From assembly GCA_913061435.1 (NCBI GenBank), contig CAJXUK010000011.1, positions 1 through 64,000 of the forward strand: DNA of 64,000 nt, read 5' to 3'. Source of the stretch: an uncultured Thalassolituus sp. (lineage in GTDB: Bacteria; Pseudomonadota; Gammaproteobacteria; Pseudomonadales; Oceanobacteraceae). Positions 1-64,000 of the stretch are shown in pieces (the stretch's first letter is position 1; each line of letters opens with the position of its first letter). Below the pieces are notes generated by a model. It was not told the DNA's origin and did not search any database. It saw only the letters and a list, made by a program, of their open reading frames with translations. The position numbers and the translations under genes were made by a program.

Positions 1-5
1 TAACT

Positions 6-21
6 TGGCCTAGCCTTTGCT
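6..21 (+). promoter_or_regulatory. sigma-54 promoter for fliK
   Basis: Reads TGGCCT-N5-TTGCT, with GG at 7-8 and GC at 19-20, the obligatory 10-base gap. It matches 9 of 11 positions of TGGCAC-N5-TTGCW. The predicted start of transcription, about 12 bases beyond the GC, leaves a leader of about 20 bases before the fliK ATG at 52. In Pseudomonas fliK is a sigma-54/FleR class III gene, which fits. Confidence 0.6.
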
Positions 22-51
22 GTTACCTCTATATGACTCATAGGAGGTATT

Positions 52-1239
52 ATGGAAAGCCCATTAATGCAGCAAGGTTCCGCGCCGCTTTTTAGTAGCT
101 CTGGATCTAAATCAAGTACATCGTCAATCACTGTTGGTTCTGCTTCTAATGGCTCGAAAAAGCCGGAGAATGAGGCTTTTAGCCAAGTTTTAGCAGATTA
201 TAAAAGTGATTCAGGCACACTATCAGAGACAACCTCAGATGCTGAGGTAGCGGAATCCCCAGACCTAGCAGATGTGAATAATCCGTCGAGCTTCGCCCTT
301 GATGCGGTCGATGATTTGCCGCAACTAGGACAAGGTTTGCCGTTTGCTGCAAGTGGTTTGTCGACGATAACCAGCCAAAGTTTTCCGGCACAAGCGTTAG
401 TTTCTAATTTATTACCGACTCAAGCTGGTCGCACTGGGACTCCTCTGACATTGGCGGCAAATGCTGGTACAGATGTTAATGGCGAGTTTGGTTTGGGTGA
501 GCGCTTTCTGGGTGCGCCCGAGCAAACGGCAGGATCAGCAGGTCAGTTTAAAGGTACGGGTTTAGATGGCCTTAAAGAGTCATCATTATCATTGTCTAAT
601 GAGAAAGGCCCTGCGTCAGGGATGAGTTCGTCGTTAACCGCTTTGCAGGCAGAAACCAGCTTATTAGCAGCAAAGAATAATCAAGACCCAGTGACCCAGT
701 CGTTGCAAGACCTTAATTTTATTGAAGAAGGCGAAAAGCTCGAAGCTGAATCTAAGTTAGTATTAGGTGAACGTAAGCAGGATGAGCAAATCTTAAAATT
801 AACTAAGAGGCAGCAGGCCTGGGGGGACGCTTTAACAGAACGTATTTCAATGAACGCCGCGAAAGATATTAAACAAGTGACGATACATCTCGATCCGCCA
901 GAGTTAGGCAGCTTAGAATTAAAAATGCAGGTGAAAGATGATCAGCAAACTCAGGTTCAGGTGGTTGTGCAAAATCATCAGGTGAAAGAAGCATTAGAAA
1001 GTAGTGCGCAGCGATTACGCGATATGTTAGCTAATCAAGGGCTTAATTTATCTGAGTTTGATGTGCATACCGATTCCGGGCAGGGGCAAGGAGGTCGACA
1101 AGATGCAGAGCTTGACGCCGATGGCCGGCTAGCACAGGAAGGTGAAGCAGATACTGACGGTTTGATGACGGTTGGTGATGAAATATCGCTTGATATAAAT
1201 TTACCTAAAAACAATAATTTATTGGATACCTTTGCTTAA
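52..1239 (+). CDS. fliK: Flagellar hook-length control protein FliK
   Basis: FliK is secreted through the flagellar export apparatus, measures hook length and switches substrate specificity through FlhB. The first 240 or so residues are Ser/Thr/Ala/Gln-rich and low in structure, as expected for the ruler part. The conserved C-terminal hook domain lies at about 255-345 and contains ITIHL-type sequence (VTIHLDPPELGSLELKM) followed by LRDMLANQGL. A strong Shine-Dalgarno AGGAGGT (42-48) sits just before the ATG. The gene opens the fliK-fliL cluster. The N-terminal part is poorly conserved, so the call rests on the C-terminal domain and position. Confidence 0.9.
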   Translation: MESPLMQQGSAPLFSSSGSKSSTSSITVGSASNGSKKPENEAFSQVLADYKSDSGTLSETTSDAEVAESPDLADVNNPSSFALDAVDDLPQLGQGLPFAASGLSTITSQSFPAQALVSNLLPTQAGRTGTPLTLAANAGTDVNGEFGLGERFLGAPEQTAGSAGQFKGTGLDGLKESSLSLSNEKGPASGMSSSLTALQAETSLLAAKNNQDPVTQSLQDLNFIEEGEKLEAESKLVLGERKQDEQILKLTKRQQAWGDALTERISMNAAKDIKQVTIHLDPPELGSLELKMQVKDDQQTQVQVVVQNHQVKEALESSAQRLRDMLANQGLNLSEFDVHTDSGQGQGGRQDAELDADGRLAQEGEADTDGLMTVGDEISLDINLPKNNNLLDTFA

Positions 1240-1281
1240 AACTGAATTTTTTGGCTTAAACGGGATATTTTTTGGCCTAAA

Positions 1282-1307
1282 GTGAATAAGATATCCTATC
1301 TATTCAC
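1282..1307. repeat. Inverted repeat between fliK and fliL
   Basis: Arms GTGAATAAGATA and TATCTATTCAC are complementary apart from one unpaired base, with a three-base centre. No run of T follows, so it is not a typical Rho-independent terminator. It lies about 25 bases upstream of the fliL sigma-54 promoter and could be a transcript end or an activator site. Confidence 0.45.
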
Positions 1308-1331
1308 GCCATTCGCTAGTTTTAAAGCGTT

Positions 1332-1347
1332 TGGCGTATTTCTTGCT
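1332..1347 (+). promoter_or_regulatory. sigma-54 promoter for fliLMNOPQR-flhB
   Basis: Reads TGGCGT-N5-TTGCT, with GG at 1333-1334 and GC at 1345-1346 (10-base gap), matching 9 of 11 consensus positions. It precedes fliL by about 33 bases. In Pseudomonas the fliL operon is a FleQ/sigma-54 class II unit, so the assignment agrees with family knowledge. Confidence 0.65.
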
Positions 1348-1379
1348 GTCACGATATCAACTGTTGGAGAAATGACGTT

Positions 1380-1910
1380 ATGGCTGAAGAAAAAGATTTA
1401 TCCTTGGATCAGGCTATCCCAGAGAACGAAGGGGGTGGTAAAAAGAAAAAGCTGATCATTATTATTGTCTTGGCTATTTTAGTCATTGCTATTGGTGCGG
1501 GTGTAGCGTGGTTTTTATTGGCAGATGATGATACTGAAAGCGATGTCGATGCAGAAGCTGCTGAAGAGGTAGTCGTAGAAGAAATTATTAAACCGGCTCA
1601 GTATATTAAATTGAAGCCGCGTTTTATTGTTAATTATAATGTCGGCACGCGTCAGCGTTTTTTACAAGCCAGTATCGAAATTATGACGCGCTCTCAAGAA
1701 GTCGTTGATGCGGTAGAGTTGCATAATCCGATGATTCGTAATGACATTGTAAGAATTTTATCTGACCAAGATTTTAATGCGTTAAGGCTGCCAGAAGGGC
1801 GCACCGCATTGCGTGATCAGCTGCGTGAACAGCTAATCACTACACTCAAAAATGAATCCGATGTAGACGATGTAGAAGCCATCTTGTTTACTGACTTTGT
1901 AATGCAATAA
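1380..1910 (+). CDS. fliL: Flagellar basal body-associated protein FliL
   Basis: Single-pass inner-membrane protein that associates with the stator and basal body and supports torque. A Lys-rich cytoplasmic stretch (GGGKKKKL) at about 18-25 precedes a hydrophobic transmembrane segment at about 25-47. An acidic linker (55-70) and the periplasmic FliL domain (about 73-176) follow. The 176-residue length is normal for the family. It is the first gene of the fliL operon, with a GGAGAAAT ribosome site just upstream and fliM 10 bases downstream. Confidence 0.95.
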   Translation: MAEEKDLSLDQAIPENEGGGKKKKLIIIIVLAILVIAIGAGVAWFLLADDDTESDVDAEAAEEVVVEEIIKPAQYIKLKPRFIVNYNVGTRQRFLQASIEIMTRSQEVVDAVELHNPMIRNDIVRILSDQDFNALRLPEGRTALRDQLREQLITTLKNESDVDDVEAILFTDFVMQ

Positions 1911-1920
1911 GGCGATTAAT

Positions 1921-2889
1921 GTGCAAGATTTATTAAGCCAAGATGAGATTGATGCCTTATTGCACGGTGTAGACGACGGCGATATTGAGCCCGAATCTGA
2001 CATTGACGACACTGGGGTAAAATCTTACGACATTACCAGTAACGACCGTATTGTTCGCGGCCGTATGCCGACGCTGGAAATGATAAATGAGCGTTTTTCA
2101 CGTTATACACGCATAAGTATGTTCAATTTCTTGCGCCGCAGTACCGAAGTGTCTTCAACTGGCGTACAGATTATGAAGTTTGGTGAATACGTTCATACCT
2201 TATATGTCCCCACTAGCTTGAATCTCGTAAAATTTCGCCCTTTAAGAGGCACGGCTTTATTTATTTTAGATGCAAAATTAGTGTTTAAATTGGTGGATAA
2301 CTTTTTTGGTGGTGACGGTCGTCATGCCAAAATCGAAGGGCGTGAATTTACACCCACTGAAATTCGGGTGATTCAGTTGGTATTGGCGCAAGTTTTTAAA
2401 GATTATAAAGAAGCTTGGAGCAGTATTTTAGAAGCTGAGTTTGAATACGTGGGCTCTGAAGTGAATCCGGCCATGGCCAATATTGTAAGCCCTTCAGAAG
2501 TTGTGGTGATAAGCACTTTTAATATTGAACTTGATGGCGGCGGGGGTGATTTACACATCACTGTGCCTTATTCCATGATTGAACCGATTCGTGAAACCCT
2601 TGATGCTGGCATGCAAAGCGATATTGACGATGTTGATGACCGTTGGTTGCAGTCTTTGCGCGAAGATATATTAAGTGCAAAAGTTGGTGTGCATGGTACG
2701 GTTGTAGAAAAAAAGATGTCGCTCAGAGATGTTTCTAAGCTCCACGCTGGGGATATTATTCCTATTGATTTACCAGAAACATTTACTTTAGAAGCTGAAG
2801 GCATTCCTATGTTTAGAGGAAAGCTGGGTGTTTCTGATGAGAATTTAGCTGTAAAAATTGTTGAACAAATTAATCATAAACGACGCTAA
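1921..2889 (+). CDS. fliM: Flagellar motor switch protein FliM
   Basis: C-ring component that binds phosphorylated CheY and sets rotation direction. The N-terminal CheY-binding peptide is present (DLLSQDEIDALLHGV, residues 3-17). The middle CheC-like domain and the C-terminal SPOA domain (about 250-320) fill a standard 322-residue protein. The start is GTG at 1921, preceded by AAGG; the overlapping ATG at 1919 is out of frame. It shares the operon with fliL and fliN. Confidence 0.97.
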   Translation: MQDLLSQDEIDALLHGVDDGDIEPESDIDDTGVKSYDITSNDRIVRGRMPTLEMINERFSRYTRISMFNFLRRSTEVSSTGVQIMKFGEYVHTLYVPTSLNLVKFRPLRGTALFILDAKLVFKLVDNFFGGDGRHAKIEGREFTPTEIRVIQLVLAQVFKDYKEAWSSILEAEFEYVGSEVNPAMANIVSPSEVVVISTFNIELDGGGGDLHITVPYSMIEPIRETLDAGMQSDIDDVDDRWLQSLREDILSAKVGVHGTVVEKKMSLRDVSKLHAGDIIPIDLPETFTLEAEGIPMFRGKLGVSDENLAVKIVEQINHKRR

Positions 2890-2909
2890 CGCGTTCGCTG
2901 GGGGCCGTT

Positions 2910-3464
2910 ATGAGTGATGACACTAATAACCAAGACGAAAATGAAAATGAACAAAATCTTGAACAAGCGGATGTCAATGTTGATGATTTAGCCGCCGATG
3001 TATTAGCCGGTGTTGAAGAAGCATCGAGTCAAGATGAGTCTGTTGCCGACGAATGGGCTGCGGCTATGGCTGAAGATCCCACTGCAGAAGCCGCTGGAGA
3101 TCTAGGAGATGATTGGGCCAGTGCAATGGCTGAAGATGACACCATTAAACAAGCTCCACTGGATTCATTAACGGATGAATCCAAACCAATGTCTGGTGAT
3201 TTAACGCCAGAATTGGATGTGATTCTTGATATACCAGTATCTATTTCGATGGAAGTGGGTCGCACTCAGATTCCGATTCGTAATTTGTTGCAGTTAAACC
3301 AGGGTTCGGTTGTTGAATTAGATCGTTTAGCCGGCGAGCCTTTGGATGTGTTGGTGAATGGCACTTTAATTGCGCATGGTGAAGTTGTGATGGTGAACGA
3401 TAAGTTCGGTATTCGTTTAACGGATGTGGTGAGTCAAAGTGAAAGAATTCAGCGCTTGCGTTAA
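2910..3464 (+). CDS. fliN: Flagellar motor switch protein FliN
   Basis: C-ring protein that assembles with FliM and helps export by docking FliH. The C-terminal SPOA domain spans about 105-183 (LDIPVSISMEVGRTQIPIRNLL then [16 protein letters not shown]). The N-terminal 100 residues are very acidic and contain two similar DEWAAAMAEDPT / DDWASAMAEDDT motifs. Such extensions occur in Pseudomonas-type FliN. Its last 26 bases overlap the start of fliO in another frame. Confidence 0.95.
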   Translation: MSDDTNNQDENENEQNLEQADVNVDDLAADVLAGVEEASSQDESVADEWAAAMAEDPTAEAAGDLGDDWASAMAEDDTIKQAPLDSLTDESKPMSGDLTPELDVILDIPVSISMEVGRTQIPIRNLLQLNQGSVVELDRLAGEPLDVLVNGTLIAHGEVVMVNDKFGIRLTDVVSQSERIQRLR

Positions 3465-3891
3465 ACCAGTGTTTGCTACTTTATTATTGCTCTGCATGCC
3501 TTTTGTATCGCATGCGGTCGAGGCGGTAGAAACACCGTTGGCTACCAGCGATCCTATGTCGTCAATCGGGCGGGTAGCCTTGACGCTGGTGGCTATGATT
3601 GGCTTTATTTTACTATTGGCTTATGGCGCCAAGCGCTTGCAAAATATGACGGCCGCAGGGCGAAGTAGTTTAGCGCCTAAAGGCCAAGCAATTAAAACTT
3701 TAGCGACTATATCTCTTGGTCTAAAAGAAAAAGTATCACTTTTGCAAGTGGGTGAACAACAGTTGTTGGTGGGAATAACTGCCCATTCGATCCAAACCTT
3801 ATTAGTCTTGGAAGAACCGATCAATGCCAGTGATATTGATCAGCAGACGCCAGTTTTTCAGGCCATTTTAAATAAGGCGCTGCATAAATAA
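3439..3891 (+). CDS. fliO: Flagellar export protein FliO
   Basis: Small membrane protein that helps assemble the FliP ring of the flagellar type III export gate. It has a signal-like hydrophobic start (residues 9-26), a transmembrane helix at about 43-63 ([23 protein letters not shown]) and a cytoplasmic tail with the conserved [22 protein letters not shown] segment. The 150 residues are typical. The GTG start lies inside fliN, and the stop overlaps the fliP ATG by one base (TAATG). Both overlaps suggest translational coupling. Confidence 0.9.
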
Positions 3892-4649
3892 TGAAGTCTT
3901 TTATCTTTAAAATTTTTCCTTTGTTTTTGTTGAGTTTTTTTCCGACTTTAGTATCGGCCGATATCAATGCTTTGGGTATTCCTGCGGTTACTTTTCAGCA
4001 AACCGATACGGGTGGTGAATACACGGTAACGTTGCAAATTCTAGCGTTAATGACGCTATTGAGTTTGCTACCAGCCATTATTATGATGATGACCGCGTTT
4101 ACCCGTATCATTGTCGTGTTGGCGATCCTGCGACAAGCGTTAGGTTTGCAACAAACACCTTCTAATCAAGTGGTGTTGGGGATGTCACTGTTTTTAACGG
4201 CGTTTATCATGATGCCGGTATTTGAAAAAGTAAACGAAGTTGCTATTCAGCCCTACATTAACGAAACCATTAAACCTTTGGAGGCTTTACAGCTAGCCTC
4301 TGAGCCGATGAAAGAATTTATGTTGGCACAAACTCGTGAAACCGATTTAAATTTATTTGTGCGTATATCCGGTCGCCAAGATTTACTTAGCCCAGATGAA
4401 ACGCCCTTGCATATATTAATTCCAGCGTTTGTAACCAGCGAGCTAAAAACAGCCTTTCAGATTGGTTTTTTATTGTTTATTCCTTTTTTAATTATTGACC
4501 TTGTGGTTGCTAGTATTCTTATGGCCATGGGTATGATGATGTTATCGCCAATTATTATTTCTTTGCCATTTAAAATCATGCTGTTTGTTTTAATTGATGG
4601 TTGGGCGTTGGTGATGGGTACTCTCGCTAATAGCTTTGGGACAATATAA
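3891..4649 (+). CDS. fliP: Flagellar export gate protein FliP
   Basis: Core subunit of the FliPQR export gate in the inner membrane. A cleavable signal sequence (residues 1-23, ending SADI) is followed by several transmembrane segments. Family signatures are visible: [20 protein letters not shown] at about 66-85, [11 protein letters not shown], and the C-terminal [20 protein letters not shown]. Length (252) is normal. Translation is probably coupled to fliO. Confidence 0.97.
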
Positions 4650-4704
4650 TGAGCATTTGGGTGAGCATTAGCGTCAGTACCTCAAACACATTAACGGGGG
4701 CGAT

Positions 4705-4974
4705 ATGGGGGTAGCGGATATTGGCGATTTGTTTACTCAGGCTTTGTATATCATCGTTTTAATAGTATTTGTGATGGTGGTTCCAAGCTTGATTGTAGGT
4801 TTAGTTGTAGCAACGTTTCAGGCAGCCACTCAGATTAACGAACAAACGCTGAGTTTTTTACCACGTCTAATTATTACTCTGCTAAGTTTGATTTTTTTTG
4901 GCTCGTGGGCGGTTAATAAAGTCGTTGAATACACCCTCGGTATTTATACCAACATTCCCTTTTTAGTCGGTTAA
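4705..4974 (+). CDS. fliQ: Flagellar export gate protein FliQ
   Basis: Two-helix inner-membrane protein of the FliPQR gate; 89 residues, the standard size. Helices are at about 14-38 and 55-75, and the conserved VGLVVATFQAATQINEQTLSF motif lies between them. A GGGGGCGAT stretch precedes the ATG. It sits between fliP and fliR with an unremarkable 55-base spacer. Confidence 0.96.
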   Translation: MGVADIGDLFTQALYIIVLIVFVMVVPSLIVGLVVATFQAATQINEQTLSFLPRLIITLLSLIFFGSWAVNKVVEYTLGIYTNIPFLVG

Positions 4975-4985
4975 AGGCTAGCATT

Positions 4986-5765
4986 ATGCTGGAGTTCACC
5001 GCCCTCGATTTAAATGGCTGGGTTAGCCAATACTTTTACCCGTTTGCTCGTATTGCCGGTTGTTTAGGAGTGATGCCATTACTGGGAAGTAAGTTGGTGC
5101 CTCGCCAGATTCGCATTTTATTATCGGTGGCCATTACTTTAATCGTTGCGCCTTTGATACCTGCTGTACCAGATGTTGAGCCGCTATCATTGGCATCGTT
5201 TACGATTATTTTTCAGCAAATGCTGATTGGCATAGTACTGGGTTTTATGGTTGAAATTGTTACTCAGATTTTTGTTTTGGCAGGGCAGTTAATTGCCATG
5301 CAAACAGGTTTGGGAATCGCGACTACGGTTGATCCTGCCCAGGGTGTTTCTGTGGTGGTCGTGAGCCAGTGGTTTTTATTCTTAGTCAGTTTGACTTTTT
5401 TGGCGTTAAACGGTCACTTGGTCGTGATTGAGGTGGTGGTAGAAAGTTTTTACACCATGCCGATTAGTGATCGTGGTTGGAACGCAGAAGATTACGGTAA
5501 AATGATTTTATGGGGCGGTTGGATGTTTGCTTCTGCTTTAGTCATCGCTCTGCCGGCGTTAACGTCTTTATTGATTGTAAACTTTGCCTTTGGGGTAATG
5601 ACCCGGGCAGCGCCACAGTTAAATATTTTTGCCTTGGGTTTTCCGGTAACCATGATGGTGGGTTTGGCCATTATTTGGTTAACGATTGGCCAGTTAGGGG
5701 AGAGTTTTCATGACTTATTGGAAACTCTATTTGAATTTTTACGTTCATTAATCCGAACGCGGTGA
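4986..5765 (+). CDS. fliR: Flagellar export gate protein FliR
   Basis: Inner-membrane export gate subunit that completes the FliP5-FliQ4-FliR1 complex. It has about six hydrophobic segments in 259 residues. Typical features are FYPFARIAGCLGVMPLLGS near the N-terminus, GFMVEIVTQIFVLAGQLIAMQTGLG in the middle, and APQLNIFALGFPVTMMVGL at the C-terminal side. It lies 11 bases after fliQ in the same transcription unit. Confidence 0.96.
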   Translation: MLEFTALDLNGWVSQYFYPFARIAGCLGVMPLLGSKLVPRQIRILLSVAITLIVAPLIPAVPDVEPLSLASFTIIFQQMLIGIVLGFMVEIVTQIFVLAGQLIAMQTGLGIATTVDPAQGVSVVVVSQWFLFLVSLTFLALNGHLVVIEVVVESFYTMPISDRGWNAEDYGKMILWGGWMFASALVIALPALTSLLIVNFAFGVMTRAAPQLNIFALGFPVTMMVGLAIIWLTIGQLGESFHDLLETLFEFLRSLIRTR

Positions 5766-5797
5766 TGATCTTATGATCGCGTTAATGGAGCATATTG

Positions 5798-6940
5798 ATG
5801 GCTGAAGAAGACAGCAGTCAAGAAAAAACAGAGGAACCCACCGAGCGGAAAATTCAGAAATCGAAAGATGATGGACAGACCGCTCGTTCAAAAGAATTAA
5901 ATACAACGGCTATTTTACTTTTTGGCGCGTTGGGCTTGGTTGCGTTTGGTTCTTTTATGGGTGACAAAATGTACCACATCGCCCGCTATAATTTGGATGT
6001 CGAGCGTGCCGCCGCGTTTGATTCTAATTATATGTTTAGCCATTTGTCAGAATCCATGTGGGAGGCTGTCGCAGCGTTATCTCCTTGGTTGATTTTGGTG
6101 TTGATTGCGGCTTTTTTATCACCTTTGGGTGTGGGCGGCTGGTTATTCAGTGCTAAGTCTTTGGCACCTAAGTTATCGCGTATTGATCCTTTTGCTGGCT
6201 TCAAACGCATGTTTTCAATGAATTCTCTAGTAGAACTGATTAAAGCGTGGGCAAAGGTATTGGTGGTGGGTGCGGTGGCGTACTTTGTGATTGCTTATTA
6301 TTTTCAAGATGCAATGGCTTTGCAAAATGCACCGGTTAGACCGGCTATTAAACGTTCTTCGGAAATTGTGCTGTGGGCTGCGGTTATTTTATGTGCTTCT
6401 ACGTTAATTATTGCAATGGTCGATGTGCCTTGGCAATTGTATAGCCACAATAAAAAGTTGCGCATGTCGTTGCAAGAAGTGAAAGACGAATTTAAAGACA
6501 CTGAAGGTAAGCCAGAAGTAAAAGGCCGCATTCGACAAATGCAACGTGAGGCCGCTCAACGCAGAATGATGGGCGCGGTACCTGATGCTGATGTGATTAT
6601 CACAAACCCCACTCACTATGCTGTAGCGTTAAAATACGCTGGTGGCGGTGGTGCACCTGTGGTTGTTGCAAAAGGTATTGAGCAAACGGCATTAAAAATA
6701 CGAGAAATTGCCAAGGCGCATAACGTACCCCAAATGGAAGCCCCGCCATTAGCACGAGCGATTTATACTCACACCCGAATAGACGATGAAATTCCGGAAG
6801 GTTTGTACGTCGCTGTTGCACAGGTTCTGGCATACATTTATCAGGTAGATCAGTTTGCTAAAGGTCAGGGTCCTAAGCCAGAGCGTCGTCCTGATATGCC
6901 GATTCCTAAAGACTTACGCGTTGAGCCAGATAAAAGTTAG
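5798..6940 (+). CDS. flhB: Flagellar export switch protein FlhB
   Basis: Membrane protein that changes export specificity from rod/hook to filament substrates after self-cleavage. The autocleavage motif NPTH is present (IITNPTHYAVALKY, about residues 268-281). Four transmembrane segments precede it, and the N-terminal EKTEEPTERKIQKSKDDGQ signature is present. The ATG at 5798 is chosen over a TTG directly before it because AATGGAG is well spaced from the ATG. It ends the fliL operon, followed by a 125-base gap with the flhA promoter. Confidence 0.96.
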   Translation: MAEEDSSQEKTEEPTERKIQKSKDDGQTARSKELNTTAILLFGALGLVAFGSFMGDKMYHIARYNLDVERAAAFDSNYMFSHLSESMWEAVAALSPWLILVLIAAFLSPLGVGGWLFSAKSLAPKLSRIDPFAGFKRMFSMNSLVELIKAWAKVLVVGAVAYFVIAYYFQDAMALQNAPVRPAIKRSSEIVLWAAVILCASTLIIAMVDVPWQLYSHNKKLRMSLQEVKDEFKDTEGKPEVKGRIRQMQREAAQRRMMGAVPDADVIITNPTHYAVALKYAGGGGAPVVVAKGIEQTALKIREIAKAHNVPQMEAPPLARAIYTHTRIDDEIPEGLYVAVAQVLAYIYQVDQFAKGQGPKPERRPDMPIPKDLRVEPDKS

Positions 6941-7009
6941 CATGTTTTAAGGCCAGCGGTTTTGTCGTTGTTAAATAATTTCATAAAAATATCGCCATAA
7001 TTTCAAAGT

Positions 7010-7025
7010 TAGCACCTTTCTTGCA
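7010..7025 (+). promoter_or_regulatory. sigma-54 promoter for flhA
   Basis: Reads TAGCAC-N5-TTGCA, matching 10 of 11 positions of TGGCAC-N5-TTGCW; the one miss is the first G of the -24 pair. Transcription would begin near 7037, giving a leader of about 30 bases before the flhA ATG at 7066. The TTG of the -12 element (7021) is in frame with flhA and can be mistaken for its start codon. Confidence 0.6.
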
Positions 7026-7065
7026 AAGAGACTTAATAACGTCAATTTTTTGCAGTAAGGTATTT

Positions 7066-9270
7066 ATGGCCACGTTAAATCGCGGACAAATCTTTGAACA
7101 GATTAGAGGTAATTTTATTACTCTAATCACGGGTAATCTCGGCATTCCATTTATGCTGCTGATTTTGCTAGGCATGATGACCCTGCCTTTGCCGCCGTTT
7201 TTGTTGGATACTTTCTTTACTTTCAATATTGCGATTTCGATCGTGGTGTTGCTTATCTGTGTATATTCCAAAAAGCCGTTAGATTTTGCCGTTTTCCCCA
7301 GTATTTTGTTGGTTGCTACTTTATTACGCTTAGCGCTGAACGTTGCTTCTACCCGTGTTGTTTTGCTCGAAGGTCACCAGGGAGGTGATTCTGCGGGTAA
7401 GGTAATTGAAGCCTTCGGTGAAGTATTAATTGGTGGTAACTATGCTGTAGGTCTTGTGGTATTCGCTATTTTAATGATTATTAACTTTGTCGTGGTTACC
7501 AAGGGTGCGGGTCGAGTGGCCGAAGTAAGTGCCCGCTTCACCTTGGATGCAATGCCGGGTAAACAAATGGCGATTGATGCGGATTTGAACGCGGGTTTAA
7601 TGGACGCTGACCAAGCTAAGGCTCGTCGTTCAGAAATTGCTGCCGAAGCTGAATTTTACGGTTCAATGGACGGTGCCAGTAAATTCGTTAAAGGCGATGC
7701 GATAGCCGGTATCTTAATTTTGGTTATTAACGTAGTGGGTGGTTTTGCCATTGGTATGGGTCAGCATGACTTGTTATTTGCCGATGCGGTTCAAAAATAT
7801 ACCATTTTAGCCATTGGTGATGGTTTGGTTGCACAAATCCCTTCGTTATTGTTATCAACAGCCACGGCCATTATGGTAACTCGTAACAGTGATGCGGTTG
7901 ATGTAGGTGATCAGATCATTGGTCAAATGTTTGATTCTCCTAGAGCATTAGCGATTACCGCTATTGTATTATTTTTTATGGGCATTATTCCGGGCATGCC
8001 TCATTTTGTATTCTTATTTGCGGCTGCATTGGCGGGCGCGGGTGCGTACTTTATTCAATGGCGCAATGAAGGTGGGGTTTTTGTCGATGGCAAGCCAGTA
8101 ACCGGTAAAAACGCCGAGGCTGCTCAAAGCAACAGTTCGGCCAGCAAAGCCATGGCTAATACCGGCGGCGCGCCACCTTTGCCGGGAGAAGCTTTACCCG
8201 AACAAGAAGTTAAGGAGCTGGGCTGGGATGATGTAGAAACCGTAGATCGAGTGGGTCTTGAGGTCGGTTATCGTTTGATTCCATTAGTAGATAAAAACCA
8301 AGGTGGTCAGCTATTGGCCCGGATTAAAGGTGTGCGTAAAAAGTTATCTCAAGATATTGGTTTTTTAATGCCATCGGTACATATTCGTGACAATTTAGAT
8401 TTAATGCCGAGTCAATATCGAATTACTTTAATGGGTGTGACCTTGGCCGAAGCTGAAATTTATCCCGAACGTGAGATGGCGATTAATCCGGGTCAGGTTT
8501 TTGGCAAGCTTGAAGGGATAGAAACTCTCGATCCCGCTTTTGGGTTAGAAGCCTTGTGGATTGAAAGTACGCAAAAAGATAAAGCGCAAACTTTAGGCTA
8601 TACCGTCGTAGATGCCAGTACGGTAGTTGCAACTCATTTGAATCAATTACTGAATAAGCATGCTCACGAACTGATTGGCCATGAAGATGTGCAGAAGATG
8701 TTGGATATATTGAGTGATTCATCTCCTAAATTGGCTGAAGAGTTAGTGCCGAATACGGTTTCAATTAGCCAGCTATTAACTGTATTACAGTCTTTATTAC
8801 GCGAAGATGTGCCAGTGCGTGATATGCGCACAATAGCCGAATCTTTGGCGAATATGTCGCCAAAGAGTCAAGAAGTTGCCGCTTTGACGGGTGCTGCCCG
8901 AGCCGGTCTGGCACGTTTGATCATCCAAAACATCTTTGGTACCGCGGATGAGCTCAGTGTTATGACCCTAGACCCAGCTTTGGAACAGTTATTGCTTAAG
9001 ACAGTACAACAGAGTGCACAGCAGACAGGCAATATGGATACCTTAGTAATTGAACCTAGCATGGCCGACGCCATTCAGCGTTCTTTGATGAACGCAACAC
9101 AAGAGCAGGAAAATGCAGGCCGTCCAGCGGTGCTTGTGGTTTCAAGCCAGCTACGTCCTGTATTGTCGAGATTTGTGCGTAACTCAATTGAACATCTAAG
9201 TGTCTTGTCTTATCAAGAGATTCCAGATAACAAAACGATTACGATTGTCTCTACCGTGGGGGCTCAATAA
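7066..9270 (+). CDS. flhA: Flagellar export gate protein FlhA
   Basis: Largest export gate protein: a nonameric ring with an N-terminal membrane domain (about residues 15-310) and a cytoplasmic domain that docks chaperone-substrate complexes. The FHIPEP-family signature is seen as VSARFTLDAMPGKQMAIDADL. The cytoplasmic part starts after a linker rich in Ala/Ser/Pro (about 345-370). The ATG at 7066 follows AGTAAGG and gives 734 residues. An in-frame TTG at 7021 lies in the promoter and is rejected. flhF follows immediately. Confidence 0.97.
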   Translation: MATLNRGQIFEQIRGNFITLITGNLGIPFMLLILLGMMTLPLPPFLLDTFFTFNIAISIVVLLICVYSKKPLDFAVFPSILLVATLLRLALNVASTRVVLLEGHQGGDSAGKVIEAFGEVLIGGNYAVGLVVFAILMIINFVVVTKGAGRVAEVSARFTLDAMPGKQMAIDADLNAGLMDADQAKARRSEIAAEAEFYGSMDGASKFVKGDAIAGILILVINVVGGFAIGMGQHDLLFADAVQKYTILAIGDGLVAQIPSLLLSTATAIMVTRNSDAVDVGDQIIGQMFDSPRALAITAIVLFFMGIIPGMPHFVFLFAAALAGAGAYFIQWRNEGGVFVDGKPVTGKNAEAAQSNSSASKAMANTGGAPPLPGEALPEQEVKELGWDDVETVDRVGLEVGYRLIPLVDKNQGGQLLARIKGVRKKLSQDIGFLMPSVHIRDNLDLMPSQYRITLMGVTLAEAEIYPEREMAINPGQVFGKLEGIETLDPAFGLEALWIESTQKDKAQTLGYTVVDASTVVATHLNQLLNKHAHELIGHEDVQKMLDILSDSSPKLAEELVPNTVSISQLLTVLQSLLREDVPVRDMRTIAESLANMSPKSQEVAALTGAARAGLARLIIQNIFGTADELSVMTLDPALEQLLLKTVQQSAQQTGNMDTLVIEPSMADAIQRSLMNATQEQENAGRPAVLVVSSQLRPVLSRFVRNSIEHLSVLSYQEIPDNKTITIVSTVGAQ

Positions 9271-10635
9271 ATGAAAGCGAAACGATTTACGGCAAAAAAT
9301 ATGCAGCAGGCTCTGCGCATGGTATCGGATGAATTAGGCCCAGATGCGGTTATTTTATCTAACAAGCGTTTAGGTAAAGGTGTTGAGGTGATTGCTGCGC
9401 TTGATTATGAAGAAATCGCCAATGAGCAACAGCAACAAGAGCTTGACCGTCAGTTAGCTTTGCAGCAAGAATTAGAGCAAGCCAAGCAGGCAACGGGTAA
9501 GATCCGCGAGCATCAGCCAGTTTTTGATCAGTCTGATGTGCAAACGACCGCTGCATTAAAAGAAGCTTTAATGGGTCTTAAAGAAGGCACGATTGCACAG
9601 TCAGCGGCCCTTGATGCCGTGATGCAAAGTGAAGAAGAGCTGCAGCAGGATCTGCAACAGCAGGTGTCTTCTATGGGCATGAGCGATCAAGATGCTATGC
9701 CTTTATTTGATAAGGTAACAGCAGAATTAAAAGACCTTAAAAATTGGTTAGTCAGCCAACAAGGTAATGCTTGGAATTCAACTCGCCCATTGAGTTGGCA
9801 GCAAGCTCAAATTTGGCAGCGTTGCCAAGATTTAGGTATCGATCCTTCTTGGTCAGATAAATTAGTGAGTGTGTTACCAGAAGGCAGTCATGATATAGAA
9901 AAAGGCTGGGATCAGTGTTTGCGATCAATCGCTGATGATTTGCCGCTGGCAGAAACTAACATGTTGGATACCGGTGGTTGTTTTGCTTTTGTTGGCCCTA
10001 CTGGAGCTGGAAAATCAACGACGATTGGTAAATTAGCCGCTCAGTATGTGTTAAAAAATGGCAGTGACGATATTGCATTAATCACCATGGATAATTATCG
10101 TATTGCTGCACACGATCAGTTAAAAGCCTTTGCTCGTATTATGGAGATACCGTTGTTGGTTTTAGAACCTAACGGTGATTTAAATGCTATGCTGAATCGG
10201 TTATCTGATAAGAAATTTATACTGATTGATACTGCAGGCTTGGCCATTCAGGATCCGCATTTTCCAGTGCAATTATCGATGCTAGAAAGTGCGGGAGATC
10301 GAATAAAAACTTTATTGGCTTTGCCTTTAACCAGTCAGGCTCGATGCCTTCAAGAAAACTATGAGCATTTTAAACCAGCGGGCATCGACGGTTGTATTTT
10401 TACTAAGCTGGATGAGTGTTTTAGCTTAGGTGAGGCAATGAGTATTGCTTCGGTGACCCGTTTGCCCATTCACATGGTAACGGATGGACCGCATATTCCA
10501 GAAGATATACATTTTCCGAATGCGGAAAAAATGGTGCGCTTAGCTGAACAAATGGCTCGCATGGCTCAGGCCCGCTGGCAAACTTCAGAAGTGAGTTCGG
10601 CAATGAATAACAACTTTATGCAATACGGAGCGTAG
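9271..10635 (+). CDS. flhF: Flagellar placement GTPase FlhF
   Basis: SRP-family GTPase that recruits the first flagellar components to the cell pole. The N-terminal MKAKRFTAKNMQQALRMV segment is typical. A Gln/Glu-rich linker follows, then the NG domain with the Walker A motif GPTGAGKSTT at about 239-248, DTAGL (G3) and TKLDE (G4). The 454-residue length is usual. The ATG begins directly after the flhA stop. It works opposite FleN, the next gene, to set position and number. Confidence 0.96.
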   Translation: MKAKRFTAKNMQQALRMVSDELGPDAVILSNKRLGKGVEVIAALDYEEIANEQQQQELDRQLALQQELEQAKQATGKIREHQPVFDQSDVQTTAALKEALMGLKEGTIAQSAALDAVMQSEEELQQDLQQQVSSMGMSDQDAMPLFDKVTAELKDLKNWLVSQQGNAWNSTRPLSWQQAQIWQRCQDLGIDPSWSDKLVSVLPEGSHDIEKGWDQCLRSIADDLPLAETNMLDTGGCFAFVGPTGAGKSTTIGKLAAQYVLKNGSDDIALITMDNYRIAAHDQLKAFARIMEIPLLVLEPNGDLNAMLNRLSDKKFILIDTAGLAIQDPHFPVQLSMLESAGDRIKTLLALPLTSQARCLQENYEHFKPAGIDGCIFTKLDECFSLGEAMSIASVTRLPIHMVTDGPHIPEDIHFPNAEKMVRLAEQMARMAQARWQTSEVSSAMNNNFMQYGA

Positions 10636-10637
10636 TA

Positions 10638-11459
10638 ATGGCTAAGCACCCAGTACAAGTAATTGCCGTCGCTGGTGGTAAAGGTGGCGTAGGTAAAAGT
10701 AATGTAACGGTTAATTTAGCCTGTGCACTATCAGAATTAGGCCGCCGGGTTGTAGTTTTAGATGCCGATTTAGGCTTGGCAAATATTGATGTTCTTTTGG
10801 GTATTACTGCTAATAAAACCATTGAGAACGTGTTGCGCGGAGAATGCACTCTGCGTGAAGTTATGGTTGACGGGCCAGGAAAAGTTAAAATTGTGCCTGC
10901 TACTTCTGGTGCTCAGCATTTGTCTATGCTGACTACCCAGGAGCACGCAGGCTTGATTCAGGCTTTTAGTGATATCGGTAATGATTTAGATGTATTGTTA
11001 ATTGATACCGCAGCCGGTATTTCTGATGCTGTGATGAGCTTTGCGCGCGCAGCACAAGAAGTACTAATGGTGGTAACGGATGAACCGACATCAATTACCG
11101 ATGCGTATGCACAAATTAAGTTACTTAATCGTGATTACGGCGTGTTTCGTTTTCGTGTGGTTGCAAACATGGTACGAACGCCGCAGGATGGCCATGCGTT
11201 ATTCGCTAAGCTAATCAAGGTAACCGATAGGTTTTTAGATGTCGCGATGCAGTATGTAGGTTCTGTACCGCAAGATGACGCGGTAAAGCGTGCTGTTCAG
11301 CGTCAAAAAGCAGTGGTTGAAGCCTATCCAAGATCAAAGGCGGCAACCGCATTTCGGGGTTTAGCAAAGAAAGTAGATACTTGGCCACTGGCATCTTCGC
11401 CAAGAGGGCACTTAGAATTCTTTGTTGAAAACCTGGTGCAAGCAGGAGCCCATGGGTAA
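10638..11459 (+). CDS. fleN: Flagellar number regulator FleN (FlhG), MinD-like ATPase
   Basis: ParA/MinD-type ATPase that limits flagellar number; in Pseudomonas it restrains FleQ. The deviant Walker A motif GGKGGVGKSN occupies residues 13-22. Other ATPase motifs are DADLGLANIDVLLG and LIDTAAGISDAVM. Length 273 is typical, including a basic C-terminal amphipathic tail. It lies two bases after flhF and nine before fliA, the usual flhF-fleN-fliA order. Confidence 0.95.
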   Translation: MAKHPVQVIAVAGGKGGVGKSNVTVNLACALSELGRRVVVLDADLGLANIDVLLGITANKTIENVLRGECTLREVMVDGPGKVKIVPATSGAQHLSMLTTQEHAGLIQAFSDIGNDLDVLLIDTAAGISDAVMSFARAAQEVLMVVTDEPTSITDAYAQIKLLNRDYGVFRFRVVANMVRTPQDGHALFAKLIKVTDRFLDVAMQYVGSVPQDDAVKRAVQRQKAVVEAYPRSKAATAFRGLAKKVDTWPLASSPRGHLEFFVENLVQAGAHG

Positions 11460-11467
11460 TAGCTGTA

Positions 11468-12193
11468 ATGAATGGATGTGCTATGTATGATGCAGTAAGT
11501 AGTCCAAATTTTGACGAGTTGGTGCGCGATCATGCTGAATTAGTTAAGCGGATTGCTCATCACTTGCGTGGCCGATTGCCCGATAGTGTGCAGGTAGATG
11601 ATCTTATTCAGGCAGGCATGATTGGGTTAATTGAAGCTGCACGCAAATACGACGGCGGTAAAGGGGCCAGCTTTGAAACCTATGCAGGTATTCGCATTCG
11701 CGGCTCTATGCTTGATGAAATACGTCGTGGCGATTGGGCACCTCGTTCGGTACACAGAAATTCTAGACGTATTAGTGAAGCCATCAAAGAAGTAGAACTC
11801 GCTAAGGGGCGAGATGCTGAAGACACAGAAGTTGCTGCTCACTTAGATATGACAGTAGATGAGTATCATACACACCTTAAGGATACCGCTGGTTGTCGGC
11901 TGTTCAGTTTTGAAGATGTGATGGAAAAGGGAGAGCAGGGGCAAGAGCAAATGACGGGTGCTAGTCCAGGCCCTTCTTTGGGTATAGAGCGCGATGCATT
12001 TCAATCATCGTTAGCTGATGCAATAAAATCTCTACCCGAACGAGAACAACTAGTGATAGCTTTATATTACGATGAAGAACTAAATTTAAAAGAAATTGGT
12101 GCTGTGCTGGGTATTAGTGAGTCTCGTGTGAGCCAAATACACAGTCAAGCAGCACTTAGGCTCAGGTCACGCTTAACGGACTGGGCTGAATAA
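11468..12193 (+). CDS. fliA: Flagellar sigma factor FliA (sigma-28)
   Basis: RNA polymerase sigma factor for late flagellar and chemotaxis genes. Region 2 is seen as LVKRIAHHLRGRLPDSVQVDDLIQAGMIGLIEAARKYD. Region 3 follows, and region 4 ends with LPEREQLVIALYYDEELNLKEIGAVLGISESRVSQIHSQA. Length 241 is normal. Two ATGs are possible (11468 or 11483); neither has a strong ribosome site. It ends the flhA-flhF-fleN-fliA run; a 199-base gap follows. Confidence 0.96.
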   Translation: MNGCAMYDAVSSPNFDELVRDHAELVKRIAHHLRGRLPDSVQVDDLIQAGMIGLIEAARKYDGGKGASFETYAGIRIRGSMLDEIRRGDWAPRSVHRNSRRISEAIKEVELAKGRDAEDTEVAAHLDMTVDEYHTHLKDTAGCRLFSFEDVMEKGEQGQEQMTGASPGPSLGIERDAFQSSLADAIKSLPEREQLVIALYYDEELNLKEIGAVLGISESRVSQIHSQAALRLRSRLTDWAE

Positions 12194-12316
12194 AGTATTC
12201 TTTACTTTTTTAGAATTATTACTTTAATTAACTTATGGCTTAGTAGCCAATTATTAGCTCTTTTTAATATTTTAAATAACCCAACTCTTTGTAATTACTA
12301 TTAATTATCTTTCTGG

Positions 12317-12345
12317 CTAAAGTGGTATCACAGTCTACACTTTAG
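12317..12345. repeat. Inverted repeat upstream of cheY
   Basis: Perfect 8-base arms CTAAAGTG (12317-12324) and CACTTTAG (12338-12345) with a 13-base spacer, in the 199-base fliA-cheY gap and about 50 bases before cheY. This could be a regulator site or an mRNA hairpin. No good sigma-28 or sigma-54 promoter was seen in the same gap. Confidence 0.4.
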
Positions 12346-12392
12346 ATTAGGCGTTATTTAGAAGTTTAAGAAGCAGGCATTCGGAGGTCGCT

Positions 12393-12779
12393 TTGGACAA
12401 GAATATGAAGATTCTCGTAGTAGATGATTTTTCTACGATGAGACGAATTGTCAAAAATTTACTGCGAGATTTGGGATTTACCAATACTCAAGAAGCAGAC
12501 GATGGGTTAACGGCTTTGCCTATGCTGCAAAATGGCGACTTCGACTTTTTAGTAACGGACTGGAATATGCCAGGTATGACGGGACTTGACTTGCTGAAGC
12601 ATGTACGTGCTGATGATAAGTTGAAAACCCTGCCGGTATTAATGGTAACGGCAGAAGCTAAGCGTGACCAGATTGTTGCAGCCGCTCAGGCGGGTGTTAA
12701 CGGTTATGTTATCAAGCCTTTTACTGCTGCGGTACTAAAAGAAAAAATTGATAAAATCTTCGAGCGTCTTGAAGGTTGA
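12393..12779 (+). CDS. cheY: Chemotaxis response regulator CheY
   Basis: Single-domain receiver that carries the phosphate signal from CheA to FliM. With the TTG start, the acidic pocket is D11-D12, the phosphoacceptor is D56 (VTDWNMPG), the conserved Thr is in VTAEA and the conserved Lys is K108 (IKPF). The TTG at 12393 is preferred because GGAGGT (12383-12388) is four bases before it. The first ATG (12405) would be 16 bases away, though it gives the familiar MKILVVDD start. cheZ follows after a short gap. Confidence 0.96.
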
Positions 12780-12794
12780 TCGAAAGGAATGGGT

Positions 12795-13577
12795 ATGTCT
12801 GAGCTGCATTTAGGGTCTCAATCACCATCCTTTCAGCAAGAAATAAAACAACTTGCTGAAGATTTGTTGCAAAAAATCGAAGGTGGTGACCTTGGACAAG
12901 TGGTTGGTGTTGTAAATAGCATCAACGAAGTTCGTGATAGAACGCTGTACGACGAAATTGGTAAGTTAACTCGTGCCTTACACGAGGCGATTAAAGGTAT
13001 TGCAACCGGTGATGAGCTAAGCGAAGCAACCGGTATGTGCCAGGCATCTGATAAATTGTCGTACGTTATAGAAATGACCGACAAAGCCGCTAATAAAACG
13101 ATGGACTTAGCCGAAGATGCAATGCCTCTCAATTCAGAAAACCTCAGTGGTGCAGAAGAATTGCAAAAGCAATGGCAAAAGTTTTTACGTAAAGAGTTAA
13201 AACCAGAAGAATTTCGTGATTTAACCAGAAAAGTAGATTTGTACTTTACGCAAACCCAAGCGAATTCTAAAAAGATATCAGCTCAATTGTCTGACATTTT
13301 AATGGCTCAAGATTTTCAAGATTTAACTGGGCAAGTGATTCAACGCGTTACAAAGTTAGTAACAGAAGTAGAAGAACGTTTAGTTGATTTAGTTGCTATG
13401 GCTGGTGAAGTCGATCGCATTACGGGAATTACCCATGCCGACCCTCATCTAAATGAAACCCCACAAGATGTTAATAAAAAAATCATCGCAGAAGGGCCGC
13501 AAGTCGACACTAGTTTAGACGGTGTTGTTGGCGGCCAAGATGGCGTTGATGATTTATTATCAAGTCTTGGTTTTTAA
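12795..13577 (+). CDS. cheZ: CheY phosphatase CheZ
   Basis: Dephosphorylates CheY-P to reset the signal. The catalytic segment is seen as LMAQDFQDLTGQVIQRV, including the active-site Gln of the DFQDLTGQ motif. The rest is a long helical hairpin. The C-terminal tail (DGVDDLLSSLGF) is the CheY-P-binding peptide. The ATG at 12795 is preferred over 12789 because AAGGA sits six bases before the former but overlaps the latter. About 260 residues, normal for the family. Confidence 0.94.
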   Translation: MSELHLGSQSPSFQQEIKQLAEDLLQKIEGGDLGQVVGVVNSINEVRDRTLYDEIGKLTRALHEAIKGIATGDELSEATGMCQASDKLSYVIEMTDKAANKTMDLAEDAMPLNSENLSGAEELQKQWQKFLRKELKPEEFRDLTRKVDLYFTQTQANSKKISAQLSDILMAQDFQDLTGQVIQRVTKLVTEVEERLVDLVAMAGEVDRITGITHADPHLNETPQDVNKKIIAEGPQVDTSLDGVVGGQDGVDDLLSSLGF

Positions 13578-13588
13578 GGAGCTGATGG

Positions 13589-15856
13589 ATGAGTTTCGAT
13601 GCCGATGAAGAGATCCTTCAGGACTTTCTAGTTGAGGCTGGAGAAATCTTAGAGCTTCTATCAGAACAGCTTGTTGATCTAGAACAGCGACCCGATGACA
13701 AAGATTTGTTAAATGCCATCTTCCGTGGTTTCCATACTGTTAAAGGGGGAGCTGGCTTTTTACAGCTTAATCCCCTAGTAGACTGCTGTCACGAAGCCGA
13801 AAACGTGTTTGATATCTTGCGTAATGGTCAACGCAGTGTCACATCTGAGTTAATGGATGTTGTACTGCAAGCATTAGACAGTATCAATGAAATGTTTGAC
13901 GCGGTTCGTAGTGGCCAAGCCCCTGAACCTGCTGATCCTGAGTTGCTTGTGACTCTTAATGGTCTTGCTCAACCAGAAAGCAGTAGCCCAGCAGAAGTGG
14001 TTGCCGAACCTGCAGCCACTGTTGAGCCTGAAGTCGTTGTTGAGCCTGAAGCCGTTGTTGAGCCTCAAGCTACTGAGCCAGCAAGTACTGAAACTGCAGC
14101 CAGTGACAGTGACGACATAACCGATGATGAGTTTGAGCAATTACTGGATGCCCTTGATAATGAAGCAGCGGCCAGCAAACCGGCAGAAGCGGCGACTAGC
14201 GATGGCGTTTTTGTTGATGTTAGCAACGATTCAGTTGCAGCCAGCAATGTCAGTGATGATGAAATAACAGAAGATGAATTTGAAGCATTGTTAGATCAAA
14301 TTCATGGCACCAATCAACCTAAAGAAACGGCTGAGGCTAGCCCTGCAGAAGCTGAAAAAGTTGATGTTAGTAGTTCTGCAGAACCTGTCCCATCAGGTTC
14401 AGATGATTTGATTACTGATTCCGAGTTCGAAGATTTATTGGATCGATTACACGGTAAAGGCCAAATTTCAACCGCCGACATGGGGTCTGAGCCAGAAGCA
14501 CCGAAAGCCGAAGCACCGAAAGTCGAAGCTCCGAAAGCTGCAGCTCCGAAAGCCGAAGCTCCGAAAGCCGAAGCTCCGAAAGCCGAAGTTCCGAAAGCCG
14601 AAGCTCCGAAAGCCGAAGCTCCGAAAGCACAAGCTGCTAAGCCGGTTGCAAAAGCTCCAGCAAAATCAACGGAAAATCAGGCGCCTGCTGTTGAGGCAAC
14701 AGTTCGTGTGGATACCAAGCGCCTTGATGACATTATGAATATGGTTGGCGAACTTGTACTTGTTCGTAATCGTTTAATGCGCTTGGGCTCAAATAGTAAC
14801 GATGAAGCCATGTCTAAGGCGGTATCAAACCTAGATGTGGTAACGGCTGATCTTCAGTCTTCGGTTATGAAGACAAGAATGCAACCGATTAAAAAGGTAT
14901 TTGGACGTTTCCCACGCGTTGTTCGTGATTTAGCACGCTCTCTAAAGAAAGAAATTAATCTCGAACTACGTGGTGAAGAGACTGATTTAGATAAAAATTT
15001 GGTTGAGGCACTTGCAGATCCTCTAGTTCACTTAGTGAGAAACGCAGTTGATCACGGTGTTGAAGGCCCAGATGTTCGTGAGGCTGCTGGTAAACCACGA
15101 GTTGGGGTTGTTGTATTAGCCGCCGAACAAGAAGGCGACCATATCTTATTGTCCATCGAAGATGATGGTTTTGGTATGGATGCTGATGTGCTGCGAAATA
15201 AAGCTGTAGAAAAAGGCATGATGGATCAAGATGCTGCCGACCGTTTAACTGATAATGATTGTTATAATTTGATTTTTGCGCCGGGGTTCTCGACCAAAGA
15301 AGCGATTTCTGATGTGTCGGGTCGTGGTGTGGGAATGGATGTTGTGAAAACAAAAATTTCACAGCTCAACGGTACCCTAAATATTGATTCTCATTTAGGT
15401 AAAGGCACCCGCATTGAAATTAAAGTGCCGCTAACTTTAGCCATTATGCCGACGTTAATGGTTATGGTTAAAGAGCAGGCGTTTGCTTTTCCTTTGGTTA
15501 GTGTGAATGAGATTTTCCATCTCGATTTATCACAAACCAACATTGTTGATGGCCAAGAGGTTATCGTTGTGCGTGAGAAGCCTATTCCTTTATTTTATCT
15601 AAAGCGCTGGCTAATCCAAGGAGAGCAAAACGCAGTGACCGATGAAGCGGCTCATGTGTTAGTTGTTTCTATTGGTAATCAACGAGCCGGATTTGTGGTT
15701 GATCAATTGATTGGGCAAGAAGAAGTTGTTATTAAACCGCTTGGGGCAATGCTGCATGGAACTCCTGGCATGGCAGGCGCAACAATTACCGGAGACGGTC
15801 GAATCGCCTTGATTTTGGATGTTCCAAGCATGCTTCAACATTACGCTGGTCGCTAG
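13589..15856 (+). CDS. cheA: Chemotaxis histidine kinase CheA
   Basis: Central kinase of the chemosensory array. The P1 HPt domain (1-110) carries the phosphorylated His in FHTVKGGAGF (H49). The long linker (about 125-360) holds three copies of an acidic motif (ITDDEFEQLLD, ITEDEFEALLD, ITDSEFEDLLD) and then nine EAPKA-type pentapeptides. Dimerisation domain P3 starts near TVRVDTKRLDDIMNMVGELV. The P4 ATPase has LVRNAVDHGVE and DDGFGM. P5 is the CheW-like C-terminus. At 755 residues it is longer than Escherichia coli CheA because of the linker. Confidence 0.97.
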   Translation: MSFDADEEILQDFLVEAGEILELLSEQLVDLEQRPDDKDLLNAIFRGFHTVKGGAGFLQLNPLVDCCHEAENVFDILRNGQRSVTSELMDVVLQALDSINEMFDAVRSGQAPEPADPELLVTLNGLAQPESSSPAEVVAEPAATVEPEVVVEPEAVVEPQATEPASTETAASDSDDITDDEFEQLLDALDNEAAASKPAEAATSDGVFVDVSNDSVAASNVSDDEITEDEFEALLDQIHGTNQPKETAEASPAEAEKVDVSSSAEPVPSGSDDLITDSEFEDLLDRLHGKGQISTADMGSEPEAPKAEAPKVEAPKAAAPKAEAPKAEAPKAEVPKAEAPKAEAPKAQAAKPVAKAPAKSTENQAPAVEATVRVDTKRLDDIMNMVGELVLVRNRLMRLGSNSNDEAMSKAVSNLDVVTADLQSSVMKTRMQPIKKVFGRFPRVVRDLARSLKKEINLELRGEETDLDKNLVEALADPLVHLVRNAVDHGVEGPDVREAAGKPRVGVVVLAAEQEGDHILLSIEDDGFGMDADVLRNKAVEKGMMDQDAADRLTDNDCYNLIFAPGFSTKEAISDVSGRGVGMDVVKTKISQLNGTLNIDSHLGKGTRIEIKVPLTLAIMPTLMVMVKEQAFAFPLVSVNEIFHLDLSQTNIVDGQEVIVVREKPIPLFYLKRWLIQGEQNAVTDEAAHVLVVSIGNQRAGFVVDQLIGQEEVVIKPLGAMLHGTPGMAGATITGDGRIALILDVPSMLQHYAGR
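14495..14629 (+). repeat. 15-bp tandem repeat in cheA (EAPKA x9)
   Basis: Nine in-frame copies of a 15-base unit close to GAAGCTCCGAAAGCC encode EAPKA variants at about residues 303-347. The later copies are nearly identical at DNA level, suggesting recent slippage or recombination. The segment is a Pro/Ala/Lys/Glu-rich linker between the LLD motifs and P3. Copy number could vary without breaking the frame. Confidence 0.9.
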
Positions 15857-15878
15857 CAATCAGCGCTATAAAGGGTAA

Positions 15879-17111
15879 ATGTTTGCTATGGTTCAGTCCA
15901 AAACAATCAAAGTACTGGTTGTAGATGATTCAGGGTTTTTTCTACGACGCGTTGCTGAAATAATTAATGCAGATCCCCGATTAGAAGTTATCGGAACTGC
16001 CAGCAATGGCAAAGAAGGGGTCGAAAAAGCGCTGGCTTTGAAGCCCGATGTAATCACTATGGATTACGAAATGCCGGTTATGGATGGTGTTACTGCTGTG
16101 CGCATGATTATGAGCCAGCACCCCATTCCTGTGCTTATGTTCTCATCTTTAACATACGAAGGCGCGAGAATAACCTTTGATGCCCTTGAAGCAGGAGCTG
16201 TTGATTTTTTAGCCAAACAGTTCGATGCTATTGCTGCTTCTCAAGCAACCTTACACAAAACTTTAACCGACCGAATCGTTAGTGTTGCTGCTTCTAACCA
16301 GAAGCGTGTTGTTTCTGCAGCACCCAGTAATAAGCCTTTAGTGGCGTCTTCAAAGACTGTCGGTAGCCCTTCAGATAAAGCTGCAAGTCCTTCTCATATC
16401 AGCTCTACTACTTCTACTTCTACTTCTAATAGGGCTTCTGAAAGAGCATCTGTAAAAGCGTCAGATGCGTCTGCAACTAGTCGGTTATCTGCTCATGAGC
16501 AAAGTGATCAACTTAAAGCTTTAGGCCCAGGTAAAAGTTTGCATCATGTAAGTGTTGTTGTGATTGGTACATCAACCGGCGGTCCTGCGGCGTTACAGAC
16601 TATTTTTAAACAATTACCTGGTGATTTCTCTAAACCAATTGTTATTGTCCAGCACATGCCAGCAACCTTCACTAAAGCTTTTGCTGAGCGTTTAGATAGG
16701 TTATCACCATTAACTGTGAAAGAGGCAGAAGAAGGGGATCGTTTGCAGGCAGGGCATGTTTATGTCGCTCCCGGTGGAATGCAGTTAATGATTGATAAGC
16801 GTGCTGGTGGGAGTATCCATATTCATGAAAGTGACGCTCGTATTAGTTATCGCCCTAGTGTCGATATTGCGTTGGCGTCTGCTGCTAAGCATTTCGGCAG
16901 AAATGCTTTAGCTATTATTCTAACCGGCATGGGCTCTGATGGTAAAGAAGGTGCTAAATTGTTGAAGCAAACAGGAGGAGCTGTTTGGGCACAGGACGAA
17001 GCCAGTTGTGTTATTTATGGGATGCCAATGGCAGTGATTGACGCTGGTATCGTATCAAAAGTTTTACCGATATCGGATGTCGCTTCGAATATTTATCACG
17101 AGGCTAATTAA
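15879..17111 (+). CDS. cheB: Chemotaxis methylesterase CheB
   Basis: Removes methyl groups from, or deamidates, chemoreceptors when phosphorylated by CheA. The receiver domain (about 9-125) has phosphoacceptor D62 (TMDYEMPVMDG). The C-terminal CheB methylesterase domain (about 222-405) has the catalytic Ser in GTSTGGPAAL, His in VQHMPATFTKAFAERLD and Asp in GMGSDGKEGA. A long Ser/Thr-rich linker (about 130-215) separates them. Its stop overlaps the motC ATG by one base. No cheR is present in this window. Confidence 0.96.
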   Translation: MFAMVQSKTIKVLVVDDSGFFLRRVAEIINADPRLEVIGTASNGKEGVEKALALKPDVITMDYEMPVMDGVTAVRMIMSQHPIPVLMFSSLTYEGARITFDALEAGAVDFLAKQFDAIAASQATLHKTLTDRIVSVAASNQKRVVSAAPSNKPLVASSKTVGSPSDKAASPSHISSTTSTSTSNRASERASVKASDASATSRLSAHEQSDQLKALGPGKSLHHVSVVVIGTSTGGPAALQTIFKQLPGDFSKPIVIVQHMPATFTKAFAERLDRLSPLTVKEAEEGDRLQAGHVYVAPGGMQLMIDKRAGGSIHIHESDARISYRPSVDIALASAAKHFGRNALAIILTGMGSDGKEGAKLLKQTGGAVWAQDEASCVIYGMPMAVIDAGIVSKVLPISDVASNIYHEAN

Positions 17112-17851
17112 TGGATCGCATGGTTTTATTGTTAATCATAGCGGCCGTCGCTAGTGTTGTTTTTGGGCATGTTTTGGAAGGTGGTGCTGTTTCTGCTTTG
17201 TGGAACGGCCCTGCATTGTTGATTGTTTTTGGTGGTTCATTTTTAGCAGTGGCAGTACAAACGCCACTGGCTCTTGCTCGTCGTACTATGTCTTTGATGG
17301 CTTGGCTTATTGCCCCTCCTCAATTTTCTTTAGATCAGCTTTTATCCAAGTTAACTATTTGCGCAAATGCTTATCGTAAGGATGGCATTTTAGGGCTAGA
17401 GCGAATGTCTCAAGCTGAAGCAGATCCTGTTATGAAGCGTGCCCTAGTTATGTTGGCCGATGGACAACCTCCAGAAGCCATTGAATACAGTATGCGTTTA
17501 GAGATAGAAACCCATCAAGAAAAAGACATATCAGCCGCTGAAGTATTTGATAACTTAGGCGGTTACTTACCGACCTTGGGGATTGTTGGTGCTGTATTAG
17601 GGTTAATGCAGGTTTTGTCTAACTTATCGCAACCCGAGGAGTTAGGACAGGGCATTGCGGTTGCTTTTGTAGCTACTTTTTACGGAGTTGCCAGTGCTAA
17701 TTTAATCGCTATTCCCATTGCCGGCCGTTTGCGTAATTTTGTGCAGCTGCGTACTCGTTATCATAAGGCTATGTTAGTGGGAGTAATGGCAATGCGAGAT
17801 GGGGTGAATCCTCAGCTTATTCGTTATCGCCTAGAAGGTATGGATTTGTGA
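17111..17851 (+). CDS. motC: Flagellar motor stator protein MotC (MotA/PomA family)
   Basis: Four-transmembrane stator subunit that converts ion flow to torque. The N-terminal segment is hydrophobic, with VFGGSFLAVAVQTPL at about 38-52. The cytoplasmic loop carries LGLERMSQAEADPVMKRALVML. The ExbB/MotA signature GGYLPTLGIVGAVLGLMQVL is at about 154-173. The location between cheB and parC matches Pseudomonas MotC, the second stator set. It pairs with the next gene. Confidence 0.9.
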   Translation: MDRMVLLLIIAAVASVVFGHVLEGGAVSALWNGPALLIVFGGSFLAVAVQTPLALARRTMSLMAWLIAPPQFSLDQLLSKLTICANAYRKDGILGLERMSQAEADPVMKRALVMLADGQPPEAIEYSMRLEIETHQEKDISAAEVFDNLGGYLPTLGIVGAVLGLMQVLSNLSQPEELGQGIAVAFVATFYGVASANLIAIPIAGRLRNFVQLRTRYHKAMLVGVMAMRDGVNPQLIRYRLEGMDL

Positions 17852-17885
17852 GCATTTGCAGGAGTTGGCTGATGAGTAAGCGAGA

Positions 17886-18584
17886 ATGACTAAGGAACGT
17901 AACAGCCACCGTTGGCTTATTTCTTACGCTGACTTTATGACTTTGCTGTGTGCTTTTTTTATTATGATGTACAGCGCTAGTTTATTGAATAAAGAGCAGT
18001 ATCAGGCTGTTCAGGATGTGTTGGACGGTATGTTTACTACCGATGCTGTTCAGGTATTGCCACAAGCTGAGGTGTCTGACGCTATTTTGATGGATAATAA
18101 TGGTGTTATGCCTCTTTTTCAGACAGTTAAGCAACAATTGCAGGTATTTATTGATGGCCAGCAATTAGTGCTTGAGCAAGAAGGAGAGTGGGTGAAGGTT
18201 CGAATTAAGACTGATACATTATTTCCTCCTGGTGGTTGGGAAATCAGCGATGAAATGATGGATATGATGCAGCAGTTAGCTTTAGTCGTTCGCCCTATTC
18301 CTAATGAAATTAATGTAGAAGGGCATACTGATGATGTGCCTATTAACACGCCACGAGTTGCCAGTAATTGGGATTTATCTGCTTTACGAGCCGTAGCGGT
18401 GGTGAGAGCACTTGAGTTATTTGGTGTCGCACCTCAACGAATGGCGGCAGTGGGTTATGGTTACCATAAGCCTCTTTTGAATAATACGAGTAACGAAAAT
18501 AGACAAATAAATCGTCGTGTTGAGATATTAATTAAGCAAGGGAGTCTAAATCAGCCTTGGTCGAGAGAAATAATTACAGAATGA
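17886..18584 (+). CDS. motD: Flagellar motor stator protein MotD (MotB family)
   Basis: Peptidoglycan-anchored stator partner of MotC. The single transmembrane segment with the ion-carrying Asp is at residues 11-32 (WLISYADFMTLLCAFFIMMY, D16). A plug-like linker and a C-terminal OmpA domain follow, seen as NEINVEGHTDDVPINTPRVAS and NRQINRRVEILI. Its 232 residues are short for MotB but usual for MotD. The ATG at 17886 has only a weak ribosome site. Confidence 0.9.
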   Translation: MTKERNSHRWLISYADFMTLLCAFFIMMYSASLLNKEQYQAVQDVLDGMFTTDAVQVLPQAEVSDAILMDNNGVMPLFQTVKQQLQVFIDGQQLVLEQEGEWVKVRIKTDTLFPPGGWEISDEMMDMMQQLALVVRPIPNEINVEGHTDDVPINTPRVASNWDLSALRAVAVVRALELFGVAPQRMAAVGYGYHKPLLNNTSNENRQINRRVEILIKQGSLNQPWSREIITE

Positions 18585-18645
18585 GCATAATAATTGCATT
18601 GAAAGTAAATTCTATATCTCGATGTCAATATAAGGACGACTTAAC

Positions 18646-19431
18646 GTGCGAATTTGGTCGATAGCAAATCAGAAAGGCGGTGTGGGTAAGACTACATCAG
18701 TTGTTTCTCTTGGCGGTCTTTTAGCAGAGCGTGGTGAACGTGTCTTACTTATAGACTTGGATCCACATGGTTCGTTAACAAGCTATTTTCGTTACGACCC
18801 CGACAGCTTAGATACTAGCTTGTATAACTTGTTTTTTAATCAACACTGTAATGATGTTGATTATATTAAAAACGTTATTAAGCCAACGAGTCGCCAAGAT
18901 GTCGATTTGTTGCCGGCAACGACATCTCTTGCCACCCTAGAGCGGCAAGTAAGTGGCCAAGATGGTATGGGTTTGGTTTTAGCTAAGACATTGGCCCAGG
19001 TATGGGATGACTATGATTATGCGCTATTGGATACGCCACCTATTTTAGGTGTACTTTTGGTTAATGCTTTAGCCGCTTGTCAACGTTTGGTGATTCCTAC
19101 TCAAACTGAATTTTTGGCGTTAAAAGGTTTAGAGCGAATGGTTCATACTTTGAAAATGGTGATGAATTCTCAAAATCGTCAGCTTCCTTATACCATTGTT
19201 CCAACCTTGTTTGACCGCCGCACTCAAGCTTCGATAACAACGTTAAAGCAGATGCGTCAAATATATCCACAACATGTTTGGCAAGAAACCATTCCAATAG
19301 ACACCAAGTTTCGAGATGCTAGTCACCAGGGCTTGTTTCCGAATGAGCTAGATAAGCAGTCTCGTGGTGTACGTGCTTATCGTCATTTATTGACAGAGCT
19401 GGAACAAGTGCCGGGAGGTAGTCGTGGCTGA
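18646..19431 (+). CDS. parC: Polar chemosensory array positioning ATPase ParC (ParA-like)
   Basis: ParA-family ATPase that places chemosensory arrays at the cell pole, known from Vibrio and Pseudomonas. The Walker A motif is NQKGGVGKTT (residues 8-17), with LIDLDPHGSLTSYF and LLDTPPILGVLLVNAL following. The start is GTG. It lies between the stator genes and the CheW-domain partner ParP, overlapping the latter by eight bases, which is the conserved order. This symbol is not the topoisomerase IV subunit. Confidence 0.88.
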   Translation: MRIWSIANQKGGVGKTTSVVSLGGLLAERGERVLLIDLDPHGSLTSYFRYDPDSLDTSLYNLFFNQHCNDVDYIKNVIKPTSRQDVDLLPATTSLATLERQVSGQDGMGLVLAKTLAQVWDDYDYALLDTPPILGVLLVNALAACQRLVIPTQTEFLALKGLERMVHTLKMVMNSQNRQLPYTIVPTLFDRRTQASITTLKQMRQIYPQHVWQETIPIDTKFRDASHQGLFPNELDKQSRGVRAYRHLLTELEQVPGGSRG

Positions 19432-20281
19432 TATATTTGAATCTAATAGGCCCAAGCCGGTAAAAGAAAACCTTGTTGAAGGTGTTTTACAAAATTATCT
19501 TGATCAATTACTGGTTATCGCCACAGAACCAGTCGTTAAAGTTGATGTCGTTGTAAAAGCAGAGCCTGTGGTAAAAGCAGAGCCCTTGGTAAAAACAGAG
19601 CCCTTGGTAAAAACAGAGCCCTTGGTAAAAGCAGAGCCCTTGGTAAAAGCAGAGCCTGTGGCGAAAACAGCTGTTGCTAAGGTAGAATCTAATAAACCAC
19701 TGGTTAAACACGCGAACCGCGATTTTGTTACTAATGTCGTTAACCCTAGTATTGCTGAATCCTTGGTTAGTCAGTTACAAGAGCAGTCACAACCGGTAGA
19801 ACAGGCAGCTAAGCACTTAACTGTTCAAGAATCTTGGTCAAGTCAGGGTGTAGAGTGTTTAATATTTCGTGTTTGTGGCCTAAGCTTAGCAGTACCGTTA
19901 TTGTTTTTAGGCGGTGTACATGAAATTGATCCAGAAGAGATAAAACCTTTGATGGGGCAACCTAAATGGTATTTGGGTATGCTGCATACCGACGAAGGGA
20001 ATTTGCAAGTTATTGATACCGCTAATTTCATAATGCCAGAGCGGTCGTGCAATTTATCCAGCGAAGGGTTTAAATACCTTATTAGGTTAGAGAAGACTCC
20101 TTGGGCTATTGCTTGCCAATCTATTGACGCAACAGTGCGTTTAGAAGCGTCAGAAATAAAGTGGCGTGGTGATCGTGGTAAGCGCACTTGGTTAGCGGGT
20201 ACTGTTATTGAAAAAATGTGTGCTCTGGTTGATGTATCAGGGCTTTTGCAACGGGTAGAAACGAATTGTAGGCCTAGTTAA
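19424..20281 (+). CDS. parP: ParP, CheW-domain array anchoring protein
   Basis: Links ParC to the chemosensory array through a C-terminal CheW-like (AIF) domain, here about residues 140-275 (ECLIFRVCGLSLAVPLLFLGGVHEID then WYLGMLHTDEGNLQVIDTANFI). The N-terminal part is Pro/Val/Lys/Glu-rich and includes six tandem hexapeptides of the EP-LVK type (about 43-78). The GTG start follows GGAGGT (19414-19419). Function is inferred from the parC-parP-cheW order and domain layout. Confidence 0.83.
   Translation: MADIFESNRPKPVKENLVEGVLQNYLDQLLVIATEPVVKVDVVVKAEPVVKAEPLVKTEPLVKTEPLVKAEPLVKAEPVAKTAVAKVESNKPLVKHANRDFVTNVVNPSIAESLVSQLQEQSQPVEQAAKHLTVQESWSSQGVECLIFRVCGLSLAVPLLFLGGVHEIDPEEIKPLMGQPKWYLGMLHTDEGNLQVIDTANFIMPERSCNLSSEGFKYLIRLEKTPWAIACQSIDATVRLEASEIKWRGDRGKRTWLAGTVIEKMCALVDVSGLLQRVETNCRPS
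19550..19657 (+). repeat. 18-bp tandem repeat in parP (VVKAEP/LVKTEP x6)
   Basis: Six in-frame copies of an 18-base unit of the form TTGGTAAAAGCAGAGCCC, varying only at a few positions (GCA/ACA; GTG/TTG). They encode VVKAEP, VVKAEP, LVKTEP, LVKTEP, LVKAEP and LVKAEP. Near identity at DNA level suggests recent expansion. Confidence 0.9.
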
Positions 20282-20349
20282 ATTTATTTAACTTTAAGCT
20301 GGTACACTTTGTGCTATCTACTATAGTTAAGAAAGATAAAGAATATTTT

Positions 20350-20377
20350 TTGACACAATCAAAATCAATTCTAGCTT
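20350..20377 (+). promoter_or_regulatory. Possible sigma-70 promoter for cheW
   Basis: A perfect TTGACA (20350-20355) is followed after 16 bases by TAGCTT (20372-20377), a weak -10. It lies just before cheW in a 114-base gap, so cheW and the DUF2802 gene could be transcribed apart from parC-parP. Confidence 0.35.
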
Positions 20378-20395
20378 TCTTAGTGAGGAAATTTT

Positions 20396-20875
20396 ATGTC
20401 CACCAATGCCATGAAAAGTGCTGAGGATCCGATTTTACAGTGGGTGATATTTCGCTTAGAAAATGAATCCTACGGTATCAACGTGATGCAAGTACAAGAA
20501 GTTTTACGCTATACAGAGGTTGCTCCTGTACCAGGTGCGCCACCGTATGTTTTAGGGATTATTAATCTTCGAGGAAATGTTGTTACAGTAATCGATACTC
20601 GATTACGTTTTGCATTAGAAACTGCAGAAACAACGGATCAAACTCGAATAGTAATCATTGAGGCGGAAAATCAAGTTGTTGGTATTCTGGTGGATGCAGT
20701 TGCTGAAGTAGTTTATTTACGTCAGTCTGAAATTGAAACCACTCCGAATGTCGGCAATGAAGAAAGTGCTAAATTTATCCAAGGGGTTTGTCATAAAAAT
20801 GATGAGCTGTTGATCTTGGTAGATTTAGAGAAACTGATGTCGGATGAAGAGTGGATGGAAATTTCTGGTTTTTAA
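20396..20875 (+). CDS. cheW: Chemotaxis coupling protein CheW
   Basis: Adaptor linking chemoreceptors to CheA at the array. A single CheW domain fills the 159 residues: WVIFRLENESYGINVMQVQEVLRYTEVAPVPGAPPYVLGIINLRGNVVTVIDTR is split over residues 17-70, with ILVDAVAEVVYL and the C-terminal LILVDLEKL. It has a GAGGAAA ribosome site. It follows parC-parP, as in Pseudomonas and Vibrio. Confidence 0.96.
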   Translation: MSTNAMKSAEDPILQWVIFRLENESYGINVMQVQEVLRYTEVAPVPGAPPYVLGIINLRGNVVTVIDTRLRFALETAETTDQTRIVIIEAENQVVGILVDAVAEVVYLRQSEIETTPNVGNEESAKFIQGVCHKNDELLILVDLEKLMSDEEWMEISGF

Positions 20876-20897
20876 TCAGAAGTAGGAGCTCTACGTC

Positions 20898-21290
20898 ATG
20901 TTGTCATTATCATCAATATCAATGGTTCAGTGGTTACTGATTAGCAATTCACTGTTATTAGCTGTGTTTGTTGTCGGGTTTGTGTTGATTAGAAATCAAC
21001 ACAAACAAGACCTTGAACACTCGCATAATCAATTACAAAAGTTACGTTTTGATTTAGATGCGATGAGCAAAAGTACTGTTGGTATTGGCCGAGTGATAAA
21101 AAAACTAGAGCATCGAGTTGCGTCCAATGAGCGCAAGCCAGCCTTAGCTACTTCTGATGAAGCCTTATATCAACAAGCACAGCGCTTGGTAGGTATGGGC
21201 GCTACTGCAGACGACTTAGTTAGTAGTTGCGGTGTTGCTCGAGCAGAAGCTGAATTGTTGGTCTCTATGAGTAGGCAAACCACTCATTAA
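20898..21290 (+). CDS. DUF2802 protein of the chemotaxis cluster
   Basis: 130-residue protein of unknown function, conserved downstream of cheW in Pseudomonas-like genomes. One N-terminal transmembrane helix (about 9-29) is followed by a coiled-coil segment (35-80) and a short C-terminal helix-turn-helix-like stretch (ALYQQAQRLVGMGATADDLVSSCGVARAEAELL). The membrane anchor and position suggest a link to the array or pole; no function can be assigned. It is the last + strand gene of the cluster. Confidence 0.8.
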   Translation: MLSLSSISMVQWLLISNSLLLAVFVVGFVLIRNQHKQDLEHSHNQLQKLRFDLDAMSKSTVGIGRVIKKLEHRVASNERKPALATSDEALYQQAQRLVGMGATADDLVSSCGVARAEAELLVSMSRQTTH

Positions 21291-21305
21291 ACCTATGTTC
21301 GGTTT

Positions 21306-22241
21306 TTAAAAGCGTAGCCCCATCCCCATTTCTGCTTGGTAATCTACTAATTGATAGTTAGCAATTTTGTAATTGCTATCTGTCTCTATTTGATACCAAT
21401 ACTGTATATCGCTAACACCTCTGAAATAACTGAACCAACGGCGATTTAAACGATATTGATAGTAAATTTCTATCTGAGTCCCTAGGGTTACAATTTTTTC
21501 TTGGGTGCTATCAAATTGAGAGCTAATAGTGGTTAGCCCCTCTGGTTGTAATTTGATTTCACCTAACCCCAAACCTATTTGCCAATTTATATTAAGACCG
21601 CGGTGGCGCGAGTGCTTACCCATGAGGATTTCTGATAGTTCAATTTTACCTTCATAAAGGCTGCGTTTAGGAAAACCCTGAACATTAGCTTGTAAAGGCT
21701 GCTGTATAATCGAACGTTGTATAATTACTTCGGTCAATGGTTGTCCTTTTATCGCAGGGAATTGCATCCCTAAACCCAAAAAGGTTTGTTTGTTTGATAG
21801 GCGAACTTTTTGCTGATTGTTTAGTGTCTCTATTGCTCCAGAATCTTTATTAATTAACGGTATTTCTTCTTTTGTATTAAGAGTAAATTCAGATAAATTT
21901 TGTCCAGCAAATACCGCTAGCTGACCTTCAGCAATACGCTTAATCCCATAAGACAGTGACCAATCTTGAATAATATCGTTAGTGTTTATTTTATGGCGCT
22001 GTTGTTGGCTAATAGAGAGTTGAGGATAACTAGGAAACCAATCTCCCAGAAAACTTGAAACTTTAGGGTAAGTGTCACAACGAAAGCCAAATAGTAATCT
22101 TGAATCCTTGCTTAACTCAGGCAATGCTCCTAAGATTTTTTGACGGCTGTCTATCCCGCAAGACACGGTGTTGGTATTGGCTTGAGTGGTAAAAGGTGTA
22201 ATGCTTAAAATCAAAAAAGCGAGTAGAAATAATTGTTTCAT
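21306..22241 (-). CDS. Hypothetical outer membrane beta-barrel-like protein
   Basis: Not recognised as a named family. The ATG at 22241 gives a clear signal peptide (MKQLFLLAFLILSITPFTTQA) and 311 residues; an upstream in-frame ATG at 22286 would bury it. The mature part alternates polar and hydrophobic residues, is rich in Tyr, Gln and Ser, and ends in Phe (MGMGLRF), a common signature of outer-membrane barrels. Two Cys near the N-terminus could form a disulfide. The gene converges on the chemotaxis cluster. Confidence 0.55.
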   Translation of the reverse strand: MKQLFLLAFLILSITPFTTQANTNTVSCGIDSRQKILGALPELSKDSRLLFGFRCDTYPKVSSFLGDWFPSYPQLSISQQQRHKINTNDIIQDWSLSYGIKRIAEGQLAVFAGQNLSEFTLNTKEEIPLINKDSGAIETLNNQQKVRLSNKQTFLGLGMQFPAIKGQPLTEVIIQRSIIQQPLQANVQGFPKRSLYEGKIELSEILMGKHSRHRGLNINWQIGLGLGEIKLQPEGLTTISSQFDSTQEKIVTLGTQIEIYYQYRLNRRWFSYFRGVSDIQYWYQIETDSNYKIANYQLVDYQAEMGMGLRF

Positions 22242-22325
22242 AAAAGCTGTATCGACACCCCAAGCAAAATCTACAGTATTTTGCATGGAGTTTAGGATAA
22301 GCTTATTTAAAAAAACGATAGTTAC

Positions 22326-22805
22326 TTAAATACTTTTGATAATCTCTAAGACATCGTCGTGATGAGTTTTCGTTTTTACTTTTTCCATGATATGACGCAA
22401 AACACCTTCTTCATCGATAATAAAAGTCACGCGATGAATACCAATATATTCTTTGCCCATGAACTTCTTTAACGCCCAAACGCCATAACTTTCTGCAATG
22501 GCGTTATCTTCATCAGATAAAAGGGTGAAATTTAATTCTTGCTTCGTTGTGAAGTTGGTTAAGCGCTTTGCTGAGTCTGGGCTGATTCCCAACACAACAG
22601 CGTTAGCATCGGCAAATGCATCTTTGCTATCACGAATTCCACAAGCTTGCACAGTACATCCAGGGGTAGACGCTTTGGGATAAAAGTATAAAACAACTTT
22701 TTTTCCTTTAAAGTCGGCTAAAGATACGCTGTCACCGTTTTGATCGGTGGTGGTAAATTGTGGTGCGGTTTGGTCAAGTGGCGGAAAGGCTAAGCCGTTA
22801 CTCAT
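22326..22805 (-). CDS. bcp: Thioredoxin-dependent peroxiredoxin (PrxQ/Bcp)
   Basis: Reduces hydrogen and organic peroxides in the cytoplasm. The peroxidatic Cys is C50 in STPGCTVQACGIRD and the resolving Cys is C55, the C-x4-C pattern of the PrxQ class. The thioredoxin fold starts with DFKGKKVVLYFYPKA. Length 159 is typical. It is next to ribonucleotide reductase and its ferredoxin, both sensitive to peroxide, though the link may be coincidental. Confidence 0.93.
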   Translation of the reverse strand: MSNGLAFPPLDQTAPQFTTTDQNGDSVSLADFKGKKVVLYFYPKASTPGCTVQACGIRDSKDAFADANAVVLGISPDSAKRLTNFTTKQELNFTLLSDEDNAIAESYGVWALKKFMGKEYIGIHRVTFIIDEEGVLRHIMEKVKTKTHHDDVLEIIKSI

Positions 22806-22846
22806 AATAGAAACCTATTCTTATTAGTAATTTGTGGTTGAATTAG

Positions 22847-23347
22847 TTAAGGCAATTTAATGCGAATGGCTGTTTTAGGTATGCAACAGCAAGGTAATAC
22901 TTCATCACTATTTACCCAAGCCATGGGTTCATCAATGTAGTGAACTTCGCCTTCTAATAGCTGGACTCTACAGCTGCCACAGTAACCTTCGCGGCATTGA
23001 TACTGAACAGCTACGTCTTGAGCTTCTAATGATTCTAGTAGGTTGTTTGCATGCTGAAACGCAAGGTTTTGAGTCGTTTCATACTGTTTAACCGTTACTT
23101 GGTGAATCGGTTTACTCATTCCATCAAGATCGATTTGTGGGCTATTGCTGGGATTTTCGGAATATTCCCGATCAAACAATAAGTTTTCTTGCACAGGTGC
23201 TTCGCCATGATCTTGCTCAGCAAACTGTGTTTCTAAAGCAAAATCAAGAGGCTCATGTGTACCCGCTGGATTATGACCATCAAGAAAAAATTCTTCTTGC
23301 TGGTCATTCATTCTTGGCTTTAAGTTAGTTTGCTTGTGTGCAGTCAT
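22847..23347 (-). CDS. yfaE: YfaE-like 2Fe-2S ferredoxin for NrdB cofactor maintenance
   Basis: Plant-type ferredoxin domain in the last 85-90 residues, with cluster Cys in QCREGYCGSCRVQLLEG and the distal CCCIP. YfaE in Escherichia coli supplies electrons to restore the diferric-tyrosyl radical of NrdB, and the gene here follows nrdB. An unusual acidic N-terminal extension of about 75 residues precedes the domain. The start is uncertain: ATG at 23347, 23311 or 23119. The last would give a normal 90-residue ferredoxin. Confidence 0.8.
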   Translation of the reverse strand: MTAHKQTNLKPRMNDQQEEFFLDGHNPAGTHEPLDFALETQFAEQDHGEAPVQENLLFDREYSENPSNSPQIDLDGMSKPIHQVTVKQYETTQNLAFQHANNLLESLEAQDVAVQYQCREGYCGSCRVQLLEGEVHYIDEPMAWVNSDEVLPCCCIPKTAIRIKLP

Positions 23348-23372
23348 GTGCTTGGTTTTTGTAATATTGATA

Positions 23373-24503
23373 TTAAAGATCAAAGTCACCAAAATCGTTA
23401 GTATCAACAGCGCTATCAAGTGCACCAACAAGATAAGAACTAATCTCAGCTTCTTGTGGCGCTACTTGTACGTTGTCACTGTTTAACCAAGAGTTAATCC
23501 AAGGCAGTGGGTTGTTTTTGGTTTCAAATATAGGGGGTAAACCCAATGCTACTATTCGTTGATCGGTAATATATTCAACGTATTGAGCCAAAATAGTTTG
23601 ATTTAGGCCGAGCATTGAACCATCTTTAAATAAATAACCAGCCCACTCTTTTTCTTGGTTGGCTGCTTCTAAGAAAATCTCACGAACTTCTTCTTTGCAG
23701 CTGGCGGCAATTTCGCCCATGACAGGGTCGTCTTTACCAGCCGCCATGATTTGTAAAATATGTTGGGTACCGGTTAGGTGTAATGCTTCATCGCGGGCAA
23801 TTAATTTAATAATTTTTGCATTACCTTCCATTTTTGCACGTTCTGCAAAGGCAAATGAACATGCAAAGCTGACGTAAAATCGAATGGCTTCCAAAACGTT
23901 TACCGATACCATAGTGAGATAAAGGGTGCGTTTTAAGTCGTATAAATTAATGTCTACGATTTTTCCATTAATTGTATGCGTGCCTTCGCCAAGCTGAGTG
24001 TAGAAGCTGCATTTTTCAATGAGTTCATCATAGTACTTAGTTACGCTCACTGCGCGGCGGGTAATAAAATCGTTGCGGGTAATGTCGTCAAAAACTTCTG
24101 CAGGATTTGGCACAACATTGCGCATAATGTGAGTGTAGCTTCGGCTGTGAATGGTTTCACTAAACGACCAGGTTTCGATCCAAGTTTCTAATTCAGGCAA
24201 AGATACGATGGGTAAAAAAGCAACGTTAGGTGATCGACCTTGAACAGAGTCTAATAATGTTTGGTATTTAAGGTTACTTAAAAAAATGTGCTTTTCATGA
24301 TCAAGAAGATCATTGAAGTCTTTACGATCATTAGCTAGGTCAACTTCTTCTGGACGCCAGAAAAAAGACAGTTGTTTCTCGATTAGATTTTCAAAAATTT
24401 TATGCTTTTGAATGTCATAGCGGGCAACGTTCACTGTTTCGCCAAAGAACATCGGCTGTTTCAGCGTATCAAAAGAATTTTGGTTAAACGTGGTATAGGA
24501 CAT
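23373..24503 (-). CDS. nrdB: Ribonucleotide reductase class Ia, small subunit
   Basis: Houses the diiron site and tyrosyl radical that start nucleotide reduction. The radical Tyr is Y123 in [11 protein letters not shown] (Y122 of the Escherichia coli enzyme). Iron-site carboxylates are visible in [22 protein letters not shown] and [13 protein letters not shown]. The ATG at 24503 gives 376 residues, equal to Escherichia coli NrdB. The C-terminal tail contacts NrdA. Two hairpins lie between nrdA and this gene. Confidence 0.97.
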
Positions 24504-24546
24504 AGGTACTACAACTCTAAAAGAAAAGTTATTGAAATATTGCAAG

Positions 24547-24582
24547 CTTTAAACAAAGAGCAAAGACGCTCTTTGTTTAAAG
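24547..24582. repeat. Strong hairpin between nrdA and nrdB
   Basis: Perfect 15-base arms (24547-24561 and 24568-24582) flank a 6-base loop. The arms start CTTTAAACAAAG. It lies 44 bases before the nrdB start in the nrdA-nrdB message and lacks a clear T-run, so it is more likely an mRNA-stability or processing element than a full terminator. Confidence 0.75.
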
Positions 24583-24588
24583 TTAATT

Positions 24589-24629
24589 CTGCTGTTGGTA
24601 TGTAATGACCATAAAGTTTGCAACAGCAG
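24589..24629. repeat. Second hairpin directly after nrdA
   Basis: Arms CTGCTGTTG (24589-24597) and CAACAGCAG (24621-24629) are perfectly complementary, with a 23-base loop. On the - strand it begins five bases after the nrdA stop, a position suited to protecting the 3' end of nrdA mRNA. Confidence 0.6.
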
Positions 24630-24633
24630 TGTT

Positions 24634-26910
24634 TTAAATTTTACAAGCGCCACCTTCACAACCATCATCTTCTATTTCTGGTGCTTGTGGATCAGACATG
24701 CCATCACGCGTGTTGTGATAGTAAAGTGTCTTTAGGCCATTTTTATAAGCACTTAATAGATCTTTTAAAAGCACCTGCATCGGTACTTTATTGCCTTCAA
24801 AGCGTGATGGGTCGTAGTTAGTATTCGCTGAAATAGCTTGATCTACAAATTTCTGCATAATACCGACAAGTTGCAAATACCCTTGGTTATTAGGAATTTG
24901 CCACAACAGCTCATAGTTATTACGTAATTTATCGAACTCTGGAACCACTTGTTTTAAAATTCCGTCTTTCGATTGTTTAACGCTGATGTAACCACGAGGT
25001 GGTTCGATACCGTTGGTTGCGTTACTAATTTGTGATGAGGTTTCAGATGGCATTAATGCGGTTAGCGTTGAGTTACGCAACCCTGTTGCCTTGATGTCAG
25101 CACGTAATGCTTCCCAGTCATATACCAGAGGCTCATTGCAGAATTGATCAACATCTTTTTTGTAGGTATCGATCGGAAGAATACCTTGCGAATAGGTTGT
25201 TTCAGAGAAAGCTTCGCAAGGACCTTGTTCTTGAGCCAGTTTATTTGATGCGCGTAATAGATAATATTGAATGGCTTCAAAGGCACGGTGGGTTAACCCG
25301 TTCGCACTGCCATCGGAATACTTAACGCCGTTCTTTGCTAAGAAATAGGCGTAGTTAATCACACCTACTCCGAGTGTGCGGCGGTTTAAACTGGCTTTTT
25401 GCGCAGCGATCATTGGGTAGTCTTGATATGACAATAAGCTATCAAGAGCACGTACAACAAGGTCCGAAAGCTCTTCTAATTCGTCAAGGTTATCAACTTT
25501 ACCCAAGTTAAAGGCGGCTAAAGTACATAGCGCGATTTCACCATTTTCATCGTTGACGTCTTGCAAGGGCTTGGTGGGTAAGGCAATTTCTAAACACAAG
25601 TTAGACTGGCGCACAGGGGCTAGTTGTGGATTAAACGGGCTGTGAGTGTTGCAGTGATCAACATTCTGAATATAGATACGGCCGGTGCCCGCTCGCTCTT
25701 GCATGAGGGTTGAAAACAAATCAACCGCTTTTACTGTGGTTTTACGAATGGATGGATCTTGTTCATATTGTACATATAAACGATCAAATTCTTCTTGATC
25801 GGCAAAGAATGCATCGTACAAACCAGGTACATCAGACGGTGAGAATAGGGTAATGTCTTGGCCTTTAATTAAGCGCCCGTACATCAATTTATTAAGCTGC
25901 ACACCGTAATCTAAATGACGTACGCGATTTTCTTCAACACCACGGTTATTTTTAAGTACCAGTAGAGATTCAACTTCTAAGTGCCACAGCGGGTAAAATA
26001 ACGTGGCTGCACCGCCGCGAACACCGCCTTGAGAGCAAGATTTAACGGCAGTTTGGAAATGCTTGTAAAACGGAATACAACCTGTGTGGAAGGCTTCTCC
26101 ACCACGAATAGGGCTGCCCAATGCGCGAATACGACCACCATTAATACCAATCCCTGCTCGTTGAGAAACGTATTTAACAATGGCGCTAGAGGCGGCATTG
26201 ATAGAATCTAGGCTGTCGCCAGCTTCGATTAATACACACGAACTAAATTGGCGCGTTGGCGTTCGTACACCAGCCATAATAGGAGTGGGTAACGAGATTT
26301 TAAAAGTTGATACTGCATCGTAAAAACGTTTTATAAAGTCGAGACGACGTTCTTTGTCGTACTGAGCAAATAAGCAAGCTGCTATCAATACATACAAAAA
26401 CTGTGCACTCTCGTATATTTCACCGCTTACTCGGTTTTGTACTAAGTATTTACCTTCGAGCTGTTTTACTGCAGCGTAACTGAAGTTCATGTCGCGTGTG
26501 TGATCTAAAAAAGCATCGATTTCAGCAAATTCTTCAGCGGTATAGTCTTTGAGTAAATCGCTGTCGTAGCGATTGCTGGCAACCATTTGTTGAACGTGGT
26601 CAAACAACTTTGGTGGCTCAAATTTTCCATAGGCTTTTTTGCGTAAATGAAAAATATTCAAGCGAGCTGCTAGATATTGATAATCTGGAGTATCTTCAGA
26701 GATTAAGTCGGCAGCGGCTTTAATAAGTGTTTCATGGATTTCTGAAGTAGTGATGCCATCAAAAAACTGTAAGTGGGCTTTTAGCTCAACTTCAGAGACA
26801 GAAACATTGTCCAAACCTTCTGCAGCCCAATCAACAACCTTATGAATTTTTTCTAGGTCAATAGGTTCTTGGCGACCGTCTCGTTTGGTAACAAATAGCG
26901 CGCTGTTCAT
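24634..26910 (-). CDS. nrdA: Ribonucleotide reductase class Ia, large subunit
   Basis: Reduces ribonucleoside diphosphates to the deoxy forms. An N-terminal ATP-cone (about 5-95) gives overall allosteric control. Active-site C225 lies in TRQFSSCVLIEAGDS. Radical-path tyrosines and the LMPSETSSQISNATNG segment are present. The C-terminal redox pair is in DDGCEGGACKI (C751 and C756). The ATG at 26910 gives 758 residues, close to the 761 of Escherichia coli. NrdR and DnaA boxes precede it. Confidence 0.97.
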   Translation of the reverse strand: MNSALFVTKRDGRQEPIDLEKIHKVVDWAAEGLDNVSVSEVELKAHLQFFDGITTSEIHETLIKAAADLISEDTPDYQYLAARLNIFHLRKKAYGKFEPPKLFDHVQQMVASNRYDSDLLKDYTAEEFAEIDAFLDHTRDMNFSYAAVKQLEGKYLVQNRVSGEIYESAQFLYVLIAACLFAQYDKERRLDFIKRFYDAVSTFKISLPTPIMAGVRTPTRQFSSCVLIEAGDSLDSINAASSAIVKYVSQRAGIGINGGRIRALGSPIRGGEAFHTGCIPFYKHFQTAVKSCSQGGVRGGAATLFYPLWHLEVESLLVLKNNRGVEENRVRHLDYGVQLNKLMYGRLIKGQDITLFSPSDVPGLYDAFFADQEEFDRLYVQYEQDPSIRKTTVKAVDLFSTLMQERAGTGRIYIQNVDHCNTHSPFNPQLAPVRQSNLCLEIALPTKPLQDVNDENGEIALCTLAAFNLGKVDNLDELEELSDLVVRALDSLLSYQDYPMIAAQKASLNRRTLGVGVINYAYFLAKNGVKYSDGSANGLTHRAFEAIQYYLLRASNKLAQEQGPCEAFSETTYSQGILPIDTYKKDVDQFCNEPLVYDWEALRADIKATGLRNSTLTALMPSETSSQISNATNGIEPPRGYISVKQSKDGILKQVVPEFDKLRNNYELLWQIPNNQGYLQLVGIMQKFVDQAISANTNYDPSRFEGNKVPMQVLLKDLLSAYKNGLKTLYYHNTRDGMSDPQAPEIEDDGCEGGACKI

Positions 26911-27140
26911 AATAATGGTTGCCTGTTTAAATCTTGTTATGTCGACTTTCTCATCGCATATCACGCGAATGAGTACAAAAAAGGTGTTTAGATAGAGTGT
27001 TTCTATTGATTTACAATCAATTTGGTTGTAACCAAAAAAATGGGATTGGTCTCTAAACGGAACAACAGGATATTGTGGAATTGAATCACTTTCAAGCCTA
27101 TGTTGAGGATATTTTGCGATAGTTTTGAAATTTACTATAA

Positions 27141-27156
27141 ACACACTATATTGCGT
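27141..27156 (-). promoter_or_regulatory. NrdR box 1
   Basis: Sequence ACACACTATATTGCGT matches 14 of 16 positions of the NrdR consensus ACACWATATATWGTGT and overlaps a TATAGT -10-like motif on the - strand. Its centre is 32 bp from box 2, about three helical turns, the usual spacing for cooperative NrdR binding. Confidence 0.8.
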
Positions 27157-27172
27157 TTTGATGTTGACTTTT

Positions 27173-27188
27173 ACACCCTATATAGTGC
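27173..27188 (-). promoter_or_regulatory. NrdR box 2
   Basis: Sequence ACACCCTATATAGTGC matches 13 of 16 NrdR consensus positions. Together with box 1 it predicts repression of nrdAB when dATP is high. Confidence 0.75.
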
Positions 27189-27215
27189 TTGTAAGAATTT
27201 ATCAAGGGTTGCTCC

Positions 27216-27224
27216 TGTGGATAA
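27216..27224 (-). promoter_or_regulatory. DnaA box upstream of nrdA
   Basis: TGTGGATAA on the + strand is a perfect TTATCCACA on the - strand. A weaker related sequence (TTGTGGAGA) follows at 27226. In Escherichia coli DnaA binds near nrdAB and ties its expression to replication, so the same role is likely here. Confidence 0.65.
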
Positions 27225-27372
27225 GTTGTGGAGAATAGGTGGACACAATTCGCCTTGAAAATAGGTTCAATTAATCCCTCAAAAAGCTTGCAATTTCATT
27301 ATTCTCTGTAGAAAAATTGGGAAGTCAGTGCAAAGCATTGATTTACCGTCTAAAGTTATGGGTAATCATTTA

Positions 27373-27378
27373 TATAAT
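27373..27378 (+). promoter_or_regulatory. -10 element for the rstA-like gene
   Basis: A perfect TATAAT lies 28 bases before the GTG start. No convincing -35 is present at 16-18 bases, so an activator may be needed. Confidence 0.4.
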
Positions 27379-27405
27379 CGCTCGAAATTAGGATAAGGAA
27401 ACAGC

Positions 27406-28146
27406 GTGGAACTTAAGCATGGTGGTAGCCAAGATGAAAATTGGCGCATATTGATTGTCGAAGATGATGAGCGATTAGCGAGTCTTACGAAAGATTATTT
27501 AGAAAGTAACGGCTTGCAGGTTTCTATTGAAGGTGACGGAAGTCGTGCTATTGAGCGTATTAAAAATGAACAGCCTGATTTGGTTGTACTGGATTTAATG
27601 CTGCCCGGTGAAGACGGTCTTGCAGTATGTCGTATTGTGCGCCCTCATTATACAGGCCCTATTTTGATGTTAACTGCTCGTACAGAGGATTTGGATCAGG
27701 TACTGGGTTTGGAAATGGGTGCTGATGATTACGTTGCTAAGCCTGTGCGTCCTCGGGTTTTGTTAGCTCGAATTCGCGCCTTGTTGCGTCGAATGAAAGA
27801 CAAAGCAGAGGCTGCCGAAAGTCAAGATGAATCATCTGCTAAGCGTTTAACGTTTGGCAATTTAGTCGTTGATAGCTCTATGCGCGAGGCATGGCTAGAT
27901 GATGAAAGTATTGACTTAACCAGTGCTGAATTTGATTTGTTATGGTTACTAGCGAGCAGTGCTGGGCATATTCTTACGCGTGAAGAAATCTTTCATCAAT
28001 TGCGTGGTATCGAGTATGACGGTCAAGATCGTTCGATTGATGTACGTGTTTCAAGAATACGACCAAAAGTTGGGGATGACCCTATTAATCCTAAGCGTAT
28101 TAAAACTGTACGCAGCAAAGGTTATCTTTTTGTAAAAGAAATTTAA
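27406..28146 (+). CDS. rstA: OmpR-family response regulator, RstA-like
   Basis: DNA-binding partner of the next kinase. The receiver domain (about 14-125) has the acidic pair in IVEDDE, phosphoacceptor D63 (VVLDLMLPGEDG), Thr in LTART and Lys in AKPVRP. A winged-helix domain (about 145-245) ends RIKTVRSKGYLFV. The GTG start follows AAGGA. Receiver sequence and partner resemble RstA, but targets cannot be read from the sequence. Confidence 0.85.
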   Translation: MELKHGGSQDENWRILIVEDDERLASLTKDYLESNGLQVSIEGDGSRAIERIKNEQPDLVVLDLMLPGEDGLAVCRIVRPHYTGPILMLTARTEDLDQVLGLEMGADDYVAKPVRPRVLLARIRALLRRMKDKAEAAESQDESSAKRLTFGNLVVDSSMREAWLDDESIDLTSAEFDLLWLLASSAGHILTREEIFHQLRGIEYDGQDRSIDVRVSRIRPKVGDDPINPKRIKTVRSKGYLFVKEI

Positions 28147-28155
28147 TCTCTCAAT

Positions 28156-28182
28156 ACACCACTCTTCCTGAGTGGTGTTTTT
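28156..28182 (+). terminator. Rho-independent terminator between rstA and rstB
   Basis: Stem arms ACACCACTC and GAGTGGTGT flank loop TTCCT and are followed by TTTT. It begins nine bases after the rstA stop and ends before the kinase gene on the same strand, so it should reduce kinase relative to regulator expression. Confidence 0.8.
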
Positions 28183-28214
28183 ATATCAGCTTGAATAATT
28201 AAGGGAGAAATAGC

Positions 28215-29780
28215 ATTTTTATTCGAGTGTATTCAGGCTTGCTGGCTGCGTTGGTGCTTGTGGTTATTTTATGCATGCTGGCCTTGCGCTTAGTCGATCA
28301 TGTGCGCGGCGAGCAGTTTAATCAAGATGTTGTGCGCGGTAGTTTGCACCTTTTAACTACTAGGTTGCGAAATGATATTTCAGAGCAGGGGGATTTAGAA
28401 GCCCGATTTGACGCCAAGATCGATATTGTTGCTAAAGCAAAAGCGAACCTTAATGAATATCAACTGAGCCGCTTAGAGCGTCAGAGCGTTTTGATTGTAT
28501 CTAACGATATTGCAAGCGAAGCTAAACTGATCACTGTGTTAGATGATCATAATCTAATTAAAACCACTTTAAGAAATGTTACCGAAGTTCAAGCACAGGC
28601 AACGGGTCAGCTATTGCTTGAAGACTGGCAGCGAAGTGGCTTAGAAATTGAAATCTTTCTTAAAAATATATCACCTTATTTTGGCTATCCGTTGAGCTTG
28701 ATGCCACTGGATGATGTTGAATTAAGCAAGGGTGATATGGGCCGAATGATTTATGGTGATGTTTTAATGCGTATGGCGATTGGTGGTGACAGTGCCGATG
28801 CTTTAATACGAATACCTGGTGAAGAACGGGTTATTAGAATGGGTCCTATCCATGCTTTTAAGCGATATACTCCCGCTGGTATAGCGATCATTGCACTCAT
28901 TGGTTTTATGTTACTTGGGTTGGGTGTTTATTGGGTTGTTAGCTCTTTTGAAATGCGTTTACGCAAGCTTGAGCAAGCCACCAGTCGTTTATCACAAGGT
29001 CACCTTAATGCTCGAGTAGGTATATCTGGTTCAGACCCTGTCAGTCGATTAGGTCAAGCCTTTAATAAAATGGCAGACCATATTCAACGTTTAATTAGCG
29101 TACAGCGAGAAATGGTGAGAGCGGTATCTCATGAGTTAAGGACCCCGGTTGCGCGTATTCGTTTTGGCGTTCAAATCATAGAAGATTCTGCAGGTGACGA
29201 TCCCTTTGTGGCTAAACAGTTGCTTGGCATGGATTCTGATATTCAAGAATTGGACGAATTAATTGATGAAATTTTGACCTATGCGCGCCTTGAAGAAGGT
29301 GGCCCTTTGTTGGATTTTGAATTAACCAATATTCAAGAGCTAATTTTGCAGCTAGTCGATGAAGCTCGTCCTCCAGAGCATGTTGTCGTGGATTATGGTG
29401 GGGCTATTGGTTCTCAGCATGAAGCTGAGGTGGAATATCGTTATATGCACCGCGCCATTCAAAACTTAATTGGTAATGCTTGTCGCTATGCTAAGTCGAA
29501 AGTTATTGTGAGTTTTTCAATTGGTGCAGATACATGTCGTGTAGATGTAGCGGATGATGGCCCTGGTATTCCAGAAGCAGAATGGAATCGTGTATTCACT
29601 CCTTTTGCGCGTTTAGATGACAGTCGTACTCGAAGTTCAGGAGGTTACGGCCTCGGGCTTTCAATTGTTCGTCGCATTACTTATTGGCATGGTGGTCGAG
29701 CTATGGTTAGTCGTGATGAGCGTTTGGGAGGTGCTAAGTTCAGCTTGGTTTGGCCTAAACGTCATCAAGAAATAGGTTAG
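28215..29780 (+). CDS. rstB: Sensor histidine kinase, RstB-like
   Basis: Membrane kinase paired with the upstream regulator. It has an N-terminal transmembrane helix, a periplasmic domain (about 30-210), a second helix (about 218-240) and a HAMP domain. The phospho-His lies in VSHELRTPVARIRF, and the ATPase boxes are NLIGNACRYA, DDGPGIP and GGYGLGLSIV. The C-terminal GGAKFSLVWP matches RstB. The best start appears to be ATT at 28215, seven bases after AAGGGAG and giving FIRVYSGLL; the alternative GTG at 28227 has no ribosome site. Confidence 0.85.
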   Translation: MFIRVYSGLLAALVLVVILCMLALRLVDHVRGEQFNQDVVRGSLHLLTTRLRNDISEQGDLEARFDAKIDIVAKAKANLNEYQLSRLERQSVLIVSNDIASEAKLITVLDDHNLIKTTLRNVTEVQAQATGQLLLEDWQRSGLEIEIFLKNISPYFGYPLSLMPLDDVELSKGDMGRMIYGDVLMRMAIGGDSADALIRIPGEERVIRMGPIHAFKRYTPAGIAIIALIGFMLLGLGVYWVVSSFEMRLRKLEQATSRLSQGHLNARVGISGSDPVSRLGQAFNKMADHIQRLISVQREMVRAVSHELRTPVARIRFGVQIIEDSAGDDPFVAKQLLGMDSDIQELDELIDEILTYARLEEGGPLLDFELTNIQELILQLVDEARPPEHVVVDYGGAIGSQHEAEVEYRYMHRAIQNLIGNACRYAKSKVIVSFSIGADTCRVDVADDGPGIPEAEWNRVFTPFARLDDSRTRSSGGYGLGLSIVRRITYWHGGRAMVSRDERLGGAKFSLVWPKRHQEIG

Positions 29781-29917
29781 CACTCTGTGTTGAAGTTGAA
29801 ACATAAAGTAACAATTAGTCACGGTTAGTTAACAGACATGACTAATAACTACTGGCATGATCTGTTTGCGTTTCTTATGGACACGTGGTGAGAATGTAGC
29901 GAATTATTCGCTTTTAG

Positions 29918-29945
29918 GGGACTCCTTGTAGAGTCCCTTTTTTTT
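29918..29945 (+). terminator. Rho-independent terminator after rstB
   Basis: Arms GGGACTC (29918-29924) and GAGTCCC (29931-29937) flank a 6-base loop, followed by eight T. It ends the + strand transcript about 140 bases after the rstB stop and lies just before the metR stop on the other strand. Confidence 0.85.
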
Positions 29946-29975
29946 GCCTTTTTTCTGAGTTTTTCCTGCTATTTA

Positions 29976-30896
29976 TTATTTCGATACAGGCTCAATACCT
30001 ACTAAATTTTCATGACAAGCCTGTAATGACTGTTGTAAAAAATCTGTCATGAAACTGGTTTCACGTTGTTCTTCTCGAATAGCGGCGTATAACGTGGGCC
30101 AAATACCGTCTTTGCCTAAAGGCTTTGATGTGATTAAGCCCGCATCAAGATAAGGCTGAAGTGCCCAATTGGGCAAGCAGGCCACCCCTCGACCACTGGC
30201 CACCAGCTGAACAATCATCAAGGTTAAATCTGCTTGGCGAGTATTGCTGGGTTCTATACCGGAAGGGTCTAAAAATTGGGTGAAAATATCCAGTCGCTTT
30301 CGTTCAACAGGGTAGTGAATCAATGTTTGCTCGGCTAAATCTTCTGCATTGATGTACTTGGATTCACTAAAGGCGTGCTGGTTAGCAACGGCTAGTAAGG
30401 CTTGATAGCGAAATAAAGGCTGGTAGTAAATACCCGCTATCGGAATTGGGTCGGCGGTTACCACAAGGTCTAAATCACCACGAGCTAAGGCGGGTAAAGG
30501 CTCAAAGTGGAAGCTAGCCATTAGGTCAATTTCAACTTCTGGCCACTGATCTCGAAAGCTGTTGATGGCTGGCATTAACCAGTCGAAACAACTGTGACAT
30601 TCAATGGCCATATGCAATCGACCCGCTGATCCACCAGCTAGCTTTTTAATATCTCGATGGGTTTGTTCTAGCTGGGGAATGATTTTGTCGGCCAGTTCTA
30701 AGATATGCTCACCTGCACGGGTAAAACGAATGGGTTTGGTTTTTCGAACAAATAAACTCAAGCCTAAACGCTCTTCAACATCCTTTAATTGATGTGATAA
30801 CGCTGATTGTGTGAGGTGTAAGCGTTTGGCGGCTTCTACTAAAGAGCTGCCGTCGCGCAAGGCGCGTACAGTTTTAAGATGTTTAATTTCAAGCAT
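29976..30896 (-). CDS. metR: LysR-family regulator MetR
   Basis: Homocysteine-responsive activator of methionine genes such as metE and metH. The N-terminal winged helix (about 1-62) reads MLEIKHLKTVRALRDGSSLVEAA, split here at the first helix, then LTQSALSHQLKDVEERLG. The effector domain contains AIECHSCFDWLMPA, a segment distinctive of MetR, and IHYPVERKRLDIFTQFL. Length 306 is usual. No methionine gene is adjacent, so targets lie elsewhere. Confidence 0.9.
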   Translation of the reverse strand: MLEIKHLKTVRALRDGSSLVEAAKRLHLTQSALSHQLKDVEERLGLSLFVRKTKPIRFTRAGEHILELADKIIPQLEQTHRDIKKLAGGSAGRLHMAIECHSCFDWLMPAINSFRDQWPEVEIDLMASFHFEPLPALARGDLDLVVTADPIPIAGIYYQPLFRYQALLAVANQHAFSESKYINAEDLAEQTLIHYPVERKRLDIFTQFLDPSGIEPSNTRQADLTLMIVQLVASGRGVACLPNWALQPYLDAGLITSKPLGKDGIWPTLYAAIREEQRETSFMTDFLQQSLQACHENLVGIEPVSK

Positions 30897-31036
30897 GAGG
30901 TTTATTTAGCGGTCTGTTAAAAGCATAAAAATGCTTTATTATAAAATAAATTGAAAATAATTAATGGAATATTATATTTATCATGTAATTAATTCAATAA
31001 CAGGCTGCTTTAATCCCTTGCTAGATTCGGTTTCTG

Positions 31037-32581
31037 TTATTCGAATCGTTGAATTATTTGTTCTTGTTCCTTCATCAGATTTGCTAGCTCATCACTGGCT
31101 AAAGCATTGCGTTCGGAGACTTTTTCGACTTGGTCGGACAATTCGGATAAGCGCGCTAAGCCCTGTTCTATCTGTAATACAGTTTCTGTCTGTAGACGAA
31201 TAGATTGGCTGTTGTTTTGTGTGCTGGTTTGAATAGCATTTATATTTTGTTGGATAGAAAATAAGGAATCATCGGCATTTTTAGCCTGCTCTAAGCAATT
31301 GTTTGAATGTTTTTGTCCTAGAAGCATGGTTGATACGGCATTTTCTGCTCCGGTGGTTAATTTGCCAACAATTGTGTGAATTTCTGCAGTTGATTCTTGA
31401 GTGCGAACGGCCAAATTTCTAACTTCATCGGCGACCACTGCAAAACCACGGCCCTGTTCACCGGCGCGTGCCGCTTCAATTGCCGCATTAAGCGCGAGCA
31501 AATTGGTTTGCTCGGCGATGTCTTTAATTGCGTCTAAGAAACGTTTGATCGATTCAGTTTCTTCTGCCAAGTTTTCAACGGCTGCGGAGGTGGCGGTGAG
31601 TTCTTGAGTTAGATCACTGATCTTAGTTGCAGTATCCGTTACTAGGTTATGTCCTTGCTTTACATCTTGCTGTGCGGTTGTTGCGGCATTATTGGTGTCT
31701 TCGGTATTAGTAAGCAATGTTTCAGCTGATTCGCTGATTTGGTGGCTTGCCTCTGCTAGCCGACCGGTTTCACGATGTTGAGCACGGGCTTGTTCAAGAT
31801 TGTCGTCACTCATTTGTCTTGCAGATTGTGCGACTTGGCTCAGTGTGCCCATGTTGTCTTTCATTCTAACCAAAACAGTTTTTAATCGTCTTTTAAGAGT
31901 ATGCTGACCAAGCTGGAGCTGTCCGGTTACTGTGGCGTTGCCAGAATAAATATAGGCCGCTAGATCATCGTCAATAATATCTTTAGCAATAGAAGTGAGG
32001 GTGTTGTTCTTGCGTTTTTGCTGAATGACACTCCACAGCAGAGTAGGCACTAGGACTAATAAAATTGTAGTTGCATCCGACGACAGCATTATTAATAGCG
32101 AAATGGCAAATAGCCAAGGCAAAAAGCTGTAAAGCCAATCCATTATGATGGATTTTTTTGGAATTGGATTTTTGCCCCGCTGAATGTTTTGATAGGCTTT
32201 TTCTGCACGGGCTACTTGCTCTGCTTTGGGTTTTATTCTTACCGATTCGTAACTAACGATTTTACCCTGCTCTAATACCGGTGTTACATAAGCATCTACC
32301 CAGTAGTGGTCACCATTTTTACAACGGTTTTTGACCAGACCTTGCCAGTGTTGACCACTTTTCAGTTTATTCCACATACCTTCAAAGGCTGCAGTAGGCA
32401 TATCTGGGTGGCGAACAATATTGTGTGATGCACCCATCAGTTCTTCTTTTGAAAAACCGCATATCGAAATAAAATCATCGTTGCAGTGGGTAATTTGACC
32501 CTTTACGCAGGTGGATGACACCAGATGCGCAGAATCATCAAGTACATGTTCTTTTTGAGTAACTGGCTGATTATTTTTCAT
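31037..32581 (-). CDS. PAS-containing methyl-accepting chemotaxis protein (Aer-like)
   Basis: Chemoreceptor with an N-terminal cytoplasmic PAS domain (about 18-120), including NIVRHPDMP typical of the FAD-binding Aer type. A membrane hairpin at about 146-190 has almost no periplasmic loop. The signalling domain follows, with tip sequence [34 protein letters not shown]. It probably senses redox or energy state and signals through the CheA/CheW of this window. No terminal pentapeptide for CheR tethering is visible. FAD binding is inferred. Confidence 0.9.
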
Positions 32582-32659
32582 AGTGGAGGCGTGCCTTAAA
32601 ATAGTCGCGCGCTGGTAAAACGCTAATTGCTAAACTATAGCTGTTTATTCTAGAAAGTC

Positions 32660-32689
32660 TTGGCACTGGACGGCATTGGCAAGTAATAT
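32660..32689 (+). promoter_or_regulatory. Possible sigma-70 promoter for glpK
   Basis: TTGGCA (32660-32665) is followed after 18 bases by TAATAT (32684-32689). Transcription would start about 60 bases before the glpK ATG. Confidence 0.35.
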
Positions 32690-32758
32690 CCTCTAAAAAA
32701 ACGCAAATACCAGCAGTACAGCCTTTTTATGAGCGTTTATTTATAGAGGAATACGAGT

Positions 32759-34252
32759 ATGTCTGGATATTTATTAGCGATTGATCAAGGTACAACGAGT
32801 AGTCGTGCGATTATTTTTGATCTTAAAGGCAAAATAGTTGCTTCCAGTCAGCAAGAGTTTGCTCAAATTTTCCCAGAAGATGGTTGGGTAGAGCACGACC
32901 CAGAAGTAATTTGGCAAACAACGCTAGCAACTTGTCGTGATGTATTTCAGCAGGCCCAACTTCATGCTCGCGATGTCATTTCTATCGGTATTACTAATCA
33001 ACGTGAAACAACGGTTGTTTGGGATAAGCAAACAGGCAAGCCAATTTATAATGCAATTGTGTGGCAAGACAGACGCACTGCAGAAGAGTGTCAGAGGCTA
33101 AAGCAGCAGCCAGAGCTTACTAACCTGGTCGCAAACAAAACAGGTTTGTTATTAGATCCGTATTTTTCTGCGAGTAAGATTGCTTGGATATTGGATAACG
33201 TTGTTGGTGCAAGAGCGCGCGCAAGGGCTGGGGAGTTGTTATTTGGGACAATTGATAGCTTTTTGTTATGGCGATTAACTGGGGGTAAGCAGCATGCAAC
33301 GGATGCCACTAATGCCAGCCGCACCTTGTTGTTTAATATACACAGTCATCAATGGGATTCTGATTTATTAGCCCTGTTTAATATTCCATCTAATATGTTG
33401 CCAGAAGTGCGTGATTGCGCTGCAGATTACGGTTCGACAGAAGCCAGTTTACTGGGTGCAGAAGTTCCTATCGGAGGCATTGCCGGTGACCAGCAGGCTG
33501 CGTTGATAGGGCAAGCTTGTTTTACTCCAGGAATGGCCAAAAGTACTTATGGTACAGGCTGTTTTATGATTATGAACACGGGTGAGCACGCGCTGCAATC
33601 TAAAAATAGACTGCTAACTACTATTGGTTATCGTCTCAATGGTAAAACCACTTATGCCTTAGAAGGTAGTATTTTTATGGCTGGGGCAACCATTCAATGG
33701 ATTCGTGATGGCTTACAAATGATTGCTAATGCTACAGAATCGCAATCGTTAGCAGAGCAAACTGGAGCCAATAATTCAGTTTATATGGTGCCCGCATTTA
33801 CTGGTTTAGGGGCACCTTATTGGGATCCAGAAGCCCGTGGTGCTATTTTTGGTTTAAGTCGAGATACAGGCATTAAAGAGATTGTGACAGCGGGTCTGCA
33901 ATCGGTGTGTTATCAGAGCCGAGACTTACTAGCGGCTATGGCCCAAGATGGCGCTAAACCAACCAGTATTCGGGTTGATGGCGGCATGGTGGTTAATAAC
34001 TGGTTGGTGCAATTTTTAGCAGATACTTTGGGTATTGATATTGAGCGCCCTCAGGTAACAGAGACTACGGCCTTGGGCGTGGCTTATTTGGCAGGCATAC
34101 AGGCAGGTGTATTTTTGGACGTGGAAGAAGTTGCTGATCTTTGGCAGCATGAAGCTCAGTTTAAGCCCCGTATGTCAGAGTCTGATAGAGAGCGTTTGTA
34201 CCGTGGCTGGTTAGAAGCAGTGAAAAAAGTACTGTGTGGAGATTCGGTTTAA
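32759..34252 (+). CDS. glpK: Glycerol kinase GlpK
   Basis: Phosphorylates glycerol to glycerol 3-phosphate. This FGGY-family kinase shows the N-terminal phosphate loop [13 protein letters not shown], the glycerol-contact segment [13 protein letters not shown], and the C-terminal [15 protein letters not shown] and [12 protein letters not shown] nucleotide site. Its 497 residues are normal. It has an AGAGGAA ribosome site. No glpF, glpD or glpR is adjacent, so the gene stands alone here. Confidence 0.97.
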
Positions 34253-34364
34253 TCAATAAATTGAATCCGAGTTTTATACGCTGTTTGATTAGGATTACAT
34301 GGAAACTTTAACGATTCGTGTTATTTTAGCGACTTATTATTAGCTGTTTAAAAAGTAGATCTAG

Positions 34365-34580
34365 ATGAATCAGATATTTATTAACAAAGAACCGGTCGAG
34401 CTTTATAAAATATTAAAGTTTGAGGGCCTACGCGCCAGTGGTGCAGAAGCGAAAGCGGCCATTGCTGATGGTGAAGTTAAATTAAACGGTGAGTTTGAAA
34501 CCCAAAAGCGTAAGCAAATTGTTGCGGGTGATGTCATTGAATTTGAAGGAGAGTCGTATCAGGTTCAGCTAGAAGGTTAA
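34365..34580 (+). CDS. ybcJ: Small S4-domain RNA-binding protein (YbcJ family)
   Basis: A 71-residue protein made almost entirely of an S4 RNA-binding domain (about 12-65): ILKFEGLRASGAEAKAAIADGEVKLNGE, then KIVAGD-type IVAGDVIEF. YbcJ of Escherichia coli is a small RNA-binding protein with a possible ribosome link. The gene is convergent with the DUF2431 gene, which may also act on RNA; that pairing is only suggestive. Confidence 0.85.
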   Translation: MNQIFINKEPVELYKILKFEGLRASGAEAKAAIADGEVKLNGEFETQKRKQIVAGDVIEFEGESYQVQLEG

Positions 34581-34607
34581 ATAACTAACTAGGTATTTAG
34601 TAGCTGT

Positions 34608-35486
34608 TTAGGTTTCGATTGCACGAGCGTATTGATCTTCATATTGTTGCATGAGTTGATGTTTTTTTGATCGCTCATGCAGTGATTTATCGCCAGCGGA
34701 AACGAAGGGTCCAGCTTTGCAAAACTCGCAGTATTTTTCTCCTTGATGGCTCTTGGCGATCAACCCCCTGCTTTTGATAATGTCGTGTTTATTCCCTGTC
34801 TTTGAGCTCCAAATATAAGTGATTCCTTGAGTATCCTTTACGTGCTTATCACGATCAACATTTCTGATTTTATAACCTGGAAAATCGCTAATATTGAAGG
34901 GCATTGAGCCTAGATATTTTATGTGTTTTAAGCCTCGGTTGAGGCTATTTTCAATATTCCATTCGCTGTAGGGTTTAACGTCTTTTGAGGTTATGTAACA
35001 CAGTTGTTGGCCGTTTGGATCAAGAAAAAATTCATTGCAATGTATTAAAAATTTTCGTAACAGTAAGCGGTTGAGCGTGTTAATGCTGATGTCGCCCATG
35101 TTGTGGAAGTAGTTTGGATCTGAAAATGCGGGTACAAGTGGAAATTGGAAAATAACCAAATCGAATGAGTGTTTCTTAAGATGATTCCATGTATCTGGAT
35201 TGGTCACATCAAAACCAAATAGAACTTGCTGGTTCGCATTAGTATTGAGTTGTCCGATTGAGTGATATTGGTATTTATCTGCAAGGGTTTGCTGGCTATC
35301 AAATACCGTGGCTGTGAGCTGCGCAGGTTTGAAACGATTCCAAAGTGAGGCAGAGAAAGAAAGATCGCCGTCGCCAATGGTGAGAATTCGCCAGTTGGGT
35401 TTTAAAAACATGGGGGCTAAGGTATCGCTCGAAGAGTTTGAATCTTGGTAAATATAGGTTTTGCGTATCGCTGCTGGGTATGGCAT
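34608..35486 (-). CDS. DUF2431 (BMT5-like) putative RNA methyltransferase with C-terminal zinc finger
   Basis: The main domain (about 33-235) matches the Rossmann-fold methyltransferase family known from yeast Bmt5, with the glycine loop ILTIGDGDLSFSASLW at 34-49. The C-terminus carries C253-x2-C256-x13-H270-x5-H276, a U1/matrin-type zinc-finger pattern usual for RNA-binding proteins. The ATG at 35486 lies in the arm of a hairpin element. An internal ATG at 35411 (MFLKPNW, 267 residues) may be the true start. Substrate unknown; rRNA is a guess from the family. Confidence 0.7.
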   Translation of the reverse strand: MPYPAAIRKTYIYQDSNSSSDTLAPMFLKPNWRILTIGDGDLSFSASLWNRFKPAQLTATVFDSQQTLADKYQYHSIGQLNTNANQQVLFGFDVTNPDTWNHLKKHSFDLVIFQFPLVPAFSDPNYFHNMGDISINTLNRLLLRKFLIHCNEFFLDPNGQQLCYITSKDVKPYSEWNIENSLNRGLKHIKYLGSMPFNISDFPGYKIRNVDRDKHVKDTQGITYIWSSKTGNKHDIIKSRGLIAKSHQGEKYCEFCKAGPFVSAGDKSLHERSKKHQLMQQYEDQYARAIET

Positions 35487-35568
35487 TTGAGGCCGTTCCT
35501 CCCCATGGATGGGGAGGAACGGCCTGCAGGGACCGTATTCACGGCGTGCTGTGGAATGTCATACCCAG
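35474..35568. repeat. Nested inverted-repeat element
   Basis: A perfect 17-base inverted repeat with a 2-base centre (35490-35525; arms begin AGGCCGTTCC) sits inside outer arms CTGGGTATGGCATT (35474-35487) and AATGTCATACCCAG (35555-35568) that match at 13 of 14 positions. Between them lies a GC-richer stretch with CTGCAGGGACCG. It resembles a REP- or MITE-like hairpin element. The outer left arm overlaps the first codons of the DUF2431 gene. Confidence 0.75.
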
Positions 35569-35605
35569 TAGCAGTAATAAGCAAAACTGGCTTCTAAATA
35601 GAGGC

Positions 35606-36733
35606 TTAAAGAATCTGGTCTAACACAGATTCTAAGTTAGCAACGGTGCGATCAATGTTGTGCAGCTTGTCTAAACCGAACAAACCTAAGCGGAAGGATT
35701 TGTAGTCGTCACCTTCGTCGCACTGCAAGGGAACCCCAGCCGCTGCTTGCATGCCTTGGGCAGCAAATTTTTTGCCGTTTTGCATGTCTGGGTCAGTGGT
35801 GTAATTAACCACAACGCCCGGTGCCTTAAAACCTTCGGCAGCGACACTTTTTACCCCTTTACTTTCTAGTAAAGCCCGTACTTTTTGCCCCAGTTCTATT
35901 TGTTCTGCGCATACTTTATCAAAACCATAGGCTTTGGTTTCTAAAAGGGTATCGCGGAATTTCATTAATGCATCTGTGGGCATTGTTGCATGATAAGCAT
36001 GACCGCCATTTTCATAGGCTTGCATAATACCGTGCCACTGCTTTAAGTTGCAGGCAAAGCTCGAACTGGAGGTGTCATCCATTTTAGCGATTGCAGCTGA
36101 ACTCAGCATCACCAAAGCAGCGCATGGTGAAGCGCTCCAACCTTTTTGTGGGGCACTGATTAATACATCTACGTCGACTTCTTTCATGTTCACCCAGAGT
36201 GCGCCAGATGCGATGCAATCTAAAACAAATAAGCCACCCACGGAGTGAACGGCATTCGACACAGCCTTAATGTAATCATTAGGTAATAACATGCCAGAAG
36301 CGGTTTCTACGTGAGGAGCAAATACCATTTGTGGTTTTTCACGTAAAATAGTTGCTACAACTTCCTCGACAGGAGCAGGTGCAAACGGAGCTTGTGGGCC
36401 TTCTTCAGTGCGACGTGCTTGCATGATAATACTTTCAGATGGGATATTGCCCATCTCAAAAATTTGTGTCCAACGATAGCTAAACCAACCGTTACGGATC
36501 ACTAAGCATTTTTCATTTTGAGCAAATTGGCGTGCAACAGCTTCCATGCCAAAGGTACCACCGCCGGGAACAATCACGGTTGCGTCGGCATTATAGACCT
36601 CTTTTAGGTTGCTAGAAATGTCGTTCATTACACCCTGAAAGGCTTGTGACATGTGATTAAGAGAGCGGTCGGTAAAGACGACGGAATATTCTAATAACCC
36701 TGCTGGATCGATATCGGGTAATAAACCGGCCAT
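35606..36733 (-). CDS. Class V aminotransferase (alanine-glyoxylate / serine-pyruvate type)
   Basis: PLP enzyme of the class V family. The substrate and cofactor region reads VIVPGGGTFGMEAV near the N-terminus, with VLDCIASGALWVNMKEVDVDVLISAPQKGWSASP carrying the PLP Lys (QKGW). An ATG at 36733 follows CAGGAGAAAATC and gives 375 residues; an upstream start at 36757 is less likely. Specificity for glyoxylate, pyruvate or another acceptor cannot be read from the sequence. It stands alone, on the - strand. Confidence 0.82.
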   Translation of the reverse strand: MAGLLPDIDPAGLLEYSVVFTDRSLNHMSQAFQGVMNDISSNLKEVYNADATVIVPGGGTFGMEAVARQFAQNEKCLVIRNGWFSYRWTQIFEMGNIPSESIIMQARRTEEGPQAPFAPAPVEEVVATILREKPQMVFAPHVETASGMLLPNDYIKAVSNAVHSVGGLFVLDCIASGALWVNMKEVDVDVLISAPQKGWSASPCAALVMLSSAAIAKMDDTSSSSFACNLKQWHGIMQAYENGGHAYHATMPTDALMKFRDTLLETKAYGFDKVCAEQIELGQKVRALLESKGVKSVAAEGFKAPGVVVNYTTDPDMQNGKKFAAQGMQAAAGVPLQCDEGDDYKSFRLGLFGLDKLHNIDRTVANLESVLDQIL

Positions 36734-36955
36734 GATTTTCTCCTGAGCTTTATACAAGTATTTAATAAATTCTATAATAACCGTCTATTAGAAAAGAATG
36801 CACTATCAGTGTAAAGGCTCTTTTGTTAAACAGCGCTTAAATCGAACTGAAAACATTGTTCTAGGCACCGTGCTTGTAGAAAGCGAAAAAATGATATCGA
36901 TAAAACAAAGTAGGTGATAAAAAGAAGGTGATAAAAGGTTCGTATGAGTGCGTGA

Positions 36956-37660
36956 CTAAAATGGGCAGGGTACTTTGGCCAGTATCCGCTCACCTGTAAC
37001 AGGATGATCAAACTCCAGAGTGGTGGCGTGAAGCATTAAGCGCTCAGCCATTTGCTCGCTGTTATCAATCTCCCCCAGCTGCTTATCACTGTATAAATCA
37101 CAACCTATAATGGCATGCCCCATTTGCTGGCTATGAATTCTTAATTGGTGGGTACGGCCAGTAAAAGGTCGTAAAATAACCCGGCTAACTGGAAAAGCAT
37201 GCCCCTTAAAAAAAAACTCTTCGTGTCTTTGCAGTTGATATTCGGTTAATGCCGACTTACCGTGTTGATGGCATATTTTTTGGTATGGAAACTCTCCTTT
37301 AGCGATGGGAAGATTAATGCTCCCTTGACCTCTGCTTAACTTGCCTGCTAACAACGCAGTATAGGTTTTTTGTACGTTGCGTTCGCTAAATTGGCGGTTA
37401 AGTAAGCGATTACTTGTTTTATTTAGCGCGAGTACCATGATGCCAGAAGTACCTAAATCAAGGCGATGAATCATTAATGCTGTTGGAAACAATTGACGAA
37501 TTCGGTAGTGAACAGAATCTAAATTAGCAGGGTGTTTACCCGATAAACTGAGTAATTTTGTCGGTTTATTAATCAGCAAAATGTCTTCATCGTAAAACAA
37601 AATATCTATTTCTTGCAGACAGGGCGGGACGATAAAATTATCAGCTGAGGTATTCGTCAA
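36956..37660 (-). CDS. RluA-family pseudouridine synthase
   Basis: Converts uridine to pseudouridine in RNA. The catalytic Asp is in MIHRLDLGTSGIMVLAL, and the family's RPFTGRTHQLRIHSQQMGHAIIGCDLY is present. There is no N-terminal S4 domain, which resembles the RluA/TruC-like shorter members. The start is TTG at 37660, with GAGTGAG about seven bases before it. The gene overlaps nothing but lies 10 bases after the DUF3108 gene, so the two are probably co-transcribed. rRNA or tRNA target is not known. Confidence 0.87.
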   Translation of the reverse strand: MTNTSADNFIVPPCLQEIDILFYDEDILLINKPTKLLSLSGKHPANLDSVHYRIRQLFPTALMIHRLDLGTSGIMVLALNKTSNRLLNRQFSERNVQKTYTALLAGKLSRGQGSINLPIAKGEFPYQKICHQHGKSALTEYQLQRHEEFFFKGHAFPVSRVILRPFTGRTHQLRIHSQQMGHAIIGCDLYSDKQLGEIDNSEQMAERLMLHATTLEFDHPVTGERILAKVPCPF

Positions 37661-37670
37661 TTTAACTCAC

Positions 37671-38441
37671 TCATTTTCTAATGGACAAAGTTTGGCCATT
37701 AATTTCTGCGCCGGTTAAATCAATCTGATAGGTTTGGCCATCCTTCTGAGTTTGCTTTAATCGAACTAATAAAAATTCATAATCTTTGGCAAACCAAATG
37801 TAGGTTTTTTTCTTACTTTTCTTTTTTTCTAATTGTTCGATCTTAATTGTGCGTAAGGTACCGACAGGTGTTTTTAATGATTCAAAACCAACCATCTGAA
37901 AAGTGAAGTTTTTCACTTTTTTTCGATCAAATACTGGGTAATTGAACTGAGTTTTGCCCTTGTTTAAATCGATACTGGCTTGCAGGTTGTAACTTAAATT
38001 GTCTTGAACTTGGTCATGCCAATGATCTTTAAATACAGTTTGATTATCGCCATTGATGATTTTTTTATTTTGCCAGTCAAATATTTGATTACGATCAGGC
38101 TCGTTGAATAAGCCGGTGCGTAGATATTGATATTGTAGCGGTTTCACGATGTTGTTATTGATCGTTAATCTGCTAATTTCTTGTAGCCCTGCTATCGCAG
38201 AATCGGCTTCAAAGGTTAATAAGGCCGTACCATCTTCTTGGTAACGCAAAGAGCGCTGAGCGTTAATATTGATAGGAAACCAACCGCCAGTCCAAGTGGC
38301 GTTATATTCAGCGGTAAACTCTGGATAACGAACCTGTGTGTTTACATCGTCGGCGATAACAGGCTTGCAAAAAATGCTTGCAAGCAGGCCAGTCAACAAC
38401 AGTAAAATACGAAAATGAATCATGAAGTAGGCCATTTGCAT
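37671..38441 (-). CDS. DUF3108 periplasmic protein
   Basis: A signal-peptide protein of unknown function. The hydrophobic segment (MIHFRILLLLTGLLASIFC, from an alternative ATG at 38423) ends near VIADD. The rest matches the DUF3108 pattern: EFTAEYNATWTGGWFPIN, then LQASIDLNKG and the C-terminal LVRLKQTQKDGQTYQIDL. This family is commonly found beside purN in gammaproteobacteria, as here. The choice between ATGs at 38441 and 38423 is not settled by a ribosome site. Confidence 0.8.
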   Translation of the reverse strand: MQMAYFMIHFRILLLLTGLLASIFCKPVIADDVNTQVRYPEFTAEYNATWTGGWFPININAQRSLRYQEDGTALLTFEADSAIAGLQEISRLTINNNIVKPLQYQYLRTGLFNEPDRNQIFDWQNKKIINGDNQTVFKDHWHDQVQDNLSYNLQASIDLNKGKTQFNYPVFDRKKVKNFTFQMVGFESLKTPVGTLRTIKIEQLEKKKSKKKTYIWFAKDYEFLLVRLKQTQKDGQTYQIDLTGAEINGQTLSIRK

Positions 38442-38600
38442 TGGTATTTAACGAATCGTGAGAAAATTCAGTATATCGAGCGCAGAGTAAATGACAACTG
38501 AGGTGATGTGAGTGAGAAGTAATCAAGCTAGAAGTTATAGCAATATATAGAGGTCGCTATAACTTTTAGTATGAAGTAAGGATTGTGGAGTATAAAAATT

Positions 38601-39263
38601 TTATGAGTGGAGTTGGATACCGCTAGTAGGTAATTCTTGACCATCCAGAAAAGCGAGTTGCCCATTCATGTTTAGGCGACCTTCGCAAAACCATTTAACT
38701 GCAATAGGGTAAATAATGTGTTCTTGAATTTGAATGCGCTGCTGTAAAGCTTTGGCATTATCAATATCTAAAATAGGAATAACGGCTTGAATGGCGTTTG
38801 GGCCACCGTCTAATTCTTCGGTCACAAAGTGAACTGTAACACCATGTTCATTATCTCCTGCATCTAGGGCGCGCTGGTGGGTATTTAGCCCCTGGTATTT
38901 TGGTAACAAAGAAGGGTGGATGTTTAATAAATTGCCTTCAAAGTAGCGAGTGAAGTCAGCGGTGAGAATGCGCATGAATCCTGCCAGTACTACTAAATCT
39001 GGCTTTAGATCTTCGATCATGCGGATTAAGGCGTGATCGAACTCTTCTCGGCTAACATAAAGAGTGTGGTCAATAATATCTGTATGTAACCCCATTGCTT
39101 GTGCTTTAGATAGGCCTTCGGCTTGAGGTCGATTACTGATAATACCGGCAATTTCAGCATCTATTTCTTGGTTTTGTACCGCTTCAGCAATGGCTTGCAT
39201 GTTACTACCATTGCCGGAGATTAGAATAACGATACGGGGTTTTTCAGCTTCACTTGCTTGCAT
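38601..39263 (-). CDS. purN: Phosphoribosylglycinamide formyltransferase PurN
   Basis: Third step of purine synthesis: transfers formyl from 10-formyl-tetrahydrofolate to GAR. The GAR site is SGNGSNMQAI, and the catalytic Asn-His are in NIHPSLLPKYQG, with Asp in HFVTEELDGGP. Length 220 is normal. It begins three bases after the purM stop, forming the usual purM-purN operon. Confidence 0.96.
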   Translation of the reverse strand: MQASEAEKPRIVILISGNGSNMQAIAEAVQNQEIDAEIAGIISNRPQAEGLSKAQAMGLHTDIIDHTLYVSREEFDHALIRMIEDLKPDLVVLAGFMRILTADFTRYFEGNLLNIHPSLLPKYQGLNTHQRALDAGDNEHGVTVHFVTEELDGGPNAIQAVIPILDIDNAKALQQRIQIQEHIIYPIAVKWFCEGRLNMNGQLAFLDGQELPTSGIQLHS

Positions 39264-39266
39264 TAT

Positions 39267-40313
39267 CTATAAACCTTGCAGCTCAACTTGCTCTTCACCT
39301 TCAACCGCATCTTCGATGTGACCAATGATCCAAGCTTGTTCACCTTCGGCATTCAATAAGGCGATTGCAGCGTCGGCTTTATCCGCAGGCACGCAAGCGA
39401 TCATGCCAACACCGCAGTTAAAGGTACGGTACATTTCAAACGCATCTACATTACCGCTTTCTTGTAACCACTTGAATACGGGTGGTAGATCCCAGCTCTT
39501 AGTATTGATTACCGCTTTTGCCGTGGCTGGCAATACGCGTGGAATGTTTTCTTGAAAACCGCCGCCTGTAATATGGCAAAGGGTGTGAACATCACTGGCA
39601 TTAATGAGTTTAAGTACCGATTTAACATAGATGTTGGTGGGGGCAATTAAAGCTGCTTTTAAAGATTGACCGTCTGCTAAGGTTTGTTCTAGGTCAGCAT
39701 TAGAGACTTCAATTATCTTACGAATCAAAGAATAGCCGTTAGAGTGAGGGCCAGAAGAAGCCAAAGCAATTAAAGTGTCACCGGTTGCGACTTTTGAACC
39801 ATCCAGTATGTCTTCTTTTTCTACAATACCGACACAAAAACCGGCTAAATCGTAATCTTCACCTTCATACATGCCTGGCATTTCAGCAGTTTCACCACCC
39901 ACTAAGGATATACCTGACAATTCACAACCATCGCCAATACCGCTTACTACATCGGCGGCGATATCAACATTTAACTTGCCTGTGGCGTAATAATCTAAAA
40001 AGAATAAGGGTTCGGCGCCACCAACGATCAGATCGTTAACACACATAGCAACAAGATCAATACCAATGGTGTCATGCTTGCCAATGTCCATAGCAAGGCG
40101 CAGTTTTGTACCCACGCCATCGGTACCAGCAACCATAACGGGTTGTTTGTAGCCTTGTGGTAATTCAAACAGAGAGGCGAAGCCACCAAGGCCTGCCATT
40201 ACTTCAGGACGGCGAGTACGTTTTGCGACGCCTTTAATTCGTTCAACCAGTGCATTACCGGCTTCGATGTCTACACCAGCATCTTTGTAACTTAAGGATT
40301 TTTGATCGCTCAT
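39267..40313 (-). CDS. purM: Phosphoribosylformylglycinamidine cyclo-ligase PurM
   Basis: Makes aminoimidazole ribonucleotide with ATP in the fifth step of purine synthesis. The family's [34 protein letters not shown] and [17 protein letters not shown] are visible in a 348-residue protein. It is first in the purM-purN operon, divergent from the DUF2066 gene. A large palindrome lies 30-82 bases before the start codon and may control expression. Confidence 0.97.
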
Positions 40314-40342
40314 TCGTTTACGTCTCGTCGTTCGCTTTGTGG

Positions 40343-40395
40343 CATTTGGTTGTTGAGTCGAGCTAATTTAGCTTGACTCAAAAGTTAACCAAATG
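40343..40395. repeat. Nested palindrome upstream of purM
   Basis: Inner arms TTGAGTCGAGCTAA (40353-40366) and TTAGCTTGACTCAA (40368-40381) pair except for one G-T position around a single base. Outer arms CATTTGGTT (40343-40351) and AACCAAATG (40387-40395) pair perfectly. In the purM leader this would fold into a long hairpin; as DNA it could be an operator for the divergent genes. Confidence 0.7.
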
Positions 40396-40558
40396 TGGGA
40401 ATTTTAGGCGGGGTATTCTACCTGTTTGTCGATGTTTGTGCACTCTAATTGTGAGGATATTGTTTGCTAAACGTTGGTTTGGCTGGCTCATCCTGTGTAG
40501 GGGTGGCACAATAGCGCCCTGCTATTAATTGCTGTTAATAAAGAAGCAAGGAATCTTT

Positions 40559-41731
40559 GTGCGCTTTTTCATCTTATGTGTGTGTTTATTAAGCTTTAAT
40601 GTCTCTGCTGTTATGGTAAAAGACCTTTACAGCGTCAATGTGGCTGTTGATGATCAAACCGATGAAAGTCGTAAATTGGGAATTCAGCGAGCTTTTCAGC
40701 AACTTTTGATTAAAGTTTCTGGTTACCAAGATGTGTTGATTAATCCTGCGTTGATGTCGGCCAGTCAAAATGCTGAGCGTTACCTACAGGGTTTCAGTTA
40801 TCAGCAAGATAACTTTGATGGTCAAATTTATCTGCAAGCATGGTTTAGCAAAGCACTGGTGGTGCCTTTGGTTAAGCGCGCAAAAATGCCAATATGGGGT
40901 GAAAATCGCCCATTGTTAATTAATTGGCTGGCAATAGAACCGATCGACAATATGGAGATTGGTCGCTTTGATATTGCGCGCTTAATTGAATATGCCCAAA
41001 CTGTTAATGATCGTTTAAGGGATCCAGAAAGCGTTCAGGGTGTTGCAAAGTCTATCGATTTTGTTAACTCATCTGAAGCGGTGATTTCGGAAACTCCTGT
41101 GGTTAGAAAAGAGCGCTTGATGGTGTCAGAACAGGTACCCGAGCTGCAAAAGCGCTTCAATCGAGCATTTTCTGAGCGTGGATTGCCCGTTTTGTGGCCT
41201 ATGCATGACCTAGAAGATCAGTCTACTTTACCCCTTAATCAATTGTGGTGGCTTGCTACCGACTCTATTAAAATCGCCTCACAACGTTATCAGGCAGATG
41301 CGACCTTAGCCGGTAAATTGAATTTGGCTACTACTGGCAAGTGGCAATATGAGGGGGTTTTACTACATAATGGCGAACAGCAAAATATAGTTACAGAGGG
41401 TGATTCACCGATGTTGGCTTTAACGTTAGCAACGGCTGATATTAGCCGATTTTTTGCCAACCAGTTTGCTATAAAATCTGACCCCATGAATGGCCGCTCA
41501 GGGATTCGAGTTTCGGTGACACAGATCAATAACTTTACGGACTACTCTCAGGTACTTAATTATTTTAAGCGTATAACAGGGGTGCGCTTGGTTGAAGTTG
41601 CTCAGGTAAATCAAAATACTGTGCAATTATTTTTAAGTTTGGAAGGTAGTTGGGACAAAGTACAAAGAATTATTAGTTTGGATAATAAGTTGTCCATGCT
41701 AGGCGATAAAGAATTTGAATGGACGCAATGA
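40559..41731 (+). CDS. DUF2066 periplasmic/envelope protein
   Basis: Unknown function. The GTG at 40559 follows AAGGA and gives a clean signal peptide (residues 1-17, ending NVSA); a TTG at 40529 would add ten unlikely residues. The N-terminal LYSVNVAVDDQTDESRKLGIQRAF is characteristic of DUF2066. The 390-residue protein is typical. The position between divergent purM and hda is conserved in Pseudomonas-like genomes, suggesting a housekeeping role without revealing it. Confidence 0.82.
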   Translation: MRFFILCVCLLSFNVSAVMVKDLYSVNVAVDDQTDESRKLGIQRAFQQLLIKVSGYQDVLINPALMSASQNAERYLQGFSYQQDNFDGQIYLQAWFSKALVVPLVKRAKMPIWGENRPLLINWLAIEPIDNMEIGRFDIARLIEYAQTVNDRLRDPESVQGVAKSIDFVNSSEAVISETPVVRKERLMVSEQVPELQKRFNRAFSERGLPVLWPMHDLEDQSTLPLNQLWWLATDSIKIASQRYQADATLAGKLNLATTGKWQYEGVLLHNGEQQNIVTEGDSPMLALTLATADISRFFANQFAIKSDPMNGRSGIRVSVTQINNFTDYSQVLNYFKRITGVRLVEVAQVNQNTVQLFLSLEGSWDKVQRIISLDNKLSMLGDKEFEWTQ

Positions 41732-41754
41732 GCGTTGACTTAGGAGCACCCTAA

Positions 41755-42462
41755 ATGGCTATTGAAGCCCAAGTTGAACAATTAACCTTATCGGTGTCGA
41801 TGCGAGATGACGCACGTTTTGCCAATTATTTCGCCGGGCCGAACGCACAGGTGGTTTACTCTGTGCAAGATCAGTGGCGAGAAAGTGGTGAACCCTTTAT
41901 TTATTTATGGGGTAGTGAAGGCGTAGGTTGTAGTCATTTATTGCAAGCTGCCTGCCATTATGCCGAAGGTTTGGGGCATACAGCGGTATACCTGCCGCTA
42001 AAGGAATTGGTTGCTTATGACCCAGCAGTGTTTGAAGACCTTGAGCTACTTCAACTCGTGGCTGTCGATAATATCGAAGTGATAGCAGGCAATACGATTT
42101 GGGAAGAAGCGTTATTTCATTTATTCAATCGTTTGCGGGACTCAGGTTGTCGTATGTTGGTCGCGGCAAAAGAAGGCCCTCGTAACAACGGTATTTTGTT
42201 GCCAGATCTAACCTCACGCTTGAGTTGGGGGATTACTTATCAGCTTGAAGCTTTAGACGATGAAGACAAATTAAAAGCTTTGTTATTACGTGCTCGAGTT
42301 CGTGGTTTAAATATGAACGAAGAGGTTGCACGTTATATTCTGACACGTGGCCCGCGGGATATGTCTGGTTTATTTGATTTATTAGCCGAACTTGATCAAG
42401 CGTCATTGTCGGCGCAGCGAAAGCTGACTAAGCCTTTTGTGAAAGAATTAATGAATTGGTAA
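41755..42462 (+). CDS. hda: DnaA regulatory inactivator Hda
   Basis: DnaA-related AAA+ protein that, with the sliding clamp, stimulates DnaA-ATP hydrolysis and prevents over-initiation. A clamp-binding N-terminus (VEQLTLSVSMRD) is followed by a degenerate Walker A (GSEGVGCSHLLQAAC), a Walker B region (LELLQLVAVDNIEVI) and sensor regions. Length 235 is normal. Given the DnaA box at nrdA in this window, Hda would also influence nrdAB if that box is used. Confidence 0.93.
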   Translation: MAIEAQVEQLTLSVSMRDDARFANYFAGPNAQVVYSVQDQWRESGEPFIYLWGSEGVGCSHLLQAACHYAEGLGHTAVYLPLKELVAYDPAVFEDLELLQLVAVDNIEVIAGNTIWEEALFHLFNRLRDSGCRMLVAAKEGPRNNGILLPDLTSRLSWGITYQLEALDDEDKLKALLLRARVRGLNMNEEVARYILTRGPRDMSGLFDLLAELDQASLSAQRKLTKPFVKELMNW

Positions 42463-42505
42463 TGGTGAATCGTGCTAGCCGCTCGCTGAGTTTAGCGTTT
42501 TTGGC

Positions 42506-42985
42506 CTAACACTTCGTGCGAGCCCACATCTCTAACATAAGGCGAACGTTGTCTTCGCAACGATGTGGGTTGAGTTCAAGATCGCTGCGGAGATCTTCCA
42601 TTAATTGATAGCGTTCTTCCGTGTCGCTTGTATGCCACTCGTGCATGCCTATCAAGTCAGCCCCTGGTTCTTTATCGTAAGCATCGTACATGCGCTCCAA
42701 TAGTTCCATGGTGCGTTCTGCATCGTGAACTAAGTAATAGGAGTTCTCGCAATCAAACTCAAACTCTTTTACCGCTTCCCAAACAGGTTCCCCGGATTGA
42801 ACTAAGATATCTTGCGTCATGCCGTGCAATTCTTCTAATCCCGCATCCCATTCGTGCCAGTTTTCTTCTGGCTGAATTAGCGTACTTTTAATTGAGCCAT
42901 CGATTAAGGACCAAGCAATAGCAATGGGGTGACCCTCTAATTCATAAGAGCTTGCGTCAATGGCTAAAAATTGAGGGTATTGCAT
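42506..42985 (-). CDS. DEDD-type exonuclease-like protein, possibly degenerate
   Basis: 159-residue protein with an RNase T/DnaQ-like outline: FLAIDASSYELEGHPIAIAWSLID at the N-terminus, ELHGMTQDIL in the middle and LVHDAERTMELLERMY further on. Typical members have D-x-E in motif I; here the segment reads D9-A-S, so the second acidic residue is missing or displaced. It may be inactive or use a nearby Glu. Family assignment is by pattern only. It is convergent with hda. Confidence 0.55.
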   Translation of the reverse strand: MQYPQFLAIDASSYELEGHPIAIAWSLIDGSIKSTLIQPEENWHEWDAGLEELHGMTQDILVQSGEPVWEAVKEFEFDCENSYYLVHDAERTMELLERMYDAYDKEPGADLIGMHEWHTSDTEERYQLMEDLRSDLELNPHRCEDNVRLMLEMWARTKC

Positions 42986-43093
42986 GCAGTTTACCTAATT
43001 AAACGGACGATTTCTAAACGACGCTACGATAGTCTGCTTGTCTTATGTAAGCAAGCAATCACACTCTAAAAAGAAAGCTAACATAAACTAAAA

Positions 43094-44155
43094 TTAGCTC
43101 CGCCCTAAATTCTTTAGATGTTTAAAATGCCCTTTAACAGCAGACCAAACAGACGGGTATTCGCGATGTGTGATTTGGTTTTCAGCACAAATCCGCTGAA
43201 CAATTTTGTGCACATGAGGGTAATGAGTGTGACTAATTCGTGGAAATAAATGATGCTCAACTTGAAAGTTCAAACCACCCAAGCACCAAGTGGCTATTTT
43301 ACTGTTTGGTGCAAAATCTGCGGTTGTAGCCAACTGATGCGCTGCCCATTCGTAAGGTAAATTTCCGTTTTTATCGGGCTGCGGAAATTCAGTTTTATCG
43401 ACCACGTGGGCTAGCTGAAAAACCACTGCAAATAAAAATCCCATCACAGCATGAAGGCATAAAAAACCGATTAGAACAGTTTCCCAACCCAAAAAATAGC
43501 TAGGGATAAGTAAGTAAGCGCTAATGTAAAATAGTTTACTTAGCCAAAAAATAACAGAGTCTTTGAATTGATAGCGTTGTGAAAATTCTTGCTTAGCAAT
43601 TTTTTGATTAAAATATGCCAAAAAATCCAGTACAAAAAACCAGAATAAACTTGTTAGTGGATAAAGCACCCATACATAAATATGCTGCCAGCGATGAAAC
43701 CAATAATGTGGTTTGTCTGGACTCATGCGTAATAGACCAAATGCTTCGATATCTTCATCGGCAACGGCAACATTGGTATAAGGATGGTGGTTAAGGTTGT
43801 GTTTTTGTTTCCAGTAAAAAGCATTACTACCAATGGCATTAAAAGTATGAGCGGCAAGGATATTAAAGCGTTTATTTTTACTAAAACTGGCGTGAGCACC
43901 ATCGTGCATGATGTTGAAACCAATGAGTGCTGTTGTAAAGCCATGAAATGCCCAAATTAGCCATGAATAAGGAGATGCGATAGCAAATAATAAAGCGTAA
44001 GAAGTGATGTGAAAGAATAGAATAATGAGTGCCTTGCGATAAAGTGCTGCATTGCCTGTTTTTGCGATAGCATTATCACGAAAGTACTCATTCACTGCGG
44101 CTGAAAGCAGTGTTTGTAGAGTGCGTTGGCTATTATTATGGCTTAATTGAGTCAT
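43094..44155 (-). CDS. Membrane fatty acid desaturase
   Basis: Di-iron acyl-lipid or acyl-CoA desaturase of the PF00487 family. Three His boxes are visible: HDGAH, KHNLNHHPYTNV (HxxxHH) and QVEHHLFPRISHTHYP (QxxHH). Four or more membrane segments occur between 50 and 240. The QxxHH third box is seen in front-end and linoleoyl-CoA-type desaturases, but no cytochrome b5 domain is present. Position specificity is unknown. It is downstream of an AraC-type regulator on the same strand. Confidence 0.88.
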   Translation of the reverse strand: MTQLSHNNSQRTLQTLLSAAVNEYFRDNAIAKTGNAALYRKALIILFFHITSYALLFAIASPYSWLIWAFHGFTTALIGFNIMHDGAHASFSKNKRFNILAAHTFNAIGSNAFYWKQKHNLNHHPYTNVAVADEDIEAFGLLRMSPDKPHYWFHRWQHIYVWVLYPLTSLFWFFVLDFLAYFNQKIAKQEFSQRYQFKDSVIFWLSKLFYISAYLLIPSYFLGWETVLIGFLCLHAVMGFLFAVVFQLAHVVDKTEFPQPDKNGNLPYEWAAHQLATTADFAPNSKIATWCLGGLNFQVEHHLFPRISHTHYPHVHKIVQRICAENQITHREYPSVWSAVKGHFKHLKNLGRS

Positions 44156-44263
44156 TGTATATTCAGTGCTAGTGTTATTATCATTATGGCTTAGCTATGG
44201 TCAGTATCCTACGGATTACGCCCAAAAAGTAAACCTTGGACTCACGGTAATGTCGACCAGACC

Positions 44264-45280
44264 TCAGGCGTCTTTACGAAAAGCTCTGGGACTTTTATCC
44301 AACCAGCGGCGAAAAGCACGGCCAAAATTAGATGGATCATTGTAACCCAGCTGGGTGGCTATCTTTTCAATATTTACCTTGCTGTGGCTGAGTAACTCTA
44401 TGGCTTTTTCGCGTCGAGCCTCATCCAAAATATGTTGGTAAGTTGTATTGAGCTGAGCCAATTGCCGATTAATAGTTCTTGGGCTGCTATTCATTACCTG
44501 AGCAATTACTGGCAAGGTAGGAAAAGCGTTTAATTTGACTAGTTGATGGCGAATTTTAGTTACTAAGTCGTTTCCCTGATCAAGTTCGGCCAATAAGCGC
44601 TCACACTCAGTTTCTGCTAAACCTCGAGAATTTGCATTGGCTTTAGAGACGGGGGTTTCAAGTAAAAATTCAGGGAAACAAATTTGGTTGTATGGTTGGT
44701 TAAATAGAACAGGCACGCCTAGTAAGTTTTCATACTCAGCAGGGTCAGTTTGAGCAGGGTAGGCTAGCTTCACTATTGCTGGCAATGGCTCACTGCTATT
44801 AATTAAAAAGCGTGCTATTCCTAAAAAGCTTGCAACAATATTCTCAACAACAAACGGAAATGTATTGGTCATTGCTGCTAAACGAGCAATTTGTATTACC
44901 GCGCTGTCATCTTCTTTATGGAAGCGTAAGTCTGCTAACAAGGTGCGCGTGCGAGTATAACGAATGGCTAAAGACAAAGCTTGGTCTAAAGTATCTGCAG
45001 CTATGGCAGCAAAATCTAAAAAGCCGTGACTGGAAATATCTAACCCCTGGCCATGCTTAATACCGATTAATGGATCTTGTGTGAGTTCAAGAGCATTTTC
45101 AATAATCTGTTGATACTGAATTGGAGAAATTTTGTGATTTTGACGCAGAGAATTTTCACTAATTTGGCTGTTAGCCAAAATTTGTTTGGCATTAAAGCCT
45201 TGTTGTTTTAATAAAGTCACTAATTGAGCTAAATAATCAGTAGTCAAAAAAGCGTGTTGGTGCGAAGATATAGGCTTCAT
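44264..45280 (-). CDS. AraC-family regulator with arabinose-binding-like N-terminus
   Basis: The C-terminal HTH_18 domain (about 255-335) shows AIELLSHSKVNIEKIATQLGYNDPSNFGRAFRRWLDKSPRAFRK. The N-terminal part (about 20-215) matches the PF12625-type ligand domain of 330-340-residue regulators, often linked to lipid or aromatic metabolism. It sits between the desaturase (downstream) and a divergent acyl-CoA synthetase, so control of fatty acid genes is likely but inferred. Confidence 0.85.
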   Translation of the reverse strand: MKPISSHQHAFLTTDYLAQLVTLLKQQGFNAKQILANSQISENSLRQNHKISPIQYQQIIENALELTQDPLIGIKHGQGLDISSHGFLDFAAIAADTLDQALSLAIRYTRTRTLLADLRFHKEDDSAVIQIARLAAMTNTFPFVVENIVASFLGIARFLINSSEPLPAIVKLAYPAQTDPAEYENLLGVPVLFNQPYNQICFPEFLLETPVSKANANSRGLAETECERLLAELDQGNDLVTKIRHQLVKLNAFPTLPVIAQVMNSSPRTINRQLAQLNTTYQHILDEARREKAIELLSHSKVNIEKIATQLGYNDPSNFGRAFRRWLDKSPRAFRKDA

Positions 45281-45492
45281 GCTAAACTTTCATGGCGTAA
45301 TATGACAGAAATTATGCCGCTATTAAGTCTTCATTTCAAGACAAAATTACGTCATAGTGTGCGTGCGAAAATTAATAATAAATAAAATTAAAATCATTCT
45401 AGATTTAGCATATTAATTTGATGTGCTAGTCGGTTAAATAACACCTTTAATTGTAATGATTTTTTAATAGCTAATTGCTAAAGGGGATAATT

Positions 45493-47208
45493 GTGGAAGC
45501 TTCTTTTTGGGACGGAAAACGTGCACCTGGTATCACAGATACTATTGACCTATCAACCTACGATTCCGTTGTTGACGTTATTGAAAATTCATTCAAGCGT
45601 TATGCTGAACGTCCTGCATTTACTAGCATCGGTTACACGCTTACCTATGCACAAATAGATCAATACAGTGCTGCATTTGCCAACTATCTTCAAAATCACA
45701 CAACCCTAAAGCCGGGTGATTCCATTGCCATTCAAATGCCTAATATTTTGCAATACCCTATTGCAATGTACGGTGCATTGCGAGCAGGTTTACGAGTGGT
45801 TAATACCAACCCTCTTTATACAGAGCGTGAAATGCTGCACCAGTTCAACGATTCTGGTGCTAAAGCATTATTGTGTATGGATGTCTTTGCAAAGTCGGTA
45901 CAGAACGTAAAAGACCAGACCGGTATTAAGCACATTATCGTGACTAGTTTGGCTGATATGCTTCCGGGTTTTAAACGCGTATTAATTAACGCAGCGGCAA
46001 AGCACATTAAAAAAATGGTTCCAGCATACAGTCTTCCAGATGCCGTGCGTTTTCGTGATTGTTTAAAATTGGGTAAAGGTAAAGGCTTCCAAGCTAACCA
46101 CATGAAAAACCCACACGATACAATTATCCTGCAATACACCGGCGGTACTACAGGTGTAGCTAAAGGTGCCGAACTAACCAACCGCAACTTAGTCGCTAAC
46201 ATGTTGCAAGCTGCTGCGGCTTTAGGCCAAACAACGGCTGATGGCACCAAAATGAAAGGCGACGAACAAGCGATTATCGTTGCCCCATTGCCTCTTTATC
46301 ATATTTATTCGTTTACGGTTCACTTAATGTCGTTAGTTGAGCTGGGTGATCACAGTATTTTAATTGCTAACCCACGTGATACTGAAACTTTCATTCGTTT
46401 TATGAAACCTTGGAAGTTAACCGGCATCGTTGGTCTTAACACCTTGTTCGTATCGCTTATGGCAAGCCCACGCTTTAAAGAAATTGATTTCAGTAACATG
46501 AAATTAACCCTTTCTGGTGGTACTGCCTTGGTTGAAGATACAGCTAAACGTTGGAAAGAAATTACAGGTACTGGCGTTGCCGAAGCCTATGGCTTAACCG
46601 AGTGTTCTCCAGCGGTAACCATGAACCCTGCAGATGGTTTAGAACGTATGGGTACTGTTGGCCAGCCAATGCCAGGTACTGCGCTTAAATGCATCGATGA
46701 TAATGGTGATGAAGTGCCTGTAGGCGAACGCGGTGAATTGTGCGTTAAAGGTCCGCAGGTAATGAAAGGTTATTGGAATCGCCCAGAAGCTACTCGTGAT
46801 TCATTCACTGCCGACGGCGAATGGTTGCGTACCGGCGACGTTGCGGTTATTGATGAAGATGGCTTTGTTAAAATCGTAGATCGTATCAAAGACTTAATTT
46901 TAGTATCTGGTTTTAACGTTTATCCTAACGAAATCGAAGATGTAGTCTCCGGTCACCCAGGTGTTGAGAACTGCGCTGTAATTGGTGTTCCTGATGACAA
47001 AACAGGTGAAGCTGTGAAGCTTTATGTGGTTGCATCCGATACTAATTTAACCGCTGACGATGTTAAAACTTACTGCAAAGACAAGTTAACGGCCTATAAG
47101 TTACCACGTCAGATTGAATTCCGTGATGAGCTACCTATGACACCCGTAGGTAAAATCTTACGTCGCGAATTAAAAGATGAAGATGCCGCGAAACGTGCTA
47201 AAGCATAA
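45493..47208 (+). CDS. fadD: Long-chain acyl-CoA synthetase (FadD-type)
   Basis: Adenylates fatty acids and joins them to CoA. The AMP-binding loop is YTGGTTGVAKGAELTNRNLV, with EAYGLTECSPAVTMNP, WLRTGDVAVIDEDGFVKIVDRIKDLILVSG-type sequence (split at DV) and the catalytic Lys in TPVGKILRREL. The GTG at 45493 lies six bases after AAGGGGA and gives 571 residues; an upstream TTG is less likely. Divergent from the AraC regulator. A terminator follows. Confidence 0.9.
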   Translation: MEASFWDGKRAPGITDTIDLSTYDSVVDVIENSFKRYAERPAFTSIGYTLTYAQIDQYSAAFANYLQNHTTLKPGDSIAIQMPNILQYPIAMYGALRAGLRVVNTNPLYTEREMLHQFNDSGAKALLCMDVFAKSVQNVKDQTGIKHIIVTSLADMLPGFKRVLINAAAKHIKKMVPAYSLPDAVRFRDCLKLGKGKGFQANHMKNPHDTIILQYTGGTTGVAKGAELTNRNLVANMLQAAAALGQTTADGTKMKGDEQAIIVAPLPLYHIYSFTVHLMSLVELGDHSILIANPRDTETFIRFMKPWKLTGIVGLNTLFVSLMASPRFKEIDFSNMKLTLSGGTALVEDTAKRWKEITGTGVAEAYGLTECSPAVTMNPADGLERMGTVGQPMPGTALKCIDDNGDEVPVGERGELCVKGPQVMKGYWNRPEATRDSFTADGEWLRTGDVAVIDEDGFVKIVDRIKDLILVSGFNVYPNEIEDVVSGHPGVENCAVIGVPDDKTGEAVKLYVVASDTNLTADDVKTYCKDKLTAYKLPRQIEFRDELPMTPVGKILRRELKDEDAAKRAKA

Positions 47209-47257
47209 TTCGGTTATCGCACGCTAGTAATCAGTTGCTAGTTTGTTACAGTGAAAG

Positions 47258-47287
47258 ACCCAGTTCAGCGATGAACTGGGTTTTTTT
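47258..47287 (+). terminator. Rho-independent terminator after fadD
   Basis: Arms ACCCAGTTC (47258-47266) and GAACTGGGT (47273-47281) flank a 6-base loop, followed by seven T. It isolates the acyl-CoA synthetase gene from the next gene. Confidence 0.9.
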
Positions 47288-47338
47288 ATGCATTTTCCCA
47301 CAGTTTTTTTGGCCAATAACCTCTAGTAGGATTTAAAT

Positions 47339-49231
47339 ATGTCGGTTGAAATACAAGATATAATCACCTTTGTCAGCGCCTTCGAGCCTTTTAACAATCT
47401 GCCAGAAGCAGAGCTAGCCAGCTTATGTGGCAATATAGAAGTCAGTTATTATCAAGCCGGCAGCCAGATTTTAGAGCATGGCGGCACTATCGATGCGTTG
47501 CACATGGTGCGATCAGGATCAGTAGAGGTGTTTCGTCGTACCGGTGAACTCTACAACCGTTTAGAGTCAGGGGAAGTATTTGGCCAAATGGGGATTTTAT
47601 TAAACGGTCATGTGCGTTATCCAGTTCGCGCACTCGAAGATACCTTGGTTTACCGCATACCCTCACAAAAAATTCTAGAAATGTGTGATTTAGTGGCTGA
47701 ATTCGGTGATTATTTTGAATTTAATGAACACTCAACTTTACAGCAAGAAGTTCTGAATCAGGCCGATGAAAATGATATGACCACTGTTAGAGTGCGTGAA
47801 ATCATTCAGCGTGAACCCATATACATGAGTGCTGATACCCCAGTGCGTGAATGCGCTCAAAAAATGACAGAACAAAATGTCACCTCTGCGGTAATTTTAG
47901 ACCAAGGCAGTACAGCAACCAGCCCAGAAGAAGATGATGTATTAGCTCCAGGGATCATTACCGATCGGGATTTGCGCATGCGCGTGTTGGCTGCAGGTTT
48001 ATCTTTAGAAACGCCTCTGCGCGAAGTAATGACCACCGATTTAATCACCATTCATCACGATGCTTATGTGTATGAAGCCATGCTGCTGATGCTGCGTCAC
48101 GATATTCACCATTTGCCGCTAGTCAATAACCAAAAAGTTACTGGGGTAGTGTCGTTAACCGATATTGTTCAGCATGAATCTCAAAACAGTCTGTTATTAG
48201 TGCGTGGCATTATGCTACAAGAAACAGTCGAAGGGCTGATCGAATTGTCACCTCAAATTGGTCAAATGATGGTTCGTATGCAAAAAGAAGGGGCCAATTC
48301 ACATATGATCGGTACCGCTATGTCGGTGATCGGGCGAGCCTTTAAGCAACGTTTACTGCAATTGGCTGAGGAAAAACTAGGTCCGCCTCCTGTGCCTTAT
48401 TGTTTTTTAGCACTGGGATCAATGGCAAGAGAAGAACAGTTATTAGTCACCGATCAAGATAATGCACTGATCTTATCGCCCAACTATCATGAAGATAAAC
48501 ACGGATTATACTTTAAACAGCTTGCCGATTTTGTCTGTGACGGTTTACATGAATGTGGTTATACCTACTGCACTGGCGGTATTATGGCGTCTAACCCCCA
48601 ATGGCGAATGACGCTTCAGGGCTGGAAAGAGCACTTTAGTCACTGGATAGAAAAACCTGATCCTCAAGCATTACTCAATGCCTCTATCTTTTTTGATATG
48701 GACGGTGTTGAAGGTAAAACCGTATGGGCCGAGCAGTTAATCCGATTTATCGTTGGTAAAGCCAAAAATAATCCTGCCTTTTTAGCAGCATTAGCTCGTA
48801 ATGCCCTTAATCGAACCCCACCATTGGGGTTTTTTAAAGATTTTGTGTTAGAAATAGATGGCCGTCAACGTTACAGCCTCAACTTGAAACGGCGGGGCAC
48901 GGCACCCATGGTAGATGTGATTCGGGTGCATGCATTAGCAGAAGGGTCGCTTTCTCAAAATTCATTTGACCGCCTAGAAGATTTGGCCGCCTCATCTTTA
49001 TTACCCGAGGGAAAAAAAGACGAACTGTCAGATGCCATGGAGTATTTATCTATGATCCGCATTCGCCAGCAAGTGGCTGCACTAGAAGCGGGTGAAGAGC
49101 CGGATAATACCGTGGAGCCTGAGACACTATCAAGCAAAGAACGGCGTGGCTTAAAGGAAGCTTTTCAGGTGCTTAGCAATGCTCAAAAGTTTCTGCGGTT
49201 TCGTTATACCGCTAGCCAGAAGAGTTTATAA
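47339..49231 (+). CDS. cNMP-binding / CBS pair / DUF294 nucleotidyltransferase-like signalling protein
   Basis: Four modules: a cyclic-nucleotide-binding domain (about 12-125), a CBS pair (about 150-280; ITDRDLRMRVLAAG, TGVVSLTDIVQHE), a DUF294 nucleotidyltransferase domain (about 300-440) with LGSMAREEQLLVTDQDNAL, and a DUF294 C-terminal domain (about 475-620). The G-S-x8-9-D-Q-D pattern resembles GlnD-type transferases. It may bind adenine nucleotides and modify a protein, but no target is known. The next gene is a DnaQ-like exonuclease three bases downstream, a conserved pair. Confidence 0.85.
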   Translation: MSVEIQDIITFVSAFEPFNNLPEAELASLCGNIEVSYYQAGSQILEHGGTIDALHMVRSGSVEVFRRTGELYNRLESGEVFGQMGILLNGHVRYPVRALEDTLVYRIPSQKILEMCDLVAEFGDYFEFNEHSTLQQEVLNQADENDMTTVRVREIIQREPIYMSADTPVRECAQKMTEQNVTSAVILDQGSTATSPEEDDVLAPGIITDRDLRMRVLAAGLSLETPLREVMTTDLITIHHDAYVYEAMLLMLRHDIHHLPLVNNQKVTGVVSLTDIVQHESQNSLLLVRGIMLQETVEGLIELSPQIGQMMVRMQKEGANSHMIGTAMSVIGRAFKQRLLQLAEEKLGPPPVPYCFLALGSMAREEQLLVTDQDNALILSPNYHEDKHGLYFKQLADFVCDGLHECGYTYCTGGIMASNPQWRMTLQGWKEHFSHWIEKPDPQALLNASIFFDMDGVEGKTVWAEQLIRFIVGKAKNNPAFLAALARNALNRTPPLGFFKDFVLEIDGRQRYSLNLKRRGTAPMVDVIRVHALAEGSLSQNSFDRLEDLAASSLLPEGKKDELSDAMEYLSMIRIRQQVAALEAGEEPDNTVEPETLSSKERRGLKEAFQVLSNAQKFLRFRYTASQKSL

Positions 49232-49233
49232 AA

Positions 49234-49947
49234 ATGGCTTTATATCCCTACAAACAAATTCCAAACAATTGGGATGAATTTTATTCAGAACAAGTTCAGC
49301 AAGATTTACCGACTACGTTAAAAGCTTTTTATGAGCAACCATTGCTGAGTAGCCATCAGACTATGCAGGCAACTGATTTCGTTGCTGTAGATATTGAAAC
49401 CACCGGCATGAACGCTGAGTTAGATGATATTGTGAGCATTGGTTTAGTGCCGTTTGATAGTCGGCGTATTTATGTTGCACAAGCTAAGCATTGGATGATT
49501 AGTAGTCAGCATTTAACTTCAGAGTCTATTGTTGTTCACGGTATAACCCACACCGAGCTAGCACAAGCACCATCACTTTCGGAAGTTTTACCAAAACTGT
49601 TTACTCACCTACAAGGTAAGCAAGTAGTGGTTCATTATCGTTATATGGAAAGAGAATTTTTTCGCACAGCCGTGGCCGAATGGGTGGAGCAAAACTTTTT
49701 ATTTCCGGTGATTGATACATTAGAGCTCGAAGCTCAGTTTTTACGCCAGCAGCAATCTTTGGCGTCACGGCTACTAAAAAAGCAACTGCCGTCATTACGA
49801 TTATTGTATGCGCGGGAGAGATACAACTTACCCGCCTACGAAAATCACAATGCTCTAGTTGATGCTTTGGCAACAGCCGAGTTACTGCAGGCACAAATAG
49901 TTAAACAAGGCCTAACTGATATACCCGTTAGAACACTTTGGCGTTAG
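49234..49947 (+). CDS. DnaQ-like 3'-5' exonuclease (DNA polymerase III epsilon family)
   Basis: DEDDh exonuclease fold: motif I FVAVDIETTGMNAELDDIVSIG (D-x-E), motif II VVHYRYMEREFFRTA and motif III with His-Asp in NHNALVDALATAELL. Length 237 and the long N-terminus (about 45 residues before motif I) differ from the replicative epsilon subunit, so it is an accessory exonuclease. It is co-transcribed with the CBS/DUF294 protein. Substrate unknown. Confidence 0.83.
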   Translation: MALYPYKQIPNNWDEFYSEQVQQDLPTTLKAFYEQPLLSSHQTMQATDFVAVDIETTGMNAELDDIVSIGLVPFDSRRIYVAQAKHWMISSQHLTSESIVVHGITHTELAQAPSLSEVLPKLFTHLQGKQVVVHYRYMEREFFRTAVAEWVEQNFLFPVIDTLELEAQFLRQQQSLASRLLKKQLPSLRLLYARERYNLPAYENHNALVDALATAELLQAQIVKQGLTDIPVRTLWR

Positions 49948-49953
49948 CATAAA

Positions 49954-49978
49954 AAACGCCCTAGCAAGTAGGGCGTTT
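49954..49978. terminator. Bidirectional terminator
   Basis: Arms AAACGCCCTA (49954-49963) and TAGGGCGTTT (49969-49978) flank loop GCAAG. A-rich and T-rich flanks let it serve both the exonuclease gene (+) and the BCCT transporter gene (-), which converge here. Confidence 0.8.
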
Positions 49979-50003
49979 GGATATAAAGTCTCATGCACTG
50001 AAA

Positions 50004-51590
50004 TTAAGCGCCGGGTTTAGGCTCTGTGCGCATTCCCATTAGCAAAGAAATACACATTAAAATCAGCACAAAGGTAAACGGTAATCCGGTTGACACCGCA
50101 CCTGCTTGCAGCGCTTCAATAGCTTGAGTGCCGCCAATCCATAACAACGCAATCGCTATAGCGCCTTCAACCGTTGCCCAGAAAATGCGCTGAGGAACAG
50201 GAGCATCAATCTTACCGCCAGAAGTAATGCTGTCGATCACCAACGACCCCGAATCTGACGAAGTAATAAAGAATACCAGCACCAATAAAATGGCTAAGCT
50301 AGACAGTAAAGTCGTGTAGCCGGTATCCATACCTTCAAACATTTGGAACATCGCCAGTGGCACAGATGTAATGCCATCGGCACCCAAAGCACCGATACCG
50401 TTTTGAATTTGATCAATGGCTAGACCACCATAAACTGACATCCAAATAATCGTCACCGCAGTCGGTACTAATAATACAGCAGTAACAAATTCTCGTACCG
50501 TACGACCTTTAGATACGCGTGCAATAAACATCCCTACAAAAGGTGACCAAGAAATCCACCAAGCCCAATAAAATACGGTCCAGCCTTGTAACCAGCCTTC
50601 ATCAGGGCGGCCATGAGGATTAGAAAGTGGAATAATATTCTGAGCATAAGCCATAATTGTTTGCGGAATCGTACCCATAGAAATAGCAAGAGCAAATGCA
50701 GACACACACACTAGTAACAACAGTGCGATGATCATATTGACGTTTGAAAGAACCTTAACCCCACCTTCCAAACCACGCACAACAGAAATAATCGCCAGCA
50801 GGGTAACTCCCACAATAACGAACACCTGCAAACCAATCGTGCTGTCGACGCCAAACACATGGCTAATACCTGCCGATGCCTGTTGCGCCCCTAAACCTAA
50901 TGAAGTCGCTAAACCGAACAAGGTAGCAATAACGGCTAAAATATCGATCACATGACCCGGCCAACCCCATGTTCTGTCACCTAAAATAGGGTAGAACACC
51001 GAACGTATTGAAAGAGGCAAACCCTTGTTGTAAGAGAAAAACGCCAACGACAAAGCGACAACACCATAAATGGCCCAAGGGTGAAGGCCCCAATGATACA
51101 TAGTGGCACCCAAGGCTAAATCGGCGGCTTCTGCGGTATTCGCTTCAACTCCCAGCGGTGTGTGATACCAGCCGGTAAAATAAGCTGCAGGTTCTGCTAC
51201 GCCCCAAAACATGAGGCCAATACCCATACCAGCTGCAAACAACATCGCCAGCCAAGTGATGGTCGAGTGTTCTGCTTTGGCGGCATCGCCACCTAAGCGA
51301 ATTTTGCCCCAAGGGGAGAGCGCCAACGCTAAGCAAAAAATAACAAAAAAGTTAGCAGACCACATAAAAAAACCATCGAATGTGGTAATGATGCTGGATT
51401 TAATGCCATTTAAAAATTCTTTAGCCGTTGCCGGATCGCTGACTAAGGTAGCGATTAAAAAGATTAAAATCAGGCCAGCACTGGTACCAAATACTGGGTT
51501 ATGAACATCAAAACCCCATTTTTGAACGTTGTCCTGCCCGACGGTATAGTCGGTGTTTTCAATACTGTACTTGTCGTCAGAAGTACTCAT
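50004..51590 (-). CDS. BCCT-family transporter (betaine/choline/carnitine type)
   Basis: Twelve-helix secondary transporter for quaternary-ammonium osmolytes. Family signatures are present: FWGVAEPAAYF at about 124-134 and FYWAWWISWSPFVGMFIARVSKGRT-type sequence (YWAWWISWSPFVGMFIAR) at about 340-357. The ATG at 51590 follows CGGAGAAAATA and gives 528 residues. The short C-terminal tail lacks the long regulatory extension of some osmosensing members. Betaine, choline or another substrate cannot be decided. Confidence 0.9.
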   Translation of the reverse strand: MSTSDDKYSIENTDYTVGQDNVQKWGFDVHNPVFGTSAGLILIFLIATLVSDPATAKEFLNGIKSSIITTFDGFFMWSANFFVIFCLALALSPWGKIRLGGDAAKAEHSTITWLAMLFAAGMGIGLMFWGVAEPAAYFTGWYHTPLGVEANTAEAADLALGATMYHWGLHPWAIYGVVALSLAFFSYNKGLPLSIRSVFYPILGDRTWGWPGHVIDILAVIATLFGLATSLGLGAQQASAGISHVFGVDSTIGLQVFVIVGVTLLAIISVVRGLEGGVKVLSNVNMIIALLLLVCVSAFALAISMGTIPQTIMAYAQNIIPLSNPHGRPDEGWLQGWTVFYWAWWISWSPFVGMFIARVSKGRTVREFVTAVLLVPTAVTIIWMSVYGGLAIDQIQNGIGALGADGITSVPLAMFQMFEGMDTGYTTLLSSLAILLVLVFFITSSDSGSLVIDSITSGGKIDAPVPQRIFWATVEGAIAIALLWIGGTQAIEALQAGAVSTGLPFTFVLILMCISLLMGMRTEPKPGA

Positions 51591-51714
51591 TATTTTCTCC
51601 GTCTGTTTGGTCAACTTTTTACCTTAAGGAGTCTGCATTCTAATTGCAAGCTCAGTGAGTTGGTGAGTGCTAACTTTATTACTTTTAATAGTAGATGTTT
51701 AAATTCAAATTGCA

Positions 51715-51746
51715 CAAAAAAGCACCGAGTTTTTGGCCCGATGCTT
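51715..51746 (-). terminator. Rho-independent terminator after argF
   Basis: On the - strand arms AAGCATCGGG and CTCGGTGCTT (two G-T pairs) flank a 7-base loop and run into T residues. It lies about 50 bases past the argF stop and closes the argD-argF unit. Confidence 0.7.
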
Positions 51747-51797
51747 GAGGATGGCTTTAATGTGTTGGTGAACCAAGATTAAAGCGCAAGTAACTGT

Positions 51798-52703
51798 CTA
51801 GTTTTTACAGATTAAAAACTCTAACAACGCCTTCTGCGCGTGTAAGCGATTTTCGGCTTCATCCCAAACTACAGAATCCAGATCATCCATTACCTCAGCA
51901 CTGACTTCTTCACCACGGTGAGCCGGCAAGCAATGCATAAATAGTGCATCTTTATTGGCTAAACCCATCAGTTCTTTATTTACCTGATAATTAGCAAATT
52001 TCAATTCACGCTCTTTTTGTTCTTCTTCTTGGCCCATAGACGCCCAAACGTCGGTGACGATCAGATCAGAATTAATCACCGCTATTTTAGGATCACGAAT
52101 GATCTTTACCCGATCAGCGTTAGCCTCTAATAGACTTTGGTGTGGATCAAAGCCTTCAGGGCAGGCAATGTTCAGCTTAAAATCAAACTGACGTGCTGCA
52201 TTGATGTATGAATGGCACATGTTATTGCCGTCACCCACCCAAGTCACAGTTTTGCCTTTAATACTGCCTCTATGTTCTACATAAGTTTGCATGTCGGCGA
52301 GTAGTTGGCATGGATGATAATCATCGGTTAATGCGTTAATTACCGGTACTTTGGAATGTTTGGCAAACGTTTCAACAATTTCATGTTCAAAAGTACGAAT
52401 CATAATCGCATCCACCATACGAGACATAACGCGAGCGCTGTCTTCAATGGGTTCGCCGCGACCTAATTGAGTATCCCGCGACGACAAGAAGATCGCACTA
52501 CCACCAAACTGCGTCATACCCGCTTCAAAAGAAATACGGGTACGGGTAGACGATTTTTCAAAAATCATACCCAGTACTTGATTCTTTAAAGGCTCAAAAA
52601 TTTCACCTGCATGTTGCATCTTTTTAAGTTCGATCGCGCGGTTAATAACCCAATCAAGTTCGGCAGGTTCTAAGTCTAATAATGTTAAAAAATGTCTAGC
52701 CAT
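51798..52703 (-). CDS. argF: Ornithine carbamoyltransferase ArgF
   Basis: Makes citrulline from ornithine and carbamoyl phosphate. The carbamoyl-phosphate motif is [30 protein letters not shown] and [11 protein letters not shown] are all present. Its 301 residues are the standard size. It follows argD by 12 bases on the - strand, so the two likely form an arginine operon. Confidence 0.97.
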
Positions 52704-52715
52704 AATGGCGATTCC

Positions 52716-53897
52716 TTACTTTAAATTTTCTATCAGCTGACAAACTAGGTTTACCACCTGATCAGCATCTTGCTGATTAATATTTAATGGCGGCAATAAA
52801 CGCACCACGTTGCCCGACGTCACATTAATTAATAATCCCATATCCAGAGCTTGTTTAACCAATTGAGGGCAGTCTTGGTTAACAACAATACCTACCATTA
52901 AGCCGGTGCCACGTAGCTCAGTAGCCAAACCTTTTTCAACTAAGCGAGTAGTGAAGGCGCTGCGCATTTGTTCGCTGCGGGCTTGTACATTGTTATAAAT
53001 ATCTTCTTGCTCAATGCTCTCAATTACCGCAACGGCGGCTGCACAGGCTAATGGGTTACCTCCATAAGTAGAGCCGTGATTGCCAGGTTGCAAGACATTA
53101 GCCGCGTTACCTTTAGCAATACAAGCGCCAATAGGTACACCGTTACCCAAGCCTTTGGCCGTGGTTAATACGTCGGGGGTTATGCCGTGTTGCTGAAAGT
53201 TAAAATAGGTACCAGTACGGGCATTACCGGTTTGCACTTCGTCTAGCATCATTAATAAGTTGTTATCGTCACACAGATGACGCAAACCTTGGATGTATTC
53301 GCTGCTAGCAGTGGCTAAGCCGCCTTCTCCCTGAATGGGCTCCAAAAAGATAGCCACCACATTCGGGTTAGAAGCAACAATGGCTTGAGCTGCAGGCAAA
53401 TCTTTATAAGGCACGCGAATAAAACCCGGCACCAGCGGGGTAAAGCCCGTTTGTGCCGCTGAGTTTCCAGTGGCCGTTAACGTTGCCATAGTTCGACCAT
53501 GAAAGGCCTTGGTCATCACAACGATTTGAGGTTCGGTAATGCCTTGGTCATGACCATATTTACGTGCAATCTTGATAGCGGCTTCGTTGGCTTCTGCCCC
53601 AGAATTAGAGAAAAATACGTTATCCATGCCAGAAATTCGGGTTAGGTGTTCAGCTAATTCTTGCTGTCGGCCTACACCGTACAAGTTTGAAGTATGCACA
53701 AGGTTATCCGCTTGATCGCGAATGGCTTGAGTCACCGCTGGGTGTGCGTGACCTAAACCACACACGGCGATACCGCTTAAAGCATCCAAGTATTTTTTGC
53801 CATCGGTATCAAAGACCCACGAGCCTTCACCTTTAACAAATGACACAGGAAGCCGACCATAAGTATTCATGACAGGGTTATTCATGATTGGCGGCAT
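52716..53897 (-). CDS. argD: Acetylornithine aminotransferase ArgD
   Basis: PLP class III aminotransferase of arginine (and possibly lysine) synthesis. The PLP Lys lies in LTTAKGLGNGVPIGA, and LDEVQTGNARTGTYF is the cofactor Asp region. The substrate region includes NSGAEANEAAIKIAR. The ATG at 53897 follows CGGAGTAGAACA and gives 393 residues. A longer reading from 53978 passes through a terminator hairpin and is rejected as the main start. Confidence 0.95.
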   Translation of the reverse strand: MPPIMNNPVMNTYGRLPVSFVKGEGSWVFDTDGKKYLDALSGIAVCGLGHAHPAVTQAIRDQADNLVHTSNLYGVGRQQELAEHLTRISGMDNVFFSNSGAEANEAAIKIARKYGHDQGITEPQIVVMTKAFHGRTMATLTATGNSAAQTGFTPLVPGFIRVPYKDLPAAQAIVASNPNVVAIFLEPIQGEGGLATASSEYIQGLRHLCDDNNLLMMLDEVQTGNARTGTYFNFQQHGITPDVLTTAKGLGNGVPIGACIAKGNAANVLQPGNHGSTYGGNPLACAAAVAVIESIEQEDIYNNVQARSEQMRSAFTTRLVEKGLATELRGTGLMVGIVVNQDCPQLVKQALDMGLLINVTSGNVVRLLPPLNINQQDADQVVNLVCQLIENLK

Positions 53898-53945
53898 TGT
53901 TCTACTCCGAATTCTGTAAATTAATATTTCTTTGATGGCAGAAAC

Positions 53946-53970
53946 GCAAAAAGGCGACACGGGTCGCCTT
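53946..53970 (-). terminator. Terminator-like hairpin in the argD leader
   Basis: On the - strand arms AAGGCGAC and GTCGCCTT flank tetraloop CCGT and are followed by T residues. It lies about 50 bases before the argD start codon and in the same transcript direction, so it looks like an attenuator. A second short hairpin (CATAC/GTATG, 53987-54000) lies just upstream. Confidence 0.6.
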
Positions 53971-54163
53971 AAAATCAAGCATGGATCATACGAAAGTATG
54001 CGCCTCGTGTAAATACATGGCTAAATTTATAGCGCAATGACAAACTTATATTTATCGGTCAAACTGTGCCGGTAAATTAAAGATTGTTATAAACAGAGTC
54101 ATTTCAGACGCATCAGGTATTCGAGTTGCACTATCAGAGAACGCTGAGTGAAGCAGAAACATC

Positions 54164-55489
54164 ATGAAAAAAGTATACGAATTAGGGCAGATGCTAGAAG
54201 GGTTTGATTCTCCTGCCATTTTGGTGACGGAAAATTATGAAATTTTAGCCAGTAACAAACAGTATCAAGCCAAATTTGGTGATATAGATTATCGCTCTCA
54301 GCCTACCTGTTTTTCTGTTTCTCATGGCTACAGTGCGCCCTGCGATCAGGCAGGAGAAGACTGCCCTTTGCACAAAGCGCGACAGTCTGGCAAAAAAGAA
54401 AAAGTACTGCACATTCATCAAACGTCAAACGGACGTGAGCATGTTAATGTCGAAATGATCCCTATCTTCGACGAAGACAAACAACTCAATTATTTCATCG
54501 AACTACTCACCCCTGTGCCGTTAACCAATGGTGCATCAGCCAGCAAAAAAATAGTGGGTAACAGCCTTCAGTTTAAGCGCTTATTAAGTAAAGTTGAGCG
54601 TGTGGCAAAAACCGATGTTGAGGTGTTGCTGCTTGGGGAATCCGGTACTGGTAAAGAATTAATCAGCAGTCTTATTCATTTAAGTAGTCCGCGCAGCAAA
54701 GAACCCTTTGTGACTTTAGAATGCTCTGGTTTAAGCGAAACCCTAATTGAAAGTGAGCTGTTTGGTCATAAAAAAGGCTCGTTTACAGGGGCTAATACCG
54801 ATAAAAAAGGGATTGTTGAGTATGCCGATAAAGGCACATTATTTTTAGATGAAATAGGTGATGTGTCACTGGCCACTCAAGTTAAGTTATTACGACTTAT
54901 TGAATCTAAAACCTTTCGCCGAGTCGGAGAAAGTGAAGTTCGTACAACTAATTTTCGTTTGGTGTGTGCAACGCATAGAAATTTAAAAGAAATGGTGAGT
55001 GCCGGCACGTTTAGATTGGATTTGTACCATCGCATTAACGTGTTTCCTATTTTGGTTCCATCACTGGCAGAGCGTATAGAAGACCTACCAGAGCTGGCTA
55101 AGCAAATGATTAAAATAACAGGGCATAGTCATGTTATTACTCCAGAAGCGATGGATCTACTGTGCGCACAGCAATTTCCTGGGAACATCCGAGAACTGAA
55201 AAATATTATTACTCGTGCCATTGTACTGAGCGATACTGAAGTTATTGATGAGCCAATTATTCAAGAAGCGCTAACCCTTGGTAACTATGAGTTTTCTGAA
55301 GCAAGTCTCACGCAGACTCAGCAACCGATGGGTGATAAGGGTAAGGCGATAACACTGCAGCAATTAGAAGCAGAGTACTGGCAGAGCTTAATGAAGAAAC
55401 ACAACAATAATAAAGAAAGTATAGCCAAAGAGGCAGGTATTAGTTTGCGTACACTGTATAGAAAACTGGAAAAAATAGAGCCATCATAA
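54164..55489 (+). CDS. Sigma-54-dependent activator with Cys/His-rich PAS-like sensor domain
   Basis: Enhancer-binding protein: an N-terminal PAS-like domain (about 5-120), an AAA+ domain (about 133-365) with Walker A GESGTGKE and the sigma-54 contact loop as GSFTGA (GAFTGA variant), and a Fis-type HTH (about 405-440; ESIAKEAGISLRTLYRKL). The sensor holds C49-x4-H54-x5-C60-x6-C67, a pattern suited to a metal, heme or redox switch. No receiver domain. It converges with the cyd operon, a possible target by context only. Confidence 0.88.
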   Translation: MKKVYELGQMLEGFDSPAILVTENYEILASNKQYQAKFGDIDYRSQPTCFSVSHGYSAPCDQAGEDCPLHKARQSGKKEKVLHIHQTSNGREHVNVEMIPIFDEDKQLNYFIELLTPVPLTNGASASKKIVGNSLQFKRLLSKVERVAKTDVEVLLLGESGTGKELISSLIHLSSPRSKEPFVTLECSGLSETLIESELFGHKKGSFTGANTDKKGIVEYADKGTLFLDEIGDVSLATQVKLLRLIESKTFRRVGESEVRTTNFRLVCATHRNLKEMVSAGTFRLDLYHRINVFPILVPSLAERIEDLPELAKQMIKITGHSHVITPEAMDLLCAQQFPGNIRELKNIITRAIVLSDTEVIDEPIIQEALTLGNYEFSEASLTQTQQPMGDKGKAITLQQLEAEYWQSLMKKHNNNKESIAKEAGISLRTLYRKLEKIEPS

Positions 55490-55519
55490 AAACTTAACCT
55501 AAGAGATGGCGCTGCTACT

Positions 55520-57280
55520 TTATTCGTTTAAACATACTTCTGTTATCGAGAAATCAGTTTCTGACCCTGTGTCTATTTGCGTATATTCTTGTGTTGATAA
55601 ATGCGACTCTTTGATTAAATAACCAGGTCGCTCATGGGTTAATAAAACAGACATTTTAGCGCGCAACCAAGGCTGAATATTCTGCCAAATTCTCTCAGCC
55701 ATTTTTTCATCTACGCCATTAAAGGGTTCGTCTAAAATTATTAATTGTGGATTTCTCAGTAGTAAGCGAGCCAGGCTAATGCGTCGTGCTTGGCCGCCCG
55801 ATATCTTACTGCCTGCCTCGCCCAACCAAGTATTCAGCCCCTGAGGTAGTGCATTAGCCCAGTCAAATAATTCGACAAGTTTCAGTGCCTTCCAAATATC
55901 ATCTTCTGTTACGTCTGCTAAACCAATGCTGAGGTTGTAGCCTAATGTACCAGCAAGAACGACATTTTTTTGCTCTAAATAAACAAGGTTGCCATACCAA
56001 TGAGGCCGTGAAATATCTTCTATTTTCAGCTGTTTGTTTATCGTTATGTTGTTTGTGGCTAGGTTGTTTATAGATAAGTTACTCGGGTCGTCGCTGCCGG
56101 TATCGTTAGCTTGTTCACTGCCGATGAGTAACTGAGCAACAGTAGATTTTCCAGACCCTGAGCGCCCCTGTAAATTGACTAAAGTATTTTTAGCCAAAGA
56201 AAAAACTAAGGGAGAGTGTTGGCTGACAGCAATTCTTTTATTCGCGTAAATTTCAATATCAATGTTGTTAATGTCGTCAATGATGGTTTTTGTGATTACA
56301 GGCTTTGAAGCAACAGACTCGGCAAGTGATGTTAAGCGATTAGCAGAAAACGAAGTATTTCCCCAGCGATTGAATTGAGAAGGAACCATCTGTAAAAGTT
56401 CTGATAACCCCAAAAACATCATCACAATCATAATGGCAATGCCACCACTGATAAGCCCTGAATTAACCGCCATTAACGTTGCGCAAATAAGCGCCATAAT
56501 GATGAGCCCTAACACAAGATCCAGCAAAAGTTGAATGTTTGCCACGCTCGTATTGAGAGTATTTTGTGCGCGATAAAAATCATCCAGCGTGGTTAAAATT
56601 TGTTGCTCGTGATCTTGCATTAAATCATGAGACTGTAACTCGTAAGCACCTTGTAAGTGTTCAATCACATCGCTGCGGCAGGCATTCAATAAACTAGCCG
56701 AGAGTGACCCAAATTGCTTGGTTCTTTTAATAGTAATGCGGATACTGGCAAACAAACACAGCAGCAAGGCGCCGCCTAAATAAAGTGCGAGATCAAACCA
56801 AAAAAAACTAAGAAATAACGACAACGTAATGATAGAAAGTGCGGCAACAATGGGAGGGATAATATAACTCAATAAAATAGTGTCTAAAGCGTCTAAATCG
56901 GATGTTAGCTTTCCTAGCCATTCGCTATCTGAAGTTGCCCTAAGTTGCTTGCTCGATAAGTTCGTCAAACCTTTAAAAAGGGTTAAGCGATAGGTAGAGA
57001 TTAACCGTAAAATAGAATCATGGTTATAAATTCGTTCTACATATCGCCCAACAGTGCGGCTAAGGGCAAAAAAACGAATGCCAGAGCCGGGCATATACAT
57101 ATCAAATACCACCACTAGGCCGGCACTAATGGCTAAGCCAGTAAGCGCTGTTGCGGTAATAAACCAGCCGGACAGCATCAATAAGGCAACACCCGATAGA
57201 GCGGTTACAAAAGCCCAAAAAATACCAATGTATAAACGTTTACCTTGGCTTTTTGTAATTAAGTTAAACCAATATTTCAT
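55520..57280 (-). CDS. cydC: ABC exporter subunit CydC
   Basis: Half of the CydDC exporter of cysteine/glutathione to the periplasm, needed for cytochrome bd assembly. The N-terminal membrane domain shows LSGVALLMLSGWFITATALTG typical of CydC. The ATPase has Walker A LQGRSGSGKST, signature GSKISGGQARRISLARLL and Walker B QLIILDEPFNGVD. At 586 residues it is about normal. It is last in the - strand cydABDC order. Confidence 0.92.
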   Translation of the reverse strand: MKYWFNLITKSQGKRLYIGIFWAFVTALSGVALLMLSGWFITATALTGLAISAGLVVVFDMYMPGSGIRFFALSRTVGRYVERIYNHDSILRLISTYRLTLFKGLTNLSSKQLRATSDSEWLGKLTSDLDALDTILLSYIIPPIVAALSIITLSLFLSFFWFDLALYLGGALLLCLFASIRITIKRTKQFGSLSASLLNACRSDVIEHLQGAYELQSHDLMQDHEQQILTTLDDFYRAQNTLNTSVANIQLLLDLVLGLIIMALICATLMAVNSGLISGGIAIMIVMMFLGLSELLQMVPSQFNRWGNTSFSANRLTSLAESVASKPVITKTIIDDINNIDIEIYANKRIAVSQHSPLVFSLAKNTLVNLQGRSGSGKSTVAQLLIGSEQANDTGSDDPSNLSINNLATNNITINKQLKIEDISRPHWYGNLVYLEQKNVVLAGTLGYNLSIGLADVTEDDIWKALKLVELFDWANALPQGLNTWLGEAGSKISGGQARRISLARLLLRNPQLIILDEPFNGVDEKMAERIWQNIQPWLRAKMSVLLTHERPGYLIKESHLSTQEYTQIDTGSETDFSITEVCLNE

Positions 57281-57337
57281 TGTTAATTTTTTATACCGTG
57301 CCCATATTTGAATGATAGGCCCTGTTATTTTTTTGCA

Positions 57338-59029
57338 TTAATAGGCATTGTTTTTTGCATTAATAGGCATCGTTAAGTGCAAGTCGCAAACATCGATCAA
57401 TAACGGATCATGGCTAGCAATAAGCAGAATACGCTTAGACTTTAAAGCAGTTAAGGCTTTATAAATTAATTGCCTACTCTTTAAGTCGAGCTGTGCAGTC
57501 GGCTCATCAAAAATAATTACAGGACTTGGATTGAGTAATATTCTCGTAAAGGCCATGCGTTGCATCTGACCACCCGATAGCCCTTGGCCATGCTCGCCCA
57601 CTAGAGTTTCTAAGCCGAAGCGATTTACCCCAAGCTCATCCAGCAACCCTAATTGATCCAGTGCGTTTTCCATTTCTGATTTTGACGAAAGAGGTGCCAG
57701 TGATTTTAAATTTTCATAAATACTATTATTTTTAATCCAAGGCTTTTGTGGCAAGTAGGCGATTGAACTGTGGCTATTAGGTTTAAGTTTTACCGAACCG
57801 CCAAGAGCAGGAATAAAATTCGCAATAGTATTTAGCAGTGTTGTTTTTCCTGAGCCAGAGTCACCAGAAATCACAACCATTGTGCCTGGATTAATAGTTA
57901 GGTTTAAAGGAGGAGACAGAGGGGTGTCAAAACCCACTACAAGATCCTCTATAACCAACTGTTGTTGTTCTTGAGCATCGGCGCATGCTGGTGGGTTTTG
58001 TTTGGGTGTAAAAGTTTGCGGTGTTAAAGACTCTACCAGATTATTGGCAGCGCCAAGTGCAGAGGCTCGATCGTGGTAATACTGAGATAATGTTCGCAAA
58101 GGCTGAAAAAACTCGGGTGCAAGAATTAAAATAGTTAGGCCAGAAAATAATGAAAGGCTATCGGCTGGCCCCCAAGTAATTGCGCCGTACAGAGAGAAGC
58201 CAATATAAATTGCCAGTGATGCAATAGCCACACTAGTAAAAAACTCCAACACGGTTGATGATAAAAATGCGACCTTTAAGGTTTTCATAATCACATGTCG
58301 ATAGCGTTCACTGTTGTATTCCACCTCCTCAAAAATCTCGTCTTTTGCTCCCAATAATAAAATATTAGAAAGGTTAGAAACGCGATCTAAAAAGTGCCCA
58401 GCTAAACGTTGTCTAAGAGTGGAATATTTTTGATTCAGTGATTCTGCTCCCATCCCCACTAAAATCATAAATAAAGGTATTAAGGGAGCCGAAATAAGTA
58501 ACAGCAAGGCACACAGCCAATTAAATACAGCTATGGCAGATAAAATTAATAAGGGTGAAATAATGGCCAAGGCTTGCTGGGGCCAATACTTAGAAAAATA
58601 ACCATCCATTGCTTCAACTTCTTCTATAAATTGAGAAGCAAAGGCACCTGAGGAGGTGTTTTTTAATGCCACGGGGCTGGAAGAGCGCCAGTGAGCAAGC
58701 ATGGTATTACGAATGCTTTTACGAATATTAAGGCTGGCTTTTTGTGAAAATAAAGTTTGTAAACGAGTAAGAAATACTCGCCCAATAATACAACCTAACA
58801 GTACTGTTAAAAGTATTAACTGACTTGAAAGAGGTTGCTTATTAACAATAACGTCTTGTGCAATATAAACAAAAGACACCCATTGAAAAATCAATAAAAG
58901 AGTTGATAAAGCCCCTGCAATAACAGATGCTCGAAGTGCTGTTTTTTCTTGCGCAATGTATTGGTTTAAAAATAAACGGCCTGTCAGCTGTTTAGAACTG
59001 CCAGGCTGTTTTACAAGGTGGCTAATCAT
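57338..59029 (-). CDS. cydD: ABC exporter subunit CydD
   Basis: Partner of CydC. The membrane domain (about 30-320) has FQWVSFVYIAQDVI early and DRVSNLSNILLLGAKDE in the middle. The ATPase has Walker A ISGDSGSGKTT, signature GQGLSGGQMQRMAFTRILL and Walker B VIIFDEPTAQLD. Its 563 residues fit CydD. The ATG is four bases from the cydB stop, so it is part of the oxidase operon. Confidence 0.92.
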   Translation of the reverse strand: MISHLVKQPGSSKQLTGRLFLNQYIAQEKTALRASVIAGALSTLLLIFQWVSFVYIAQDVIVNKQPLSSQLILLTVLLGCIIGRVFLTRLQTLFSQKASLNIRKSIRNTMLAHWRSSSPVALKNTSSGAFASQFIEEVEAMDGYFSKYWPQQALAIISPLLILSAIAVFNWLCALLLLISAPLIPLFMILVGMGAESLNQKYSTLRQRLAGHFLDRVSNLSNILLLGAKDEIFEEVEYNSERYRHVIMKTLKVAFLSSTVLEFFTSVAIASLAIYIGFSLYGAITWGPADSLSLFSGLTILILAPEFFQPLRTLSQYYHDRASALGAANNLVESLTPQTFTPKQNPPACADAQEQQQLVIEDLVVGFDTPLSPPLNLTINPGTMVVISGDSGSGKTTLLNTIANFIPALGGSVKLKPNSHSSIAYLPQKPWIKNNSIYENLKSLAPLSSKSEMENALDQLGLLDELGVNRFGLETLVGEHGQGLSGGQMQRMAFTRILLNPSPVIIFDEPTAQLDLKSRQLIYKALTALKSKRILLIASHDPLLIDVCDLHLTMPINAKNNAY

Positions 59030-59033
59030 AAAC

Positions 59034-60035
59034 TTAGTGGTAGCCGCCTTGTTTCACTTTGCCTCGAAATACCCAGTATGACCAACTGGTATAACCAAGA
59101 ATGATGGGAATAACAAATAAGAAACCCAGCAACAAGAACAACTGCGAATTAGTCGACGAAGCAGCATCCCAAATGGTGAACTTAGGAGGCACAATATAGG
59201 GCCATTTACTTGCAGCTAATGCCAAATAACTGAATAAGAAAACTCCCATACTTGCAATAAAAGGCACGCCTTCAGAACGCTTTTTAACAGCACGCACTAC
59301 CGTTAACGCACACAGCAGAACCAGAGCAGGTAAGATCCAAATAATACTTAAATTATCGAACCATCTTTCTTTTACGAATTCATCTACAAACGGTGTGTAA
59401 ATGCCAATAATTGCAAACACAACCAGCAAGCCTGCCAGTAACTTAGGCGCTAAATTATAAGCCCATTCTTGCAAGGCACCTTCAGACTTTAAAATTAACC
59501 AAGTGCAGCCCAGCAAAGCATAACCCGATACCAATCCAAGGCCAGTGATAACAGTGAAAGGCGTTAACCAATCCAGCGCGCCGCCAGAATAAGCAAAGCC
59601 TTCTGTTTCAAAACCTTGGATATAAGCGCCCACAACGGCCCCTTGTGCAAAGGCAGCAACAGTAGAGCCGCCAGCAAAAGCCCAGTTCCATAGGTATTTA
59701 GACTGGTTTGCTTTAAAGCGAAATTCAAAGGCAATGCCTCTAAAGATTAAGCCGGCAAGTAGTAAAAACACACCAATGTACAAGGCCGGTAAAAACACCG
59801 CGTAAACTAAGGGAAAAGCCGCCAGTAAACCTGCACCGCCTAAAACAAGCCAAGTGCCGTTACCATCCCACACGGGAGCAACTGAATTCATCATAGTGTC
59901 GCGAGATTCTTCATCTGGCGCAAAAGGGAATAAAATTCCTTGGCCAAGAACAAAACCATCCATGAGGACATACATCATAATGCCAAAGCCAATAATGAAC
60001 GCCCAGATTAACGTTAGATCGAATGTTGGTTCCAT
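59034..60035 (-). CDS. cydB: Cytochrome bd-type quinol oxidase subunit II (CydB/CioB)
   Basis: Membrane subunit of a bd-type quinol oxidase that reduces oxygen without copper. Conserved N-terminal YVLMDGFVLGQGILFPFAPD-type sequence (YVLMDGFVLGQG) and PVWDGNGTWLVLGGAGLLAAFP are present. The 333 residues are shorter than Escherichia coli CydB and match CioB. Two bases separate it from cydA. Confidence 0.94.
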   Translation of the reverse strand: MEPTFDLTLIWAFIIGFGIMMYVLMDGFVLGQGILFPFAPDEESRDTMMNSVAPVWDGNGTWLVLGGAGLLAAFPLVYAVFLPALYIGVFLLLAGLIFRGIAFEFRFKANQSKYLWNWAFAGGSTVAAFAQGAVVGAYIQGFETEGFAYSGGALDWLTPFTVITGLGLVSGYALLGCTWLILKSEGALQEWAYNLAPKLLAGLLVVFAIIGIYTPFVDEFVKERWFDNLSIIWILPALVLLCALTVVRAVKKRSEGVPFIASMGVFLFSYLALAASKWPYIVPPKFTIWDAASSTNSQLFLLLGFLFVIPIILGYTSWSYWVFRGKVKQGGYH

Positions 60036-60037
60036 GA

Positions 60038-61435
60038 TTAAACTTCCTCATCAATGGCAGCATGCGCCGCTGAAAATGGTCTTTTAGGACGTTCAAATTC
60101 ATCCAGTTCGTGTGGTTCGTTGGCTGTTTCTAAGCCACCTCTAAACACCTTCAAGAGATAATAAATACCCGCACTGAACACTGCGGCATACACAACGACA
60201 TAACCTATAAGAGTAAATAGAGCCATACCGCCGGTTAGTGAAGGTGTTAATCCTTGTGCGTGTGTCATTTGATTATAAATTAACCAAGGTGCACGCCCTG
60301 TTTCGGTTACAACCCAACCCGCTAATACAGCAATAAAAGGAGAAATACTCATAAAGCGTAAGCCGTTTAAAAATACTGGTGATTTAAAGTAGCGGCCACC
60401 AGGTCGTAAAAATAAACCCCACAGTGCAAATACAATCATAAGCAGCCCAAGGCCAACCATGATTCTAAACGACCAAAATACAATAAATACTGGTGGCTGT
60501 TCTTCAACAGATACTTCTTTAAGCCCTTTTAATTCGCCATCCCAGTCGTGAGTTAAAATAAGGCTAGCTACTTTAGGAATGCCAATTTCAAAGTGGTTGG
60601 TTTGAGCGTCTTGGTCAGGGATTGCGAATAACAACAGAGGAACCCCTGTGCTTGTTTCCCAGTGACCTTCCATGGCGGCTACTTTCATTGGCTGATGCTT
60701 TAAAGTATTCAAACCATGATAGTCCCCCACAATCGTTTGCGCGGGTGCCAATATTAGTAAAAACCAAAGAGAAACAGATAAGGCTTTTTTATTGGCTTCC
60801 AGTTCGCGTTTTTGCAAAATAAACCATGCGCTTACCCCAGCAACCACCAAAGCTGCCGTTAAGAAAGAGGCCAGCCCCATGTGTAAAAAACGGTAGCCAA
60901 AAGAGGCAGTAAATAACGCATCAGACCACGATTTAACGTAGTACATGCCGTCAATTAACTCTAAACCATCTGGGGTTTGCATTAATGAGTTAGCTGATAA
61001 AATCCAGAAAGAGGAAATAAAGGTACCGGAGGCCACCATAATAGCTGCAAATAAGTGTGCGCCCTTGGGCACTTTATCGCGACCAAATAGTAAAACACCT
61101 AAGAATGTCGCCTCTAAGAAAAACGCTGTGATGACTTCATAGCTGAGAACGGGCCCTAAAAAGTTAGCCGTGGCATAAGAAAAATTACTCCAGTTGGTAC
61201 CAAACTGGAACGACATAACAATCCCAGATACAACACCAATCCCAAACACAACAGCAAACACTTGTGTCCAGAATTTAGAGAGACGCAACCATATTGGGTT
61301 GCCTGTTTTAAAGTGTAATGCTTCAAAGCCGGCAATAGTACTTGCTAACCCGATGGTAAACACCGGAAATATGGCATGAAAACAGACGACAAATGCGAAC
61401 TGTATTCTAGAGAGGATAAGCGGATCTAATTCCAT
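60038..61435 (-). CDS. cydA: Cytochrome bd-type quinol oxidase subunit I, short Q-loop (CioA-like)
   Basis: Heme-carrying subunit that oxidises quinol. Axial His H20 lies in FAFVVCFHAIFPVF; the Q-loop begins near GDYHGLNTLKHQPMKVAAMEGHWET. The loop after HDWDGELKGLKEV is short and leads directly to FRIMVGLG, unlike the long Q-loop of Escherichia coli CydA. That, with 465 residues and GWVVTETGRAPW, indicates the cyanide-insensitive (CIO) subgroup. Operon order cydA-cydB-cydD-cydC. Confidence 0.92.
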   Translation of the reverse strand: MELDPLILSRIQFAFVVCFHAIFPVFTIGLASTIAGFEALHFKTGNPIWLRLSKFWTQVFAVVFGIGVVSGIVMSFQFGTNWSNFSYATANFLGPVLSYEVITAFFLEATFLGVLLFGRDKVPKGAHLFAAIMVASGTFISSFWILSANSLMQTPDGLELIDGMYYVKSWSDALFTASFGYRFLHMGLASFLTAALVVAGVSAWFILQKRELEANKKALSVSLWFLLILAPAQTIVGDYHGLNTLKHQPMKVAAMEGHWETSTGVPLLLFAIPDQDAQTNHFEIGIPKVASLILTHDWDGELKGLKEVSVEEQPPVFIVFWSFRIMVGLGLLMIVFALWGLFLRPGGRYFKSPVFLNGLRFMSISPFIAVLAGWVVTETGRAPWLIYNQMTHAQGLTPSLTGGMALFTLIGYVVVYAAVFSAGIYYLLKVFRGGLETANEPHELDEFERPKRPFSAAHAAIDEEV

Positions 61436-61482
61436 ATTGAGACCTATTAAGTAATGTTAAGGTATTACACCGTTAATGACAC

Positions 61483-61496
61483 TTGATAAGCATAAA
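61483..61496 (-). promoter_or_regulatory. FNR/Anr-like site upstream of cydA
   Basis: TTGAT-N4-ATAAA on the + strand matches 8 of 10 positions of TTGAT-N4-ATCAA. It is about 50 bases before the cydA ATG, a reasonable place for oxygen control of the oxidase. Confidence 0.35.
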
Positions 61497-61609
61497 TCAG
61501 TCCACTTTTGAGAAATAACTCATTTAAAGTATAAGCTGTACCCAGAAATCTTTATGAGTATTTGATATTTAAAAATAAAATCTTATAAATATCAGTAGCT
61601 TGAATTAGA

Positions 61610-61674
61610 TTTTGGCTAAATAATCATGCCAGTAATAATTGTTTAAATTATAAATTAGTATGAATTAGCCAAAA
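61610..61674. repeat. Split inverted repeat upstream of cydA
   Basis: Perfect arms TTTTGGCTAA (61610-61619) and TTAGCCAAAA (61665-61674) are separated by 45 AT-rich bases that contain a smaller ATAATT/AATTAT repeat. Half-site spacing could suit looping by a regulator; otherwise it is a long AT hairpin. Confidence 0.45.
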
Positions 61675-61810
61675 AATATAAAGCTACTTTTGAGGAAAAT
61701 GGGTATGGGATAAAGCCTTTTATGACAAAAATGACAACTGCAATGCCACTTCTGTCTCAAGGCTTCTGATTGTAAAATGATCGCTGAATTGCACTAAGTA
61801 TTAATAAACG

Positions 61811-62182
<372 letters not shown>

Positions 62183-62365
62183 TTAAAATACGTTGGCTTA
62201 AAAATAGTGTCTTAAAAATAATGGCATAAAGATAGTAGCAAATATCATCATACCTCGTGTTTTAAAAAATGCACCGCTAAAAACTCAATGCTGTCTGATC
62301 AGGTGTGATCTATAATCGGCTCGGTATCAGATAGACGTTTTTCAATCGAACACTAGGAAATAACA

Positions 62366-64000
62366 ATGGCAGCTTGGCAGTTTTGGATGGATCGTGGGGG
62401 CACGTTTACCGACATCGTAGCGAAAAAGCCAGACGGTAGTTTGGTCACACATAAACTGTTATCGGAAAACCCCGCTCATTATAAAGACGCTGCTATTCAC
62501 GGTATTAGAGAGCTGCTGCAACTTGAAGATGGGCAGCCGTTGCCGGTCGAGTTAATCGATGAAGTGAAAATGGGTACCACGGTAGCGACCAATGCGTTAT
62601 TAGAGCGTAAAGGTGAACCTACTTTATTAGTTACCAGCCATGGCTTGGGCGATATTTTAAAAATAGGTTATCAGACTCGGCCTGATATTTTTGCCCTCGA
62701 TATTCGATTGCCAGAGCAGTTGTATGTTGGGGTTGAGGAAGCTAGTGAGCGCTTACTGGCTGATGGCACGGTTGATTTGCCCTTTGACGAAGAAGGCCTA
62801 GCGGTGCGGTTAATTGAGTGGCGTAAGCAGGGCATTGAGTCGATTGCCATTGCTTTTGCGCATGGTTATCGTTTTCCAGAACATGAAAAAGCCGCAGGAC
62901 GTTTAGCCCGTGAGTTGGGCTTTAAGCAAGTTTCGCTCAGTCATGAAGTTAGCCCGTTAGTTAAACTGGTGCCGCGGGGTGATACCACGGTAGTGGACGC
63001 TTACTTATCGCCGATTTTAAGACGCTATGTTGAGCAGGTCGATAGCCAGCTTTCTGCTTCTGATAAAACGGTTTCAGTAAATACTTCTTCTATAAGTACT
63101 TCTTTTACAAAGACGTCTATTGCAAGGAAAGTCCCGCTGTATTTTATGCAATCCAACGGCGGCTTGGTCGATGCGCATAAATTCCGTGGCAAAGATGCCA
63201 TTTTGTCCGGCCCCGCTGGTGGCGTTGTTGGTATGGTTGAAACCGCCTGTAATGATGGCTATGAACGCATCATAGGTTTTGATATGGGTGGTACTTCAAC
63301 CGATGTTGCGCATTTTAATGCCGATCAATTTTCCAGTTCTGACAATACCCAAAATCCTATTCGCGAATACGAACGCGAGTTTGAAACTCAAGTAGCCGGT
63401 GTGCGTTTGCGTGCGCCTATGATGAATATTCATACCGTGGCCGCGGGTGGCGGTTCGATTGTTAAATTCTCTGACGGTCGATTTCAAGTCGGCCCCGAAA
63501 GTGCAGGGGCGTTTCCTGGGCCTGCCTGTTATCGCAATGGCGGCCCATTAACCATTACCGATTGCAATGTGTTATTGGGCAAGGTGAAAGCGGAGTATTT
63601 CCCACAGTGTTTTGGCCCACAGCGTAATCAAGAATTGGATTTTGAGGGTGTTAAGCATCAGTTTGAAGCATTAGCCAAAAGCATTAATCAAGAAACCGGT
63701 TTGCATTACAGCGCAGCAGAAATTGCTCAAGGCTTTTTAACCATTGCCATTGAAAACATGGCCAATGCGGTAAAGAAAATTTCTTTGCAGCGTGGCTATG
63801 ACGTAAGTAATTATGTGCTGAATGCGTTTGGCGGGGCAGGTGCGCAACATGCGTGTTTAGTGGCTGAAGCGTTGGGCATGAAACAAGTCTATTTGCACCC
63901 GTTCGCTGGGGTATTATCGGCTTATGGTATTGGTTTAGCGAATGAACGTTGGTTGGGCGAGCAGTCGTTGCAAATTACCTTAAATAGCTTGGATGCTCGC
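62366..64000 (+). CDS. 5-oxoprolinase / hydantoinase family protein, 5' part (partial)
   Basis: Open from ATG 62366 (AGGAAA eight bases upstream) to the window edge, 545 codons with no stop. The N-terminal HyuA-type ATPase fold starts FWMDRGGTFTDIVAKKPDG; TTVATNALLERKGEPT, SNGGLVDAHKFRGKDAILSGPAGG (split) and GFDMGGTSTDVAHF follow. These resemble ATP-dependent 5-oxoprolinase, which opens 5-oxoproline to glutamate. Complete fused enzymes are about 1200 residues. A Ser/Thr-rich insert (about residues 231-253) is unusual. HyuA alone cannot be excluded without the 3' end. Confidence 0.88.
   Translation, partial: MAAWQFWMDRGGTFTDIVAKKPDGSLVTHKLLSENPAHYKDAAIHGIRELLQLEDGQPLPVELIDEVKMGTTVATNALLERKGEPTLLVTSHGLGDILKIGYQTRPDIFALDIRLPEQLYVGVEEASERLLADGTVDLPFDEEGLAVRLIEWRKQGIESIAIAFAHGYRFPEHEKAAGRLARELGFKQVSLSHEVSPLVKLVPRGDTTVVDAYLSPILRRYVEQVDSQLSASDKTVSVNTSSISTSFTKTSIARKVPLYFMQSNGGLVDAHKFRGKDAILSGPAGGVVGMVETACNDGYERIIGFDMGGTSTDVAHFNADQFSSSDNTQNPIREYEREFETQVAGVRLRAPMMNIHTVAAGGGSIVKFSDGRFQVGPESAGAFPGPACYRNGGPLTITDCNVLLGKVKAEYFPQCFGPQRNQELDFEGVKHQFEALAKSINQETGLHYSAAEIAQGFLTIAIENMANAVKKISLQRGYDVSNYVLNAFGGAGAQHACLVAEALGMKQVYLHPFAGVLSAYGIGLANERWLGEQSLQITLNSLDAR

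Follow-up and report, generated by a model that had tools for sequence, protein, structure and literature searches.

The fingered gene, its start codon and its surroundings

The window, by which we mean the whole 64,000-nucleotide stretch of DNA that was analysed, carries on its reverse strand an open reading frame of 292 aa (34608-35486) for a BMT5-like protein with a C-terminal zinc-finger pattern. The source genome (2.94 Mb in 62 contigs, 94% complete) encodes a single copy of this fingered BMT5-like gene. An earlier reading of the sequence without database searches, referred to below as the sequence-only reading, had taken the whole frame as the gene. The frame is indeed present, but the true start is probably the ATG at 35411 and not the one at 35486, giving a coding sequence of 267 aa plus stop (34608-35411, reverse strand) with a start position that is conserved in relatives. 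We place the start there because of three observations. In the Oleispira loci L003, L004 and L005 (genes that also appear as L009, L008 and L114), just two codons separate a stop codon from the Met equivalent to window residue 26. At the internal start, 96 of the 106 distinct family proteins have Met, five have Val and five another residue, one of these last five being cut by a contig end. Finally, the upstream ATG of the window (35484-35486) lies inside an 18-nt inverted-repeat arm (35470-35487). The 25-codon 5' extension (35412-35486, reverse strand) is thus probably outside the conserved protein. Given an SD-like GGAGG that is seen by eye before the upstream ATG, a longer form starting at 35486 may nevertheless be made in the window strain.

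The repeat arm is part of a 103-bp element (35470-35572) located between an aminotransferase-like gene and the BMT5-like gene. Its ends are imperfect 18-nt inverted arms (35470-35487 and 35555-35572, 89% complementary), which enclose a second, perfect inverted repeat of 17 nt around a 2-nt loop (35490-35525). The element occurs once in the source genome, and three short pieces of it had no exact match in the other Oleispira loci compared.

The small S4 gene described in the sequence-only reading as facing the BMT5-like gene was found in that arrangement, at 34365-34580 on the forward strand. It encodes a YbcJ-like S4 RNA-binding protein (PF13275, S4_2, E 1.2e-22), with a match to the NCBIfam YbcJ model that is below cut-off. 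The functional hint drawn from this neighbour did not hold up. An S4 gene is present within four genes of the fingered gene in only 4 of 60 loci, all of them from Oleispira, and its position is a matter of genus-level synteny with no functional link indicated. When the neighbours within four genes were clustered over 60 and then 107 loci, no constant gene partner emerged and only lineage-level synteny was seen; a functional module of the gene with its neighbours was rejected, since no cluster was general over either set. Upstream genes are shared by the six Oleispira loci, a DUF3429 gene and a small hypothetical protein precede the fingered gene in four annotated Pseudoalteromonas loci, and in another set of loci the fingered gene comes after rimM, trmD and rplS, as read by eye. 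Two genes upstream, at 36956-37660 of the window, a gene was assigned by eye to RluA-like pseudouridine synthases, and likewise in the Oleispira loci. Outside Oleispira, the RluA-like cluster is near the fingered gene in L073 and L076, which is a weak hint.

Family and predicted fold of the main domain

The BMT5-like family PF10354 matches the window protein over its full length (model positions 1-167 of 168) with an E-value of 8.4e-33 and a score of 114.5 bits (cut-off 24.7), in agreement with the initial description of a BMT5-like (DUF2431) protein. This domain, encoded at 34863-35384 on the reverse strand, is the sole Pfam domain above cut-off in the window protein, and PF10354 is matched by all 57 family members that were scanned. 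Up to E 10, the window protein has no match among NCBIfam models; in the 57 members, a putative-methyltransferase model turned up most often, in six. A sequence search of the PDB with the window protein gave nothing up to E 10.

An AlphaFold model was obtained from an 11-protein alignment (pLDDT 78.5, pTM 0.82). Its main domain matches 457 PDB chains at E 0.001 or better, and SAM-binding methyltransferases and aminopropyltransferases prevail among the best 50 of these 457. The top match by VIA is a spermine synthase (Z 13.1, rmsd 3.4, 170 residues aligned). Of the 1000 chains in the VIA list, 861 reach at least Z 8; fibrillarin, TrmN, RlmLK and MnmM are included, at most 2 Z units below the top. 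Whether the main domain would show a SAM-methyltransferase fold was one of two points set beforehand on which the sequence-only reading could fail, and both the model and the PDB fold matches predict a class I fold of this type. The predicted fold leaves the substrate unnamed.

All rows of a 57-row alignment share the glycine loop G13-D-G-D16 and D38, and nearly all share D68. The segments of the model with the lowest confidence (92-97, 144-147 and 184-193) coincide with conserved stretches, namely the one just after FQFP, SKDVKPY and NVDRDKHVKD. Conserved segments that are poorly ordered in a model resemble substrate loops, and these might be such loops. A leucine directly follows the FxFP motif in all 106 family proteins (FQFPL in 102, FNHPL in three, FNFPL in one), whereas the same position is H, N, H, Y and M in five other bacterial BMT5-like proteins. 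This difference suggests that the chemistry or the target of the fingered family may not be the same, although the position is not known to define BMT5-like proteins. The glycine loop and an FxFP-like motif are common to the fingered family and those five proteins, while the VKPYxxW and RNVDR blocks are peculiar to the fingered family. A PYxxW stretch similar to the VKPYxxW of the family is presumably present in eukaryotic BMT5-like members.

The C-terminal finger and its pairing with the domain

The tail of the window protein reads C-EF-C-x13-H-x5-H, as the sequence-only reading had stated, with C228, C231, H245 and H251 numbered from the internal start (34659-34730, reverse strand). Conservation of these Cys and His residues in homologues was the second point set beforehand. 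The family set comprised 59 relatives besides the window protein and 47 more, minus one identical pair, for 106 distinct proteins with the window included. The pattern C-x2-C-x13-H-x5-H is found with identical spacing in 105 of the 106, and within the first set (the 59 relatives and the window) pairwise identity is as low as 32%. No row of the 57-row alignment departs from the four finger residues or from G234. The linker that precedes the finger varies in both sequence and length. Because the four residues and their spacing are kept in 105 proteins while the linker varies, the finger is not a product of chance. In the sole exception, L165 (1-816), the gene extends to base 1 of its contig. The C-terminal end of this protein is swapped at the contig edge for unrelated-looking sequence, which may be due to an assembly chimera or to a real rearrangement.

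A profile of the tail, applied at E 0.001 to 196 genomes, matched 42 genomes once each. All 42 matches are directly downstream of the BMT5-like domain of the same genome, and the finger was found in no other gene across the 196 genomes. At the sensitivity of the profile, the finger was never seen without the domain and, L165 aside, the domain of the fingered family was never seen without the finger. G459, a 471-aa frame with a weak match to the domain, stands outside these pairing counts. The possibility that the finger is a module reused in other genes was rejected, since within the 196 genomes the tail profile matched only BMT5-like genes.

The sequence-only reading had assigned the finger to the U1/matrin type. 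The window protein matches no Pfam finger family at the curated cut-off (7.4 bits against 22.6 for zf-C2H2_jaz). Taken alone, it matches Zn_ribbon_11 at E 0.013 versus E 7 for zf-C2H2_jaz, the former match spanning 14 residues only. Over the 57 members, the Pfam finger families found were zf-C2H2_jaz ('double-stranded RNA-binding') in 27, with a best E-value of 6.4e-4, zf-C2H2_2 in 14, zf-met in eight and zf-DBF in seven; other Pfam names appear as weak matches in one or two members. With a profile of 11 tails, the best PDB match is the RNA binding protein ZFa (1zu1), which is weak at E 0.027, followed by splicing factor 3A subunit 2 (E 3.1) and a TNF-receptor family chain (E 3.2). Unrelated chains (HIT protein, RasGRP2, TNF-receptor) were also returned by the PDB profile searches. 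A model of the tail only (pLDDT 83.8, pTM 0.59) has two helices and zero strands. Foldseek of this model against 350,542 PDB chains gave seven matches up to E 10, all weak (E 2.5-9.9), and all seven are U1 or U11 snRNP, prespliceosome or E-complex entries. VIA-align of the same model reached Z 4.6 at best, with an rmsd of 2.0 over 44 residues. Because these individually weak lines from Pfam, PDB sequences and fold agree, assignment of the finger to the U1/matrin/jaz kind is supported. The family finger resembles U1C/matrin/jaz fingers (U1 snRNP, ZFa, SF3A2) in its C-x2-C ... H-x5-H arrangement and has its best sequence and fold matches, weak as they are, among them. It differs in sitting within a bacterial enzyme, and its second Cys and first His are 13 residues apart, compared to what we take to be a usual 12 in U1-type fingers.

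Occurrence, selection and history

The named carriers of the gene are Oleispira, Colwellia, Pseudocolwellia and Pseudoalteromonas, with patchy occurrence, and the nearest relatives among named records are from Oleispira. Several of the carriers are marine bacteria. PF10354 was found in six of 55 relatives, all six from the genus of the window (one of 29 genera), and every one of the six genomes searched in this genus has the gene. In the class survey, 5 of 369 genomes have a PF10354 match, four of them above cut-off, and the fingered kind is represented by the window's own only. A below-cut-off match from this survey, L021, was set aside; inspection by eye suggests a restriction methylase subunit. 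The phylum survey gave matches in 9 of 299 genomes, with four above cut-off and the five below it left out of the counts; fingered proteins are those of the window and of G810. Around Pseudoalteromonas denitrificans, PF10354 is present in 49 of 246 genomes of its family, where the 48 proteins read are all fingered, and in 54 of 394 genomes of its order. Fourteen named control genomes have no PF10354 match. Beyond the phylum, coverage was by a pattern scan alone, which detects close relatives. It should be mentioned that the counts exclude the duplicates L003, L004, L006, L007, L113, L115, L116 and L117, as well as G954, which has the same coordinates as G810.

Thirteen plasmid records have a match, all of them Pseudoalteromonas replicons of a non-mobilizable type that range in size from 65 kb to 1.3 Mb. 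The analysis took in five of these 13, and the other eight are excluded from the counts. The protein is annotated as 'class I SAM-dependent methyltransferase' in nine of these records, as 'DUF2431 domain-containing' in one and as 'Rossmann-like fold-containing' in one, and has no annotation in two. Phage records gave no match to the family, none of 33 viral-contig stretches matching a pattern encodes a relative, and neither PADLOC nor PHROGs yielded a family up to E 1. An origin in phage, defence or mobile elements was rejected on these grounds, together with the non-mobilizable type of the plasmid carriers.

Comparison of the window gene to five Oleispira relatives gave dN values of 0.14-0.19 and dS values of 1.25, 1.94 and 2.11, with two saturated. 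Purifying selection acts on the gene in Oleispira. In a quick tree with its root placed on four finger-less proteins, which are on very long branches, the six Oleispira rows are grouped (SH-aLRT 100) and placed inside the rest, and many deeper forks are open. The history may be one of gain by transfer or of repeated loss, two courses that are indistinguishable here.

Proposed function and competing explanations

On balance, we favour the view that the protein is an RNA methyltransferase, probably acting on uridine, which docks on RNA through its finger. The enzyme would be a stand-alone SAM-dependent RNA methyltransferase of the BMT5 type. Its N-terminal Rossmann-like domain would bind SAM through the GDGDLSFS loop and the conserved acidic residues D38 and D68. 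The conserved loops at FQFPLxP, SKDVKPY and RNVDRDKxxK would probably shut over the target base, and the C-terminal CCHH finger could hold one zinc ion and dock on helical or duplex RNA. The likeliest product would be a methylated uridine in rRNA or tRNA. Modification at N3, and of rRNA in particular, is suggested by analogy with yeast Bmt5, and we hold these two points with less confidence than the proposal as a whole. Weighing against the proposal are the family's own Leu after FxFP, the absence of any general neighbour that would connect the gene to translation, the weakness of each finger match and the place of polyamine synthases at the head of the structure lists.

Yeast BMT5 and BMT6 are described as methylating U2634 and U2843 of 25S rRNA to m3U (PMC7694415), and Bmt5 is paired with m3U2634 in a table of PMC5199042. 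Only one m3U site is known in E. coli according to PMC7694415, and RsmE makes it. The fingered family is like the yeast Bmt5 and Bmt6 25S rRNA uridine-N3 methyltransferases in its full-length match to PF10354, the family of Bmt5, and in the SAM-methyltransferase fold predicted here. It differs from them in being bacterial and, as judged from bacterial sequences only, in its constant CCHH finger and in the Leu after FxFP. If the m3U reading is right, the position modified would be the same N3 as that of RsmE (m3U in 16S rRNA) and RlmH (m3-pseudouridine in 23S rRNA), which belong to other Pfam families, PF04452 and PF02590, respectively, the latter being what we take as the RlmH family. A role as a stand-in for RsmE or RlmH was rejected because the source genome encodes a member of each of the two families.

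The strict retention of domain and finger together is the reason for regarding the gene as a candidate for an RNA modification new to bacteria. A more specific suggestion, which we put forward only tentatively, is that a eukaryote-like rRNA uridine methyltransferase domain and a spliceosomal-type duplex-RNA finger form a gammaproteobacterial enzyme for an uncatalogued bacterial RNA modification, be it another m3U or some other mark on uridine, and that it may have been acquired by inter-domain transfer. In the open-licence literature, titles on DUF2431 included none about bacteria, nothing linked a U1-type zinc finger to a bacterial methyltransferase, and a search for matrin-type zinc fingers with bacterial context led to trypanosome work only. 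The same literature returned no class I SAM-dependent methyltransferase with a zinc finger, rRNA and Pseudoalteromonas. Through this gene, genera with representatives in culture, Pseudoalteromonas and Colwellia among them, provide a testable candidate for one more bacterial RNA modification. A finger type familiar from the RNA machinery of eukaryotes is, moreover, a constant part of a bacterial enzyme here. Such an enzyme would show how fingers guide methyltransferases onto RNA helices.

The leading alternative, which we consider unlikely though worth keeping in view, is a SAM-dependent RNA-modifying enzyme that acts elsewhere than on uridine N3, at another base or ribose position, or by aminocarboxypropyl or aminopropyl transfer. 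Spermine and spermidine synthases rank first in the two structure lists and RNA methyltransferases follow at a distance of 1 to 2 Z units, so the fold alone does not indicate RNA methyl transfer; the family-specific Leu after FxFP and the invariant loops of the family's own also speak for this alternative. However, SAM-binding Rossmann folds commonly come out nearly tied, the Pfam match over the whole domain is BMT5-like, and a polyamine-synthase family appears in only one of the 57 Pfam scans, at E 0.024. We find it less probable still that the protein is a methyltransferase of a non-RNA target (protein, DNA or a small molecule) with a finger for contacting protein or DNA. C2H2 fingers can bind protein or DNA, and no neighbour generally ties the gene to RNA, but the nearest matches of the finger are RNA-binding or snRNP proteins and the yeast BMT5 protein is an rRNA methyltransferase. 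Least probable is that the protein has kept the fold but lost catalysis and serves in RNA binding or ribosome assembly, as the residue after FxFP, different from that of the other aligned bacterial BMT5-like proteins, might suggest; against this stand the invariant G13-D-G-D16 and D38 and the nearly invariant D68.

Bacterial BMT5-like proteins without the finger

The five other bacterial BMT5-like proteins are like the fingered family in matching PF10354 above cut-off and unlike it in having no CCHH pattern and different neighbours. Three of them (L110, L112 and L019) come from the class of the window, and two (L082 and L083) from its phylum. In L110, L112 and L019, from gammaproteobacterial genomes of 1.1-1.9 Mb, the BMT5-like domain is found within longer frames of 348, 701 and 818 aa, respectively, and no second domain was detected by Pfam up to E 0.01 in L110 and L112. 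In L082 (4024-5401) and L083 (2099-3472), the finger-less BMT5-like gene is located directly before a gene for an AlkB-type 2OG-Fe(II) oxygenase (PF13532) on the same strand. This neighbour suggests nucleic-acid modification for the wider BMT5-like family, and the two genes are a candidate nucleic-acid modification pair.
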